Of a stretch of DNA of 39,810 nt, positions 1 to 39,810 are shown in pieces. The DNA comes from Oscillospiraceae bacterium. Lineage in GTDB: Bacteria; Bacillota; Clostridia; Oscillospirales; Oscillospiraceae. Position numbers and translations under genes: made by a program. The notes under the pieces were generated by a model. That model did not search any database, was not told where the DNA came from, and saw nothing but the letters and a program-made list of their open reading frames with translations. Each line of letters begins with the position of its first letter. Positions within the stretch are counted from its first letter, which is position 1. The stretch spans positions 1 to 39,810 of the forward strand of contig CACWLG010000019.1 of the NCBI GenBank assembly GCA_902761635.1, written 5' to 3'.

Positions 1-1068
1 CATCGTGGCATTGCCGCTGAAGGCATATTCATAGATCGCGTCTATGTAAGCCGGGATCACCACATTTTCGGCGCTGCCCGTGTAGGCCCGCAGCGTCACA
101 ACGTCATTGCTGCTGTTGTATTGCAGGGCCATATCGGTCCCGATGACAAAATAGACCTTGAGCTGATTCCCGTAAGCATTGCAGACCGCTCTCGCGGCGC
201 TGCCGGTCGGCGTGGGTACATAGATCCGCAGGGCACCTTCGGCATAGCCGAAGCTCTGGTAGGCGCCGACGGAAGCAAGGCTGTCTGTCACGGTCAGCGC
301 CTTCAGGGCGGAGCCGGTAAAGGCCGTATCACTGTATATGGCAGTGACATAGGCGGGCAGGGATGCCGACGCGGCCGTACCTGTATACTTTCGCAGGTTG
401 AGCACGTCACCATAATAGCGGATGCCCCAGGCGGTGTCGCTGCCGACATAAAAGTGCGTCGCGTTGGATACAGCCCTGGCCGCGGCGCCGTTATAGTCCG
501 GTACATGGATCTTCACGTTATCGCTTCCTGTGAACGCAGTCGACGAAACGCTAGTCACGGTGTTTTGCATGGACGCGTAGCTCAGCGCGGGACAGTTCCC
601 GAAGGCCCTGTTTCCGATGCTGATTTCGGTCGCGGCAGAGAAGACCGTGTATTTATCGCTTGAGAAGGTGACGCTTGCCAGGCTGGTGCAGCCCTGAAAG
701 GCATAAGCTCCGACGCTCGCCACATCGGCGGGGATCTCCATGCTCTCAAGGTTTACGCAGTCCTCAAAGGCCCGCTCCCCGATCGAGGTGACACTTACGC
801 CTCTTTTCCAGACGACCCTTTTGATCTGATCCTTGTACTGCCTGTAGTCGGCGGTCGAATTGATCGGGTAGTCCGGAATATAGGCTTTTCGCTCTTCATT
901 GCTCGTTCTGATTACCAGGTCGCCGTTATCCTCCAGAGACCAGGACAGAACCGTATTGCCGATTGCCCCCCAGGCGATCTGCGCGTGAGCCTTCGGTGCG
1001 ACGGCTCCGGCGCTGAAAGCGATCAAAAAAAAGCACAGCACAAGCGCGGTTTTCAGCAGCTTTTTCAC
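1..1068 (-). CDS. Secreted leucine-rich-repeat (BspA-like) surface protein, 3' end outside window
   Basis: The frame stays open from a GTG at 1068 to the left edge (356 codons), so the C-terminus is not visible. The first ~29 residues are a signal peptide (MKKLLKTALVL core, cleavage near AHA). The mature part holds LRR_5-type units, for example SIGERAFEDCVNLESMEIP followed by VGAYAFQGCTSLASV and IGNRAFGNCPALSY, then repeats built around 'VKIHVPDYNGAAARAV' and 'LRIYVPTPTGSAARAV'. These are typical of BspA-like surface proteins of gut Clostridia, which are exported and often bind host or microbial ligands; that role is family knowledge, not shown here. GTG is chosen because AAAGGA and GGAAGG lie just upstream and the signal peptide starts exactly there. 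Its leader carries a 44-base element shared with the response-regulator gene at 37907. Confidence 0.85.
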   Translation of the reverse strand, partial: MKKLLKTALVLCFFLIAFSAGAVAPKAHAQIAWGAIGNTVLSWSLEDNGDLVIRTSNEERKAYIPDYPINSTADYRQYKDQIKRVVWKRGVSVTSIGERAFEDCVNLESMEIPADVASVGAYAFQGCTSLASVTFSSDKYTVFSAATEISIGNRAFGNCPALSYASMQNTVTSVSSTAFTGSDNVKIHVPDYNGAAARAVSNATHFYVGSDTAWGIRYYGDVLNLRKYTGTAASASLPAYVTAIYSDTAFTGSALKALTVTDSLASVGAYQSFGYAEGALRIYVPTPTGSAARAVCNAYGNQLKVYFVIGTDMALQYNSSNDVVTLRAYTGSAENVVIPAYIDAIYEYAFSGNATM

Positions 1069-1090
1069 TTTCCTTCCATCCTTTCCTTAT

Positions 1091-1134
1091 GGCAACACCG
1101 CACAATCCGCCTTCGACATCTCCTGGAAAATTTG
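1091..1134 (-). repeat. 44-base leader element, copy 1
   Basis: Read on the minus strand this begins CAAATTTTCCAGGAG and ends CGGTGTTGCC. It matches 37828-37871 (plus strand) at 39 of 44 positions by hand alignment, with no gaps. Both copies lie in the sense orientation a short distance upstream of a start codon (23 bases here). The function is unknown. Confidence 0.75.
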
Positions 1135-1209
1135 TGCCCTGATTTCGAGCCTTTTTTCTTGAGGTACACAATACGATTCGCTTCGCTCACATGCATAAGT
1201 TCGCGTTAG

Positions 1210-1226
1210 CCAAATCAAAGATTTGG
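1210..1226. other. Small hairpin in intergenic gap
   Basis: CCAAATC-aaa-GATTTGG forms a 7-bp stem inside the 214-base gap between the BspA-like gene and the small membrane protein gene. No T-run follows on either strand, so it is not a convincing terminator. I see no gene in 1135-1282. Confidence 0.4.
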
Positions 1227-1282
1227 ACGCTCACTTAAGTACATCTGCGAATTCCCCTGGCGCAGCTTCCGGGACAGAGCTG

Positions 1283-1489
1283 TCAGCTTTCTTTGTGCTC
1301 CTGCGGGTCCTTGTCCTGTGGGTTCTTGTCCTGCTCCGGCTTCTCTTTGCCGAGGATCGAGATGGCCGTGATGGCGATGCCGCCCGCAAAGACAGCCAGC
1401 CAGCTCTGCTTGACGCCCGCGTACATCAGAATAAACATGAGCAGGACCGAGACCATGGCGATGATGGGGATGAGTTTTTTGGGTTCCAT
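1283..1489 (-). CDS. Small two-segment membrane protein, function unknown
   Basis: A 68-residue protein. Residues ~5-24 (LIPIIAMVSVLLMFILMYAG) and ~28-45 (SWLAVFAGGIAITAISIL) are hydrophobic and likely span the membrane twice. They are followed by a charged tail rich in Lys, Glu, Asp, Gln and Pro (KEKPEQDKNPQDKDPQ). The start is supported by AAGGAG about 9 bases upstream. I do not recognise a family. It sits 39 bases after the stop of the lipocalin-like gene (1529-3262) on the same strand, so the two are probably co-transcribed. Confidence 0.7.
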   Translation of the reverse strand: MEPKKLIPIIAMVSVLLMFILMYAGVKQSWLAVFAGGIAITAISILGKEKPEQDKNPQDKDPQEHKES

Positions 1490-1528
1490 AAGATCTTCTC
1501 CTTTTCTGAAAATGTTGTAAGTATTGCC

Positions 1529-3262
1529 TTAGAACTCCTGTGCGATTACCGTTTCGAGGAAGGCGCCGTTATACCAGAAGGAGATCGCATCCCCGAGTCC
1601 GACAAGCTCAGGGGACATGATCGTGACAGAGGTCCGCGTAACATTGTTGGCCCAGATCTCGTCCGGGGATACAAGGGGAGCCGCCGTCTTGATCTCCGTG
1701 CCGTCGGCGGTTTTGAGGACAAACAGAGACGGATCAAAAACCATGGTTTCGCCCCTGGGATTGTGCAGCGCATAGCCGAAGCTCCAGGTGCGCCCGCCGG
1801 CGAGGCGAACGCTCAGCTCATCAATCACGATGCCGTCAGCCGTGGTGTATACGCCCGCTGGGGTCGTCGGCGCATCGCTGAATGAGGGCCGCTGGTCCAC
1901 CGGGTCGATACTCCAATCCATGCCCCGTTTGGAGAGCGTGACCTCCGCGCCCGCCTCCAGCTTCTCAAAGCCGATGTATTCGCCCTCATAAAGCGCGCCG
2001 TCGTCGCCCCGGACACTGTAGCGGTCGATGAAGTCACTGGGCAGCTTCTCCACGACAAAGCCGTGAATGTCCTCCTGTACCTGCTTCTTGAAGAGGCTGC
2101 CGACGATCTGCGCAGCCAGGACTTCGGCGTCGTCACCGTCCATCCAGAAGGACAGCTCGCCGAAATCGTCTCCCGCGTCGAAGAGGTAATTCGCCACCCG
2201 GTAGACGCCGTCGTCGTACTGCTCCTCGGAATAATACAGGGCCAGCGGGATGCCGTTGATCTCAACATTCTCGATCCCGGCCGCGCCGTATTCCTCCGCC
2301 TCAAGGGCGGCGTATTCGTCCAGCGCGCGGCCCTCGTCCGCGAACTGATATACGTCAAAGTCCATCAGACGGCTGTCGCTGCGATAATAGGCGACCATAT
2401 CGTCCTGCCGTTCCCTCTCGGTGACCGCGCCCTCGGCATAATCCGCGGGGATGACGACTTGGAAGCCTGTGGTCCCGATGGGGGCCGTCTTTTCGTAAAG
2501 GGTCACGCCGCCGGGCGCGCGCAGCGCCAGCAAACCGTCCTCAACGGAGAGCGTGCAGGCTTCGCCGTTTACGTCAATGACGCCGGTATTGTCGCCGTTG
2601 TAGGCCCAAAGATTCTGTTCAAAGCCGCTGAAGTCGCTGATCTTGTACCATCCGTCGGCGCCTATGCTCAGGGTGCACACTCCCGCGTAGTCAAGCCCCT
2701 GGCCCAGCAACGCGGGCAGCGCCTCGTGCGCCACATTCCTGGCCGGATCGCCGCCCTCCATGGAGTAAAAGCGCCATTCGCCGACGAGCACGGAGTCGAT
2801 CTTCTCCTGCTCGGGCGGCTTGTAGCTGTATTCCTCCGAGACAGCGTTCCAGTCGATCACTGTCGACCCGGCCAGTTCCTCGGCGGACTGCCCGCTCTTT
2901 TCAAACACGTAAAAGGAATTGGACATGCCGGCGCCCATATCAATCCACAGGAAGCCGTCCCGTACGCTCATCTGACAGGCGTATCCGTTGATGTTGAAGA
3001 TGCCAGTGCCGTCGCCGTTGTCTGTCCATACATCCTCGACAACCTCGCCCAGCATATTCACGCTCAGCGTTCCGTTTTCCCGTAAGCTGGCCGCGATGCT
3101 GTCCATGAACGTGCCCGCAAGCTGCTCATGCGGGACTGGCATGTCCCCCTCCATGGCGTAGATCTTCCAATTCCCGACGAAGGGCGAAGCGTCCGCCGCC
3201 GCAAAAGCCGGGACGGACAGAAGGATGCAGAGCATCAGGACAATTGTGATTGTTTTTTTCAT
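1529..3262 (-). CDS. Exported protein with two lipocalin-like repeats and a C-terminal Ig-like region
   Basis: 577 residues starting with a signal peptide (MKKTITIVLMLCILLSVPAFA, cleavage after AFA/AADA). Two homologous modules follow, at ~27-125 (FVGNWKIYAMEG... NGDGTGIFNINGYAC...) and ~158-258 (LVGEWRFYSMEGG... NGDNTGVIDVNGEAC...), an internal duplication of a lipocalin-like 'GxWxxYxMEG' fold. Residues ~263-395 resemble PsbP/Mog1-like sensor or lipoprotein domains. The last ~110 residues look like a DUF4352-type beta sandwich. The start lies 1 base beyond the DUF3021 stop, and its Shine-Dalgarno (AAGGAGAG) sits inside the end of that gene, indicating translational coupling. Fold assignments are by eye; the function is unknown. 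Confidence 0.8.
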   Translation of the reverse strand: MKKTITIVLMLCILLSVPAFAAADASPFVGNWKIYAMEGDMPVPHEQLAGTFMDSIAASLRENGTLSVNMLGEVVEDVWTDNGDGTGIFNINGYACQMSVRDGFLWIDMGAGMSNSFYVFEKSGQSAEELAGSTVIDWNAVSEEYSYKPPEQEKIDSVLVGEWRFYSMEGGDPARNVAHEALPALLGQGLDYAGVCTLSIGADGWYKISDFSGFEQNLWAYNGDNTGVIDVNGEACTLSVEDGLLALRAPGGVTLYEKTAPIGTTGFQVVIPADYAEGAVTERERQDDMVAYYRSDSRLMDFDVYQFADEGRALDEYAALEAEEYGAAGIENVEINGIPLALYYSEEQYDDGVYRVANYLFDAGDDFGELSFWMDGDDAEVLAAQIVGSLFKKQVQEDIHGFVVEKLPSDFIDRYSVRGDDGALYEGEYIGFEKLEAGAEVTLSKRGMDWSIDPVDQRPSFSDAPTTPAGVYTTADGIVIDELSVRLAGGRTWSFGYALHNPRGETMVFDPSLFVLKTADGTEIKTAAPLVSPDEIWANNVTRTSVTIMSPELVGLGDAISFWYNGAFLETVIAQEF

Positions 3263-3263
3263 G

Positions 3264-3731
3264 TCACTCTCTCCTTGAATCTTTTTTTCTTTGGATCTGT
3301 AACAATTCGTTGAGCTCCTGTACTTCTCTTTTACAGCGCAGGTACATGATCAGCCAGATCAAGACAAAGCCGAGTGCCATAAAACCTTCAATGGTCAGCA
3401 GCAGCTTTATGGGCATGTCCCAGCATAAAAGCCAATTGGGGAGCAGATAGCCCAGCGCCATCAGCAGATAATGCGCCGCGGTCGCGCAGGCCAGCGGCCA
3501 GTCCTCCAGCTCATAGAAGAGTGTGCCGGCCATACAGAGCGACCCGAACACACCCATCACCAGCAGGCTCAGCACTGTTGCCGCCTCCGGGCTGCCGGTG
3601 CGGGCAAGCAGCTTGTCCGAATAGAGCCCTGTTCCGACAGGGATGCTGTTGAGGATGGCCGGGACAAGAAGCATGGCCGCCATGCCGAGCAGGAAACCGA
3701 GCAGAATGCGCATCAGAAGCTTCTTTTTCAT
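3264..3731 (-). CDS. DUF3021-family membrane protein
   Basis: 155 residues with four hydrophobic segments (about 7-27, 52-72, 80-101 and 107-131) and a charged, probably cytoplasmic coiled tail (LRCKREVQELNELLQ...). Length, topology and position directly after a stand-alone LytTR regulator match the DUF3021 family, which in Firmicutes is nearly always paired with such a regulator and is thought to control its activity at the membrane. The ATG overlaps the stop of the LytTR gene by 4 bases (ATGA). It is the second gene of the LytTR-DUF3021 pair and is followed immediately by the lipocalin-like gene. Family assignment is by recognition without a search. Confidence 0.8.
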   Translation of the reverse strand: MKKKLLMRILLGFLLGMAAMLLVPAILNSIPVGTGLYSDKLLARTGSPEAATVLSLLVMGVFGSLCMAGTLFYELEDWPLACATAAHYLLMALGYLLPNWLLCWDMPIKLLLTIEGFMALGFVLIWLIMYLRCKREVQELNELLQIQRKKDSRRE

Positions 3732-4195
3732 CTCGCTCCCCCCTTTCCCAGCAGGCGTTTGCGGATCGCCGGGATGCAGCGGCGGGAGGCCCAGGTCTCC
3801 AGGCCGCCCGCAAGCTCCAGCCGCAGCGTTCCGGTGAGGGTAAAGTCGTAGCGCAGCACCTTGTCGAGGTTGACGATCTCATGGCGGGATACCCGGAGAA
3901 AGCGGCTTTTGTCCAGCGTTTCCTCCAGATTCTGCAGGGTCCGGCGCGTGTACCAGTTCCCGTCTTCGGTGACGATGGTCACGAGCTTCCTTTCTGCGAA
4001 GGCGGACAGGATGCTCTCCTGTGAAAGCGTACGGAAATTGCCGGCCCCGTCAAAGACCGTGATCGTATCAGGCGTCTGGCCGGAAAGCCTCTCCATCAGC
4101 GCCGTCACCTCCGCATCCTGCTCACGCGCGCGGATCAAAACGTCGATATGGTCAAGAGAGGGATCGGGCTCGAAACGTATCGTGATCTTTGCCAT
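3728..4195 (-). CDS. Stand-alone LytTR-domain transcriptional regulator
   Basis: 155 residues. The N-terminal ~45 residues (MAKITIRFEPDPSLDHIDVLIRA) are a short lead domain without a receiver. A LytTR DNA-binding domain follows at ~50-150, with the classic pattern 'ESILSAFAERKLVTIVTEDGNWY', 'TLQNLEETLDKSRFLRVSRHEIVNLDKV' split over beta strands and helices. This is the form found with DUF3021 partners. I place the start at ATG 4195 because the homology begins there; a longer frame reaches ATG 4255 but would overlap the upstream BspA-like gene. The upstream gap is only 20 bases, so it is probably part of the transcript starting near 5658. It may control this set of exported proteins, which is inference from context. 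Confidence 0.85.
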   Translation of the reverse strand: MAKITIRFEPDPSLDHIDVLIRAREQDAEVTALMERLSGQTPDTITVFDGAGNFRTLSQESILSAFAERKLVTIVTEDGNWYTRRTLQNLEETLDKSRFLRVSRHEIVNLDKVLRYDFTLTGTLRLELAGGLETWASRRCIPAIRKRLLGKGGAR

Positions 4196-4215
4196 ATGTC
4201 TGTCTCTTTTCGTTC

Positions 4216-5589
4216 TCACTCCGCGATGAAGGTGCAGCCGTTTTCTTTCGCCCATTTCTCCGCCGTGCCGCCCGCGGGGGCCGTAACGGTGGTCAGAGCC
4301 GTGCAGCCGTCAAAGGCGCCGTCGGCGATGTCGCAGTCCTTCGGCAGGCGAAGCTGCGAAAGATTCGTGCAGTCGGCAAAGGCGCGCGCCCCGATGGCGC
4401 TGACAGTGTCGGGGACGTAGGCCGACGGGATGGAGCGGTCCCCTGCAAAGGCAGCTTCGCCGATCGTCGTCAGACTCTGCGGCAGGCTGAGCTCATAGGA
4501 ACAGGGCTCCACGATCGACCAGGACACGGACTGGTAGCCGATGATGTTCTGGTTCTTGGAGGAGACAAGCATACTGTACTTTCCAACCGCCGTTTCCGAT
4601 ACAGTGCCTTCGACTTTCCATTCGTTCTGTTTCAGGACAAGGCCGCCTGCCCTGACCTCTGTGATGAGCGGAGCCTTCTTCGTCCCGTCATAGGCAAAGG
4701 CATTGTTGTCCAGTGTCACATCGCTGATTACTGCGGGTTCGATTTGCCACAGAACAGTCAGGGGGTAGGTGATGCCGTCAGGCCATATCCAGCCCGGATC
4801 CAGAACAGCAAAGCACGTGTAGTCTCCAGCGTTAGTGGCGGAAAACTCGCCTTCGACCGTGTAACCTTCGCCGGATAACACGCCCGTGTGCTCCTTCCGG
4901 TCATAGGTGAAGGTCCGGACCTCGGGCAGTTCGGCTATGCGCGCTTCCTGGCCGGGCGTGATTATCTTGGGGTACTTGCTCTCTTCCTCGATGGTGAAGG
5001 TGATCGGGTCGGACTTCACATAGGGGCCGTCCGGGAACAGCTCCTCAACGACAGCCGGTGGGAAGCTGCTGGTATTCACGACGGTCTCAAGCTGGACTGT
5101 GACCTGATCGCCGACCTTGAGGCCGTTGACCTCGGTCATGCCAGTGGCGGGGCTCTGTTCGACGGTCTGGGTCTCGCCATCCTCCAGCAGCGGTATCTCA
5201 AAACAGGCGATGCCTGTGCCGGAAAAGTCGGTCGAAGACCATGACCAGCTCCACATATTGCTGTCGAGGGGGACGTCAGGCTTCACCGGCCCAATCAGCG
5301 TCATGCCGAGGCGTCTGATGCTCTCGGCTTTTCTGCCGTCCTGGAGCGTAGCCTGCAAAGTGCCCTCCACGAAATGAACAAGCTCCGGGTCACTGAGATT
5401 TTCAGAAGCATTGAAATGCAATTTGAGGGGAAGGGCTCTTGAACCGGCTGCTATTTTGAGCGGCACTTTGAACTCGGCTTTACGGATTTTCGGCTTGAAG
5501 TTGTCCGGACTGAAAGCCATCGCGCTCACAGGCAGAAGGCTCAGGCACATCACCAGCACAATCGCGAGGGCCAATATTCGTTTTGTCAT
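4216..5589 (-). CDS. Secreted protein with Ig-like and leucine-rich (BspA-like) domains
   Basis: 457 residues. A signal peptide (MTKRILALAIVLVMCLSLLPVSAMA) is followed by beta-rich modules. The ~225-285 segment (TFTYDRKEHTGVLSGEGYTV... NAGDYTCFAVLD) and the ~290-360 segment (FAYDGTKKAPLI... GKYSMLVSSKNQN) look like MBG/YDG-type bacterial Ig modules. The last ~85 residues are LRR_5 units (TTIGEAAFAGDRSIPSAYV, IGARAFADCTNLSQLRLP, DGAFDGCTALTTVTAP) closing with 'AEKWAKENGCTFIAE', a common BspA-type C-terminus. There is no LPXTG motif or C-terminal membrane segment, so it is probably released or non-covalently bound. It is the first gene after a good promoter at 5658-5685. Confidence 0.85.
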   Translation of the reverse strand: MTKRILALAIVLVMCLSLLPVSAMAFSPDNFKPKIRKAEFKVPLKIAAGSRALPLKLHFNASENLSDPELVHFVEGTLQATLQDGRKAESIRRLGMTLIGPVKPDVPLDSNMWSWSWSSTDFSGTGIACFEIPLLEDGETQTVEQSPATGMTEVNGLKVGDQVTVQLETVVNTSSFPPAVVEELFPDGPYVKSDPITFTIEEESKYPKIITPGQEARIAELPEVRTFTYDRKEHTGVLSGEGYTVEGEFSATNAGDYTCFAVLDPGWIWPDGITYPLTVLWQIEPAVISDVTLDNNAFAYDGTKKAPLITEVRAGGLVLKQNEWKVEGTVSETAVGKYSMLVSSKNQNIIGYQSVSWSIVEPCSYELSLPQSLTTIGEAAFAGDRSIPSAYVPDTVSAIGARAFADCTNLSQLRLPKDCDIADGAFDGCTALTTVTAPAGGTAEKWAKENGCTFIAE

Positions 5590-5657
5590 GGGTGCATTCT
5601 CCTTTCTGATTCAGCAGTCTGTTTCCCGAAATGCAAGGCAGGAAAGCCTCTGTTTTC

Positions 5658-5685
5658 ATTGTACCGATGCGCAATTGTCTGTCAA
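5658..5685 (-). promoter_or_regulatory. Sigma-A-type promoter for the 5589-to-3264 unit
   Basis: On the minus strand TTGACA, a 16-base spacer, then TACAAT. The -10 lies 69 bases upstream of the ATG at 5589. Confidence 0.65.
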
Positions 5686-5792
5686 CGGTTTTGGCGCAAG
5701 CGGTAGGAAAATGGGGATAAACGGTCAGCGGCTTCAGATACGCTTCCCCCTCCGCGGGCATTTTTCGATTCGGGTTCGGTGAATATTCCGGC

Positions 5793-5822
5793 TTGTCAAA
5801 GTATTCCCCTCCGTGGTATGAT
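5793..5822 (+). promoter_or_regulatory. Sigma-A-type promoter for the diguanylate cyclase gene
   Basis: TTGTCA, an 18-base spacer, then TATGAT, about 100 bases upstream of the ATG at 5922. Confidence 0.55.
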
Positions 5823-5921
5823 TATATTGGATGTTGGATGAAGATTTCTTCCCCGTCATGATTGGTTAAAAAGAAAAAAGGCCGTAATACGGCCGCAAAT
5901 TCAGCAAAGAGAAGTGAGCAT

Positions 5922-7358
5922 ATGCTGCAGCATCATTTTACATTCACCAAAAACACAGTTACCAGGCTCACCTTTGCCATCGTGCTTGTCAGCTTCCTGC
6001 TGTCCACCTTTGTCTCCCTCTGGTCCCTGAGCGTCATGAGCCGGCGCAATACGCGGGAGCTGAGCAGAATGATGGCGGCCCGCATATACGACTCCATCAG
6101 CAGTGAGCTCAACGAGCCGGTCACACTGGGGCTTGCCATGGCAAGAGACAGCTTTCTGATAAAGGCGCTGCAGAACGAGAAGAACGTGCCCGAAGAGGAG
6201 AGCACCGCCGCCTTCCAGGAATATCTCTCCGGGATCCGCGACGGGTTCCGCTATGAATCGGTCTACGTGATTTCCGACACCACCAGGCGCTATTACAATT
6301 TTGACGGTCTGAGCAAGATCGTGGACCCGGAGCATGACGAGCATGATTACTGGTACGGGCAGTTTCTGAACAAACACACCGACTATGATCTGGACGTCGG
6401 CTTTGACGAGCAGAGCCAGGACGCCTGGGCCGTCTTTGTCGATACCGCCGTACGGGATCGTGACGGGCATTTTCTGGGCGTGTGCGGCGTCGGCATGCAT
6501 ATGCGCCGGAGCCATGACCTGTTCCTAAGCCTGGAAAAGGAGCATCAGGTCAAGATCATGCTGATCGACACCGCCGGGCAGATCCAGGTGGATACGGAGG
6601 AGGGCAGGCTCCTGACCCGGTACGAAAACGATTTGAAGCTCAGCCCCGGCGGCGATTATGTGTATCACGACCTGGGCGGCGGCCGTATCGCGGTCAGCAA
6701 ATACCTGGACAAGCTGGACTGGTACCTGGTGGTGGAAAGCGATGAGAACGGCACCCAGGAGGAGACCTTCAACGTGATCCTGCTGAACATCGCCCTGTTC
6801 GTCTTCATCATGATCATCCTGATCCTGACGCTTCGGATCATCTCCATGCGCACCGCCGCGCTGACCAACGCCTCTCTGCAGGATCAGGATACGCAGCTTT
6901 TCAACCGCAGAGCCTTTGAAGAGGAAAAGGCAAGATTGATGGCAAACGCCCTGGAGGAAAACTTCGTCTATGCGACCATGGACATCAACGGCCTCAAAAC
7001 GACCAACGATACCCTGGGACACGCTGCCGGGGACGAACTGATCCGCGGTACGGCGGACTGCCTGCGCAAATGCTTCGGGCGTTACGGTAAAATCTTCCGT
7101 ATCGGCGGTGACGAATTTGCCGCCATGCTGCACATCAGCGAAAGCCAGCTGGACCAGGCACGCGAGGAGCTGGACAAGGCCGTTAAAGAATGGAAGGGAG
7201 AACTCGTCGACAAGCTCTCCATCTCCTGCGGTTATGCCTCCGCCCGGGAGTTCCCCTCAGAAAACGTCGCGGAGCTCAGCCGTATCTCCGACGAGCGCAT
7301 GTACGCTGAAAAGGCTGAATACTACAGGCGCGCCGGGATCAACAGGAGAAGGACTTGA
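5922..7358 (+). CDS. Membrane-bound diguanylate cyclase (Cache-like sensor plus GGDEF)
   Basis: 478 residues. One membrane segment lies at ~15-38 and a second at ~285-309 (VILLNIALFVFIMIILIL). The ~245 residues between them face outside and resemble a dCache sensor (SVYVISDTTRRYYNF... WAVFVDTAVRDRDGHFLGVCGVGM). The cytoplasmic part is a GGDEF domain with an intact signature at ~395-399 (FRIGGDEFAAML), so it should make cyclic di-GMP from two GTP. No RxxD inhibitory site is seen at the usual place before GGDEF, and no EAL domain is present. Start: the frame can be extended to TTG 5862, but ATG 5922 has a GAGAAGTGAG ribosome site and avoids translating through the 5880 hairpin, so I prefer it. 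Confidence 0.9.
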   Translation: MLQHHFTFTKNTVTRLTFAIVLVSFLLSTFVSLWSLSVMSRRNTRELSRMMAARIYDSISSELNEPVTLGLAMARDSFLIKALQNEKNVPEEESTAAFQEYLSGIRDGFRYESVYVISDTTRRYYNFDGLSKIVDPEHDEHDYWYGQFLNKHTDYDLDVGFDEQSQDAWAVFVDTAVRDRDGHFLGVCGVGMHMRRSHDLFLSLEKEHQVKIMLIDTAGQIQVDTEEGRLLTRYENDLKLSPGGDYVYHDLGGGRIAVSKYLDKLDWYLVVESDENGTQEETFNVILLNIALFVFIMIILILTLRIISMRTAALTNASLQDQDTQLFNRRAFEEEKARLMANALEENFVYATMDINGLKTTNDTLGHAAGDELIRGTADCLRKCFGRYGKIFRIGGDEFAAMLHISESQLDQAREELDKAVKEWKGELVDKLSISCGYASAREFPSENVAELSRISDERMYAEKAEYYRRAGINRRRT

Positions 7359-7400
7359 TCGTCTCCTTCTGCCGAAGCTTTTTTCAGGCAATCATCTTTC

Positions 7401-7429
7401 TTGACAAATGCCTTGCGGAACAATATTAT
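7401..7429 (+). promoter_or_regulatory. Strong sigma-A-type promoter
   Basis: TTGACA, a 17-base spacer, then TATTAT. It would give a leader of about 270 bases before the von Willebrand A-domain gene at 7709. Confidence 0.65.
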
Positions 7430-7497
7430 TAAATTTGGGTATCGGCTTAACGCAGCTGTCTATGTAAAATCAACAATGACAGCTTAAAAGCGTGCTC

Positions 7498-7585
7498 CGT
7501 AGGGGCTGATGCCCTCATCAGCCCGAAACCTTATGGCTTGTACAATATCCCGGGGTTCGGGTCGATCTGGGGATCGACCCCTACG
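7498..7585. repeat. 88-base palindromic intergenic element (REP/MITE-like)
   Basis: The ends are inverted copies of each other: CGTAGGGG at the left and CCCCTACG at the right. Inside are two hairpins, GGGCTGAT-gccctc-ATCAGCCC (7503-7524) and GGGTCGAT-ctgggg-ATCGACCC (7559-7580). Terminal inverted repeats plus nested palindromes and no coding potential fit a miniature palindromic repeat. Similar elements are scattered in related genomes, to my recollection. Confidence 0.6.
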
Positions 7586-7708
7586 CAATGGCAGTTTCGA
7601 CGCTTGGCTGATGAAAGCCGATACGCATATTATTAAATGAATCGTTCAGCTTGTGTCCGCAGTCACAGCATGTGGCTCGGCAGGCTGAAGAAGGAGGCTC
7701 AGCGCACC

Positions 7709-10366
7709 ATGAATAGAATGCAAAAACTGCTTGCGTCCCTTCTCGCTTCTGTCTTTCTGTTTTCACTCATCCGTTTGTGTCCTGTCGCAGCCGATGCGGA
7801 GGAAAACTTCTCGCTTGCCAACCGCTATAATGTCGTGCTGGTCATGGACAAGAGCGGGAGCCTTCGCGACATGAACGGGATGGGGACCGATCCCGACGGG
7901 CTGCGCTATGACGCCATGCGTCTCTTTCTCGGACTTCTGACCGAAAAGGGCAACAATGTCAGCGTGATCGCCTTTGACGAAGCGATCCGCTATGATTCGG
8001 GCCTGCAGCCGGTCAACAGCATGGAGGACAAGAAGGTCCTCGTGGAGGCGGTAGAGGCGCTCGGTACCAGCTATGACACCGACATCGGGTCGGCCATGCT
8101 GCGGGCGACGGAGGAGCTGCGCGGCATGCAGGAGAAGAACGGACTGCCCTGCACGATCCTGCTGCTCACTGACGGCATGACCGATTTCACATCCGAAGGC
8201 CGCTCCACCATCCTGCGCGAGCAGGCCGAACAGGCCGCCCGAAAGGCGCTGGAGACGGCGCAGGCAGACGGCATCACGATCCACGGCATCCTCCTGAACG
8301 TGAACGGCATGGCCCGAAACGGGGAGCAGGAGCTCCGCTTCTTCACCGACGGCACCCTGGGCCAGTTGGAGACGGTCTCCACCCCCGGGGACTTGACGAC
8401 AGCCTTCGGGCGTTTCTATTCGATCATCAACCGGACCGAGTATAACAGCGCGCACCGGGTCGACTTTTCGGATCATGGCGAGGTGGAAACCGCCTTTACG
8501 GTCCCGTCCATCGGGGCGGAGGAGGTCAACATCGTCATTGAGCATGACGGCGCATCCGTCGATCCCGCAAGCCTGCGCATCACCGGGCCGGATGGGAACG
8601 ACTACAGCGTTGACGGGCATATTCTGGAAACCTCCCGTTTCCTGCTGGCCAAGATTCCCGAACCCGCTGCCGGGGAATGGAAGGTCGCACTCAACGGTAA
8701 TCCCGGCGACTCCATAGATATATGCATGATCTACAACGCGAGCATGAGCGTTGCGCTCACATGCGAGTCAGCCATGGATTCTCTTGAGGTCCTGAAGCCT
8801 ATCCGCTTCAGCGCCCATATCAGCGATATGGACGGCCGCGTCCCGGAGGAAAAGCTCAGCGGTATCACCTGCACGCTGAATGTCCGGGATCTTGAAACGG
8901 GTGAGACGACAACGTATCCCATGACCCTGGCGGACGGCAAGTATCTCTGTGAGCTCAGCTTTGACCAGGGCGGACGCTACGAGCTGACCGCCGTTGTGGA
9001 TCTGTCCGACTTTGATCTTCTGTCCAATCCGCTTGTCGCCCAGATCGCGGTCCCCCTCCCCGCCGCAAAAGAGAGCCTTGTTTCAGATTGTTCGGAGCTC
9101 GGCAGTATCAGCGATAACGTTTGGGAGGTCGAGCTGGACACGCTCTTTGACGATCCCAAGGGCGGCACGCTCAGCTACACGCTCTCGGGCGATCCCGGCG
9201 GTGCGGCGGAGATTGTGGACGGCGTGCTGCGCGTGAATCTCAGTGAGGCAGCGCCTTTCACTGTGACCGCCACCGACTCCTATGGGCAGAGCGTTACGCT
9301 CCCCTTCGATCTCGACGTGCCCGAGCCCGCAGCGGAACCCACACCTGTACCTACGCCTGAACCCACACCTGTACCTACTCATGAACCCACGCCTGTACCT
9401 ACTCATGAACCCACGCCTGTACCTACGCCCAAGCCCACGCCTGTACCTACGCCGATGCCGACACCTGCGGCAAAGCTGGCGGAGGTCACGGACCCGATCG
9501 CCCTCGGCACCCTGCAGGACGGGGTCTGGGAGCTGGCGCTTGAGGAATGCTTTGCGTCCTCCGACGATTGTACTTTTACCCTGTCCGACGATCTGGGCGG
9601 CGCAGTCAGGATCGAAGATGGCGTTCTGAGCGTGGACCTGGAAGCGCTCGGCGGCAATGCCGACTTTACTGTGACGGCAACGAACGCCGCAGGAATCAGT
9701 GCTGAGCTCCCGGTCACGCTCTCTGTGGACCTTCCCGGGGTGAAGGCCGCCGAAGTCTCCGACCCCGTTTCGAACGGGAGCTTTGCAGGGGATCACTGGG
9801 AGCTCAGATTGGACACGCTCTTTGACGATCCCGCCGGGAGCGGCCTCCAGTATACACTCTCCGATGATCTGGACGGGTCGGTGATGATCGAAAACGGCGT
9901 ACTGAACGTGCGGCCCAACGGCAGGGAGGAAGCCGCCTTCACCGTAACGGCGACGGACGCCCATGGCTTCAGCAGTTCTCTTCCCTTCTCCCTGCACTTC
10001 CCAGGCCCCACGGCGAAGAGCGACGGCATCACCGAGACGGTGAGGACCGGCCTGTTTCAGAAAGGCACCTGGGAGCAGGAGCTCGACGCACTCTTTGAAG
10101 ACCCCAAGGGAACGGCGCTCAGCTATGCCCTCTCGGACGATCACAGCGGTGCCCTGAAGATCGAGGACGGCGTGCTGAAGGCGGACTGCCGCGGTCTCGG
10201 CGAGGTAGCGTTCACCGTCACAGCGACAGATGCCCTGGGTCTGAGCGCGGAGGTCCCTGTGACGCTCACGGAGAAGAACATGACCTGGCTCATACTCGGC
10301 ATTGGGCTTGCGGTCGTGGCGCCCGCATCGGCGATCACTCTCTTGAATAAACGCGGCAAGAAGTAA
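7709..10366 (+). CDS. Membrane-anchored surface protein with von Willebrand A domain and four beta-sandwich repeats
   Basis: 885 residues. Signal peptide 1-30; VWA domain ~40-240 with a metal-ion-dependent adhesion site DKSGS (47-51), a downstream GTSYDTDIG threonine loop and the LLTDG strand. A beta-rich spacer follows, then a Ig/cadherin-like repeat (~450-540), a Thr-Pro-rich hinge (~541-590, PTPVPTxEPTPVPT) and three more copies of the same repeat. Each repeat carries 'W E-x-LDxLFDDPxG... LSDDxxGxxxIEDGVL... AFTVTATDAxG'. The end is a membrane segment (WLILGIGLAVVAPASAITLL) with a basic tail and no LPXTG motif. The start is ATG 7709, with AAGGAGG upstream; an upstream in-frame ATG at 7637 lacks a ribosome site and would mask the signal peptide. 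It probably mediates adhesion or envelope binding, which is inference. Confidence 0.9.
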   Translation: MNRMQKLLASLLASVFLFSLIRLCPVAADAEENFSLANRYNVVLVMDKSGSLRDMNGMGTDPDGLRYDAMRLFLGLLTEKGNNVSVIAFDEAIRYDSGLQPVNSMEDKKVLVEAVEALGTSYDTDIGSAMLRATEELRGMQEKNGLPCTILLLTDGMTDFTSEGRSTILREQAEQAARKALETAQADGITIHGILLNVNGMARNGEQELRFFTDGTLGQLETVSTPGDLTTAFGRFYSIINRTEYNSAHRVDFSDHGEVETAFTVPSIGAEEVNIVIEHDGASVDPASLRITGPDGNDYSVDGHILETSRFLLAKIPEPAAGEWKVALNGNPGDSIDICMIYNASMSVALTCESAMDSLEVLKPIRFSAHISDMDGRVPEEKLSGITCTLNVRDLETGETTTYPMTLADGKYLCELSFDQGGRYELTAVVDLSDFDLLSNPLVAQIAVPLPAAKESLVSDCSELGSISDNVWEVELDTLFDDPKGGTLSYTLSGDPGGAAEIVDGVLRVNLSEAAPFTVTATDSYGQSVTLPFDLDVPEPAAEPTPVPTPEPTPVPTHEPTPVPTHEPTPVPTPKPTPVPTPMPTPAAKLAEVTDPIALGTLQDGVWELALEECFASSDDCTFTLSDDLGGAVRIEDGVLSVDLEALGGNADFTVTATNAAGISAELPVTLSVDLPGVKAAEVSDPVSNGSFAGDHWELRLDTLFDDPAGSGLQYTLSDDLDGSVMIENGVLNVRPNGREEAAFTVTATDAHGFSSSLPFSLHFPGPTAKSDGITETVRTGLFQKGTWEQELDALFEDPKGTALSYALSDDHSGALKIEDGVLKADCRGLGEVAFTVTATDALGLSAEVPVTLTEKNMTWLILGIGLAVVAPASAITLLNKRGKK
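9337..9465 (+). repeat. 24-base coding tandem repeat (Pro-Thr hinge)
   Basis: Near-identical copies of a 24-base unit containing CCCACGCCTGTACCTAC encode repeated P-T-P-V-P-T blocks in the von Willebrand A-domain protein. The unit is a multiple of three, so copy-number change would lengthen or shorten the hinge without shifting the frame. Confidence 0.75.
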
Positions 10367-10387
10367 TCTTTGCCCTCATACCAGCAA

Positions 10388-10430
10388 AGCAGGGGAGCCA
10401 CCCGCGATGGATGGCTCCCCTGCTATTTTG
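10388..10430. terminator. Bidirectional rho-independent terminator
   Basis: AGCAGGGGAGCCA pairs with TGGCTCCCCTGCT (13 bp) and is followed by ATTTTG on the plus strand. It lies 21 bases after the von Willebrand A-domain gene and can also stop transcripts of the convergent glycosyltransferase gene. Confidence 0.85.
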
Positions 10431-10463
10431 ATGCAGCGCTGAACAGCCTCTGCAAACGACACA

Positions 10464-10508
10464 GCCCCCCGGCCGGAAGTCTTGCTTCCCGTCAGGGGGG
10501 TGTTTTTT
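10464..10508 (+). terminator. Second terminator-like hairpin
   Basis: CCCCCC and GGAAG on the left pair with CTTCC and GGGGGG on the right, with internal bulges, followed by TGTTTTTT. The T-run overlaps the stop codon of the convergent glycosyltransferase gene. Confidence 0.6.
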
Positions 10509-11823
10509 ACTGGTCCTGGTCCTCTCCCGTTTCCGCATTCTCCCCCTGCAGACGGCGGAGAATATTCGCACTCATGCGGCCCTCCAATTCCCGATAGACG
10601 CTGATCTGCTCGGGGGTGAAATCCTCAAAACGCAGCGTGTCAAAGTCACGGTCGAGCTGGCGGAACTCCTCGCGCAGCTCAGGCGCCCGGAAAACGATCC
10701 GTGTGTCGCTGCGCTCCACCAGGTCTTCGGAGAGAAGCTGGTTCAGCGCCGTGCCGACCGCGTCCTTTCCCAGTCCTGCGAGCCTTCCGAGCGTATCCGC
10801 CGAACAGGGCTCGGGCAGCTTTTCCAGCAGATATAATAGCACGAGAGCGTTCCTCTCAAGCCCTGTCTTGCGGGCAAGCGTCTCCAGATAGCGTTGGATC
10901 AGCCTTTCGCTGAGAGCCGCGCATTGCATGGGGATCTGCACGACAGCCGCGGCCTCCTGGGCGGACAAGCCGCTGTCCTCCCCCAGTCTTCGAGTCCCGT
11001 GGGCAAAGGGCAGGGCCAGACTGTCCCGGCTCACAGCCAGCAGATAGCTGTACACTACGGGCAGGCGCTGCTGATAGCTCTGGGCGTCAAAGGTGCTTTT
11101 GAAAAAATTGTTGTAATAGCCGATGACGCTGGCCTTCATCTTCACTGTGCTGCTGAGATTCATGCTCTGATCAACGAGGGAGCCCTTGGTGTACTGGTAA
11201 TAATAGACCGGCGCCTTGAGAATGGCCACCGTGTCCACATGCAGGAGGTACTCAAGGTTGAAGATCATGTCCTCGCTGTAGCTGATGTTCTCATCCATGC
11301 GAACATGGTGCCGTTCAATCAGATCCCGACGGTAAAGCTTATTCCACAGGACACCGAAATAGAGGTCCGCCGGGCCCAGAAGCATCTTGTCGGCGTAGGC
11401 CTGCTTTGTAAGCACACCGCCCTTTTCGATGGGTCCCTTTTCTGCAACGTTCATGTTGACCACCCGGTAGAAGTCCCCAACGGCAAGCTGGGCGTCGGTC
11501 TTCTCCATCTCGCGCACAAGAAGCTTTGTGGCGTCCATGGGCAGCCAGTCGTCCACATCTACGAACTGCACATAGTCTCCGCAGGCTTCATCCAGGCCCC
11601 GGTTGCGTGCAGAGGACACCCCGCCGTTTTCCTTATGGAAGATCCTCACACGCCCGTCCTTTTCAGCGCAGGCGCACAGTATCTCCCAGGAGCCGTCCTT
11701 GCTCCCGTCATCTACAGCGATCAGCTCCAGTTCCGGGTAATCCTGGTTGAGAATGCTCTCCACGCAGCGCTTCAGGCGCTTTTCTCCGTTGTAGACCGGG
11801 ACGATGACACTGACCTTTTTCAT
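10507..11823 (-). CDS. Family 2 glycosyltransferase with C-terminal MarR-like winged helix
   Basis: 438 residues. A GT-A glycosyltransferase 2 domain fills the N-terminal half: MKKVSVIVPVYNGEKRL, nucleotide-binding AVDDGSKDGS, ENGGVSSARNRGL and the metal-binding DVDD at 89-92 (VQFVDVDDWL). It should transfer a sugar from a nucleotide sugar to a cell-surface polymer or lipid. From ~residue 320 the sequence changes: RNALVLLYLLEKLPEP, then a helix-turn-helix-like SADTLGRLAGLGKDAVGTAL, a wing (LVERSDTRIVF) and a final FTPEQISVYRELEGRMSANI. This follows the order and wording of a MarR-type winged helix. The start is ATG 11823 because homology begins there; a longer frame to 11928 overlaps the GtrA-like gene. 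It lies 4 bases after that gene, so the two form an operon. Confidence 0.88.
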   Translation of the reverse strand: MKKVSVIVPVYNGEKRLKRCVESILNQDYPELELIAVDDGSKDGSWEILCACAEKDGRVRIFHKENGGVSSARNRGLDEACGDYVQFVDVDDWLPMDATKLLVREMEKTDAQLAVGDFYRVVNMNVAEKGPIEKGGVLTKQAYADKMLLGPADLYFGVLWNKLYRRDLIERHHVRMDENISYSEDMIFNLEYLLHVDTVAILKAPVYYYQYTKGSLVDQSMNLSSTVKMKASVIGYYNNFFKSTFDAQSYQQRLPVVYSYLLAVSRDSLALPFAHGTRRLGEDSGLSAQEAAAVVQIPMQCAALSERLIQRYLETLARKTGLERNALVLLYLLEKLPEPCSADTLGRLAGLGKDAVGTALNQLLSEDLVERSDTRIVFRAPELREEFRQLDRDFDTLRFEDFTPEQISVYRELEGRMSANILRRLQGENAETGEDQDQ

Positions 11824-11827
11824 GCAC

Positions 11828-12364
11828 TCAATCCTTCCTGAACAGCACAAATTTTTCCAGCGGAAAGAGGACCGCCACCTGTACAAAGCCTGCCAGCATG
11901 GCGGCGATCGTCCTCGCAAGCCCCGCAAGCGGCGTCACGCTGAGCTTTGCGGCAACATAGCCCTGCAGCCAGGTGGAAAACAGGATCAGCAGCATGAGAA
12001 CCACAAGGTACACCACAAAGCCCGCGCGGCTCCCTTTTCCGCGAAAGGTGGTTTTCATATTCATATAGTAACCGTAGATATTGGCGATGAAGTTGGAGAA
12101 GAAAAAGGGCAGCACATAGCCCCAGGTGACCACCCCGTCCACCACATAGGGCGAGGGCCCTTCAAACAGCAGCTCCGGCCGGAACACCGGCCGCAGAAAC
12201 ACCGGCAGCTTCGCCGTCACCCCGTCAAAGAGGAGCGGCAGGAGATTGGCGAGCAGGAGCTGCACGAGTGTGATGCTCGTGGAGACCAGATTGAATTTAA
12301 TGAATTGCCAGAGCGCCCGATCACCGTACCGCGCATCCAGCTTTTTCAGAAGGGACATTCCCAT
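11828..12364 (-). CDS. GtrA-like membrane protein
   Basis: 178 residues with four hydrophobic segments and the GtrA-family layout: 'WQFIKFNLVSTSITLVQLLLANLL' near the start, 'LPFFFSNFIANIYGYYMNMKTTF' in the middle, and a final pair ending VLFPLEKFVLFRKD. GtrA-like proteins are thought to move polyprenyl-linked sugars across the membrane and are commonly paired with a GT2 enzyme, as here. The start is ATG 12364, behind GAGGGAG; ATG 12358 is an alternative. The longer frame from 12394 is ruled out because that codon lies within the -10 of the promoter at 12393-12420. The stop is 4 bases before the glycosyltransferase ATG. Confidence 0.85.
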   Translation of the reverse strand: MGMSLLKKLDARYGDRALWQFIKFNLVSTSITLVQLLLANLLPLLFDGVTAKLPVFLRPVFRPELLFEGPSPYVVDGVVTWGYVLPFFFSNFIANIYGYYMNMKTTFRGKGSRAGFVVYLVVLMLLILFSTWLQGYVAAKLSVTPLAGLARTIAAMLAGFVQVAVLFPLEKFVLFRKD

Positions 12365-12392
12365 ACACTCCCTCTTGTGCAGTCGAGTGGTC

Positions 12393-12420
12393 ATTATAAC
12401 AGCTTTTTTTCAGCTGTCAA
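12393..12420 (-). promoter_or_regulatory. Near-consensus promoter for the GtrA-like/glycosyltransferase operon
   Basis: On the minus strand TTGACA, 16 bases, TATAAT, about 30 bases upstream of the chosen GtrA-like start. The spacer itself is a small palindrome (AGCTgaaaaaaAGCT). Confidence 0.8.
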
Positions 12421-12457
12421 GCGCGGGAGCCGCTCTGCCGATTTTTCCCGGCAGCCC

Positions 12458-12487
12458 TTGCATCCTGTCTCCCGGCTGTGGTATGCT
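12458..12487 (+). promoter_or_regulatory. Probable promoter for the YgjV-like gene
   Basis: TTGCAT, an 18-base spacer, then TATGCT, about 100 bases upstream of ATG 12588. Confidence 0.45.
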
Positions 12488-12587
12488 TCGGCACGGAACA
12501 TACTCTCAGTCGAGGTCAGAACAGGAAAGAAAACACACGTGTAATTTACCCTGTACCGCTCAGACGCTGAAAGGATCGGCGAGACCA

Positions 12588-13064
12588 ATGCTCATCGGAA
12601 ATATGATCTCCTTTGCAGGGGCCTGCTTCACTCTCCTGAGCGCCTGGAGCCGGGACCGGAAGCGCATTTATCTCTATCAGGCAGGCCAGTGCCTGCTGCT
12701 CGCGGTCGCAAATATCTTTTTTGCCTCCGTCAGCGGGGTGACAACCTATGCGCTCTGCACGGTGAGAAACTGCCTGCTTGCCTGTGACGGCTTCACCGCA
12801 AGGCGCTGTGCCCTGTTTGTCGTCGCCGTGGCCGTCCTCGGCCTCTATGCAAACAATCGGGGCCTTGTGGGCCTGCTGCCGATTGTCACCACCGTCCTGT
12901 ATACGGCGGGCTGCTTCTATGCAAAGAGAACCAAGGCCATCAAGCTCAATATGATCATCAATCTCGTGCTCTGGGCTGCGTATGATCTGCTGGTCGGCGA
13001 TTATGTTTCCGCTGTGGTGGACTCCGTCTCTGCAGCGACCGCGCTGGTGTCGATCCTGAGATGA
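12588..13064 (+). CDS. YgjV-like multi-pass membrane protein
   Basis: 158 residues, almost entirely hydrophobic, with about five or six predicted membrane segments (NMISFAGACFTLLSAW, LYQAGQCLLLAVANIFFA, FVVAVAVLGLYA, LLPIVTTVLYTAGCFYA, MIINLVLWAAYDLL, AVVDSVSAATALVSIL). The order of motifs, especially the early 'LYQ..Q' helix, 'VRNCLLACDGFTAR' and 'LVLWAAYDL', resembles the YgjV (Imp-YgjV) family, whose function is not established. The start is ATG 12588, behind AAGGAT; the frame extends upstream but over the divergent promoter region. It is a single gene converging on the aminopeptidase gene, with a 10-base gap between stops. Confidence 0.75.
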   Translation: MLIGNMISFAGACFTLLSAWSRDRKRIYLYQAGQCLLLAVANIFFASVSGVTTYALCTVRNCLLACDGFTARRCALFVVAVAVLGLYANNRGLVGLLPIVTTVLYTAGCFYAKRTKAIKLNMIINLVLWAAYDLLVGDYVSAVVDSVSAATALVSILR

Positions 13065-13074
13065 GCGACGTATT

Positions 13075-14310
13075 TTATGCCCAGGTACCGCTGCGGAAGA
13101 TGGGAGCGCTGCTGCCGTCGGGGCGCACACCGTCGATGGCAAGATCGTCACTGCCCACCATGAAGTCTACATGGATGATGGAGTCGTTGACGCCGCGCTC
13201 CTTTGCCTCTGCCACGGTGAGATTGTCCCCGTCCGGCAGCACCTCCTTGAAGCCTGCGCCGAGGGCCACATGACAGCAAGCGTTCTCGTCAAAGAGCGTA
13301 TTGTAGAACAGGAAGCCGCAGGCGTTCACCGGGCTCTCCTTCGGCACCAGTGCTACCTCGCCGAGCATGTTGGCGCACTCGTCCATAATCAGCATCTTTT
13401 CCAGCAGCGCCTGCCCCTTCTCCGCCCTGCAGGAGACGGCCCGTCCGTCCTCAAAGGTGATGGAGAAGTTTTCAATGATCTGGCTGTTCCAGGAAAGGGG
13501 CTTGGTCGCGGTCAGGGTGCCGCCGCAGCTTCCTGCAAGCGGGGAGGTGAAGATCTCCTCCGTCGGCATGTTGGGGATGTAGCTTACTCCGTTTCGGGCA
13601 TTGACATCGGCAGCTCCCGCCCAGCGGGCGCCGGGGATCAGCTCCACATGAAAGTCGGTGCCGTTCGAGCTGTGATAGCGAAGCTGGCAGAAGCCCTGGG
13701 CATTGAGCCAGGCTGCCTTCTCGCTGATGAAATCCGTATGGGCCTTCCAGGCTGCTGCGGGATCGTTCACCCCGTCGATGCGCACGGTTTTCAGCACCGC
13801 GTCCCAGAGCTTCTCCATGGCCCGCTCGGTCGTATCCGCGGGAAAGCATTTCTTCGCCCACTTCTCCGAAGGGATAGCCGCGATGCACCACTGGTGCCTG
13901 CCGTCAATGGCGTCGTAATAGGGCTTGAGCACCTTTGCCCTGCTCTGCCCCACGGCGGAGAGCTTATCAGGCGAAATGCCGGCCATGGCGTCCGGGTCCT
14001 CAGACTCCACGAAAATACGGCAGGGATAGTCCACGGTCATCTGCCGTGCCCTGGCCTCCTCCCACTCCCGTACCTCGGAGAGGGTCTTTTGCGCGGCGTA
14101 CTCAAAATGCAGGCGCGATACCGCGTCGCACTGCCAGTCGAGATCGACCCGCTTCGCCCCGGCCCGGTAGCACTCCTCTGTGAGCATGGCAGCAAATTCC
14201 GCCTGGTCCACCGCGATGTTCAAAAGCACCGTCTGCCCGGGCTGGACATTCGCGCCGGAGCAGACGATCAGGCGGGCATAGCTCTGTAATATTTCCCTTG
14301 TGACTTTCAA
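13075..14310 (-). CDS. M29-family metallo-aminopeptidase
   Basis: 411 residues, the usual length for M29 (AmpS/PepS) aminopeptidases, which are cytosolic dinuclear metal enzymes removing N-terminal residues. Seen: a Rossmann-like N-terminal half (VQPGQTVLLNIAVDQAEFAAMLTEECYRAGAKRVDL), then catalytic-half segments NGTDFHVELIPGARW, NMPTEEIFTSP, ACCHVALG and the near-C-terminal SIIHVDFM, which supplies the His and Asp metal ligands of the family. The start is TTG 14310 with AGAGGAG 7 bases upstream. A longer frame to GTG 14358 would begin upstream of the -10 of the promoter at 14343-14371, so it is unlikely to be translated. Confidence 0.9.
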   Translation of the reverse strand: MKVTREILQSYARLIVCSGANVQPGQTVLLNIAVDQAEFAAMLTEECYRAGAKRVDLDWQCDAVSRLHFEYAAQKTLSEVREWEEARARQMTVDYPCRIFVESEDPDAMAGISPDKLSAVGQSRAKVLKPYYDAIDGRHQWCIAAIPSEKWAKKCFPADTTERAMEKLWDAVLKTVRIDGVNDPAAAWKAHTDFISEKAAWLNAQGFCQLRYHSSNGTDFHVELIPGARWAGAADVNARNGVSYIPNMPTEEIFTSPLAGSCGGTLTATKPLSWNSQIIENFSITFEDGRAVSCRAEKGQALLEKMLIMDECANMLGEVALVPKESPVNACGFLFYNTLFDENACCHVALGAGFKEVLPDGDNLTVAEAKERGVNDSIIHVDFMVGSDDLAIDGVRPDGSSAPIFRSGTWA

Positions 14311-14342
14311 TTTCTTTCTCCTCTTCCGATCAAGATGCCCAT

Positions 14343-14371
14343 ATTTTAACCCGGACACCGCAAAATAGCAA
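14343..14371 (-). promoter_or_regulatory. Promoter of the M29 aminopeptidase gene
   Basis: On the minus strand TTGCTA, a 17-base spacer, then TAAAAT. Transcription would start near 14336, which supports the TTG start at 14310. Confidence 0.6.
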
Positions 14372-14517
14372 GACGCTGTATGTTAAGGCCCGGTCTGCGG
14401 TGCGGCGTCCTGTGTCATAAATTGCAATAAAAAGCTTGCCATTTCCTCCCTGAATGTGGTAACGTATAAAAAACAAAGAATGAGGCAGACGGCAGGCTGC
14501 GGGGAGCAGATACAGGC

Positions 14518-15429
14518 ATGAACAACTTCGCACACATTCTGCGCCGGGAGTTTATTTATCTCTGGTACTATTTTGATATACAATTCAGGCAGATCTTCTG
14601 GTATTGGGTGCTCGGCATCGCCATTGGCTCTTTTATCTCGGTGTTTGCCAAAAACGGCATCCACAATCTGTTCCGCCGGATGCAGGGAAAATCCTGGGGG
14701 CTTTTCGGGATCGTTCCCGCCTGCCTGCTGGGCATCGCCTCTCCCCTGTGCATGTACGGCACCATCCCCGTCGCCGCTTCCTTTTCCAGACAGGGTATGC
14801 GCCATGACTGGCTGGCCTCGTTCATGATGGCCTCGATCCTTTTAAACCCACAGCTCATCGTCTACAGTGTTGCCCTCGGCCCCACCGTACTGACGGTACG
14901 CATCGTGTCCTGCTTTCTCTGCGGCTGCGCGGCGGGCCTTCTGATCCGTCTTTTTTACAAGGACAAAAGCTTTTTTGATTTCTCAGGCTTTGAGGAGCGC
15001 GCGAGTCATGACACGCACCCCAATATTCTGATCCGGTATCTGCTGAACGTCTGGCGCAACATCCGGGCCACGGGGCCGCATTTCCTCCTCGGCGTGCTGC
15101 TCTCCGCCCTCTTTCAGCGCTATGTGTCCCAGGAGCAGATGGCCGTCCTCTTCGGCGGAGACAAGGCCTGGGGCGTGCTGATGGCCGCGACGATCGGCGT
15201 GCCGCTCTATGCCTGCGGCGGCGGGACGATCCCGCTTTTGAGGGAGTGGCTCTGGGAGGGGATGAGCATCGGCAGCGCCGCGGCCTTCATGCTCACCGGG
15301 CCCGCGACAAAGATCACGAATCTCGGCGCGCTCAAGATCGTGCTGGGTATCAAGCGTTTCCTGCTCTACTGGGCCTTTGTTATTGTGTTCGCCCTGTTGA
15401 CCGGTCTCGTGGTCAACCTGATTGTATAA
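14518..15429 (+). CDS. ArsP_1/YraQ (DUF318)-type permease
   Basis: 303 residues with about eight membrane segments. It carries the two inverted signature motifs of the DUF318 permeases: CLLGIASPLCMYGTIPV (~75-92) and GVPLYACGGGTIPLL (~228-242), each with a Cys and a GT(I)P turn near the membrane centre. Family members include ArsP, which exports methylated arsenicals, but most have unknown substrates and no arsenic gene is visible nearby, so I do not assign a substrate. The next gene, an exported DUF362 protein, starts 29 bases downstream and is probably co-transcribed. Confidence 0.85.
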   Translation: MNNFAHILRREFIYLWYYFDIQFRQIFWYWVLGIAIGSFISVFAKNGIHNLFRRMQGKSWGLFGIVPACLLGIASPLCMYGTIPVAASFSRQGMRHDWLASFMMASILLNPQLIVYSVALGPTVLTVRIVSCFLCGCAAGLLIRLFYKDKSFFDFSGFEERASHDTHPNILIRYLLNVWRNIRATGPHFLLGVLLSALFQRYVSQEQMAVLFGGDKAWGVLMAATIGVPLYACGGGTIPLLREWLWEGMSIGSAAAFMLTGPATKITNLGALKIVLGIKRFLLYWAFVIVFALLTGLVVNLIV

Positions 15430-15458
15430 AAAAGGAAGAGAAAAAGGAGGATTCATAC

Positions 15459-16406
15459 ATGAAGAAAGCACTGTCCCTGCTGCTCGTCCTGCTGCTCATC
15501 CTCGGCGTTCTCGGCGCCGTGCGGGCTTACGCGGACGAACCGGAAAAACCTGTCGTCTATTTTACGGATGATATCTCCCCCGAGGGGCTCGTCAAGATCT
15601 ATGAGGCGCTCAACTGGAAGCCGGTCGGCCCCGTTGCCGTGAAGCTCTCCACCGGCGAGCCGCCTGCCAGCAACTATCTGCGCCCCGAGCTGATCGCGGA
15701 TCTCGTGAAAAAGGTCGACGGCACGATCGTCGAATGCAACACGGCCTACAGCGGCAGGCGTGCCGCAACTGCCGAGCACTACCAGGTCGCGGAGGATCAC
15801 GGCTTTACCTCCATTGCGGACTTCCAGATCCTGGACGAGTTCGGCTCCATGGAGATTCCCGTGACTGGCGGCACGCGCATCCAGGGCGACCTGGTTGGCG
15901 CGCACTTCAAGGACTACGGCTCCTACCTCGTGCTGTCCCATTTCAAGGGCCATGCCATGGCGGGCTACGGCGGAGCAATCAAGAACGCCTCCATCGGCCT
16001 TGCCTCTGCCATGGGCAAGGTGCGCATCCACTCCGGTGGAACCAGTGATACCCACTGGCACGACGAACTGCAGTTGGAGTTTCTCGAGGCCATGGCGGAA
16101 GCCGCCAAGGGTGTGTGCAGCTACCTGGGTGATCAGGTGGTGTTTATCAATGTCATGAACCGCATCTCCATCGACTGCGACTGTGACGGCAATCCCGAGG
16201 AGCCCGACATCCACGACATCGGCATCCTGGCCTCCACCGATCCCGTCGCGCTGGATCAGGCCTGCCTGGATCTCGTGTCGAAGGCAGAGGGCAACGAGAA
16301 GCTCATGTGGCGCATCGAAGACCGTCAGGGTCTGCATACGCTGGAGCACGCGGAAGAGATCGGCCTCGGCAGCCGCAGCTATACGCTGGTGGACATCAAC
16401 AAATAA
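15459..16406 (+). CDS. Exported DUF362-family protein
   Basis: 315 residues. A clear signal peptide (MKKALSLLLVLLLILGVLGAVRAYA) precedes a complete DUF362 domain: VAVKLSTGEPPASNYLRPELI, TAYSGRRAAT, LVLSHFKGHAMAGYGGAIKNASIGLAS split by short gaps, and the late 'DIGILASTDPVALDQACLDLV'. DUF362 proteins are usually cytoplasmic and many carry 4Fe-4S ferredoxin motifs; this one has no ferredoxin CxxCxxC cluster and is exported. The domain function is unknown. AAGGAGG sits 8 bases upstream of the ATG. It is the second gene after the DUF318 permease, followed by a strong terminator. Confidence 0.88.
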   Translation: MKKALSLLLVLLLILGVLGAVRAYADEPEKPVVYFTDDISPEGLVKIYEALNWKPVGPVAVKLSTGEPPASNYLRPELIADLVKKVDGTIVECNTAYSGRRAATAEHYQVAEDHGFTSIADFQILDEFGSMEIPVTGGTRIQGDLVGAHFKDYGSYLVLSHFKGHAMAGYGGAIKNASIGLASAMGKVRIHSGGTSDTHWHDELQLEFLEAMAEAAKGVCSYLGDQVVFINVMNRISIDCDCDGNPEEPDIHDIGILASTDPVALDQACLDLVSKAEGNEKLMWRIEDRQGLHTLEHAEEIGLGSRSYTLVDINK

Positions 16407-16421
16407 ACTCCTGATAGGGCA

Positions 16422-16460
16422 AAACCTCCTGCCGCATACAGCGGTGGGAGGTTTTTCTTT
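16422..16460 (+). terminator. Rho-independent terminator after the DUF362 gene
   Basis: AAACCTCC-tg-CCGC pairs with GCGG-tg-GGAGGTTT and is followed by TTCTTT, 15 bases after the stop codon. Confidence 0.85.
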
Positions 16461-16502
16461 GTGCATCCCCATATAGAATGTGGAAAAACTGACAACTCAA
16501 AG

Positions 16503-16541
16503 TAAAAACCCGCAAACCCTTGATACACAAAGGCTTGCGGG
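16503..16541 (-). terminator. Rho-independent terminator after tRNA-Thr
   Basis: On the minus strand CCCGCAA pairs with TTTGCGGG, followed by TTTTTA. It begins directly after the tRNA's CCA. Confidence 0.8.
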
Positions 16542-16617
16542 TGGAGCTGGTAATGTGACTCGAACACACGACCTGCTGATTACGAATCAGCTGCTCTACC
16601 GACTGAGCTATACCAGC
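16542..16617 (-). tRNA. tRNA-Thr (anticodon CGU)
   Basis: The minus strand folds into a full cloverleaf: acceptor GCTGGTA/TACCAGC, D arm GCTC/GAGC, anticodon arm GCTGA/TCAGC around loop TTCGTAA (anticodon CGT, forward positions 16582-16584), T arm GTGTG/CACAT around TTCGAGT, discriminator T, and an encoded CCA. It reads ACG threonine codons. It is a single-gene unit with its own promoter upstream and terminator downstream. Confidence 0.96.
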
Positions 16618-16638
16618 ATGCTTTTCACAGCGAGAGAT

Positions 16639-16667
16639 AGTTTAGCACACTTCCCCCGTGAAGTCAA
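16639..16667 (-). promoter_or_regulatory. Promoter of tRNA-Thr
   Basis: On the minus strand TTGACT, a 17-base spacer, then TAAACT, ending about 22 bases before the mature tRNA. Confidence 0.8.
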
Positions 16668-16689
16668 GCACTTTTCCATCCATGCGGCA

Positions 16690-17032
16690 AAATAATAATT
16701 AACAGCGTTCAGAAAATTACATTTTGTATTATTTTGTCACTCTTTGTGCTTTTGTCAGCATTCTTCTTCTCCTGTTTTCAGCTTGTTAAAGCGCAGTTTT
16801 TCAGTATCTTTCAACTTTTTACAGGTATTTTCGCCCTCCGGAGAGTCCGTAACAAATGTTTACATAAATGACTCCCGTAAAAATATAGCAAATAGTTATC
16901 AACATTTTCAACAGCTTTTTCAACAGGCAAAAAACCGGGATTTTTCAGCGCAAACCGGAAATACAGCGGGATCATGTCGAAGCCGCAAAGCGTGTATAAT
17001 TACATTTCAGAAACAAATTTTGGTGAACATAA
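16690..17032. other. AT-rich intergenic island with three direct 9-mers
   Basis: About 340 bases that are visibly AT-rich compared with the surrounding genes. Three near-identical 9-mers lie in the same orientation: TTATCAACA (16896), TTTTCAACA (16905) and TTTTCAACA (16917). The first differs from a consensus DnaA box by one base. I see no gene here. Confidence 0.5.
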
Positions 17033-17719
17033 TCAATATTTGTAGAAACTCATTATGCCGGAATCCGCAACAGAAATATAATCCTCATCGGCGACGATGA
17101 TATGGTCCTCCAGGCGAATACCGACCGTTTCCATTGCGTCATACAGACACTTGGTAAAAACGTCATCCTCGCGGGAAGGGATGGCGATACCGTCCGGGTG
17201 GTTGTGGGCGATGATGACGGAGCAGGCCTTGACCTTGAGAGCCTTCTCTACCATACGGCGGATGTTGGCATCCACCGTGTTGACCACGCCCCGGCCCATT
17301 TCGGTGCAGCAGATCACGGCACGTTTTGCATCAAGGCAGAGCATATATACAACTTCGTCCTGCTCGTTCATGAAGTAGGGCAGCAGGTACTCCCCCGCAT
17401 CCTCCGAGCATTTGATCTGTTTGATCTCTCTGACTTTGGAGAGGCGGGCCTTCTTCATGATCTCCGGGATCAGCGTGATAAGGGCGGCGGCATATTCGCC
17501 GACCCCTTCCACCTCACACAGCTCCTCGATCGGGGCAGAGAAGACACCGTCGAGACTGCCGAAGCGCTCGAGAAGAAGGTGGGCCGTCTCATTGGTGTCC
17601 CGGCGCGGTAAGGCGTAAAAGAGCAGCAGTTCCAGGGCGTTGATGTCGTTCATGCTCCGCAGCCCGTGTTCGAGAAAGCTTGCTCTCAGCCGTGCCCGGT
17701 GTCCATCATGTATTCCCAT
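17033..17719 (-). CDS. radC: RadC-family JAB-domain protein
   Basis: 228 residues, the normal length. The N-terminal ~80 residues are a helix-hairpin-helix region (ALELLLFYALPRRDTNETAHLLLERFGSL, ELCEVEGVGEYAAALI). The C-terminal domain is a JAB1/MPN-like metal-binding fold with the full motif HNHPDG...PSREDD near residues 170-182. The family name reflects an early link to DNA repair that has not held up in later work; the biochemical role is unresolved. It is the last gene of the uvrB-polA-rimI-tsaD-radC run, 25 bases after tsaD. Confidence 0.93.
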   Translation of the reverse strand: MGIHDGHRARLRASFLEHGLRSMNDINALELLLFYALPRRDTNETAHLLLERFGSLDGVFSAPIEELCEVEGVGEYAAALITLIPEIMKKARLSKVREIKQIKCSEDAGEYLLPYFMNEQDEVVYMLCLDAKRAVICCTEMGRGVVNTVDANIRRMVEKALKVKACSVIIAHNHPDGIAIPSREDDVFTKCLYDAMETVGIRLEDHIIVADEDYISVADSGIMSFYKY

Positions 17720-17744
17720 TGCCCAGTCACCGTCCTTCTGTGGT

Positions 17745-18746
17745 TTATATCTCCATGGTCGCGTATGCGTTCAGGTCGCTCCCGGCCCGCACGCCGGCGA
17801 GATATTCGTAATACCCCTGGGCGCCCACCATGGCGCCGTTGTCGCCGCAGAGCTTGAGCGGCGGGATGAAAAGCTGCCGCCCCGCCCTTTCGGCTTCGCG
17901 CTTAAAGTCCTCGCGAATGCGGGCGTTGGCCGCCACGCCTCCCGCCACGACGATCTTATCATAGCCCAGCTCCTGTGCCGCCTGAATGGTGCGCGGCACG
18001 AGACTGTCGCTCACCGCCCTGGTGAAGGAGGCCGCAAGCGAAGCCCGGTCGATCTCCTCCCCTTTCTGCTCTGCGTTATGTACAAGGTTGATGACCGCTG
18101 TTTTGAGGCCTGAGAAGCTCATGTCGTAGGGGTGCCCCTCCACATGCGCGGTGGGGAAAACGTACTTGGTGTCGTCCCCGCCTTTGGAGAGTTCTTCAAT
18201 GGGTCTGCCGCCGGGATAAGGCAGCCCGAGAACGCGGGCCGTTTTGTCAAAGCACTCCCCTGCCGCATCGTCCCGGGTGCAGCCGAGGATCTTCATATCC
18301 GTGTAGTCCCGTACATCCACCAGCAGGGAATTGCCGCCGGAGATGGCAAGGCAGAGGAAGGGCGGCTCCAGCTCCGGATAGGCCAGATAGTTTGCCGCAA
18401 TATGCCCGCGGATGTGGTGCACCGGGATCAACGGCACATTGAGTGCGGAGGCGCAGGCCTTGGCAAAGTTGACACCGACCAGCACCGCGCCGATGAGACC
18501 CGGGGCATAGGAGACCGCCACCGCGTCAATATCCTTCTTTTCGATCCCGGCGGCCTCGATCGCCCGCTGGGCCAGGATAGAGATGGCCTCCACATGGCAG
18601 CGGGAGGCAATTTCCGGTACGACGCCGCCGTAAACCGCATGCAGGGACGCCTGGGACAGGATCTGATCGGTGAGGATCCTTCTTCCGTCTTCCACAACGG
18701 CGACGGCAGTTTCGTCGCAGGTGGATTCAAATGCAAGTATTTTCAA
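17745..18746 (-). CDS. tsaD: tRNA N6-adenosine threonylcarbamoyltransferase TsaD
   Basis: 333 residues. TsaD transfers the threonylcarbamoyl group to A37 of tRNAs reading ANN codons, together with TsaB and TsaE, neither of which is in this window. The HSP70-like nucleotide fold shows MKILAFESTCDET at the start, the metal-binding HHIRGH (~112-117), LAISGGNSLL and GGVAANARIRE. The start codon is TTG at 18746, overlapping the rimI stop by four bases (TTGA), with GAGG upstream; no better ATG exists because homology begins at this residue. Confidence 0.96.
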   Translation of the reverse strand: MKILAFESTCDETAVAVVEDGRRILTDQILSQASLHAVYGGVVPEIASRCHVEAISILAQRAIEAAGIEKKDIDAVAVSYAPGLIGAVLVGVNFAKACASALNVPLIPVHHIRGHIAANYLAYPELEPPFLCLAISGGNSLLVDVRDYTDMKILGCTRDDAAGECFDKTARVLGLPYPGGRPIEELSKGGDDTKYVFPTAHVEGHPYDMSFSGLKTAVINLVHNAEQKGEEIDRASLAASFTRAVSDSLVPRTIQAAQELGYDKIVVAGGVAANARIREDFKREAERAGRQLFIPPLKLCGDNGAMVGAQGYYEYLAGVRAGSDLNAYATMEI

Positions 18747-19204
18747 AGCTCTTGCCTCGATTCAAAGAATTTTGTCATGATGATCGCGTCCTCTCGAGGG
18801 CGCTCATAGTAATTTTTGCGCAGCCCCGCGCGGGCAAAGCCGTGCTTTTCATAGAGAGCAATGGCGGGGACATTCCCGGCGCGAACCTCCAGACTCACAA
18901 ATGAAAGGCCGTGTCCGGTGCAGATCTCGTCCAGCCGCTCGATCAGCGCGTCAGCAATCCCTTGCCGCCGGTATTTCGGGGAGACGGCCACGTTGGAGAT
19001 GTAGCCCTCATCCAGGACGAACATCATCCCCACGTAGCCAAGGACTGTGCCGCTTTCATCTGCGGCGGCGATGAACTCGTGCTGTGCGTCCTTCATCTGC
19101 CCCGCAAGCTGCTCCGCCGTCCAGGGCAGGGAGAAGCAGCGCTTTTCGATCTCTTCAATCTGCGGGATGTCGTCCGGTCCCACATCGCGGATCGCGTATT
19201 CCAT
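18743..19204 (-). CDS. rimI: RimI-type GNAT N-acetyltransferase
   Basis: 153 residues with a complete GNAT fold: YISNVAVSPKYRRQGIADALIERL carries the acetyl-CoA loop (RRQGIA), and FVSLEVRAGNVPAIALYEKHGF is the family's beta5/alpha4 segment. RimI acetylates the N-terminus of ribosomal protein S18 in E. coli and is very often encoded next to tsaD, as here. The ATG overlaps the polA stop (TGATG), and the stop overlaps the tsaD start, so the three genes are translationally coupled. Confidence 0.92.
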   Translation of the reverse strand: MEYAIRDVGPDDIPQIEEIEKRCFSLPWTAEQLAGQMKDAQHEFIAAADESGTVLGYVGMMFVLDEGYISNVAVSPKYRRQGIADALIERLDEICTGHGLSFVSLEVRAGNVPAIALYEKHGFARAGLRKNYYERPREDAIIMTKFFESRQEL

Positions 19205-21759
19205 CAATGCGCCTCCGCCCAGCTGTGGCCGGTATGGGCCTCAGCGATCAGGGGCACGGAGTAGTGCACGGCGTTTTCCATCTCCTGCTCGAGAAGCCGC
19301 TGCACCTGCCCGGCTTCCGCCTCGGGGCACTCAACAATGAGCTCATCGTGAACCTGGAGGATGAGCCTTGCCGCAAGCTTCTCCTCTTTGAGACGCCGAT
19401 GGACATTGACCATGGCGAGCTTAATGACGTCCGCGGCCGTGCCCTGCACCGGCATATTCAGCGCCACACGTTCTCCGAAGGCGCGGACATTGAAGTTTGC
19501 GCTTTTGAGCTCGGGCAGATAACGGCGGCGATGGAACAGGGTCTCCACATAGCCGTCTGCCTTGGCCTTTTCCTTGATCTGCTCCATATAGTCGCGCACG
19601 CCGTGGTACTTGCTGAGGTAGGCATCCATGTATGCCTTGGCCTCGTTGGGAAAGACCCCGATATCCTGCGCCAGGGAGAAGGCGGAGATACCGTAGACGA
19701 TGCCGAAGTTGACGGCCTTGGCCCGGCTGCGCAGGGTGGGCGTGACCTCCTCAAGCGGAACATTGAAGACCTTGGAGGCGGTGACGGTATGAAAGTCCTC
19801 CCCGCTCAAAAAGGCCTCGCGCATGGCCTCGTCTCCGGAGATATGGGCCAGGAGCCTCAGCTCGATCTGGCTGTAGTCGGCATCCACCAGCACCATGTCC
19901 GGCCCTGCGACAAACATGCGGCGGATCTGCGCGCCGAGCTTTTTGCGCACCGGGATATTCTGCAGGTTCGGCTCCGTGGACGAAAGCCGCCCCGTCGCCG
20001 TGACCGTCATCTGGAAGCTGGAGCGAATCCGCCCGTCTTCCTCAATGACCTTGAGAAGTCCGTCGGCATAGGTGGACTTGAGCTTGGTAAGGGTGCGGTA
20101 TTCCAGCACCTCATCCACAATGGGGTGCTTGCCACGCAGCTTCTCCATCACATCCACATTGGTGCTCCAGCCGGTCTTGGTCTTCTTGCCGGAGGGGAGC
20201 ATCAGCTCCTCAAACAGAACCTCGCCGAGCTGTTTGGGGGAATTGATGTTGAAGGCATGTCCCGCGTGCTGCCAGATGCTCTCCTGCAATCTCTCGATAT
20301 CGCCGTTCAAGCTTTCGCCGAATTCATACAGAGCGGTGCGGTCCACGCAAAAGCCGGCCTGCTCCATATCCGACAGGACCATGCACAGCGGCATCTCGAT
20401 CTCATAATAGAGCTCCTGCATGTTGAGCTCTTCAAGCTTTCTGCGGAGCACGGGATAGAGGAGCCATACCGCCTCCGTCCCGGCGTACTCCTGCCCCAGC
20501 CAGCGGGCGGATACCCGCTCCAGCGGATAATCACTCTCATTGGCATCCAGGAGATACGCGCCGAGAGCCGTGTCAAACACGAAGCCCTCCCGGCTCAGTC
20601 CCTCTCGTGCCAGGGTGTTCATGAGCTCCTTGACATAGTGGCCGAGCTTTTGTTTTTCCGGACGGAACACTGCCTTCAGAAGCTTGTTATAGTCCTCTCC
20701 GCAGCTCTGCCAGGCAGCGGTGTATACCGCCCTGCCGTCGCAGAGTTCGATGGAATCCGCATTTTCGCCGAAGGCCACTGCCAGAAGCTCCGCCTCCTCC
20801 ACAGCCTTCAGGAGCGCGGGCAGGTTCTCCGCCGTCGCCTCGATGCGGGCCAGCGCCTCAGACGCCGCCGCAGGCACTGACCCGGCACTTTCGCTGACGC
20901 CCCACTTCTCGATAAACTTCTGAAAGCCCAGGCGTTTGAAGAGCGGATACAAAGCGTCCGTGTAGTCTCGGTCCCAGCGGTTTTCCCCGGGGTCAAAGTC
21001 CATCGGCACCTCTTTGAGAATCGTCGCCAGCCAGTAGGACAAGCGGGCGCTCTCCTCCCCGGCCGCGAGCTTCTTGCGCACGCCCTCCTTGACGTCGAGG
21101 GCTGCAAGATCGGCATAGATATTCTCAATCGTGCCGTATCTGCGTATAAGCTCCATTGCGGTCTTCTCGCCCACGCCGGGCACGCCCGGGATATTGTCGG
21201 AGCTGTCGCCCATGAGGGCCTTGAGATCCACCATCTGCGGCGGATCAAAGCCGTATTCCTCCCGAAAAACGGCAGGCGTATAGTTGATGGTCTCGGCTGC
21301 CCCCATGCGGGTTTTGACGTTTGCGACCGTGGTGGTCTCCGTAATGAGCTGCAGACTGTCCTTGTCGCCGGTGACGACCACGCAGTCCCAGCCCGCGTCC
21401 TGGCATTTGACGGAGACGGTGCCAAGGATATCGTCCGCCTCATAGCCGATCAGCTCATAGCGACGGATGCCCATGGCGTCCAGCACTTCCTTGAGGATCG
21501 GCATCTGCTGTGCCAGCTCCTCCGGCATGCCCTTGCGCTGGGCTTTGTAGCCCTCATAGGCCTTATGGCGAAAGGTCGGCTCCCGCCGGTCAAAGCCCAC
21601 GCAGACCGCGTCGGGCCTATGCTCGTCCAGCATACGCTGGAGAATATTCAGAAAACCGAAAACGGCGTTGGTGGGCGTCCCGTCGGGCGCGTTGAGGGCA
21701 CGCACGCCGTAAAAGGCGCGGTTGACGATGCTGTTGCCGTCCAGGATCATGAGTTTCAT
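19204..21759 (-). CDS. polA: DNA polymerase I
   Basis: 851 residues. The N-terminal 5'-nuclease (FEN-like) domain covers ~1-290 (MILDGNSIVNRAFYGV, GFDRREPTFRHKAYEGYKA, VVTGDKDSLQLI, GDSSDNIPGVPGVGEKTA). The 3'-5' exonuclease region (~300-460) lacks the acidic DxE motif, so proofreading is probably absent, as in Bacillus Pol I. The polymerase part carries motif A (DADYSQIELRLLAH), motif B (RSRAKAVNFGIVYG) and motif C (LQVHDELIVE). It fills gaps in excision repair and removes Okazaki primers. It sits 12 bases after uvrB, linking nicking and gap filling in one transcript. Confidence 0.97.
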   Translation of the reverse strand: MKLMILDGNSIVNRAFYGVRALNAPDGTPTNAVFGFLNILQRMLDEHRPDAVCVGFDRREPTFRHKAYEGYKAQRKGMPEELAQQMPILKEVLDAMGIRRYELIGYEADDILGTVSVKCQDAGWDCVVVTGDKDSLQLITETTTVANVKTRMGAAETINYTPAVFREEYGFDPPQMVDLKALMGDSSDNIPGVPGVGEKTAMELIRRYGTIENIYADLAALDVKEGVRKKLAAGEESARLSYWLATILKEVPMDFDPGENRWDRDYTDALYPLFKRLGFQKFIEKWGVSESAGSVPAAASEALARIEATAENLPALLKAVEEAELLAVAFGENADSIELCDGRAVYTAAWQSCGEDYNKLLKAVFRPEKQKLGHYVKELMNTLAREGLSREGFVFDTALGAYLLDANESDYPLERVSARWLGQEYAGTEAVWLLYPVLRRKLEELNMQELYYEIEMPLCMVLSDMEQAGFCVDRTALYEFGESLNGDIERLQESIWQHAGHAFNINSPKQLGEVLFEELMLPSGKKTKTGWSTNVDVMEKLRGKHPIVDEVLEYRTLTKLKSTYADGLLKVIEEDGRIRSSFQMTVTATGRLSSTEPNLQNIPVRKKLGAQIRRMFVAGPDMVLVDADYSQIELRLLAHISGDEAMREAFLSGEDFHTVTASKVFNVPLEEVTPTLRSRAKAVNFGIVYGISAFSLAQDIGVFPNEAKAYMDAYLSKYHGVRDYMEQIKEKAKADGYVETLFHRRRYLPELKSANFNVRAFGERVALNMPVQGTAADVIKLAMVNVHRRLKEEKLAARLILQVHDELIVECPEAEAGQVQRLLEQEMENAVHYSVPLIAEAHTGHSWAEAH

Positions 21760-21771
21760 AAGCTATCTCCC

Positions 21772-23736
21772 TCAGGCTTCGCCCTTCAGGCGTATGATTT
21801 CGTCGCGCAATTGTGCCGCGATCTCGTATTCGAGCATCTTTGCCGCCTTCTTCATCTGGGTCTCCAGGGATGCGATCAGCTCCCTGCGCTCGCGCTCGGT
21901 CATTTTGACGCCCTTGGCCTTGAGCTTGGGAGAAGCCTCGCTGGAGATTTCGAGAAGCTCACGCACGCTCTTGACGATGGTCCTGGGTACGATGCCGTGC
22001 GCCTCATTATAGGCCTGCTGCTTGGCGCGGCGGCGCTCCGTCTCCGTGATGCAGGCGCGCATGGAGGGCGTGATGGTGTCGGCATACATGATGACATAGC
22101 TCTCGGCGTTGCGGGCTGCGCGGCCGACGGTCTGGATGAGACTCGTCTCGCTTCGCAGAAAGCCCTCCTTATCCGCGTCGAGTATGGCAACAAGCCCCAC
22201 TTCCGGGATATCCAGACCCTCACGGAGAAGGTTTATCCCCACCAGAACGTCAAATTCATGCAGGCGAAGGTCGCGGATGATCTCCATGCGCTCAATGGTG
22301 CTGATGTCATGGTGCATGTAGCGGCAGCGGATGCCGGCGCCGGTGAGGTAGGCGGACAGATCCTCCGCCATCTTCTTGGTGAGGGTAGTGACCAGGGTGC
22401 GCTGGTCCTTCTCGATCTTACGGTTGATTTCTCCAATGAGGTCGTCGATCTGCCCCTCCACAGGGCGAACAAAAATCTCCGGGTCCAGAAGCCCCGTCGG
22501 GCGAATGATCTGCTCGGCAATCTGGCCGGCACGCTCCCGCTCGTACTCGCCGGGGGTGGCGGAGACATAGACCCGCTGGTGGATGCGTTCGGTAAACTCG
22601 TCAAACTTGAGCGGGCGGTTATCGAAGGCGGAGGGCAGGCGAAAGCCGAATTCCACCAGCGACTCCTTGCGCGCCCGGTCACCCCGATACATGGCCCGCA
22701 CCTGGGGCAGGGTCACATGGCTCTCATCCACGAAAAGCAAAAAGTCCTTCGGGAAATAGTCCAGCAGCGTCATGGGGGGACTGCCCGGGGCGCGGTTGGA
22801 GATGACGCGGGAATAGTTCTCGATGCCGGTACAATAGCCGAGCTCCTGCATCATTTCGATGTCATAATCCGTGCGCTGTTTGATGCGCTGGGCTTCCAGG
22901 AGCTTGCCCGTGTCGGTAAAATACTTTACCCGCTCTTCGCACTCCTCACGGATGCGCTCGATGGCACTTGCCATTTTCTCCTTGGTGGTGACGTAGTGGC
23001 TCGCGGGATAAATGGCCGCGTGGTTCAGATAGCGGGTGGCAGTACCGGTGACGACGTTGATCTCGCTGATGCGGTCCACCTCGTCCCCGAAAAACTCCAC
23101 CCGGATGGCCTTGTCGTTCGAGTAGGCCGGGAATATCTCCAGCGTATCGCCCCGGACGCGGAACTTGTTGCGCTCAAAGGCAACGTCGTTGCGCTCATAG
23201 CGGATCTCCACCAGTTTTTTCAGCAGCTCGTCAAAATCCCGGGTCTGTCCGGGACGCAGGGAGATCACCATGTTGGCATAGTCGATGGGGTCACCGAGGC
23301 CGTAGATGCAGGACACCGAGGCTACCACGATCACGTCCCGGCGCTCAAAGAGGCTGGAGGTGGCGCTGTGGCGCAGGCGCTCGATCTCGTCGTTGATGGA
23401 CGCGTCCTTCTCAATATAGGTATCGGTGTGGGGAATGTAGGCCTCGGGCTGGTAGTAGTCGTAGTAGGAAACGAAGTACTCCACCGCGTTTTCCGGGAAA
23501 AACTCCTTGAATTCACTGCAAAGCTGGGCAGCCAGGGTCTTGTTGTGAGCCAGTACCAGAGTCGGCCTGTTCAAGCGGGCAATGACGTTCGCCATGGTGA
23601 AGGTCTTGCCCGAGCCGGTCACGCCCAGCAGCACCTGCTCGTCAATGCCGTTTTCGATGCCGCTGACCAGCGCGTCGATGGCTTCCGGCTGGTCGCCTGT
23701 GGGCGTATAGTCTGAGACTAACTGAAATCGGTCCAT
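21772..23736 (-). CDS. uvrB: Excinuclease ABC subunit B
   Basis: 654 residues, a normal length for UvrB, the damage-verifying helicase-like subunit of nucleotide excision repair. Seen: Walker A GVTGSGKT (~38-45), the beta-hairpin region with [16 protein letters not shown] and [18 protein letters not shown], the [10 protein letters not shown] Walker B box, helicase motif VGRAARN, and a C-terminal UVR domain ([20 protein letters not shown]) that contacts UvrC. The start is ATG 23736 ([10 protein letters not shown]) with GGGGAG upstream; the frame runs on to 23874 but through promoter and terminator sequence. Confidence 0.97.
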
Positions 23737-23769
23737 GCGCACTCCCCTTACATATGTAGTAACTGTAAC

Positions 23770-23798
23770 AGTATAACATAATCGTGTCTCTATCTCAA
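23770..23798 (-). promoter_or_regulatory. Promoter of the uvrB-polA-rimI-tsaD-radC operon
   Basis: On the minus strand TTGAGA, a 17-base spacer, then TATACT, 33 bases upstream of the uvrB ATG. No LexA-type operator is evident. Confidence 0.75.
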
Positions 23799-23824
23799 GC
23801 ATTCCGCCCTCATTTTCCGCACAG

Positions 23825-23864
23825 AAAAGTGCCGGGGCGGTGCTCATTCCGTCCCGGCACTTTT
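23825..23864 (-). terminator. Terminator after the small Ig-like gene
   Basis: AAAAGTGCCGGGACGG pairs with CCGCCCCGGCACTTTT across a short loop; a T-run lies on both strands, so it may act in both directions. It starts at the stop codon of the 23864-24223 gene. Confidence 0.8.
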
Positions 23865-24223
23865 CATTTTTCAACGCGGATCAGCACCGTCGCCTCCTCG
23901 GACACGTTGCCCGCGGCGTCGATGGCCCGGTAGCCGAAATAGTCCCGGCCTTTTCTGTTCTGCCGCGGCGTGTAGAGAAAGCGCCCGTCCGCCTCCAGCC
24001 GAACGTCGCCCCTGACCGGCCCTGTCGTAATGGCAAAGGCGTTCAGATCATCCTCCGCGTCAAGGGCGGAGAGGCAGCCCTCGACAGGCGTGTTCCTCTC
24101 CGTCACAAGCTCCAGGTTTTCGGCGACGGGTGCGCTGCCTCCGGCGCAGGCCCCGGCTGCAAGGGCGAAGCATAAAAACGGCACAAGGAAAACCGCGGCA
24201 AGAGACTGGGAAATTCTTTTCAT
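23864..24223 (-). CDS. Small exported protein with one Ig/cadherin-like domain
   Basis: 119 residues. A signal peptide ([29 protein letters not shown]) is followed by one Big_9-type cadherin-like module: [59 protein letters not shown]. The Ala-Cys-Ala region could also be read as a lipobox (LAAGAC), which would make it a lipoprotein; both readings place the product outside the membrane. The start is ATG 24223, behind GGAGG with 8-base spacing; ATG 24226 is equally in frame. It is divergent from the PAP2 gene. The role is unknown. Confidence 0.75.
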
Positions 24224-24349
24224 CATCAAAGCCTCCGTTGTGGTCTTGACCATAGCTTCTGCGCATCGGCGCGGATTATGTAAATAAAGCTGGCATTTTC
24301 TCTGTCGATATGATAAAATCGGTTTATTACATCACACCGAGGTGTCCCT

Positions 24350-25009
24350 ATGGAACTGACCGCGCCTGCGCTCTGGATCAACCAGACCTTTTCAGGCTTT
24401 GACACAGCCGTCACCACTGCCGTCCACAAGCTCTATACATTGGGCGGCTCCTTCTTCACGGTTTTTTTTGAAGTGATATCCATTCTTGGAAAGGGCGGCA
24501 TTTTTCTGATTGCGCTGTCCCTGATCCTGATGGTCAATCGCCCAACCAGGCGCTTCGGCACGGCCATGTGCTTCGGCCTTGCCATCGGCGCCGTCATCAC
24601 GAACCTGATCCTCAAGCCCTGGATCGCGCGCCCCCGGCCCTATGTGGATCAGGCCAGCATTTTTTACCAGTACTGGCTGACTGTGGGGCAGAACGTGGAG
24701 AGCGACAAGAGCTTCCCCTCCGGTCACACCACCGCGGCCTTTGACTCCATGATGCCGGTTTTCCTCCTGGGCAAGCGGCGCCTCAGGATCATCGCGGTCT
24801 GCTTTGCGGTTTTGATGGGCATTGCGCGCATTTATCTCTGCGTCCACTTTCCGAGCGACGTGCTGGGCGGGATGCTTGTCGGTATCTTCGCCGGATGCAT
24901 CGGAACGCTGATGGCCAAGAAGCTGAAGAGAAACTGGTACACCTGGGATCTGCGGGAAAAGCTGCCGCAGAAGCAGCAGCAGCGCGGAAAACACGAGATC
25001 ATAAAATAA
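24350..25009 (+). CDS. PAP2-family membrane phosphatase
   Basis: 219 residues with about five or six membrane segments. It has all three signature motifs of lipid phosphatases: KPWIARPRP (~88-96), SFPSGHTT (~122-129) and ARIYLCVHFPSD (~160-171), so it should be active, with the phosphatase site facing the outside. Likely substrates are undecaprenyl diphosphate or phosphatidic-type lipids; the sequence alone does not decide. Ribosome site GAGGTG. It is a single gene with a strong terminator directly after the stop. Confidence 0.9.
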   Translation: MELTAPALWINQTFSGFDTAVTTAVHKLYTLGGSFFTVFFEVISILGKGGIFLIALSLILMVNRPTRRFGTAMCFGLAIGAVITNLILKPWIARPRPYVDQASIFYQYWLTVGQNVESDKSFPSGHTTAAFDSMMPVFLLGKRRLRIIAVCFAVLMGIARIYLCVHFPSDVLGGMLVGIFAGCIGTLMAKKLKRNWYTWDLREKLPQKQQQRGKHEIIK

Positions 25010-25015
25010 TCGGCA

Positions 25016-25050
25016 GAGGCTGTCTCAAGATGAATGAGACAGCCTCTTTT
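25016..25050 (+). terminator. Terminator after the PAP2 gene
   Basis: GAGGCTGTCTC pairs with GAGACAGCCTC across a 9-base loop, followed by TTTT. It sits between convergent genes and can serve rqcH on the other strand. Confidence 0.85.
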
Positions 25051-25071
25051 ACAGTCTTTCGGCGTATCCTG

Positions 25072-26793
25072 TTATACGCGCAGTTTTTTTACAAGCTCCT
25101 CGTCGCTCTGAACCATGACGGTCTTGTAATCGGTGTAAATGACCTTTCCCGGCAGGGAGCCGGAGGGCTTGCGCACGTTTTTGAGCATGGTATAGTCCAC
25201 CGGGATCTTGCCGCCGTCCCGCCCCTGGGAGTACCAAGCGGCAACCGCGGCAGCCTCTTCGATGGTTTTGTCGGACGGGGCCTCGCCCTCGCAGCGGATC
25301 AGGACATGGCTGCCGTGAATCTTCTGCGTGTGCAGCCAGTAGTCCGTCCGGCGTCCGAGCTTTGTGGTGAGCTCATCGTTTTGCAGGTTGCTGCGCCCGA
25401 CCAGGATCTCCATCCCGTCGGAGGAGCGAAAGCGCAGCGGGGCCTGGGCCTTGCTCTTCTCCTGCTTTTTACCGCCGGCGGGCTTGAGATAGCCGGTATC
25501 GACCAGCTCCCGCCGAAGGTCATTGAGGTCCTTCTCTCCCTCAGCCGCGCCGATCAGCTCAAGCACGCTGTTGAGATATTCAAGCTGCTCCTCGCTCTCG
25601 GCGATGAGCTTTGTCAGATGCTCAGAGGCGGCCTTGCGCTTGTTGTATTCCTTGAACATCGCGGCGGCGTTCTGCTGCGGGGTCTTGAGCGGGTCAAGCG
25701 TGATCTCGATCTCGGGGCAGTCGTCCCGATAGTAGTCCTGGCAGGTAAAACGGGTATCCCCTTTTTTGAGACGGTAGAGATTTGCCGCAATGAGCTCCGC
25801 CGTTTTGCGCAGCTCCTCCCGGTCCTCGCTCTTTTCCAGCTCACTCTGCCGGGCAATCAGCTTGCGCTGCTGCCGGTCACGCAGGGTGCGCACGATTTTC
25901 ATCAGCTCATGGCTCCGCCTGCGCTGCTGCTCGAGCCTGTCGCGCCCGGCGTAAAAGCTGTCGAGCAGGGCCGAAAAGCTCTCCGCCACTTCACAGCGCA
26001 GGCTGTCCCCGTACTGGGTCAGGCGCATGAAGCTGAAGTCCACGGGCTTTTTCCCGTCACAATAGAGGCAGGGCTGCAGCTCGCCGGCCTGCACGCTCTC
26101 AACAAAGGCGTCAAGCAGCAGAGGCAGGCGTGTCCAATCCCCCTCGCAGCGAAAAGCCAGCTCCCGGCACACCAGGGGCGAGAGACCCGCAAAGCTCTCC
26201 AGGAGCCACTTGTCGATGGGCCTGGACTTGTCTGCGGCGTCGATCATGGTCTGGCGCTCCTCAGCGCTGCTTTCGAGCAGCGGGAGCTTTTCCTGGGGAG
26301 GCGGGTCGCGGTAGAACATGCCCGGCAGCATGTGGCGCAGCGCGTCTCCGGCAAAGTCCATGCGGCGCAGGCAATCCACGATGCGCCCCTCTCCGTCCGT
26401 AAGGACGAGGTTGGCGCTGCGGCCGATGAGCTCGGCGATCAGGGTCTTGCTCCCTGCGCGGTCCAGCTCGTCCCGGGTCTCGAGCGCGAGCTTCAAAACG
26501 CGCTCATGCGCGGGCTGGGTAACGGAGAGGATGCGTGCTCCCGTCAGGTGCTTTCTCAAAAGCATGCAGAACATGGGCGGCTCCGCGGGATTTTCAAAGG
26601 AAGCCTGGGTGAGCTGCACCCGGGCGTTCCCTGTCCCGGCGGCAAGCAGGAGCTTCTGCTTGCCCTCTCTCCCGTGCAGGGAGAAAAGGATCATGTCCCG
26701 CTCCGGCTGCTGGATCTTGTCGATCCTGGCTCCCTCCAGTCCGGAATTCAGCTCTTTTGCCAGAGCGGAGAGGGTGATGGCGTCAAGCGGCAT
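25072..26793 (-). CDS. rqcH: Ribosome quality-control factor RqcH (NFACT/FbpA family)
   Basis: 573 residues, full length. An NFACT-N domain (MPLDAITLSALAKELNSGLEGARIDKI, FCMLLRKHLTGARI), a central coiled coil (~270-430) and the NFACT-R domain (SSDGMEILVGRSNLQNDELT split at GRSN, DYWLHTQKIHGSHVLIR) are all present. RqcH binds stalled 50S-peptidyl-tRNA complexes and adds alanine tails. From memory, B. subtilis RqcH needs D97-R98; here the matching pair reads E97-R98 (QPAHERVL), a conservative change. The old name, fibronectin-binding protein, refers to an accessory property. It lies 3 bases after mrnC and is probably co-transcribed with it. Confidence 0.92.
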   Translation of the reverse strand: MPLDAITLSALAKELNSGLEGARIDKIQQPERDMILFSLHGREGKQKLLLAAGTGNARVQLTQASFENPAEPPMFCMLLRKHLTGARILSVTQPAHERVLKLALETRDELDRAGSKTLIAELIGRSANLVLTDGEGRIVDCLRRMDFAGDALRHMLPGMFYRDPPPQEKLPLLESSAEERQTMIDAADKSRPIDKWLLESFAGLSPLVCRELAFRCEGDWTRLPLLLDAFVESVQAGELQPCLYCDGKKPVDFSFMRLTQYGDSLRCEVAESFSALLDSFYAGRDRLEQQRRRSHELMKIVRTLRDRQQRKLIARQSELEKSEDREELRKTAELIAANLYRLKKGDTRFTCQDYYRDDCPEIEITLDPLKTPQQNAAAMFKEYNKRKAASEHLTKLIAESEEQLEYLNSVLELIGAAEGEKDLNDLRRELVDTGYLKPAGGKKQEKSKAQAPLRFRSSDGMEILVGRSNLQNDELTTKLGRRTDYWLHTQKIHGSHVLIRCEGEAPSDKTIEEAAAVAAWYSQGRDGGKIPVDYTMLKNVRKPSGSLPGKVIYTDYKTVMVQSDEELVKKLRV

Positions 26794-26796
26794 GGC

Positions 26797-27195
26797 TCAT
26801 TCCTCCACAATGGCGGCAAAAAGCTCGCCGATCCGCGTGCTCTTCCCCTGCAGATACAGCCAGCCGAACAGTGCCTCCAGTCCGGTGGCCGCGTGATACT
26901 GGGCGATCTCGGCATGGTGGGGGGCAGAGTTGACCTTGGTGTTGCGTCCGCGCTTGTAGACGGCAAGCTCCTCCTCCGTAAGGCACGGCAGGAGCTTCTC
27001 AGCTGCCGCGGCCTGGGCCTCGGCGCAGACCTTCTTCACCGTGAGGCGGTGAAGCTGCATGACCGGGGCGTTTTTCTCGCTGCAGAGCATGCTGCGCACC
27101 AGCAGCTCATACACTGCGTCTCCCACATGGGCCAGTGCCAGCATGTTCATCTGATTGACTTCCTTCTGCGAAAGCTGCGGGTACAGTCCCTCCAT
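26797..27195 (-). CDS. mrnC: Mini-ribonuclease III
   Basis: 132 residues. A stand-alone RNase III catalytic domain without the double-stranded-RNA-binding domain, as in B. subtilis MrnC, which matures 23S rRNA ends. Seen: LALAHVGDAVYELLVRSML (catalytic region), RGRNTKVNSAPHHAEIAQYH and TGLEALFGWLYL with the conserved acidic residue. ATG 27195 is chosen because GGAGGAG lies 5-7 bases upstream; ATG 27207 in the same frame overlaps that ribosome site. Confidence 0.93.
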   Translation of the reverse strand: MEGLYPQLSQKEVNQMNMLALAHVGDAVYELLVRSMLCSEKNAPVMQLHRLTVKKVCAEAQAAAAEKLLPCLTEEELAVYKRGRNTKVNSAPHHAEIAQYHAATGLEALFGWLYLQGKSTRIGELFAAIVEE

Positions 27196-27210
27196 AGGCT
27201 CCTCCATAAG

Positions 27211-27235
27211 AAAAGGGCGTGGAAACGCCCTTTTT
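27211..27235 (-). terminator. Terminator between ftsK and mrnC
   Basis: On the minus strand GGGCGT-ttcc-ACGCCC followed by TTTTCTT, at the end of a cluster of hairpins. It separates the uppP-ftsK unit from mrnC-rqcH. Confidence 0.75.
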
Positions 27236-27247
27236 ATTGCTTATCCT

Positions 27248-27288
27248 GGTCTCCGATAAAACGCTATGATAGCGTTTTATCGGAGACC
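27248..27288. repeat. Perfect 20-bp inverted repeat with one-base centre
   Basis: The left arm begins GGTCTCCGATAAAACG and the right arm is its exact reverse complement, with a single G (27268) between them. No T-run follows directly on either strand. Confidence 0.85.
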
Positions 27289-27298
27289 GTATGAGACG

Positions 27299-27380
27299 TG
27301 TTTTGTGCCTTTTGGCGCAAAACAGACAGCGCGCTTTCGCGCGATGCCTTTTCCATAATACACAGTGTTTTATGGAAAAG
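27299..27380. repeat. Three further consecutive hairpins downstream of ftsK
   Basis: TGTTTTGTGCC-tttt-GGCGCAAAACA (27299-27324, 11 bp with one G-T pair). CGCGC-TTTC-GCGCG (27330-27343), which on the minus strand is a GAAA tetraloop. CTTTTCCATAA...TTATGGAAAAG (27348-27380, 11 bp with further pairing inside the loop). The last ends 5 bases before the ftsK stop codon. Confidence 0.8.
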
Positions 27381-27385
27381 CAGTA

Positions 27386-30058
27386 TTACTCGGTATATTC
27401 GCTTGTGTCCTCGTTCAGTTCGGCGGCGATGGCCATATCATCCCCGCCCAGACCGTACTGGGCACGGATCTGGTTCCAGCCCTCGCGGTCCACGATCACC
27501 GAGCGCGGCTTTGCCCCCTCATAGGGACCGACAACGCCCAGCTCTTCCATCTGGTCCACGATGCGCGCGGCGCGGGAGTAGCCCAGCTTGATGCGCCGCT
27601 GCAGCATGGAAACGGAGCAGGACTTGGTCTCCAGCACCACCTCCACCGCCTGGGGCAGCATTTCGTCATAGCCGGAGTCTCCGCCCCGGTCCTCCTTGGA
27701 GGAGGAGCCCGCGTCGCTGCTGTTTTTCTCCTCGGCGGCCTTGTTCATGAACTCCTCGATCTCGGTGTTGCGCTGGCTCTCGCCGGTGTTTTCCTTGATG
27801 AACTGGATGACCTCTTCCCGTTCCTCGTCCGAGACGTAGGCGCCCTGGATGCGGATAGGCTTGCCGATGCCCACCGGGGAGAAGAGCATGTCGCCCATGC
27901 CGATGAGCTTTTCCGCGCCGCCCTGATCCAGGATGATGCGGCTTTCAAGGGTGGAGGACACGGCGAAGGCGATGCGCGAGGGGATATTTGCCTTCATGAG
28001 GCCGGTGATAACATCGGCCGAAGGCCGCTGCGTCGCGATGACGAGGTGCATGCCAGCGGCACGGCCCATCTGGGCCACGCGGCAGATGCTCTCCTCCACG
28101 TCCTTGGAGGCAATCATCATCAGGTCCGCCAGCTCGTCGATCACAATGACGACCTGGGGCATGGTGGGCTCGCCCACGCTGCGGCAGTGCTTGTTGTAGT
28201 TTTCCAGATCGCGCACGCCGATCTCGGAAAAGAGACGGTAGCGCTTGAGCATTTCGACCACGGACCACTGCAGGGCGCCGGCAGCCTTCTTCGGATCGGT
28301 GACGACCGGGACATACAGATGCGGGATGCCGTTATAGATGCCGAGCTCAACCATCTTGGGGTCGATCATGATGAGCTTGACCTCATCCGGTCGAGCCTTG
28401 TAGAGAAGCGACAGAATCAGCGAGTTCATGCACACCGATTTGCCGGAGCCTGTAGTACCGGCAATGAGCATGTGCGGAAGCTTTGCGATGTTGCCGATGA
28501 TCCCCTCGCCGCTGATGTCCTTGCCGATGGCAAAGCTGAGCTTGGACTTGGCGGAGGCAAATTTCGGCGTGTCGATGATGTCCCGGAGGCACACGGTGCT
28601 GACGATTTTGTTCGGCACCTCAATGCCCACGGTGGAAATTTTATCCGGGATCGGCGCAATGCGCACGTTCACCACACCCAGAGCCAGGGCCAGATCGCCC
28701 GCGAGGTTCGTGACGCGGGAGAGCTTGACGCCCTGCTCCAGCTCGATATCATAACGGGTGACGGTGGGACCGCGGGTCACGCCTACAATGTTGGCCGGGA
28801 TGCCGAAGCTGTGCAGAGCCCCCTCCAGGCGCTCCTTATTGACCAGGATCTCCTCCCGGCTGTCACCGGTGGCCGCCGTACCGCTTCTCAGCAGCTCCAC
28901 CGGCGGGAAGATATAATCGGGCGCATCCTCGGTGGCGTTGATGGCCGAGGCCACAGCCTGGGTCTCCGCCTTCAGCTCGTCCCGGCTCAAGCGCTGGATC
29001 TTCGGCGGATCGGAAATTTCGGCCGACACGGTCGTGCCGCGGGCGGCCGGTTTGACGCTCACGCCCTTTTCGGTCTTCTTTGCCCGGCTCGCCGGGGCTT
29101 TAGGTTCGTCGAAGCTCTTGATCTCGACTCCGGCGATGGCCGCAGCCCCCTCCGGGCTGAGGGGCGGGACATCCACCGCCGCTTTCTCGCTCATGACGGT
29201 GATCTTCGGCTTGCGGCGGGGCTTTGCCTCCTCCATCTCTGCACCGGGTACACTGCTTGTCCCCTTTGTCAGCAGGCTCAGCGCGTCGTCCGTTTCCTCC
29301 CCGAGCGGGATATCCGGGCTGTAGGCCCCGCGCTGCACCCGTTCGATTTTTCTCGGCTGCTTTGCCGCGAGATTGTTCGTCACAGCCTCGATGGGGGTAA
29401 GGGCGTTTTCATACAGGGCGGGGTCATACTGGCCCTGCATCTGGATCTTTACTCTGTCGGCGGCCTTCTTCATGCTGCCGCTGCACGCATAGACCCCGCA
29501 CACGAGCGTCAGCACGGCGAGCACGGGCAGCGCCCCGTAAATGCTCAGCGCCTTTTCGAGCCCATAGGCCAAAAGTCCCCCGAAGACACCCGCGCTCTCG
29601 AGCTTCTTGCCGTAATCGAAGAGCATATTCGCCATCGTCCAGATATCGGCGCGGGAGAAATCAAAGGGATTGGCAAAGAGGCTCACGATCGCCGCCACAA
29701 AGATCGGGATCAGAAAGGCGCAGAAGCTGCGCAGAACGACGGGTCTGCCCCGGTGGAAGAAGAGAATATAGGCGATCAGAAGGAAAACCGGCGCCGAGAG
29801 CCAGTAGCCCCAGCCGGCATAGCCCTTGACGATGTCCGAGAAGTCCTGGACAAAGGCGCCCTCGTTCCTGAAATAGCTGATCACGATCACCAGCGAGAGG
29901 AAGAGGAAGAAAACGCCTCCCAGCTCCCTGCGGATGGGGACGACCGGCTCCGGCGGCGTCATATCCGCGGCGGCGCGCACTGTTCTCTTCGGTGCGGAGC
30001 TTTTGGCTTTTGCCGTTTTCGTTGTTGATTTTTTGCTGCTGCTTTTCGTTTGTGCCAT
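27386..30058 (-). CDS. ftsK: DNA translocase FtsK/SpoIIIE
   Basis: 890 residues. Four or so N-terminal membrane segments (to ~residue 190) anchor it at the septum; a low-complexity linker follows, then the motor domain with Walker A AGTTGSGKSV and Walker B VVIVIDELADLM. The C-terminal gamma winged helix (AVEVVLETKSCSVSMLQRRI, GYSRAARIVDQMEELGVVGP) reads KOPS/SRS-type DNA polarity signals. It pumps the chromosome through the closing septum at division or sporulation. FtsK and SpoIIIE cannot be told apart from sequence alone. Ribosome site AAAGGA; 27 bases after uppP. Confidence 0.95.
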   Translation of the reverse strand: MAQTKSSSKKSTTKTAKAKSSAPKRTVRAAADMTPPEPVVPIRRELGGVFFLFLSLVIVISYFRNEGAFVQDFSDIVKGYAGWGYWLSAPVFLLIAYILFFHRGRPVVLRSFCAFLIPIFVAAIVSLFANPFDFSRADIWTMANMLFDYGKKLESAGVFGGLLAYGLEKALSIYGALPVLAVLTLVCGVYACSGSMKKAADRVKIQMQGQYDPALYENALTPIEAVTNNLAAKQPRKIERVQRGAYSPDIPLGEETDDALSLLTKGTSSVPGAEMEEAKPRRKPKITVMSEKAAVDVPPLSPEGAAAIAGVEIKSFDEPKAPASRAKKTEKGVSVKPAARGTTVSAEISDPPKIQRLSRDELKAETQAVASAINATEDAPDYIFPPVELLRSGTAATGDSREEILVNKERLEGALHSFGIPANIVGVTRGPTVTRYDIELEQGVKLSRVTNLAGDLALALGVVNVRIAPIPDKISTVGIEVPNKIVSTVCLRDIIDTPKFASAKSKLSFAIGKDISGEGIIGNIAKLPHMLIAGTTGSGKSVCMNSLILSLLYKARPDEVKLIMIDPKMVELGIYNGIPHLYVPVVTDPKKAAGALQWSVVEMLKRYRLFSEIGVRDLENYNKHCRSVGEPTMPQVVIVIDELADLMMIASKDVEESICRVAQMGRAAGMHLVIATQRPSADVITGLMKANIPSRIAFAVSSTLESRIILDQGGAEKLIGMGDMLFSPVGIGKPIRIQGAYVSDEEREEVIQFIKENTGESQRNTEIEEFMNKAAEEKNSSDAGSSSKEDRGGDSGYDEMLPQAVEVVLETKSCSVSMLQRRIKLGYSRAARIVDQMEELGVVGPYEGAKPRSVIVDREGWNQIRAQYGLGGDDMAIAAELNEDTSEYTE

Positions 30059-30085
30059 GAGAACCTGTTCCTTTCAGAACCTTTT

Positions 30086-30919
30086 TCAGAAAATTAAGTG
30101 CAGGATGATCGACAGCACGCCGACGACCCAGCAATAATAGGAGAATCCGCCGAACTTGCTCCTTTTACTGATGTAACGCATGATGTGGATGCAAACGACG
30201 CCGCTGGCCATGGCCACAGCCGTACCGATCAGATAGGCCGGGACACAGGACCAGTCGATCCCGCTGCGAAGGGCGTCGGCAAAGGAGAGGATCGCCGCGC
30301 CGAGTACCGCAGGGATGCTCAGCAGGAACGAAAAGTTCACCGCAAAGTCCCGCCGCAGCCCGGTCGCCACCCCTGCCGTGATGGTCACGGCTGAGCGCGA
30401 AAGGCCCGGGATCGTCGCCACGCTCTGGCAAAGCCCGATAATGAGCGCGTCAAAGACGGTCATGCTGTTCTGGTTTTTCTTTCCGGGGATCATCTTGTCC
30501 GAGACATAGAGCAGGCAGCCCGTCAAAATCAGCATGACGCCGATAAAGATGTTTCTGCCGTTCAGAACCGCCATGCGGCTGTTGATGGGCAGCGCCAAAA
30601 ACAGCGGGAGTGTGCCGAGCATGAGCATAAAAAAACAGCGCGCCGCCGAATAGTGCGGCTTTTCCTGCCCGGCGAGTGGCCCCAGCCCCCCAAGGGACAG
30701 CAGCTCAAGGTACATGGTGCGGATCTCCGGCCAGTACACAAGGCAGACCGAAACCAGCGTTGCAAGATACAAAAGCGCCTCAAACAGCGCGTGCCCCTCG
30801 GAGAGATTGGAGAGCTTGAACAGATTGTTGACAATGGCAAGATGCCCTGAGCTGGAGATCGGCAGAATCTCCGCGATCCCCTGGATCAGGCCCAGCAGCA
30901 CCGCATTCCATATCGACAT
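30086..30919 (-). CDS. uppP: Undecaprenyl-diphosphatase UppP (BacA)
   Basis: 277 residues with about eight membrane segments. It carries both catalytic motifs of the family: QGIAEILPISSSGHL (~13-27) and IPGLSRSAVT (~171-180). It dephosphorylates undecaprenyl diphosphate to recycle the lipid carrier for cell-wall synthesis and confers bacitracin resistance when overexpressed. It precedes ftsK on the same transcript, tying carrier recycling to a division gene. Confidence 0.95.
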   Translation of the reverse strand: MSIWNAVLLGLIQGIAEILPISSSGHLAIVNNLFKLSNLSEGHALFEALLYLATLVSVCLVYWPEIRTMYLELLSLGGLGPLAGQEKPHYSAARCFFMLMLGTLPLFLALPINSRMAVLNGRNIFIGVMLILTGCLLYVSDKMIPGKKNQNSMTVFDALIIGLCQSVATIPGLSRSAVTITAGVATGLRRDFAVNFSFLLSIPAVLGAAILSFADALRSGIDWSCVPAYLIGTAVAMASGVVCIHIMRYISKRSKFGGFSYYCWVVGVLSIILHLIF

Positions 30920-30951
30920 AACGGAACCCCTCCATAATTATCGTAAACCGT

Positions 30952-30981
30952 ATCATACCACAACTCTCCCTCAAAAATCAA
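30952..30981 (-). promoter_or_regulatory. Promoter of uppP-ftsK
   Basis: On the minus strand TTGATT, an 18-base spacer, then TATGAT, 32 bases upstream of the uppP ATG. Confidence 0.65.
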
Positions 30982-31157
30982 GACAAGGAAAATGTTGGGA
31001 ACACGGCATTGAAAACCGCAGGGGTCGGCCTCCATGCCAACACCCATAAGAGAGTTTTGAGGCAAAATATGGGCCTCTTGCGCGTGACTGGCACAGCACT
31101 ACTATTCGTCCATATCGACCTCCGCGCATTTTTGTCAAATCAGCGTTATCAAGAGAA

Positions 31158-31200
31158 AATCTCCCCCTGAGTGTTTTTCAGCTCGGGGGGAGATTACTAT
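31158..31200 (-). terminator. Terminator after the transpeptidase-like gene
   Basis: On the minus strand AATCTCCCCCCGAG pairs with CTCAGGGGGAGATT across a short A-rich loop, followed by TTCTCTT. It is about 55 bases after the stop codon. Confidence 0.65.
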
Positions 31201-31253
31201 GATTGGCTGCGAGAAACCGGAGAAATGCTGCGTTAGGCAAAATCTCCCCGTTC

Positions 31254-32381
31254 TTAGTAACCGTACGTTACGATATCCCAGCTGCCGTCCGCGCTGCGGG
31301 CAAGCCACCACTGGTAATCCGTGTATTCCGTGTCAGCCTCCCATGCGCCGATCTGTTCGACAGGGGAATGAAAATCCATCAGAAATTCCGCCACCTGGGT
31401 ATAGCTTGCATCCTTGCTGAGATCGTTCATCCACTTGAGATTTTCTTCCGTGCAGCTCTCGTCTCCGGCATAGCGGATGCTGTGCAGCTCGCAGCCCTCC
31501 CAGTCGGCAAAGTACGTCTTGATCTTTTCGGCGGCGTCCTCCAGCTCCGCCTGGGTATAGAGTTTGGAGTCGCCGCAGTCAATCAAAACGCTCGGTTCAA
31601 AACCCCAGGCCTTCCAGGTCTCCGGGCTCAAATGCTCCAGCGTGTCGATGACGACCACACACTCGGGCTTGACCCGCTGCATGACGAGCTTCATGATGTT
31701 TTCCGGCAGGGATACGCAGCCGCCCGTATAGGGCTTTAGCGGGCCGAAGCAGTGCAGGAAGATGGCGGAGCCCCTGCCCGGCGTACCGTCTTCGTTAAAG
31801 CTGATGTTGAGACAGTACTGGTACTGATACTCATACTCGACGATATGCTCACTGTCGTCCTTGGCAAGCTCCGGATACTCCTTGATGTCCACCATTTCGT
31901 TATAGCGCATGCCCTCGCGCTGGTCGCCGGACCACCAGATGTCGTCCGTGACCTGGGTATAGGGGATGGCGCAGCCGGGATCGGGCGCGATGCCAAAGGC
32001 TTTGTTGAAGCGGTAAACGCCCATGGGCGTCTGCCCGCAGCCTTCGACGTGAGCGGCGTCCGGGCACAGACCCCGTTTGCCGACATAGCCGGGCGTGGAA
32101 AGGATCTGTTTCCATGCGCCGCTTTCGTCCCGCTCGTGCATGGAGACGGTGGCCGTTGTTTTATCCGTCCCAAAGCCCGCCACGACAAAGAGCTGGGTGA
32201 TGCTCTCATCCTGCGCGTACGGAAGCGCGGTGATCCACTCGGGGGAATCCTCTTCCCGCTGGATCGAAGCGTGCAGCCTGTCTTCGATCTGATCGGAAAG
32301 TCCGCCATCCGCTGCGGCGCTCATGGCTGCGGCGCTGAGAAGCAGGACTGCGCTGAGAAACAGGGCGATGATTTTTTTCAT
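31254..32381 (-). CDS. Exported L,D-transpeptidase-like (YkuD/ErfK) protein
   Basis: 375 residues. A signal peptide (MKKIIALFLSAVLLLSAAAMSAAA) is followed by a YkuD-like catalytic domain at ~60-255: TPMGVYRFNKAFGI, GSAIFLHCFG, then PYTGGCVSLPE, which supplies the His and Cys of the H...(S/T)xGC motif. The Arg/Asn usually after the Cys is replaced by Val-Ser, as in the 'TxGCV' branch. The last ~110 residues form a second domain (AAEKIKTYFADWEGCELHSI) of unknown function. If active it would cross-link or modify peptidoglycan outside the cell. Its promoter region carries the same motif as the mini-protein operon and the two-component operon. Ribosome site GGAGGAGG. Confidence 0.82.
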   Translation of the reverse strand: MKKIIALFLSAVLLLSAAAMSAAADGGLSDQIEDRLHASIQREEDSPEWITALPYAQDESITQLFVVAGFGTDKTTATVSMHERDESGAWKQILSTPGYVGKRGLCPDAAHVEGCGQTPMGVYRFNKAFGIAPDPGCAIPYTQVTDDIWWSGDQREGMRYNEMVDIKEYPELAKDDSEHIVEYEYQYQYCLNISFNEDGTPGRGSAIFLHCFGPLKPYTGGCVSLPENIMKLVMQRVKPECVVVIDTLEHLSPETWKAWGFEPSVLIDCGDSKLYTQAELEDAAEKIKTYFADWEGCELHSIRYAGDESCTEENLKWMNDLSKDASYTQVAEFLMDFHSPVEQIGAWEADTEYTDYQWWLARSADGSWDIVTYGY

Positions 32382-32417
32382 AGGTTTCCTCCTCCGATTT
32401 CATTGAATTAAATCATG

Positions 32418-32453
32418 ATTTAACGACGGCGCGGAATGACCGCAATATTACAA
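32418..32453 (-). promoter_or_regulatory. Shared-motif promoter, copy A (transpeptidase-like gene)
   Basis: On the minus strand TTGTAATATTGCGGTCAT (motif 32436-32453), then 12 bases, then TTAAAT as a -10-like hexamer (32418-32423), 37 bases upstream of the ATG at 32381. It matches copies B and C. Confidence 0.7.
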
Positions 32454-32527
32454 GGCGGCAGCGCTTTCCCCGCTTCTCCGGAAAATCTGCGAGACTTTAA
32501 GATTTATTCAGATAATTTCGGTGAGTT

Positions 32528-32562
32528 TTGTAATATTACGGTCATACTCGGTATGCTATGCT
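32528..32562 (+). promoter_or_regulatory. Shared-motif promoter, copy B (mini-protein operon)
   Basis: TTGTAATATTACGGTCAT then ACT and 8 bases, then TATGCT (32557-32562), about 87 bases upstream of ATG 32650. It lies divergent to copy A, with about 75 bases between the two motifs. Confidence 0.75.
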
Positions 32563-32649
32563 TATGCCGTACTCAGTAAGCTGCGTTATGAGACAGCATA
32601 AACGGCTGAAAGCAAACAACAAAAAAACATAATAAAGGAGATCAAAACC

Positions 32650-32937
32650 ATGTCTGACGAAGTGAAAGTCCTCAACGACCAGGAAGCGGAAAATGTATCC
32701 GGCGGCGCGGCCCATGCCAACGGCCAGTACTGGACCGAAGGCGGCGCGACCTACTACCGCATCGCCCCCAACGACTATCTCGGCAACATCGCCCAAATGT
32801 TCGGCACCAGTCCTTACGCGATTCAGCAGCTCAACCCCGCTCGTTTGCAGCAGGAACTCCGGCAATTGAAGAAGGAGAGAGGACAGAACAAATGGAAAAC
32901 CCTGAAAAGCTTTGTGCAAAAAAACTTGAGAATGTGA
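32650..32937 (+). CDS. Double-glycine-leader mini-protein with LysM-like cargo, 3' end probably altered
   Basis: 95 residues as read. The N-terminus (MSDEVKVLNDQEAENVSGG, Gly-Gly at 18-19) is a bacteriocin-type leader of the kind cleaved and exported by C39-peptidase ABC transporters. The cargo starts with a LysM half-domain (YYRIAPNDYLGNIAQMFGT, YAIQQLNP, ~35-63), but the expected second half (xxIxxGxxIxV) is missing. It is replaced by a basic tail that overlaps the next gene's start by 46 bases, which suggests a frameshift or recombination near 32838. The matching LysM end survives at 35354-35389. Ribosome site AAAGGAG. No transporter gene is in the window. Confidence 0.75.
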   Translation: MSDEVKVLNDQEAENVSGGAAHANGQYWTEGGATYYRIAPNDYLGNIAQMFGTSPYAIQQLNPARLQQELRQLKKERGQNKWKTLKSFVQKNLRM

Positions 32938-33092
32938 ACGACGCCATGCTGGAGGATGTCGCCGGAGGCGGCAAAATCAACTATGTCGTCTGCTGCACCT
33001 GCGGCGCGCAAGTTCCTACAAATCGCCCTACGGGCGCATATTACAACAATAATATCTGCCCATTCTGTCATGGCCGCATCAAATCATGGTAA
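32892..33092 (+). CDS. Double-glycine-leader mini-protein with zinc-ribbon cargo
   Basis: 66 residues. The leader KKLENVNDAMLEDVAGG ends in Gly-Gly at 25-26. The ~40-residue cargo carries two knuckles, C34-x-x-C37 (CCTC) and C56-x-x-C59 (CPFC), a zinc-ribbon spacing. A leader of this type points to export, so the zinc ribbon would act outside the cytosol, which is unusual because zinc ribbons are normally intracellular. The start overlaps the preceding LysM-like frame; GAGAGGA lies upstream. The stop is 17 bases before the large zinc-ribbon protein gene, so all three share a transcript. Confidence 0.78.
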   Translation: MENPEKLCAKKLENVNDAMLEDVAGGGKINYVVCCTCGAQVPTNRPTGAYYNNNICPFCHGRIKSW

Positions 33093-33109
33093 GAGGAGGA
33101 GATAAAAAC

Positions 33110-35293
33110 ATGAAAAAGTTTTTTGCAATCATACTTGCGCTTTGCATGCTGCTTTCGCTCGGCCTCGTCGCCCACGCGGACGAGCACGATCACGATCATG
33201 AAGTAGCAAACGGCGTCGGCGAGCAGATCAAGTTCCTCGCGGGCCGCTTCGCCGATCTCGAGCAGAAGGACGACGGGAACACCTGGCACTACGCTGTCAC
33301 GGATCTCGACCACAACGGCCGCCTGGAGCTTCTGGCCACCTGCCGGGACAAGCTGGGCCTCAACTGGCTGAGAGCATGGGAGATCAGCCCCAACGGTGCA
33401 ACGCTCATCAGCTGCACGCAGAATACGATCCCCGCTCCCATCGGCTCGGATAAGAAAACCATAACGGCTGACGGCATGCTCCTGAACCTGTACAGCAACA
33501 GCGTCGATACCTGCTATGACAAGGACAGCAATACCTATTGCTATCTGTTTAAGGATGTTGCGGAATACACCGCGACGGAGGCTACAAAGATCATGACGCC
33601 CGGCGGGGACGCGATCGCCATTGCGGTCAGCAGTGACGTCGTCACCACCGGCGTGGGCGCTGTCACCCTGAAAAACGGCAGCATGGAGCCCAGCATCATG
33701 CTCGGCAGCTGCACCACCTGGAGCGAGGGCGACGGCGATCTCAAGGTTTACTGCCGCAACGGCAAGGGCGAAGAGATCACCATGGATGAATTCCTGACTC
33801 TCGGCGCAAGCAGCTTCAAGGGCCTCCCCCACTTCAGCACCGCCTTTGACTGGTTCACCGCCGACGAGGCCGGCATGCTCCAGCGCTTTGTGGACAGCTA
33901 TGCCACCTTTGACGGTGTGCGCGACGCGGACAACGCCGAGGGCGGCGTCGCCTTCACGGCCTCCCAGAGCGCCGGCGGCGTCTACATCACCAAGAATCCC
34001 ACCGACGAAAAGCACAACGAGGGCCAGACGGCGGAGTTTATCGCCAACGCCAATATTTATGACAAGATCACCTGGACCTTTGTCGCTCCCGACGGCAAGA
34101 CCTATACCGTGGACGATATCCGCAAGATCGGCGGTCAGCTTGAGGGTGAAAACACCGGCGACCTGAAGATCAAAAACGTCAAGACCAACATGAACGGCTG
34201 GGGCGTGTTCGCCACCTTCGATTACCGCGGCGCCTCCGCCAGAACCTCCACCGCCTACCTCTATGTCTGGGCCGGCGGCAGCACGAGTGACCTGTCCGCA
34301 AAGATCGACGAATTTTACAGAGTCAAGCCCTGGCTCAACGGTGTCTGGACCTGCCCGAAGTGCAGCGCGGCGGTCTCCGGCTCCCAATGCTGGAACTGCG
34401 GCTTTAACCCCGTCTCCTTCTATGCGATCTACTACGGTGTGACGCCCACCGGCTATGACTGGTACTACGGTCTGAACGGCCAGACCCCCGTCAACACCAT
34501 CACGCCGAACCCGTATGTCGGCGTCCTTGCCTGGATCTGCCCCATCTGCGGGGAGAGCACCCAGAACGCCGTTACCTGCTGGAACTGCGGCTATCACTAC
34601 GGCGATCCCGTTTATCTCCCCGCGCACCCGACCTCCGGCACCTTTGCCTGGACCTGCCCTGTCTGCGGCGAGGGCAACCAGGACGTCATGGACTGCTGGA
34701 GCTGCGGTTATCATTACGGTAATCCCGTCGGGTACAACGACCCGGCCTGGAACACCTACCGCGAGGCGCTCATGGGCGCAGACCTGATCGCCTGCTGGTT
34801 CTGCGGCCAGTACTTCAACAGCGACTATGACTGCTGCCCCTACTGCGGCAGCTATCCGGGCGGCGGCAACTTCTATGGCGAAATCATGAGCGATCAGTAC
34901 AACGAGCTGATGCAGGGCGCGACCCTGATCACCTGCTGGAGCTGCGGCCAGGCTTACAACAGCGATTATGATACCTGCCCCTACTGCGGCAACTACCCGC
35001 AGAGCGGCCCGACCTGGGTGGATGAGGTCGACTCCAACCAGCTCAGGGAGGCCATCCAGGGCGCCACGATGATCACCTGCTGGAACTGCGGGCGCGATTA
35101 CAACTATGACTATGATTCCTGCCCCTACTGCGGAAGCTATCCCCACACCGCCTCTGGCCTGCCGGCAGAGGTGGTCACCGCAAACCAGATCTCCGAAGCC
35201 TACCAGGGCGCGGACATGATCCAGTGCGCAAACTGCGGCCAGCTTTTCAACTACGATTACGATACCTGCCCCTACTGCGGCTGGGCGCCCTGA
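33110..35293 (+). CDS. Exported protein with seven tandem zinc-ribbon modules
   Basis: 727 residues. A signal peptide (MKKFFAIILALCMLLSLGLVAHA) and a His/Asp-rich start (DEHDHDHE, a possible metal site) lead into a ~270-residue domain with a Ca-binding-like loop DLDHNGRLELL, then an Ig/PKD-like domain (~290-390). From ~415 there are seven CxxC-x(9-12)-CxxC modules: three with CPxC first and CWxC second, then four reversed and spaced every ~47-49 residues (CWxC or CANC, then YDxCPYCG). It ends CPYCGWAP. ATG 33110 follows AGGAGGAG. The domain order suggests an extracellular scaffold or metal/thiol-binding protein; I know of no assigned function. Confidence 0.85.
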   Translation: MKKFFAIILALCMLLSLGLVAHADEHDHDHEVANGVGEQIKFLAGRFADLEQKDDGNTWHYAVTDLDHNGRLELLATCRDKLGLNWLRAWEISPNGATLISCTQNTIPAPIGSDKKTITADGMLLNLYSNSVDTCYDKDSNTYCYLFKDVAEYTATEATKIMTPGGDAIAIAVSSDVVTTGVGAVTLKNGSMEPSIMLGSCTTWSEGDGDLKVYCRNGKGEEITMDEFLTLGASSFKGLPHFSTAFDWFTADEAGMLQRFVDSYATFDGVRDADNAEGGVAFTASQSAGGVYITKNPTDEKHNEGQTAEFIANANIYDKITWTFVAPDGKTYTVDDIRKIGGQLEGENTGDLKIKNVKTNMNGWGVFATFDYRGASARTSTAYLYVWAGGSTSDLSAKIDEFYRVKPWLNGVWTCPKCSAAVSGSQCWNCGFNPVSFYAIYYGVTPTGYDWYYGLNGQTPVNTITPNPYVGVLAWICPICGESTQNAVTCWNCGYHYGDPVYLPAHPTSGTFAWTCPVCGEGNQDVMDCWSCGYHYGNPVGYNDPAWNTYREALMGADLIACWFCGQYFNSDYDCCPYCGSYPGGGNFYGEIMSDQYNELMQGATLITCWSCGQAYNSDYDTCPYCGNYPQSGPTWVDEVDSNQLREAIQGATMITCWNCGRDYNYDYDSCPYCGSYPHTASGLPAEVVTANQISEAYQGADMIQCANCGQLFNYDYDTCPYCGWAP
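34784..35290 (+). repeat. Coding tandem repeat, four ~141-147-base units
   Basis: Each unit encodes 'E-A-x-x-GA-x-x-I-x-CWxCG...YDxCPYCGxYP' and repeats every 47-49 residues. The units are similar at protein level and moderately similar at DNA level, so they are older than a recent expansion. Confidence 0.7.
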
Positions 35294-35353
35294 CCGGCCT
35301 GTGACATTATCCTATACTGCTCAATCAGAAGATCGCTGGCTACCACCGATTGC

Positions 35354-35389
35354 ACAATTCGCGCCGGCGATGTGATCCGCGTACGCTGA
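35354..35389 (+). pseudogene. Orphan 3' end of a LysM-domain gene
   Basis: The frame reads TIRAGDVIRVR then stop, which is the typical closing strand of a LysM domain (x-I-x-A-G-D-x-I-x-V). No LysM start precedes it; upstream is the end of the zinc-ribbon gene. It looks like the remnant of a deleted copy of a LysM mini-protein gene. Confidence 0.5.
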
Positions 35390-35446
35390 GCAGAAAGAAA
35401 AGCCCGGGGGAATCCCAAACGACTTTCGATACCAGATAGGAAAGAG

Positions 35447-35490
35447 AAAACCTTCGTTCGGCACTAAAACGCGGACGAAGGTTTTTCTTT
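35447..35490. terminator. Bidirectional terminator
   Basis: AAACCTTCGT pairs with ACGAAGGTTT and is followed by TTCTTT on the plus strand; the minus strand also has a T-run. It separates the convergent zinc-ribbon and thioredoxin-like genes. Confidence 0.8.
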
Positions 35491-35508
35491 GTTTTTTGCT
35501 GTGTAGTA

Positions 35509-36834
35509 TTAAGCCGCTTTGTTGATTGTTACGGTGAGATCGCTTGGGACATCTCGGGTTTCGTATTCCTGCTTGTTTTTCTCAAAGCCCTCGGGTACCT
35601 TGAGGATGTGAACGGTGTACACCTCGCCGCCAGGCATCTCAAAGACGGCGGCGCCCTCAGAATCTGTTTTGCCGAGTATGCAGGAATCCGTAGAGCAGAA
35701 CTGCACGGTCGCACCCTCCACGGGCTTCCCGTCATTGTCGAGGACGATCACGCGGTAGCTTTCCGCATTGGAGGCTGCTATTGGCGCCGGTTCGCGGAGA
35801 AGATTGGGTTTCTCACCCTTCAGAAGTGAATTGATGATATCTTCGTAGGCATCCACATAAGCACCTGTGAAGGTATATTGTACTACGCCGTTGCTGTCTA
35901 TCATCAGGCTGGTCGGGTAATGCTCAATTGTTACCATGCTCTCAAAATCCTTGGGCGGGAGCAGGTTGAGATACTCCACATGGTTTTTGTCCAAAATAGC
36001 CTTGCCCTCCTCCAATGCGCCGGGCTCATGGCCGTCGAACAGGATGCCGACGATGCCGCAGTTTATGTCACGCAGACGCTGGTCAATTCTGCCCAACTCC
36101 TCCAGCTCTTCAACGCAGGGGTGGCACCAGGTTGCCCAGACATTGAGCATTGTTATATCGTTGCGCGAAAAAATATCCTCACTTTTGACAGGGTTCCCGT
36201 CCAGATCGGTCGTCTCAAAGGACACCTTCACGTCAAGATTGGGATCCTTCACAACGGGGGCAAAAAACTCTGCGCGGTTTATCACATCGAGCACACCTGC
36301 ATATACTCGGCGATATTCCTCAGCAAACGCGGAATTCCAGTGGCTGACCTTTTCTTCATCGTCAACGCTGGTATCATAGAGGTAAAACAGATAGCCGTCG
36401 GCTTCTCCAAGCTTCGTGCGGGTCGGGTGACATCCTTTGTCGATCAAGCTCTGCTGATAGAAGTCCGCCAGGTCTTCGCTGCCTGCCGCAACCACGGCAA
36501 GGGGCATGGCCGTGGCCTGTTCATTCTGCTCTGACAGACGGTCCAGCTCTTCGTCCGTTATGTCTTTTTTCGACATTGCTTCTTGCCATGCAGCCATTTC
36601 CTCCTCTGTCATGGCAGTGTAGTTGACGCTGGTAATATAAACATCCGTATAGGGGTCAAATTGATCGGACATGATGCTCAGCACGCCTGAGAGGTTTTGA
36701 AAATCCTCGGGAAGCTTAAGTCTGGCGCCACCCCTGTCCTCGCTATAGAGCGAGGTATCTATCGCGGCAAAAGCTGATGCACCGAGCGAGGCCAGCAGAA
36801 CAAGGGTCAGCAGGAACGCAAATATTTTTTTCAT
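35509..36834 (-). CDS. Exported TlpA-like thioredoxin with C-terminal CnaB-like domain
   Basis: 441 residues. A signal peptide (MKKIFAFLLTLVLLASLGASAFA) precedes a ~165-residue N-terminal domain of unknown type. A TlpA/ResA-type thioredoxin domain follows at ~200-350 with the active-site pair C237-C240 (WATWCHPC) and the cis-Pro strand YPTSLMID. The C-terminal ~80 residues look like a CnaB/SpaA or transthyretin-like beta domain with its own cysteines (VQFCSTDSC). Such proteins reduce or rearrange disulfides outside the membrane. The start is ATG 36834 behind GGAGGG; the frame extends far upstream but only as the shadow of its inverted homologue at 36892. Confidence 0.87.
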   Translation of the reverse strand: MKKIFAFLLTLVLLASLGASAFAAIDTSLYSEDRGGARLKLPEDFQNLSGVLSIMSDQFDPYTDVYITSVNYTAMTEEEMAAWQEAMSKKDITDEELDRLSEQNEQATAMPLAVVAAGSEDLADFYQQSLIDKGCHPTRTKLGEADGYLFYLYDTSVDDEEKVSHWNSAFAEEYRRVYAGVLDVINRAEFFAPVVKDPNLDVKVSFETTDLDGNPVKSEDIFSRNDITMLNVWATWCHPCVEELEELGRIDQRLRDINCGIVGILFDGHEPGALEEGKAILDKNHVEYLNLLPPKDFESMVTIEHYPTSLMIDSNGVVQYTFTGAYVDAYEDIINSLLKGEKPNLLREPAPIAASNAESYRVIVLDNDGKPVEGATVQFCSTDSCILGKTDSEGAAVFEMPGGEVYTVHILKVPEGFEKNKQEYETRDVPSDLTVTINKAA

Positions 36835-36891
36835 TAGTAATCCCTCCAAGTCAAATCTTAACAATAAAATTCTATAACGATTTGACCTGAA

Positions 36892-37701
36892 TTGCAAGAG
36901 GGACTGTCTCAAAATGAGCAATTCTTTGTTCCGACAGAACCGGAGGATCCCTGGAGCGGCAAGGAGCTGCGCTTTGAGACCACGGATCTCGACGGCAATC
37001 CCGTCCGCAGTGAGGAACTCTTCGCGCAGCACAAGGTCACCATGCTCAACATCTGGGCCACCTGGTGCGATCCCTGCAAGAGAGAACTCCGGGAGCTGGG
37101 CGATATCAACCGCCGCGTGCAGGAGAAAAACGGCGCCATCATCGGCATACTCTCCGATGCGGACGACGCGGAAACCATCGCCCTGGGCAAGGAGCTGCTG
37201 GCGGAGAACGGGGCCGATTATCTGAACCTGACGCTGCCGACGGCTCTCAATGAGCTCGGGATTATCGAGGGCTACCCGACCAGCATCTTTGTCGACAGCA
37301 GCGGCGTCATTCTCGCGCCTCCGATCAACGCTGCTGCGGTCAATCTCTATGAGACCAGATTCGGCGAGCTGCTGGAAGGGAAGCAGCCCGCCGCCGTCGA
37401 CGCCGGCGCGAAGGACGCCTCGGCGGACACACCGGAGAACAGCGGCGGCGCCTACCGCGTGATCGTGCAGGATCAGGACGGCAATCCCGTCAAGGGCGTC
37501 ACGGTGCAGTTCTGCTCCGAGGCCGAGTGCGTCCTCGGCAAGACGGACGCGGACGGCGCGGCGAGCTTCGACATGCCCGAGGGCCCTGACCATGAGATCC
37601 ATCTGCTGAAGGTCCCCGAGGGCTTTGAAAAGGACGGCACGACCTATTCCGCGCCGGAGACCTACGGCGACATCGTTCTTGTTCTCAACAAGGCTGCGTA
37701 A
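36892..37701 (+). CDS. 5'-truncated TlpA-like thioredoxin paralogue, probably a gene fragment
   Basis: 269 residues from a TTG at 36892. From ~residue 11 it matches residues ~190-441 of the divergent neighbour, including the thioredoxin site C59-C62 (WATWCDPC), YPTSIFVD and the CnaB-like end (VQFCSEAEC, LKVPEGFEK, LNKAA). The signal peptide and N-terminal domain are missing, and no convincing ribosome site precedes the TTG, so it is either a 5'-deleted pseudogene or a cytoplasmic leftover. DNA identity to the neighbour is only moderate, so the duplication is not recent. It is followed by a strong terminator. Confidence 0.6.
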   Translation: MQEGLSQNEQFFVPTEPEDPWSGKELRFETTDLDGNPVRSEELFAQHKVTMLNIWATWCDPCKRELRELGDINRRVQEKNGAIIGILSDADDAETIALGKELLAENGADYLNLTLPTALNELGIIEGYPTSIFVDSSGVILAPPINAAAVNLYETRFGELLEGKQPAAVDAGAKDASADTPENSGGAYRVIVQDQDGNPVKGVTVQFCSEAECVLGKTDADGAASFDMPEGPDHEIHLLKVPEGFEKDGTTYSAPETYGDIVLVLNKAA

Positions 37702-37710
37702 CAGATTTAG

Positions 37711-37750
37711 CCCTTACAGGTGCCTGCGGCGCCTGTAAGGGTTCTTTTTT
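37711..37750 (+). terminator. Rho-independent terminator
   Basis: CCCTTACAGG pairs with CCTGTAAGGG, followed by TTCTTTTTT, directly before shared-motif promoter copy C. Confidence 0.85.
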
Positions 37751-37756
37751 GCCAAT

Positions 37757-37791
37757 TTGTAATACTGCGGTCATACTGGACGTGATATAAT
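37757..37791 (+). promoter_or_regulatory. Shared-motif promoter, copy C (two-component operon)
   Basis: TTGTAATACTGCGGTCAT then ACT and 8 bases, then TATAAT (37786-37791). The spacing from motif to -10 equals that in copy B, and no -35 hexamer is seen at the normal distance, as expected for an activator-dependent promoter. Confidence 0.75.
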
Positions 37792-37827
37792 AACAATTTG
37801 GGGCAATTCCGCATAATTCGGCGAGAG

Positions 37828-37871
37828 CAAATTTTCCAGGAGGCGCCGAAGACGGATTGTACGGTGTTGCC
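37828..37871 (+). repeat. 44-base leader element, copy 2
   Basis: It begins CAAATTTTCCAGGAG and ends CGGTGTTGCC, in the leader of the response-regulator gene, 35 bases before its ATG. It matches 1091-1134 (minus) at 39 of 44 positions. Confidence 0.75.
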
Positions 37872-37906
37872 TTAGACACGCGAAAATCGGAAAGGGTGAG
37901 AGAGAC

Positions 37907-38677
37907 ATGAAGATCCTGCTTGTAGACGACGAGGCCGGTGCCCTGCGGGATTTGCTCCGGGTGATGGAGAAGGCCGCGCCGGGCGATGAGATCGTGACGG
38001 CAAGAGAGTCAAAAGCCGCGCTCTCGCTGTGTGGGGAGCAGCGCTTCGACGCCGTGTTCCTGGACATTAAAATGCCGGACATGGACGGCCTGACGCTGAC
38101 CTCGGAGATCAAACGGATCTGCCCGATGACCAATATCATTATCGTGACGGCGTATCCGAATTTCGCCCTGGACGCGCTCAGGCTCTATGTCAGCGACTTT
38201 TTAAATCTGCGGCATCCGGTCAGCGATACAAGGAAGGGGCTTTATGTCCAGTGCTTCGGGCATTTTGAACTGTTCTATGACGGTCAGCCCGTTCGCTTCC
38301 GCCGCGCAAAGGTCAAGGAGCTGTTTGCCTATCTGATCGACCGGAGAGGTGCGTCCGTGACCAATATGCAGCTCAGGGCCATCCTCTGGATGGACGAGGT
38401 CAGCGAGGACGAAAAGCAGAGAAAGTATTTCGCCCAGCTCATCCATGAACTGCAAAACTGGCTGGAGGAACGTGAGCTCTCCGACATCTTTATACACAGA
38501 CGGGATTCCTATGCCGTCGCGCCGGAAAAGATCGCCTGCGACTATTATCGCGCCCTCGCCCATGACGCCCGCGCGCTGTCCATGTACCAGGGGGAGTATA
38601 TGTGCCAGTACGAATGGGCCGCGTACCGGGACATGACGAACGAGGGCCTGCTGAATAAAATCGGGATTATGCCATGA
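37907..38677 (+). CDS. SARP-like two-component response regulator with shortened receiver
   Basis: 256 residues. The receiver has the acidic pair D7-D8, phosphoacceptor D53 (VFLDIKMPDMDG) and T81 (VTAYPN), but the stretch that should hold beta5, the conserved Lys-Pro and helix alpha5 reads 'SDFLNLRHPV'. About 15-20 residues including Lys-Pro appear deleted in frame. From ~112 there is a winged-helix DNA-binding domain (VQCFGHFELFYDGQPVRFR, KVKELFAYLIDRRGASV) and a short bacterial-transcriptional-activator-like end (DCDYY-type, ALSMYQGEYMCQYEWA). The ATG follows GGTGAG; the stop overlaps the kinase ATG (ATGA). Confidence 0.88.
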   Translation: MKILLVDDEAGALRDLLRVMEKAAPGDEIVTARESKAALSLCGEQRFDAVFLDIKMPDMDGLTLTSEIKRICPMTNIIIVTAYPNFALDALRLYVSDFLNLRHPVSDTRKGLYVQCFGHFELFYDGQPVRFRRAKVKELFAYLIDRRGASVTNMQLRAILWMDEVSEDEKQRKYFAQLIHELQNWLEERELSDIFIHRRDSYAVAPEKIACDYYRALAHDARALSMYQGEYMCQYEWAAYRDMTNEGLLNKIGIMP

Positions 38678-39810
38678 AGATGACGGTGAAAAAGAAATCC
38701 CTGCTCGTCAGGGTGACGGCCATCGCGCTTGCGCTGGGGGTCGCCGCCATGCTTCTGAGCGGGGCTGTGCTCTACAGGATCTTTCACGAGCGGGCTTTGG
38801 CAAACGTGGAAAAGAGGCTGGATGAAGTCTCTGTTTTGCTGTATCCGCTCGTCAAGCATCAGAGCCTTGACTGGCTGCTGTCCTATTGGCAGGAGCACTG
38901 GGAGGAAATGGAGCTGCCCCCGTTTCACGACATGGACACATACATGAAATGGGCGGAGGAGCGCAGTGAATTTGAGCGTCTGAATGTCACCGCGCTCACG
39001 GCGGAGGAGCTTCGGGAAATGCCTGCGCAGCGCCAGCGCTATTTTGCGGAATACTGTTACCTTGAAACCATGCTTGCGCTGTCCGTGAATCGCAGCCATG
39101 TGGGCGTCGATGTGATTTCCTGCTTTATTCCGAACGCATCCGGAGAGGGCGCCTTTGCCGTCTTTCTGAGTACGGATGACGACACGGGCTTTCTGGAACA
39201 GCGCATGGTCCTGGGCGACGCATGGGACTTTCACGCGGCGGAGCACCCGGAGGCCATGGCGCTCTATGAGCAGGACTACCCGCTTGATACCGGGACCGAG
39301 GTTTATCGTTCCCCGAAGGACGGAATCGAGTATGCGAGCAAATATTCGCGGATCGGTATCGATCACAGGGCCCTTTTCGCAGTCTCCGTATCCATGCAGG
39401 AGATGCGGGAAGAGATCCGGTCGGATGTATGGAGCTTTGAAAAATGGGTCGCCCTGATCATCCTCATCCTCTCCGCGATCCTGACCATGCTTTATACGAT
39501 CTATCGAAGCTCGCTGAAGCCGACGCTGGCCCTCGCCCGGGATATCCGCGCTTATACGGGGGACAAGTCGGCCCAAAAGCTGTCCGACGCTATGGAGAGC
39601 CTGATCGACCGCGGGGATGAGATCGGCATGCTGGCGGGCGACGTCCGAAATATGGTGGAGCAAAACGAGCTGTATTACCAGCAGAAGCTTGAAAACGAAA
39701 CGCTGACGACGAAGCTCCTGCTGGCGCAGATCAAGCCGCATTTTATCTACAACTGCCTGGCGGTCATCCGCTCCTGTATCGACGAGCCGCAGAAAGCGGA
39801 GGAGGCCCTG
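38674..39810 (+). CDS. LytS-type sensor histidine kinase, 3' end outside window
   Basis: 379 codons are visible, open to the right edge. A membrane segment (~13-33), a ~225-residue extracytoplasmic sensor rich in acidic and aromatic residues, a second membrane segment (~262-282, WVALIILILSAILTMLYTIY) and a HAMP-like linker lead to the His_kinase-type phosphoacceptor region QIKPHFIYN, with His near residue 356. The ATP-binding domain lies beyond the window. It is the partner of the response regulator it overlaps by 4 bases, and it should sense an envelope signal; the ligand is unknown. Confidence 0.88.
   Translation, partial: MKMTVKKKSLLVRVTAIALALGVAAMLLSGAVLYRIFHERALANVEKRLDEVSVLLYPLVKHQSLDWLLSYWQEHWEEMELPPFHDMDTYMKWAEERSEFERLNVTALTAEELREMPAQRQRYFAEYCYLETMLALSVNRSHVGVDVISCFIPNASGEGAFAVFLSTDDDTGFLEQRMVLGDAWDFHAAEHPEAMALYEQDYPLDTGTEVYRSPKDGIEYASKYSRIGIDHRALFAVSVSMQEMREEIRSDVWSFEKWVALIILILSAILTMLYTIYRSSLKPTLALARDIRAYTGDKSAQKLSDAMESLIDRGDEIGMLAGDVRNMVEQNELYYQQKLENETLTTKLLLAQIKPHFIYNCLAVIRSCIDEPQKAEEAL

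Follow-up and report, generated by a model that had tools for sequence, protein, structure and literature searches.

Tandem 11-bp repeats before extended -10 elements suggest a two-component regulon for double-glycine mini-proteins in an Oscillospiraceae bacterium

Genes of the locus

The window analysed here is a stretch of 39,810 nucleotides from an uncultured Oscillospiraceae bacterium that probably lives in the rumen. At its right end lies a two-component pair on the plus strand. The response regulator (37907..38677; Response_reg, 8.4e-18), our proposed activator, consists of a receiver domain with a deleted end and an OmpR/SARP-like winged-helix output domain, and the sensor histidine kinase (38674..39810; His_kinase family) is cut by the contig end and has 541 amino acids in the related locus L068. 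Upstream, also on the plus strand, operon B opens with two mini-proteins, both carrying double-glycine leaders as read from the sequence. The first is a LysM mini-protein (32650..32937; LysM, 7.7e-5) whose C-terminus is deleted relative to the related loci L067, L068 and L072, and whose match to a cerein-type leader (E 0.08) falls below its cut-off. The second is zinc-ribbon-like (32892..33092): by eye, a leader ending in LEDVAGG is followed by CxxC...CxxC, and a domain search returned no family above its cut-off. The third gene of the operon (33110..35293) encodes a multi-zinc-ribbon protein with a signal-peptide-like start (DZR, 1.5e-18). On the minus strand, an L,D-transpeptidase-like protein (31254..32381), which likewise has a signal-peptide-like start, is matched by YkuD at 20 bits, under the Pfam cut-off of 23.4.

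A direct repeat in fixed register before extended -10 elements

An 18-mer, TTGTAATAYTRCGGTCAT, occurs in three exact copies in the window: copy A at 32436-32453 (minus), before the L,D-transpeptidase-like gene, copy B at 32528-32545 (plus), before operon B, and copy C at 37757-37774 (plus), before the response regulator. The initial annotation of this DNA had reported these three copies and no other intergenic one; exact matching recovers all three, and a search of the window at up to 3 mismatches gave no further place. A genome-wide mismatch search confines the motif to this locus, with no copy of fewer than 3 mismatches outside the three sites in the 3.59-Mb draft genome.

The description of the motif as one 18-bp word was dropped in favour of a two-unit direct repeat with an 11-bp period, in view of the paralogue-locus scans and the repeat-only search presented below. 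The units of B and C read TTGTAATAYTR and CGGTCATACTS. Their shared core is GTMAT, the repeat keeps a fixed register to an extended -10 (TGN-TANNNT) lacking a -35, and the two units resemble each other less than the units at paralogous loci do. As full repeats, copy A covers 32432..32453 (minus; units TTGTAATATTG at 32453-32443 and CGGTCATTCCG at 32442-32432, by exact match), copy B 32528..32549 (plus; TTGTAATATTA followed by CGGTCATACTC) and copy C 37757..37778 (plus; TTGTAATACTG followed by CGGTCATACTG). The relatives L067, L068 and L072 carry the sites: the 18-mer of copy B is identical in all three, and at copy C the window's 18-mer is found in L072, with TTGTAATAGTG followed by TGGTGATACTG in L067 and L068. 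The motif and its -10 are kept although parts of the flanks diverge.

Promoter B has the extended -10 TGC-TATGCT (32554..32562, plus; hexamer 32557-32562), kept in 4/4 loci, and promoter C has TGA-TATAAT (37783..37791, plus; hexamer 37786-37791), present as TGN-TATAAT in 4/4 loci. Both hexamers begin after exactly 11 bases from the 18-mer, in agreement with the coordinates first given. A usable -35 is lacking, again as first described: at spacers of 15-19, TTGACA is matched at 3 of 6 positions at most for B and 2 of 6 for C. Across the window and its three relatives, TGN-TA stands at exactly 11 bases in 11 of 12 sites, the exception being copy A of the window. The TTAAAT that had been proposed there does start 12 bases after the motif, but it was rejected as a true -10: in L067, L068 and L072 a TGN-TA follows copy A after 11 bases, about 36 bp of the stretch holding it are missing from the window, and TTAAAT is what the deletion left. 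The motif is common to the three transcription units, as annotated, but with promoter A deprived of its own -10 no more than two of them have a complete promoter in this genome. A "weaker variant" that had been pointed out at the thioredoxin gene, TTGCAATTCAGGTCA (36883-36897, minus), is present but is not a site, because its cores lie 9 rather than 11 bases apart and, by eye, no -10 is in register.

The response regulator

OmpR-type receivers dimerise through alpha4-beta5-alpha5. Comparison with relatives shows that 14 residues are gone at the end of the window's receiver domain, and phosphorylation control may be lost here since the KP motif and the last helix are missing. The NCBIfam receiver models that match best are those of NosR, BtsR and AtoC, all below their cut-offs. 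With the whole regulator as query, the PDB matches listed (60 of 147) do not extend past residue 132 and cover mainly the receiver. Two AlphaFold models of the regulator are of low confidence (pLDDT 48 and 45).

The output-domain profile matches OmpR-type regulators, EmbR (0.002) and AfsR (0.0096). Trans_reg_C is found in 34 of 36 family members at E<=0.1, and Pfam gave no match with the window's output domain alone. By our own reading of the sequences, the tail behind the winged helix is only about 45-50 residues long. BTAD was detected in none of the 36 members; the tail is possibly a BTA remnant, as the alignment of the profile with EmbR runs to position 114 of 143.

The same frame around paralogous regulators

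Paralogues of the local regulator are accompanied by the same promoter architecture with other heptamers. Among 706 extended -10s from 60 paralogue loci, exact heptamer repeats of period 11 numbered 9, 13, 24, 13 and 18 at gaps of 8 to 12, where one site can fill several cells, and other periods gave 0-2 per cell. Distinct period-11 sites amounted to 43 in 66 sources, against 0-3 for other periods. No exact period-11 repeat was seen in a first control (87 kb, 142 extended -10s) or before extended -10s in 400 kb of the organism's own genome; once the settings are relaxed, period-11 matches do turn up in the 400-kb control (6 and 4), about equal to other periods there. In a repeat-only search, for which a -10 was not required, TANNNT lay at exactly 16 in 53/56 TGTGA-type and 16/16 TTTGAG-type sites.

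For example, at L071, whose regulator is 57% identical to the window's, an autoregulatory GTGACAG-4-GTGACAG is followed after 9 bases by TAAAAT. A relaxed scan found no such site at L069 (74% identical), and 24 of the 60 paralogue loci had no site at the 7-of-8 setting. The layout kept in the three locus relatives and the rule around paralogous regulators both support the initial reading of activator-dependent promoters, and also its suggestion of likely autoregulation, copy C standing before the regulator itself. The relatives and the paralogue rule also make the local two-component regulator the likely binder; the missing end of its receiver speaks against it.

Regulator clades and their heptamers

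The genus-wide comparison of words with regulator clades covered the TGTGAC and TTTTGAG types. Of 101 genus genomes, 43 contain TGTGAC-type sites, 373 in all, with none for the reversed pattern. The matching clade occurs in 36 of the 101, and sites are present in 36/36 of these and 7/65 of the others (Fisher's p 1e-20, which is not a true probability as the genomes are related). TTTTGAG-type sites occur in 10/101 genomes (control 0), including all nine with a full or near-full member of that clade at >=75% identity. Eight genomes with relatives of 55-60% identity have no TTTTGAG sites, nor does G066 with its 181-residue regulator fragment, so that this word matches its clade only at close range. 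For the window's own motif, co-occurrence with the regulator is uninformative, as both belong to one inherited locus.

Clade fractions leave out 14 of 62 sites, whose loci have regulators of more than one class or of none, and the counts are of sites, several loci being near-copies from related species. Narrow signatures place 22 of 84 regulators under "other", and three variants were merged by eye (VADM and ADDM with RNxxxDLR, and GLYD with IRxLR). The regulator tree holds 80 of the 84; the other four gave no match to the domain-start pattern and were left out. Heptamer labels were given to 26 rows (one regulator with one site class; the window, L067, L068 and L071 by hand), leaving 54 unlabelled. 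The labels cluster, with 15 changes against a shuffled mean of 24.7, a difference that near-copies alone could cause. As part of our best explanation, regulator clades would each read their own heptamer: GTAAT/GTCAT here, and TGTGACA, TTTTGAG and TTGGAY elsewhere.

Double-glycine proteins as putative targets

Where a gene could be called behind a fetched TGTGA-type site, it had a double-glycine leader in 54/74 cases, compared with 8/175 in the background. The test was a regular expression applied to 74 of 77 non-redundant fetched sites (three had no callable gene), out of 373 in total. These proteins are of the same type as the operon B products. In the organism's own genome the test picks out 5 of 12; among those it overlooks are L260 and L261, whose leaders end in VTGG and which place near-identical LysM mini-proteins under TGTGAC-type promoters.

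The leaders are in the ELxxVxGG style of class II bacteriocins and C39 export, the cargo here being LysM or zinc-ribbon mini-proteins. The own genome has one C39 ABC transporter, on another contig; upstream of its operon we find one TTTTGAG word and a TATAAT, with no period-11 repeat by eye. A C39 signature is present in 11 of the 60 paralogue loci. The portions of the literature returned by our search hold no report of bacteriocin activity for LysM or zinc-ribbon double-glycine mini-proteins.

Discussion

Building on the motif, its period, register and conservation, the clade-heptamer association and the gene content, we consider it very likely that a two-component activator uses the motif as its operator, binding as a tandem dimer in the manner of SARP and PhoB regulators, with a word specific to the paralogue. 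Two regulator copies would bind head-to-tail, one per 11-bp unit at a distance of one helix turn, over about -41 to -20, standing in for the missing -35 and docking vegetative polymerase on the extended -10, which the G of the second core precedes by 16 bases. Activation would reach the regulator's own operon through C, the LysM and zinc-ribbon mini-proteins through B and, in the opposite direction, the L,D-transpeptidase-like protein through A. A C39-type ABC transporter whose gene lies elsewhere in the genome would probably export and trim the mini-proteins. The local copy of the system looks partly decayed in this genome: promoter A has no -10 left, the end of the receiver is gone from the regulator, and two further genes are cut short; the four deletions in the window may reflect decay or assembly error.

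SARP regulators share several features with this system. An OmpR-type winged helix is common to both, and SARP sites are direct repeats spaced 11 or 22 bp, the period here being 11. In the part of PMC10936776 that deals with it, the afs box of Streptomyces AfsR comprises two adjacent 11-bp direct repeats over a poor -35 region, from -40 to -19, almost the span inferred here, and about 8 bp separate its 3' repeat from the -10; here the gap is 9 nt from the heptamer GTMATAC or 7 nt from the 11-bp unit, near but not exact. SARPs activate by docking sigma region 4 over the poor -35, and here the lack of a -35 is read from sequence. As differences, the all-helical C-terminal BTA domain of SARPs (7 helices) is absent or survives as no more than a short tail, the output domain is preceded by a phospho-receiver and belongs to a two-component pair, the -10 is extended and the genes encode putatively exported mini-proteins. 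The parts of the literature that our search reached describe no SARP-like response regulator family of Clostridia with such repeats, which is not proof of absence.

Another paralogue, such as the TGTGAC-type regulator, could drive these promoters instead of the local one. Architecture and register are identical, the tree joins the two clades as sisters with weak support (85/74), and the LysM mini-proteins of L260 and L261 are under that type of promoter. We nevertheless regard this as quite unlikely, since TGTGAC is absent from the window sites, clades and heptamers go together, and the local regulator's own gene has one of the three sites at its promoter.

Slightly less likely still, the sites could be Pho boxes of a general PhoB/PhoP-type phosphate regulator. 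PhoB shares the receiver and winged helix, and, in the section of PMC2648988 on its binding, reads two 11-bp repeats, each made up of 7 conserved bp (CTGTCAT) plus 4 bp of looser sequence; in our comparison the 18-mer agrees with CTGTCAT-N4-CTGTCAT at 11 of 14 fixed positions. A global Pho regulon, however, should give more sites than those of this locus. The Pho-box pattern at up to 3 mismatches gave 266 matches against 141 in the control, which is not clearly separable; of the two 1-mismatch matches one lies inside a dihydroorotate-dehydrogenase-like ORF, and neither 3-kb locus has a phosphate gene by eye. By domain search the window's target genes are not phosphate genes either, the regulator has a tail after its winged helix, unlike PhoB, and several words occur within one genus.

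An alternative sigma factor, reading an 18-bp -35-like element and the -10, would account for the rigid spacing and the absence of an ordinary -35; this is highly improbable, as the vegetative-type extended -10, the 11-bp direct repeat and the words that differ by regulator clade fit a dimeric activator. Chance, or a dispersed repeat without promoter role, deserves next to no credence: the genome does hold four 3-mismatch places besides the sites (2 for the reversed-pattern control), but 100 window shuffles gave a mean of 0.04 matches with one shuffle reaching the 3-mismatch level, motif and -10 are conserved between partly diverged flanks, and the random scatter or widespread repeat that the initial annotation had named as a refutation did not appear in exact-match, genome or relative comparisons.

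Returning to the two-component activator, one extension is offered as a doubtful possibility. The genus may run several insulated channels on one template, in which sister regulators with private heptamers and near-identical geometry address exported double-glycine LysM and zinc-ribbon mini-proteins. These may be signals for the paired histidine kinases, and the window would be a channel whose target came from the TGTGAC regulon by a swap of promoter word.

Targets of these regulators can be predicted across a genus of uncultured bacteria by a readable rule: an 11-bp repeat in fixed register with an extended -10. Since sister clades put different words in the same frame, the family is also a natural experiment in which winged-helix recognition changes and promoter geometry stays constant. 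With it, a large set of putatively exported LysM and double-glycine mini-proteins comes into view.

Promoter architecture of the three sites

An 18-mer had been proposed in the initial annotation as the shared promoter motif of a candidate regulon of the local two-component system, and pattern search of the window confirmed three exact copies: copy A (32436-32453, minus strand) before the L,D-transpeptidase-like gene, copy B (32528-32545, plus strand) before the mini-protein/zinc-ribbon operon and copy C (37757-37774, plus strand) before the response regulator. A shuffled window yields a mean of 0.04 matches at up to three mismatches. Below three mismatches, nothing further turned up in the source genome, a 3.59-Mb draft that is 86% complete and could be missing sites; three-mismatch places number four, versus two for the reversed pattern. 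In a set of 149 genomes, made up of the source genome and 148 relatives, exact copies are confined to the source genome, G066, G084 and G027 (assemblies RUG13498, RUG13571 and RUG13650, the prefix presumably denoting rumen genomes). The same genomes carry a close orthologue of the local regulator (best stretch 95-97% identity). Motif and regulator share a single locus, so the co-occurrence demonstrates common descent and nothing more.

Copy C divides into 11-bp units forming a direct repeat, TTGTAATACTG followed by CGGTCATACTG, and then GACG and TGA-TATAAT. In the corresponding loci of two relatives, L067 and L068, letters are altered (TTGTAATAGTG followed by TGGTGATACTG), yet each unit retains GTNAT and the spacing is unchanged. 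The reported absence of a usable -35 before B and C stands: a TTGACA-like hexamer at spacers of 15-19 reached at best 3/6 positions in B and 2/6 in C. In 11 of 12 sites from the window and three relatives, TGN-TA lies exactly 11 bases after the 18-mer. The exception is copy A of the window, which lacks approximately 36 bp where L067, L068 and L072 (the locus of the third relative) carry the -10; the TTAAAT noted there is present, but was rejected as a promoter element, being a remnant of the deletion.

An 11-bp period around paralogous regulators

Sixty paralogue loci (684 kb, 706 extended -10s) were scanned for exact heptamer repeats upstream of each extended -10, with periods of 8-16 and gaps of 4-15 allowed. 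At gaps 8-12, period 11 gave counts of 9, 13, 24, 13 and 18, where one site may fill several cells, against 0-2 per cell for other periods. An initial control (87 kb) contained no exact heptamer repeat at period 11. Counted as distinct sites over 66 sources, including the window and relatives, there were 43 at period 11 versus 0-3 at each other period; control stretches from the source genome (400 kb) had none at period 11. With one mismatch in seven allowed, the numbers were 85 versus 3-20, and 6 versus 1-8 in the control. A 7-of-8 setting placed 62 sites in 36 of the 60 loci and none in the other 24.

When sites were chosen by the repeat alone, the distance between the core G and TANNNT was exactly 16 bases for 53 of 56 TGTGA-type sites (41 with TGN) and for all 16 TTTGAG-type sites (15 with TGN), and seven of eight TTGGAY-type sites shared register 13, measured from a different core G. 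Copies B and C and the measured L067 and L068 sites are in register 16, and copy A is in 17. Among further loci, L071 (regulator 57% identical) has an autoregulatory GTGACAG repeat in register 16; a relaxed scan of L069 (74% identical) found no such repeat site.

Repeat words and regulator clades

Word-by-class counts cover sites in loci with one regulator class, several of these loci being near-identical; 14 further sites were set aside because their loci hold mixed or unclassed regulators. The GTGAC type accounts for 23 of 24 sites adjoining SYLSN-type regulators and TTTGAG for 12 of 12 adjoining RNxxxDLR-type regulators (two near variants merged by eye), and IRxLR-type regulators (one near variant merged) adjoin nine GGAY and three GTGAC sites.

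Genome-wide comparison involved related genomes, mostly drafts. The pattern TGTGAC-N5-TGTGAC-N8-TGN-TANNNT, at up to one mismatch, gave 373 sites (summed over the table) in 43 of 101 genus genomes, none when reversed, and none in a further 146 genomes of the order. The SYLSN clade, delimited by ≥62% identity to one member (the next matches reach no more than 39%), is present in 36 of the 101, all with TGTGAC sites, versus 7 of 65 genomes without it, which hold 28 of the 373 sites (Fisher 1e-20, relatedness of genomes not corrected for). TTTTGAG-type sites occur in 10 of 101 genus genomes (control 0), including 9 of 9 with a full or near-full clade member at ≥75% identity; one genome, G031, carries a site but no member of this kind. 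They are absent from G066, which holds a 181-residue fragment of a member, and from eight genomes with members at 55-60% identity, so that this word is tied to a narrow clade. TTGGAY-type sites were found in 21 of 101 (control 0).

Regulator family and predicted mode of action

The local regulator comprises a receiver and an output domain. Pfam did not recognise the window's output domain alone; among the 36 family members it called Trans_reg_C in 34 (E≤0.1). Against solved structures, the 36-member profile matched OmpR-type regulators (best 1p2f, E 0.00025), EmbR (positions 8-114, E 0.002) and AfsR (E 0.0096); AlphaFold models were too poor for use. Paralogues are abundant: the window and the fetched loci together supplied 84 response regulators. 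In a tree built from 80 output domains, the window clade (5 rows) is supported at 100/99, with the TGTGAC clade as its weakly supported sister (85/74). Separately, the L069 regulator ORF (9001-10626) reaches 542 aa, its output domain being followed by a tail of Ig-like appearance; this is either an unusual fusion or an assembly effect.

If transcription starts approximately 7 bases after the -10, the two repeat units would lie at about -41 to -20. This is near the -40 to -19 span given for the afs box of AfsR in PMC10936776, which also places the 3′ repeat of SARP sites 8 bp from the -10; PMC2648988 describes PhoB as likewise reading 11-bp repeats, with a 7-bp core. By this analogy, the site would work like SARP/PhoB operators. 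The regulator is not assigned as a SARP, since the BTA domain was sought in 36 members and found in none, and the sites are not assigned to the Pho regulon.

Losses in the local copy

Several parts that the relatives keep are missing from the window: the -10 of promoter A, the C-terminus of the LysM mini-protein and, relative to L067, L068 and L072, 42 nt in frame from the response regulator (about 38197-38202), and with them the KP motif and last helix at the receiver-domain end. The thioredoxin-like ORF at 36892-37701 lacks the N-terminal ~195 residues and corresponds to residues 196-455 of the L068 protein (93% identity). It is probably what remains of a gene, next to a divergent paralogue of full length (35509-36834, minus strand; 37% identical to the L068 protein). 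These four losses reflect either decay or assembly error, and because of them the candidate regulon is supported by the relatives more than by the source genome. In L067, most of the zinc-ribbon mini-protein gene is missing at about 6190-6200; L068, L072 and the window retain it.

Genes behind the promoters

By regular expression, a double-glycine-leader protein lies downstream of 54 of the 74 fetched TGTGA-type sites that were non-redundant and had a callable gene (53 of the 54 at ≤160 aa), against a background of 8 of 175 extended -10s. By eye, several run on into LysM-like sequence. In the source genome, 5 of 12 TGTGA-type sites precede such genes, to which two loci on contig C31, L260 and L261, can be added: the expression misses them because their leaders end in VTGG. 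Other targets there resemble secreted or membrane proteins by eye. L260 and L261 each place a LysM double-glycine mini-protein near-identical to that of the window under a TGTGAC-type repeat promoter: the same product, a different word. TTGGAY-type repeat promoters precede genes resembling STAS genes in loci L192 and L206. The single C39 ABC transporter match in the source genome (L268, contig C17) stands in a row with a STAS protein and a small unassigned protein, and a C39 signature occurs in 11 of 60 paralogue loci. This transporter and the signatures near paralogues make export of the mini-proteins a likely, predicted function.
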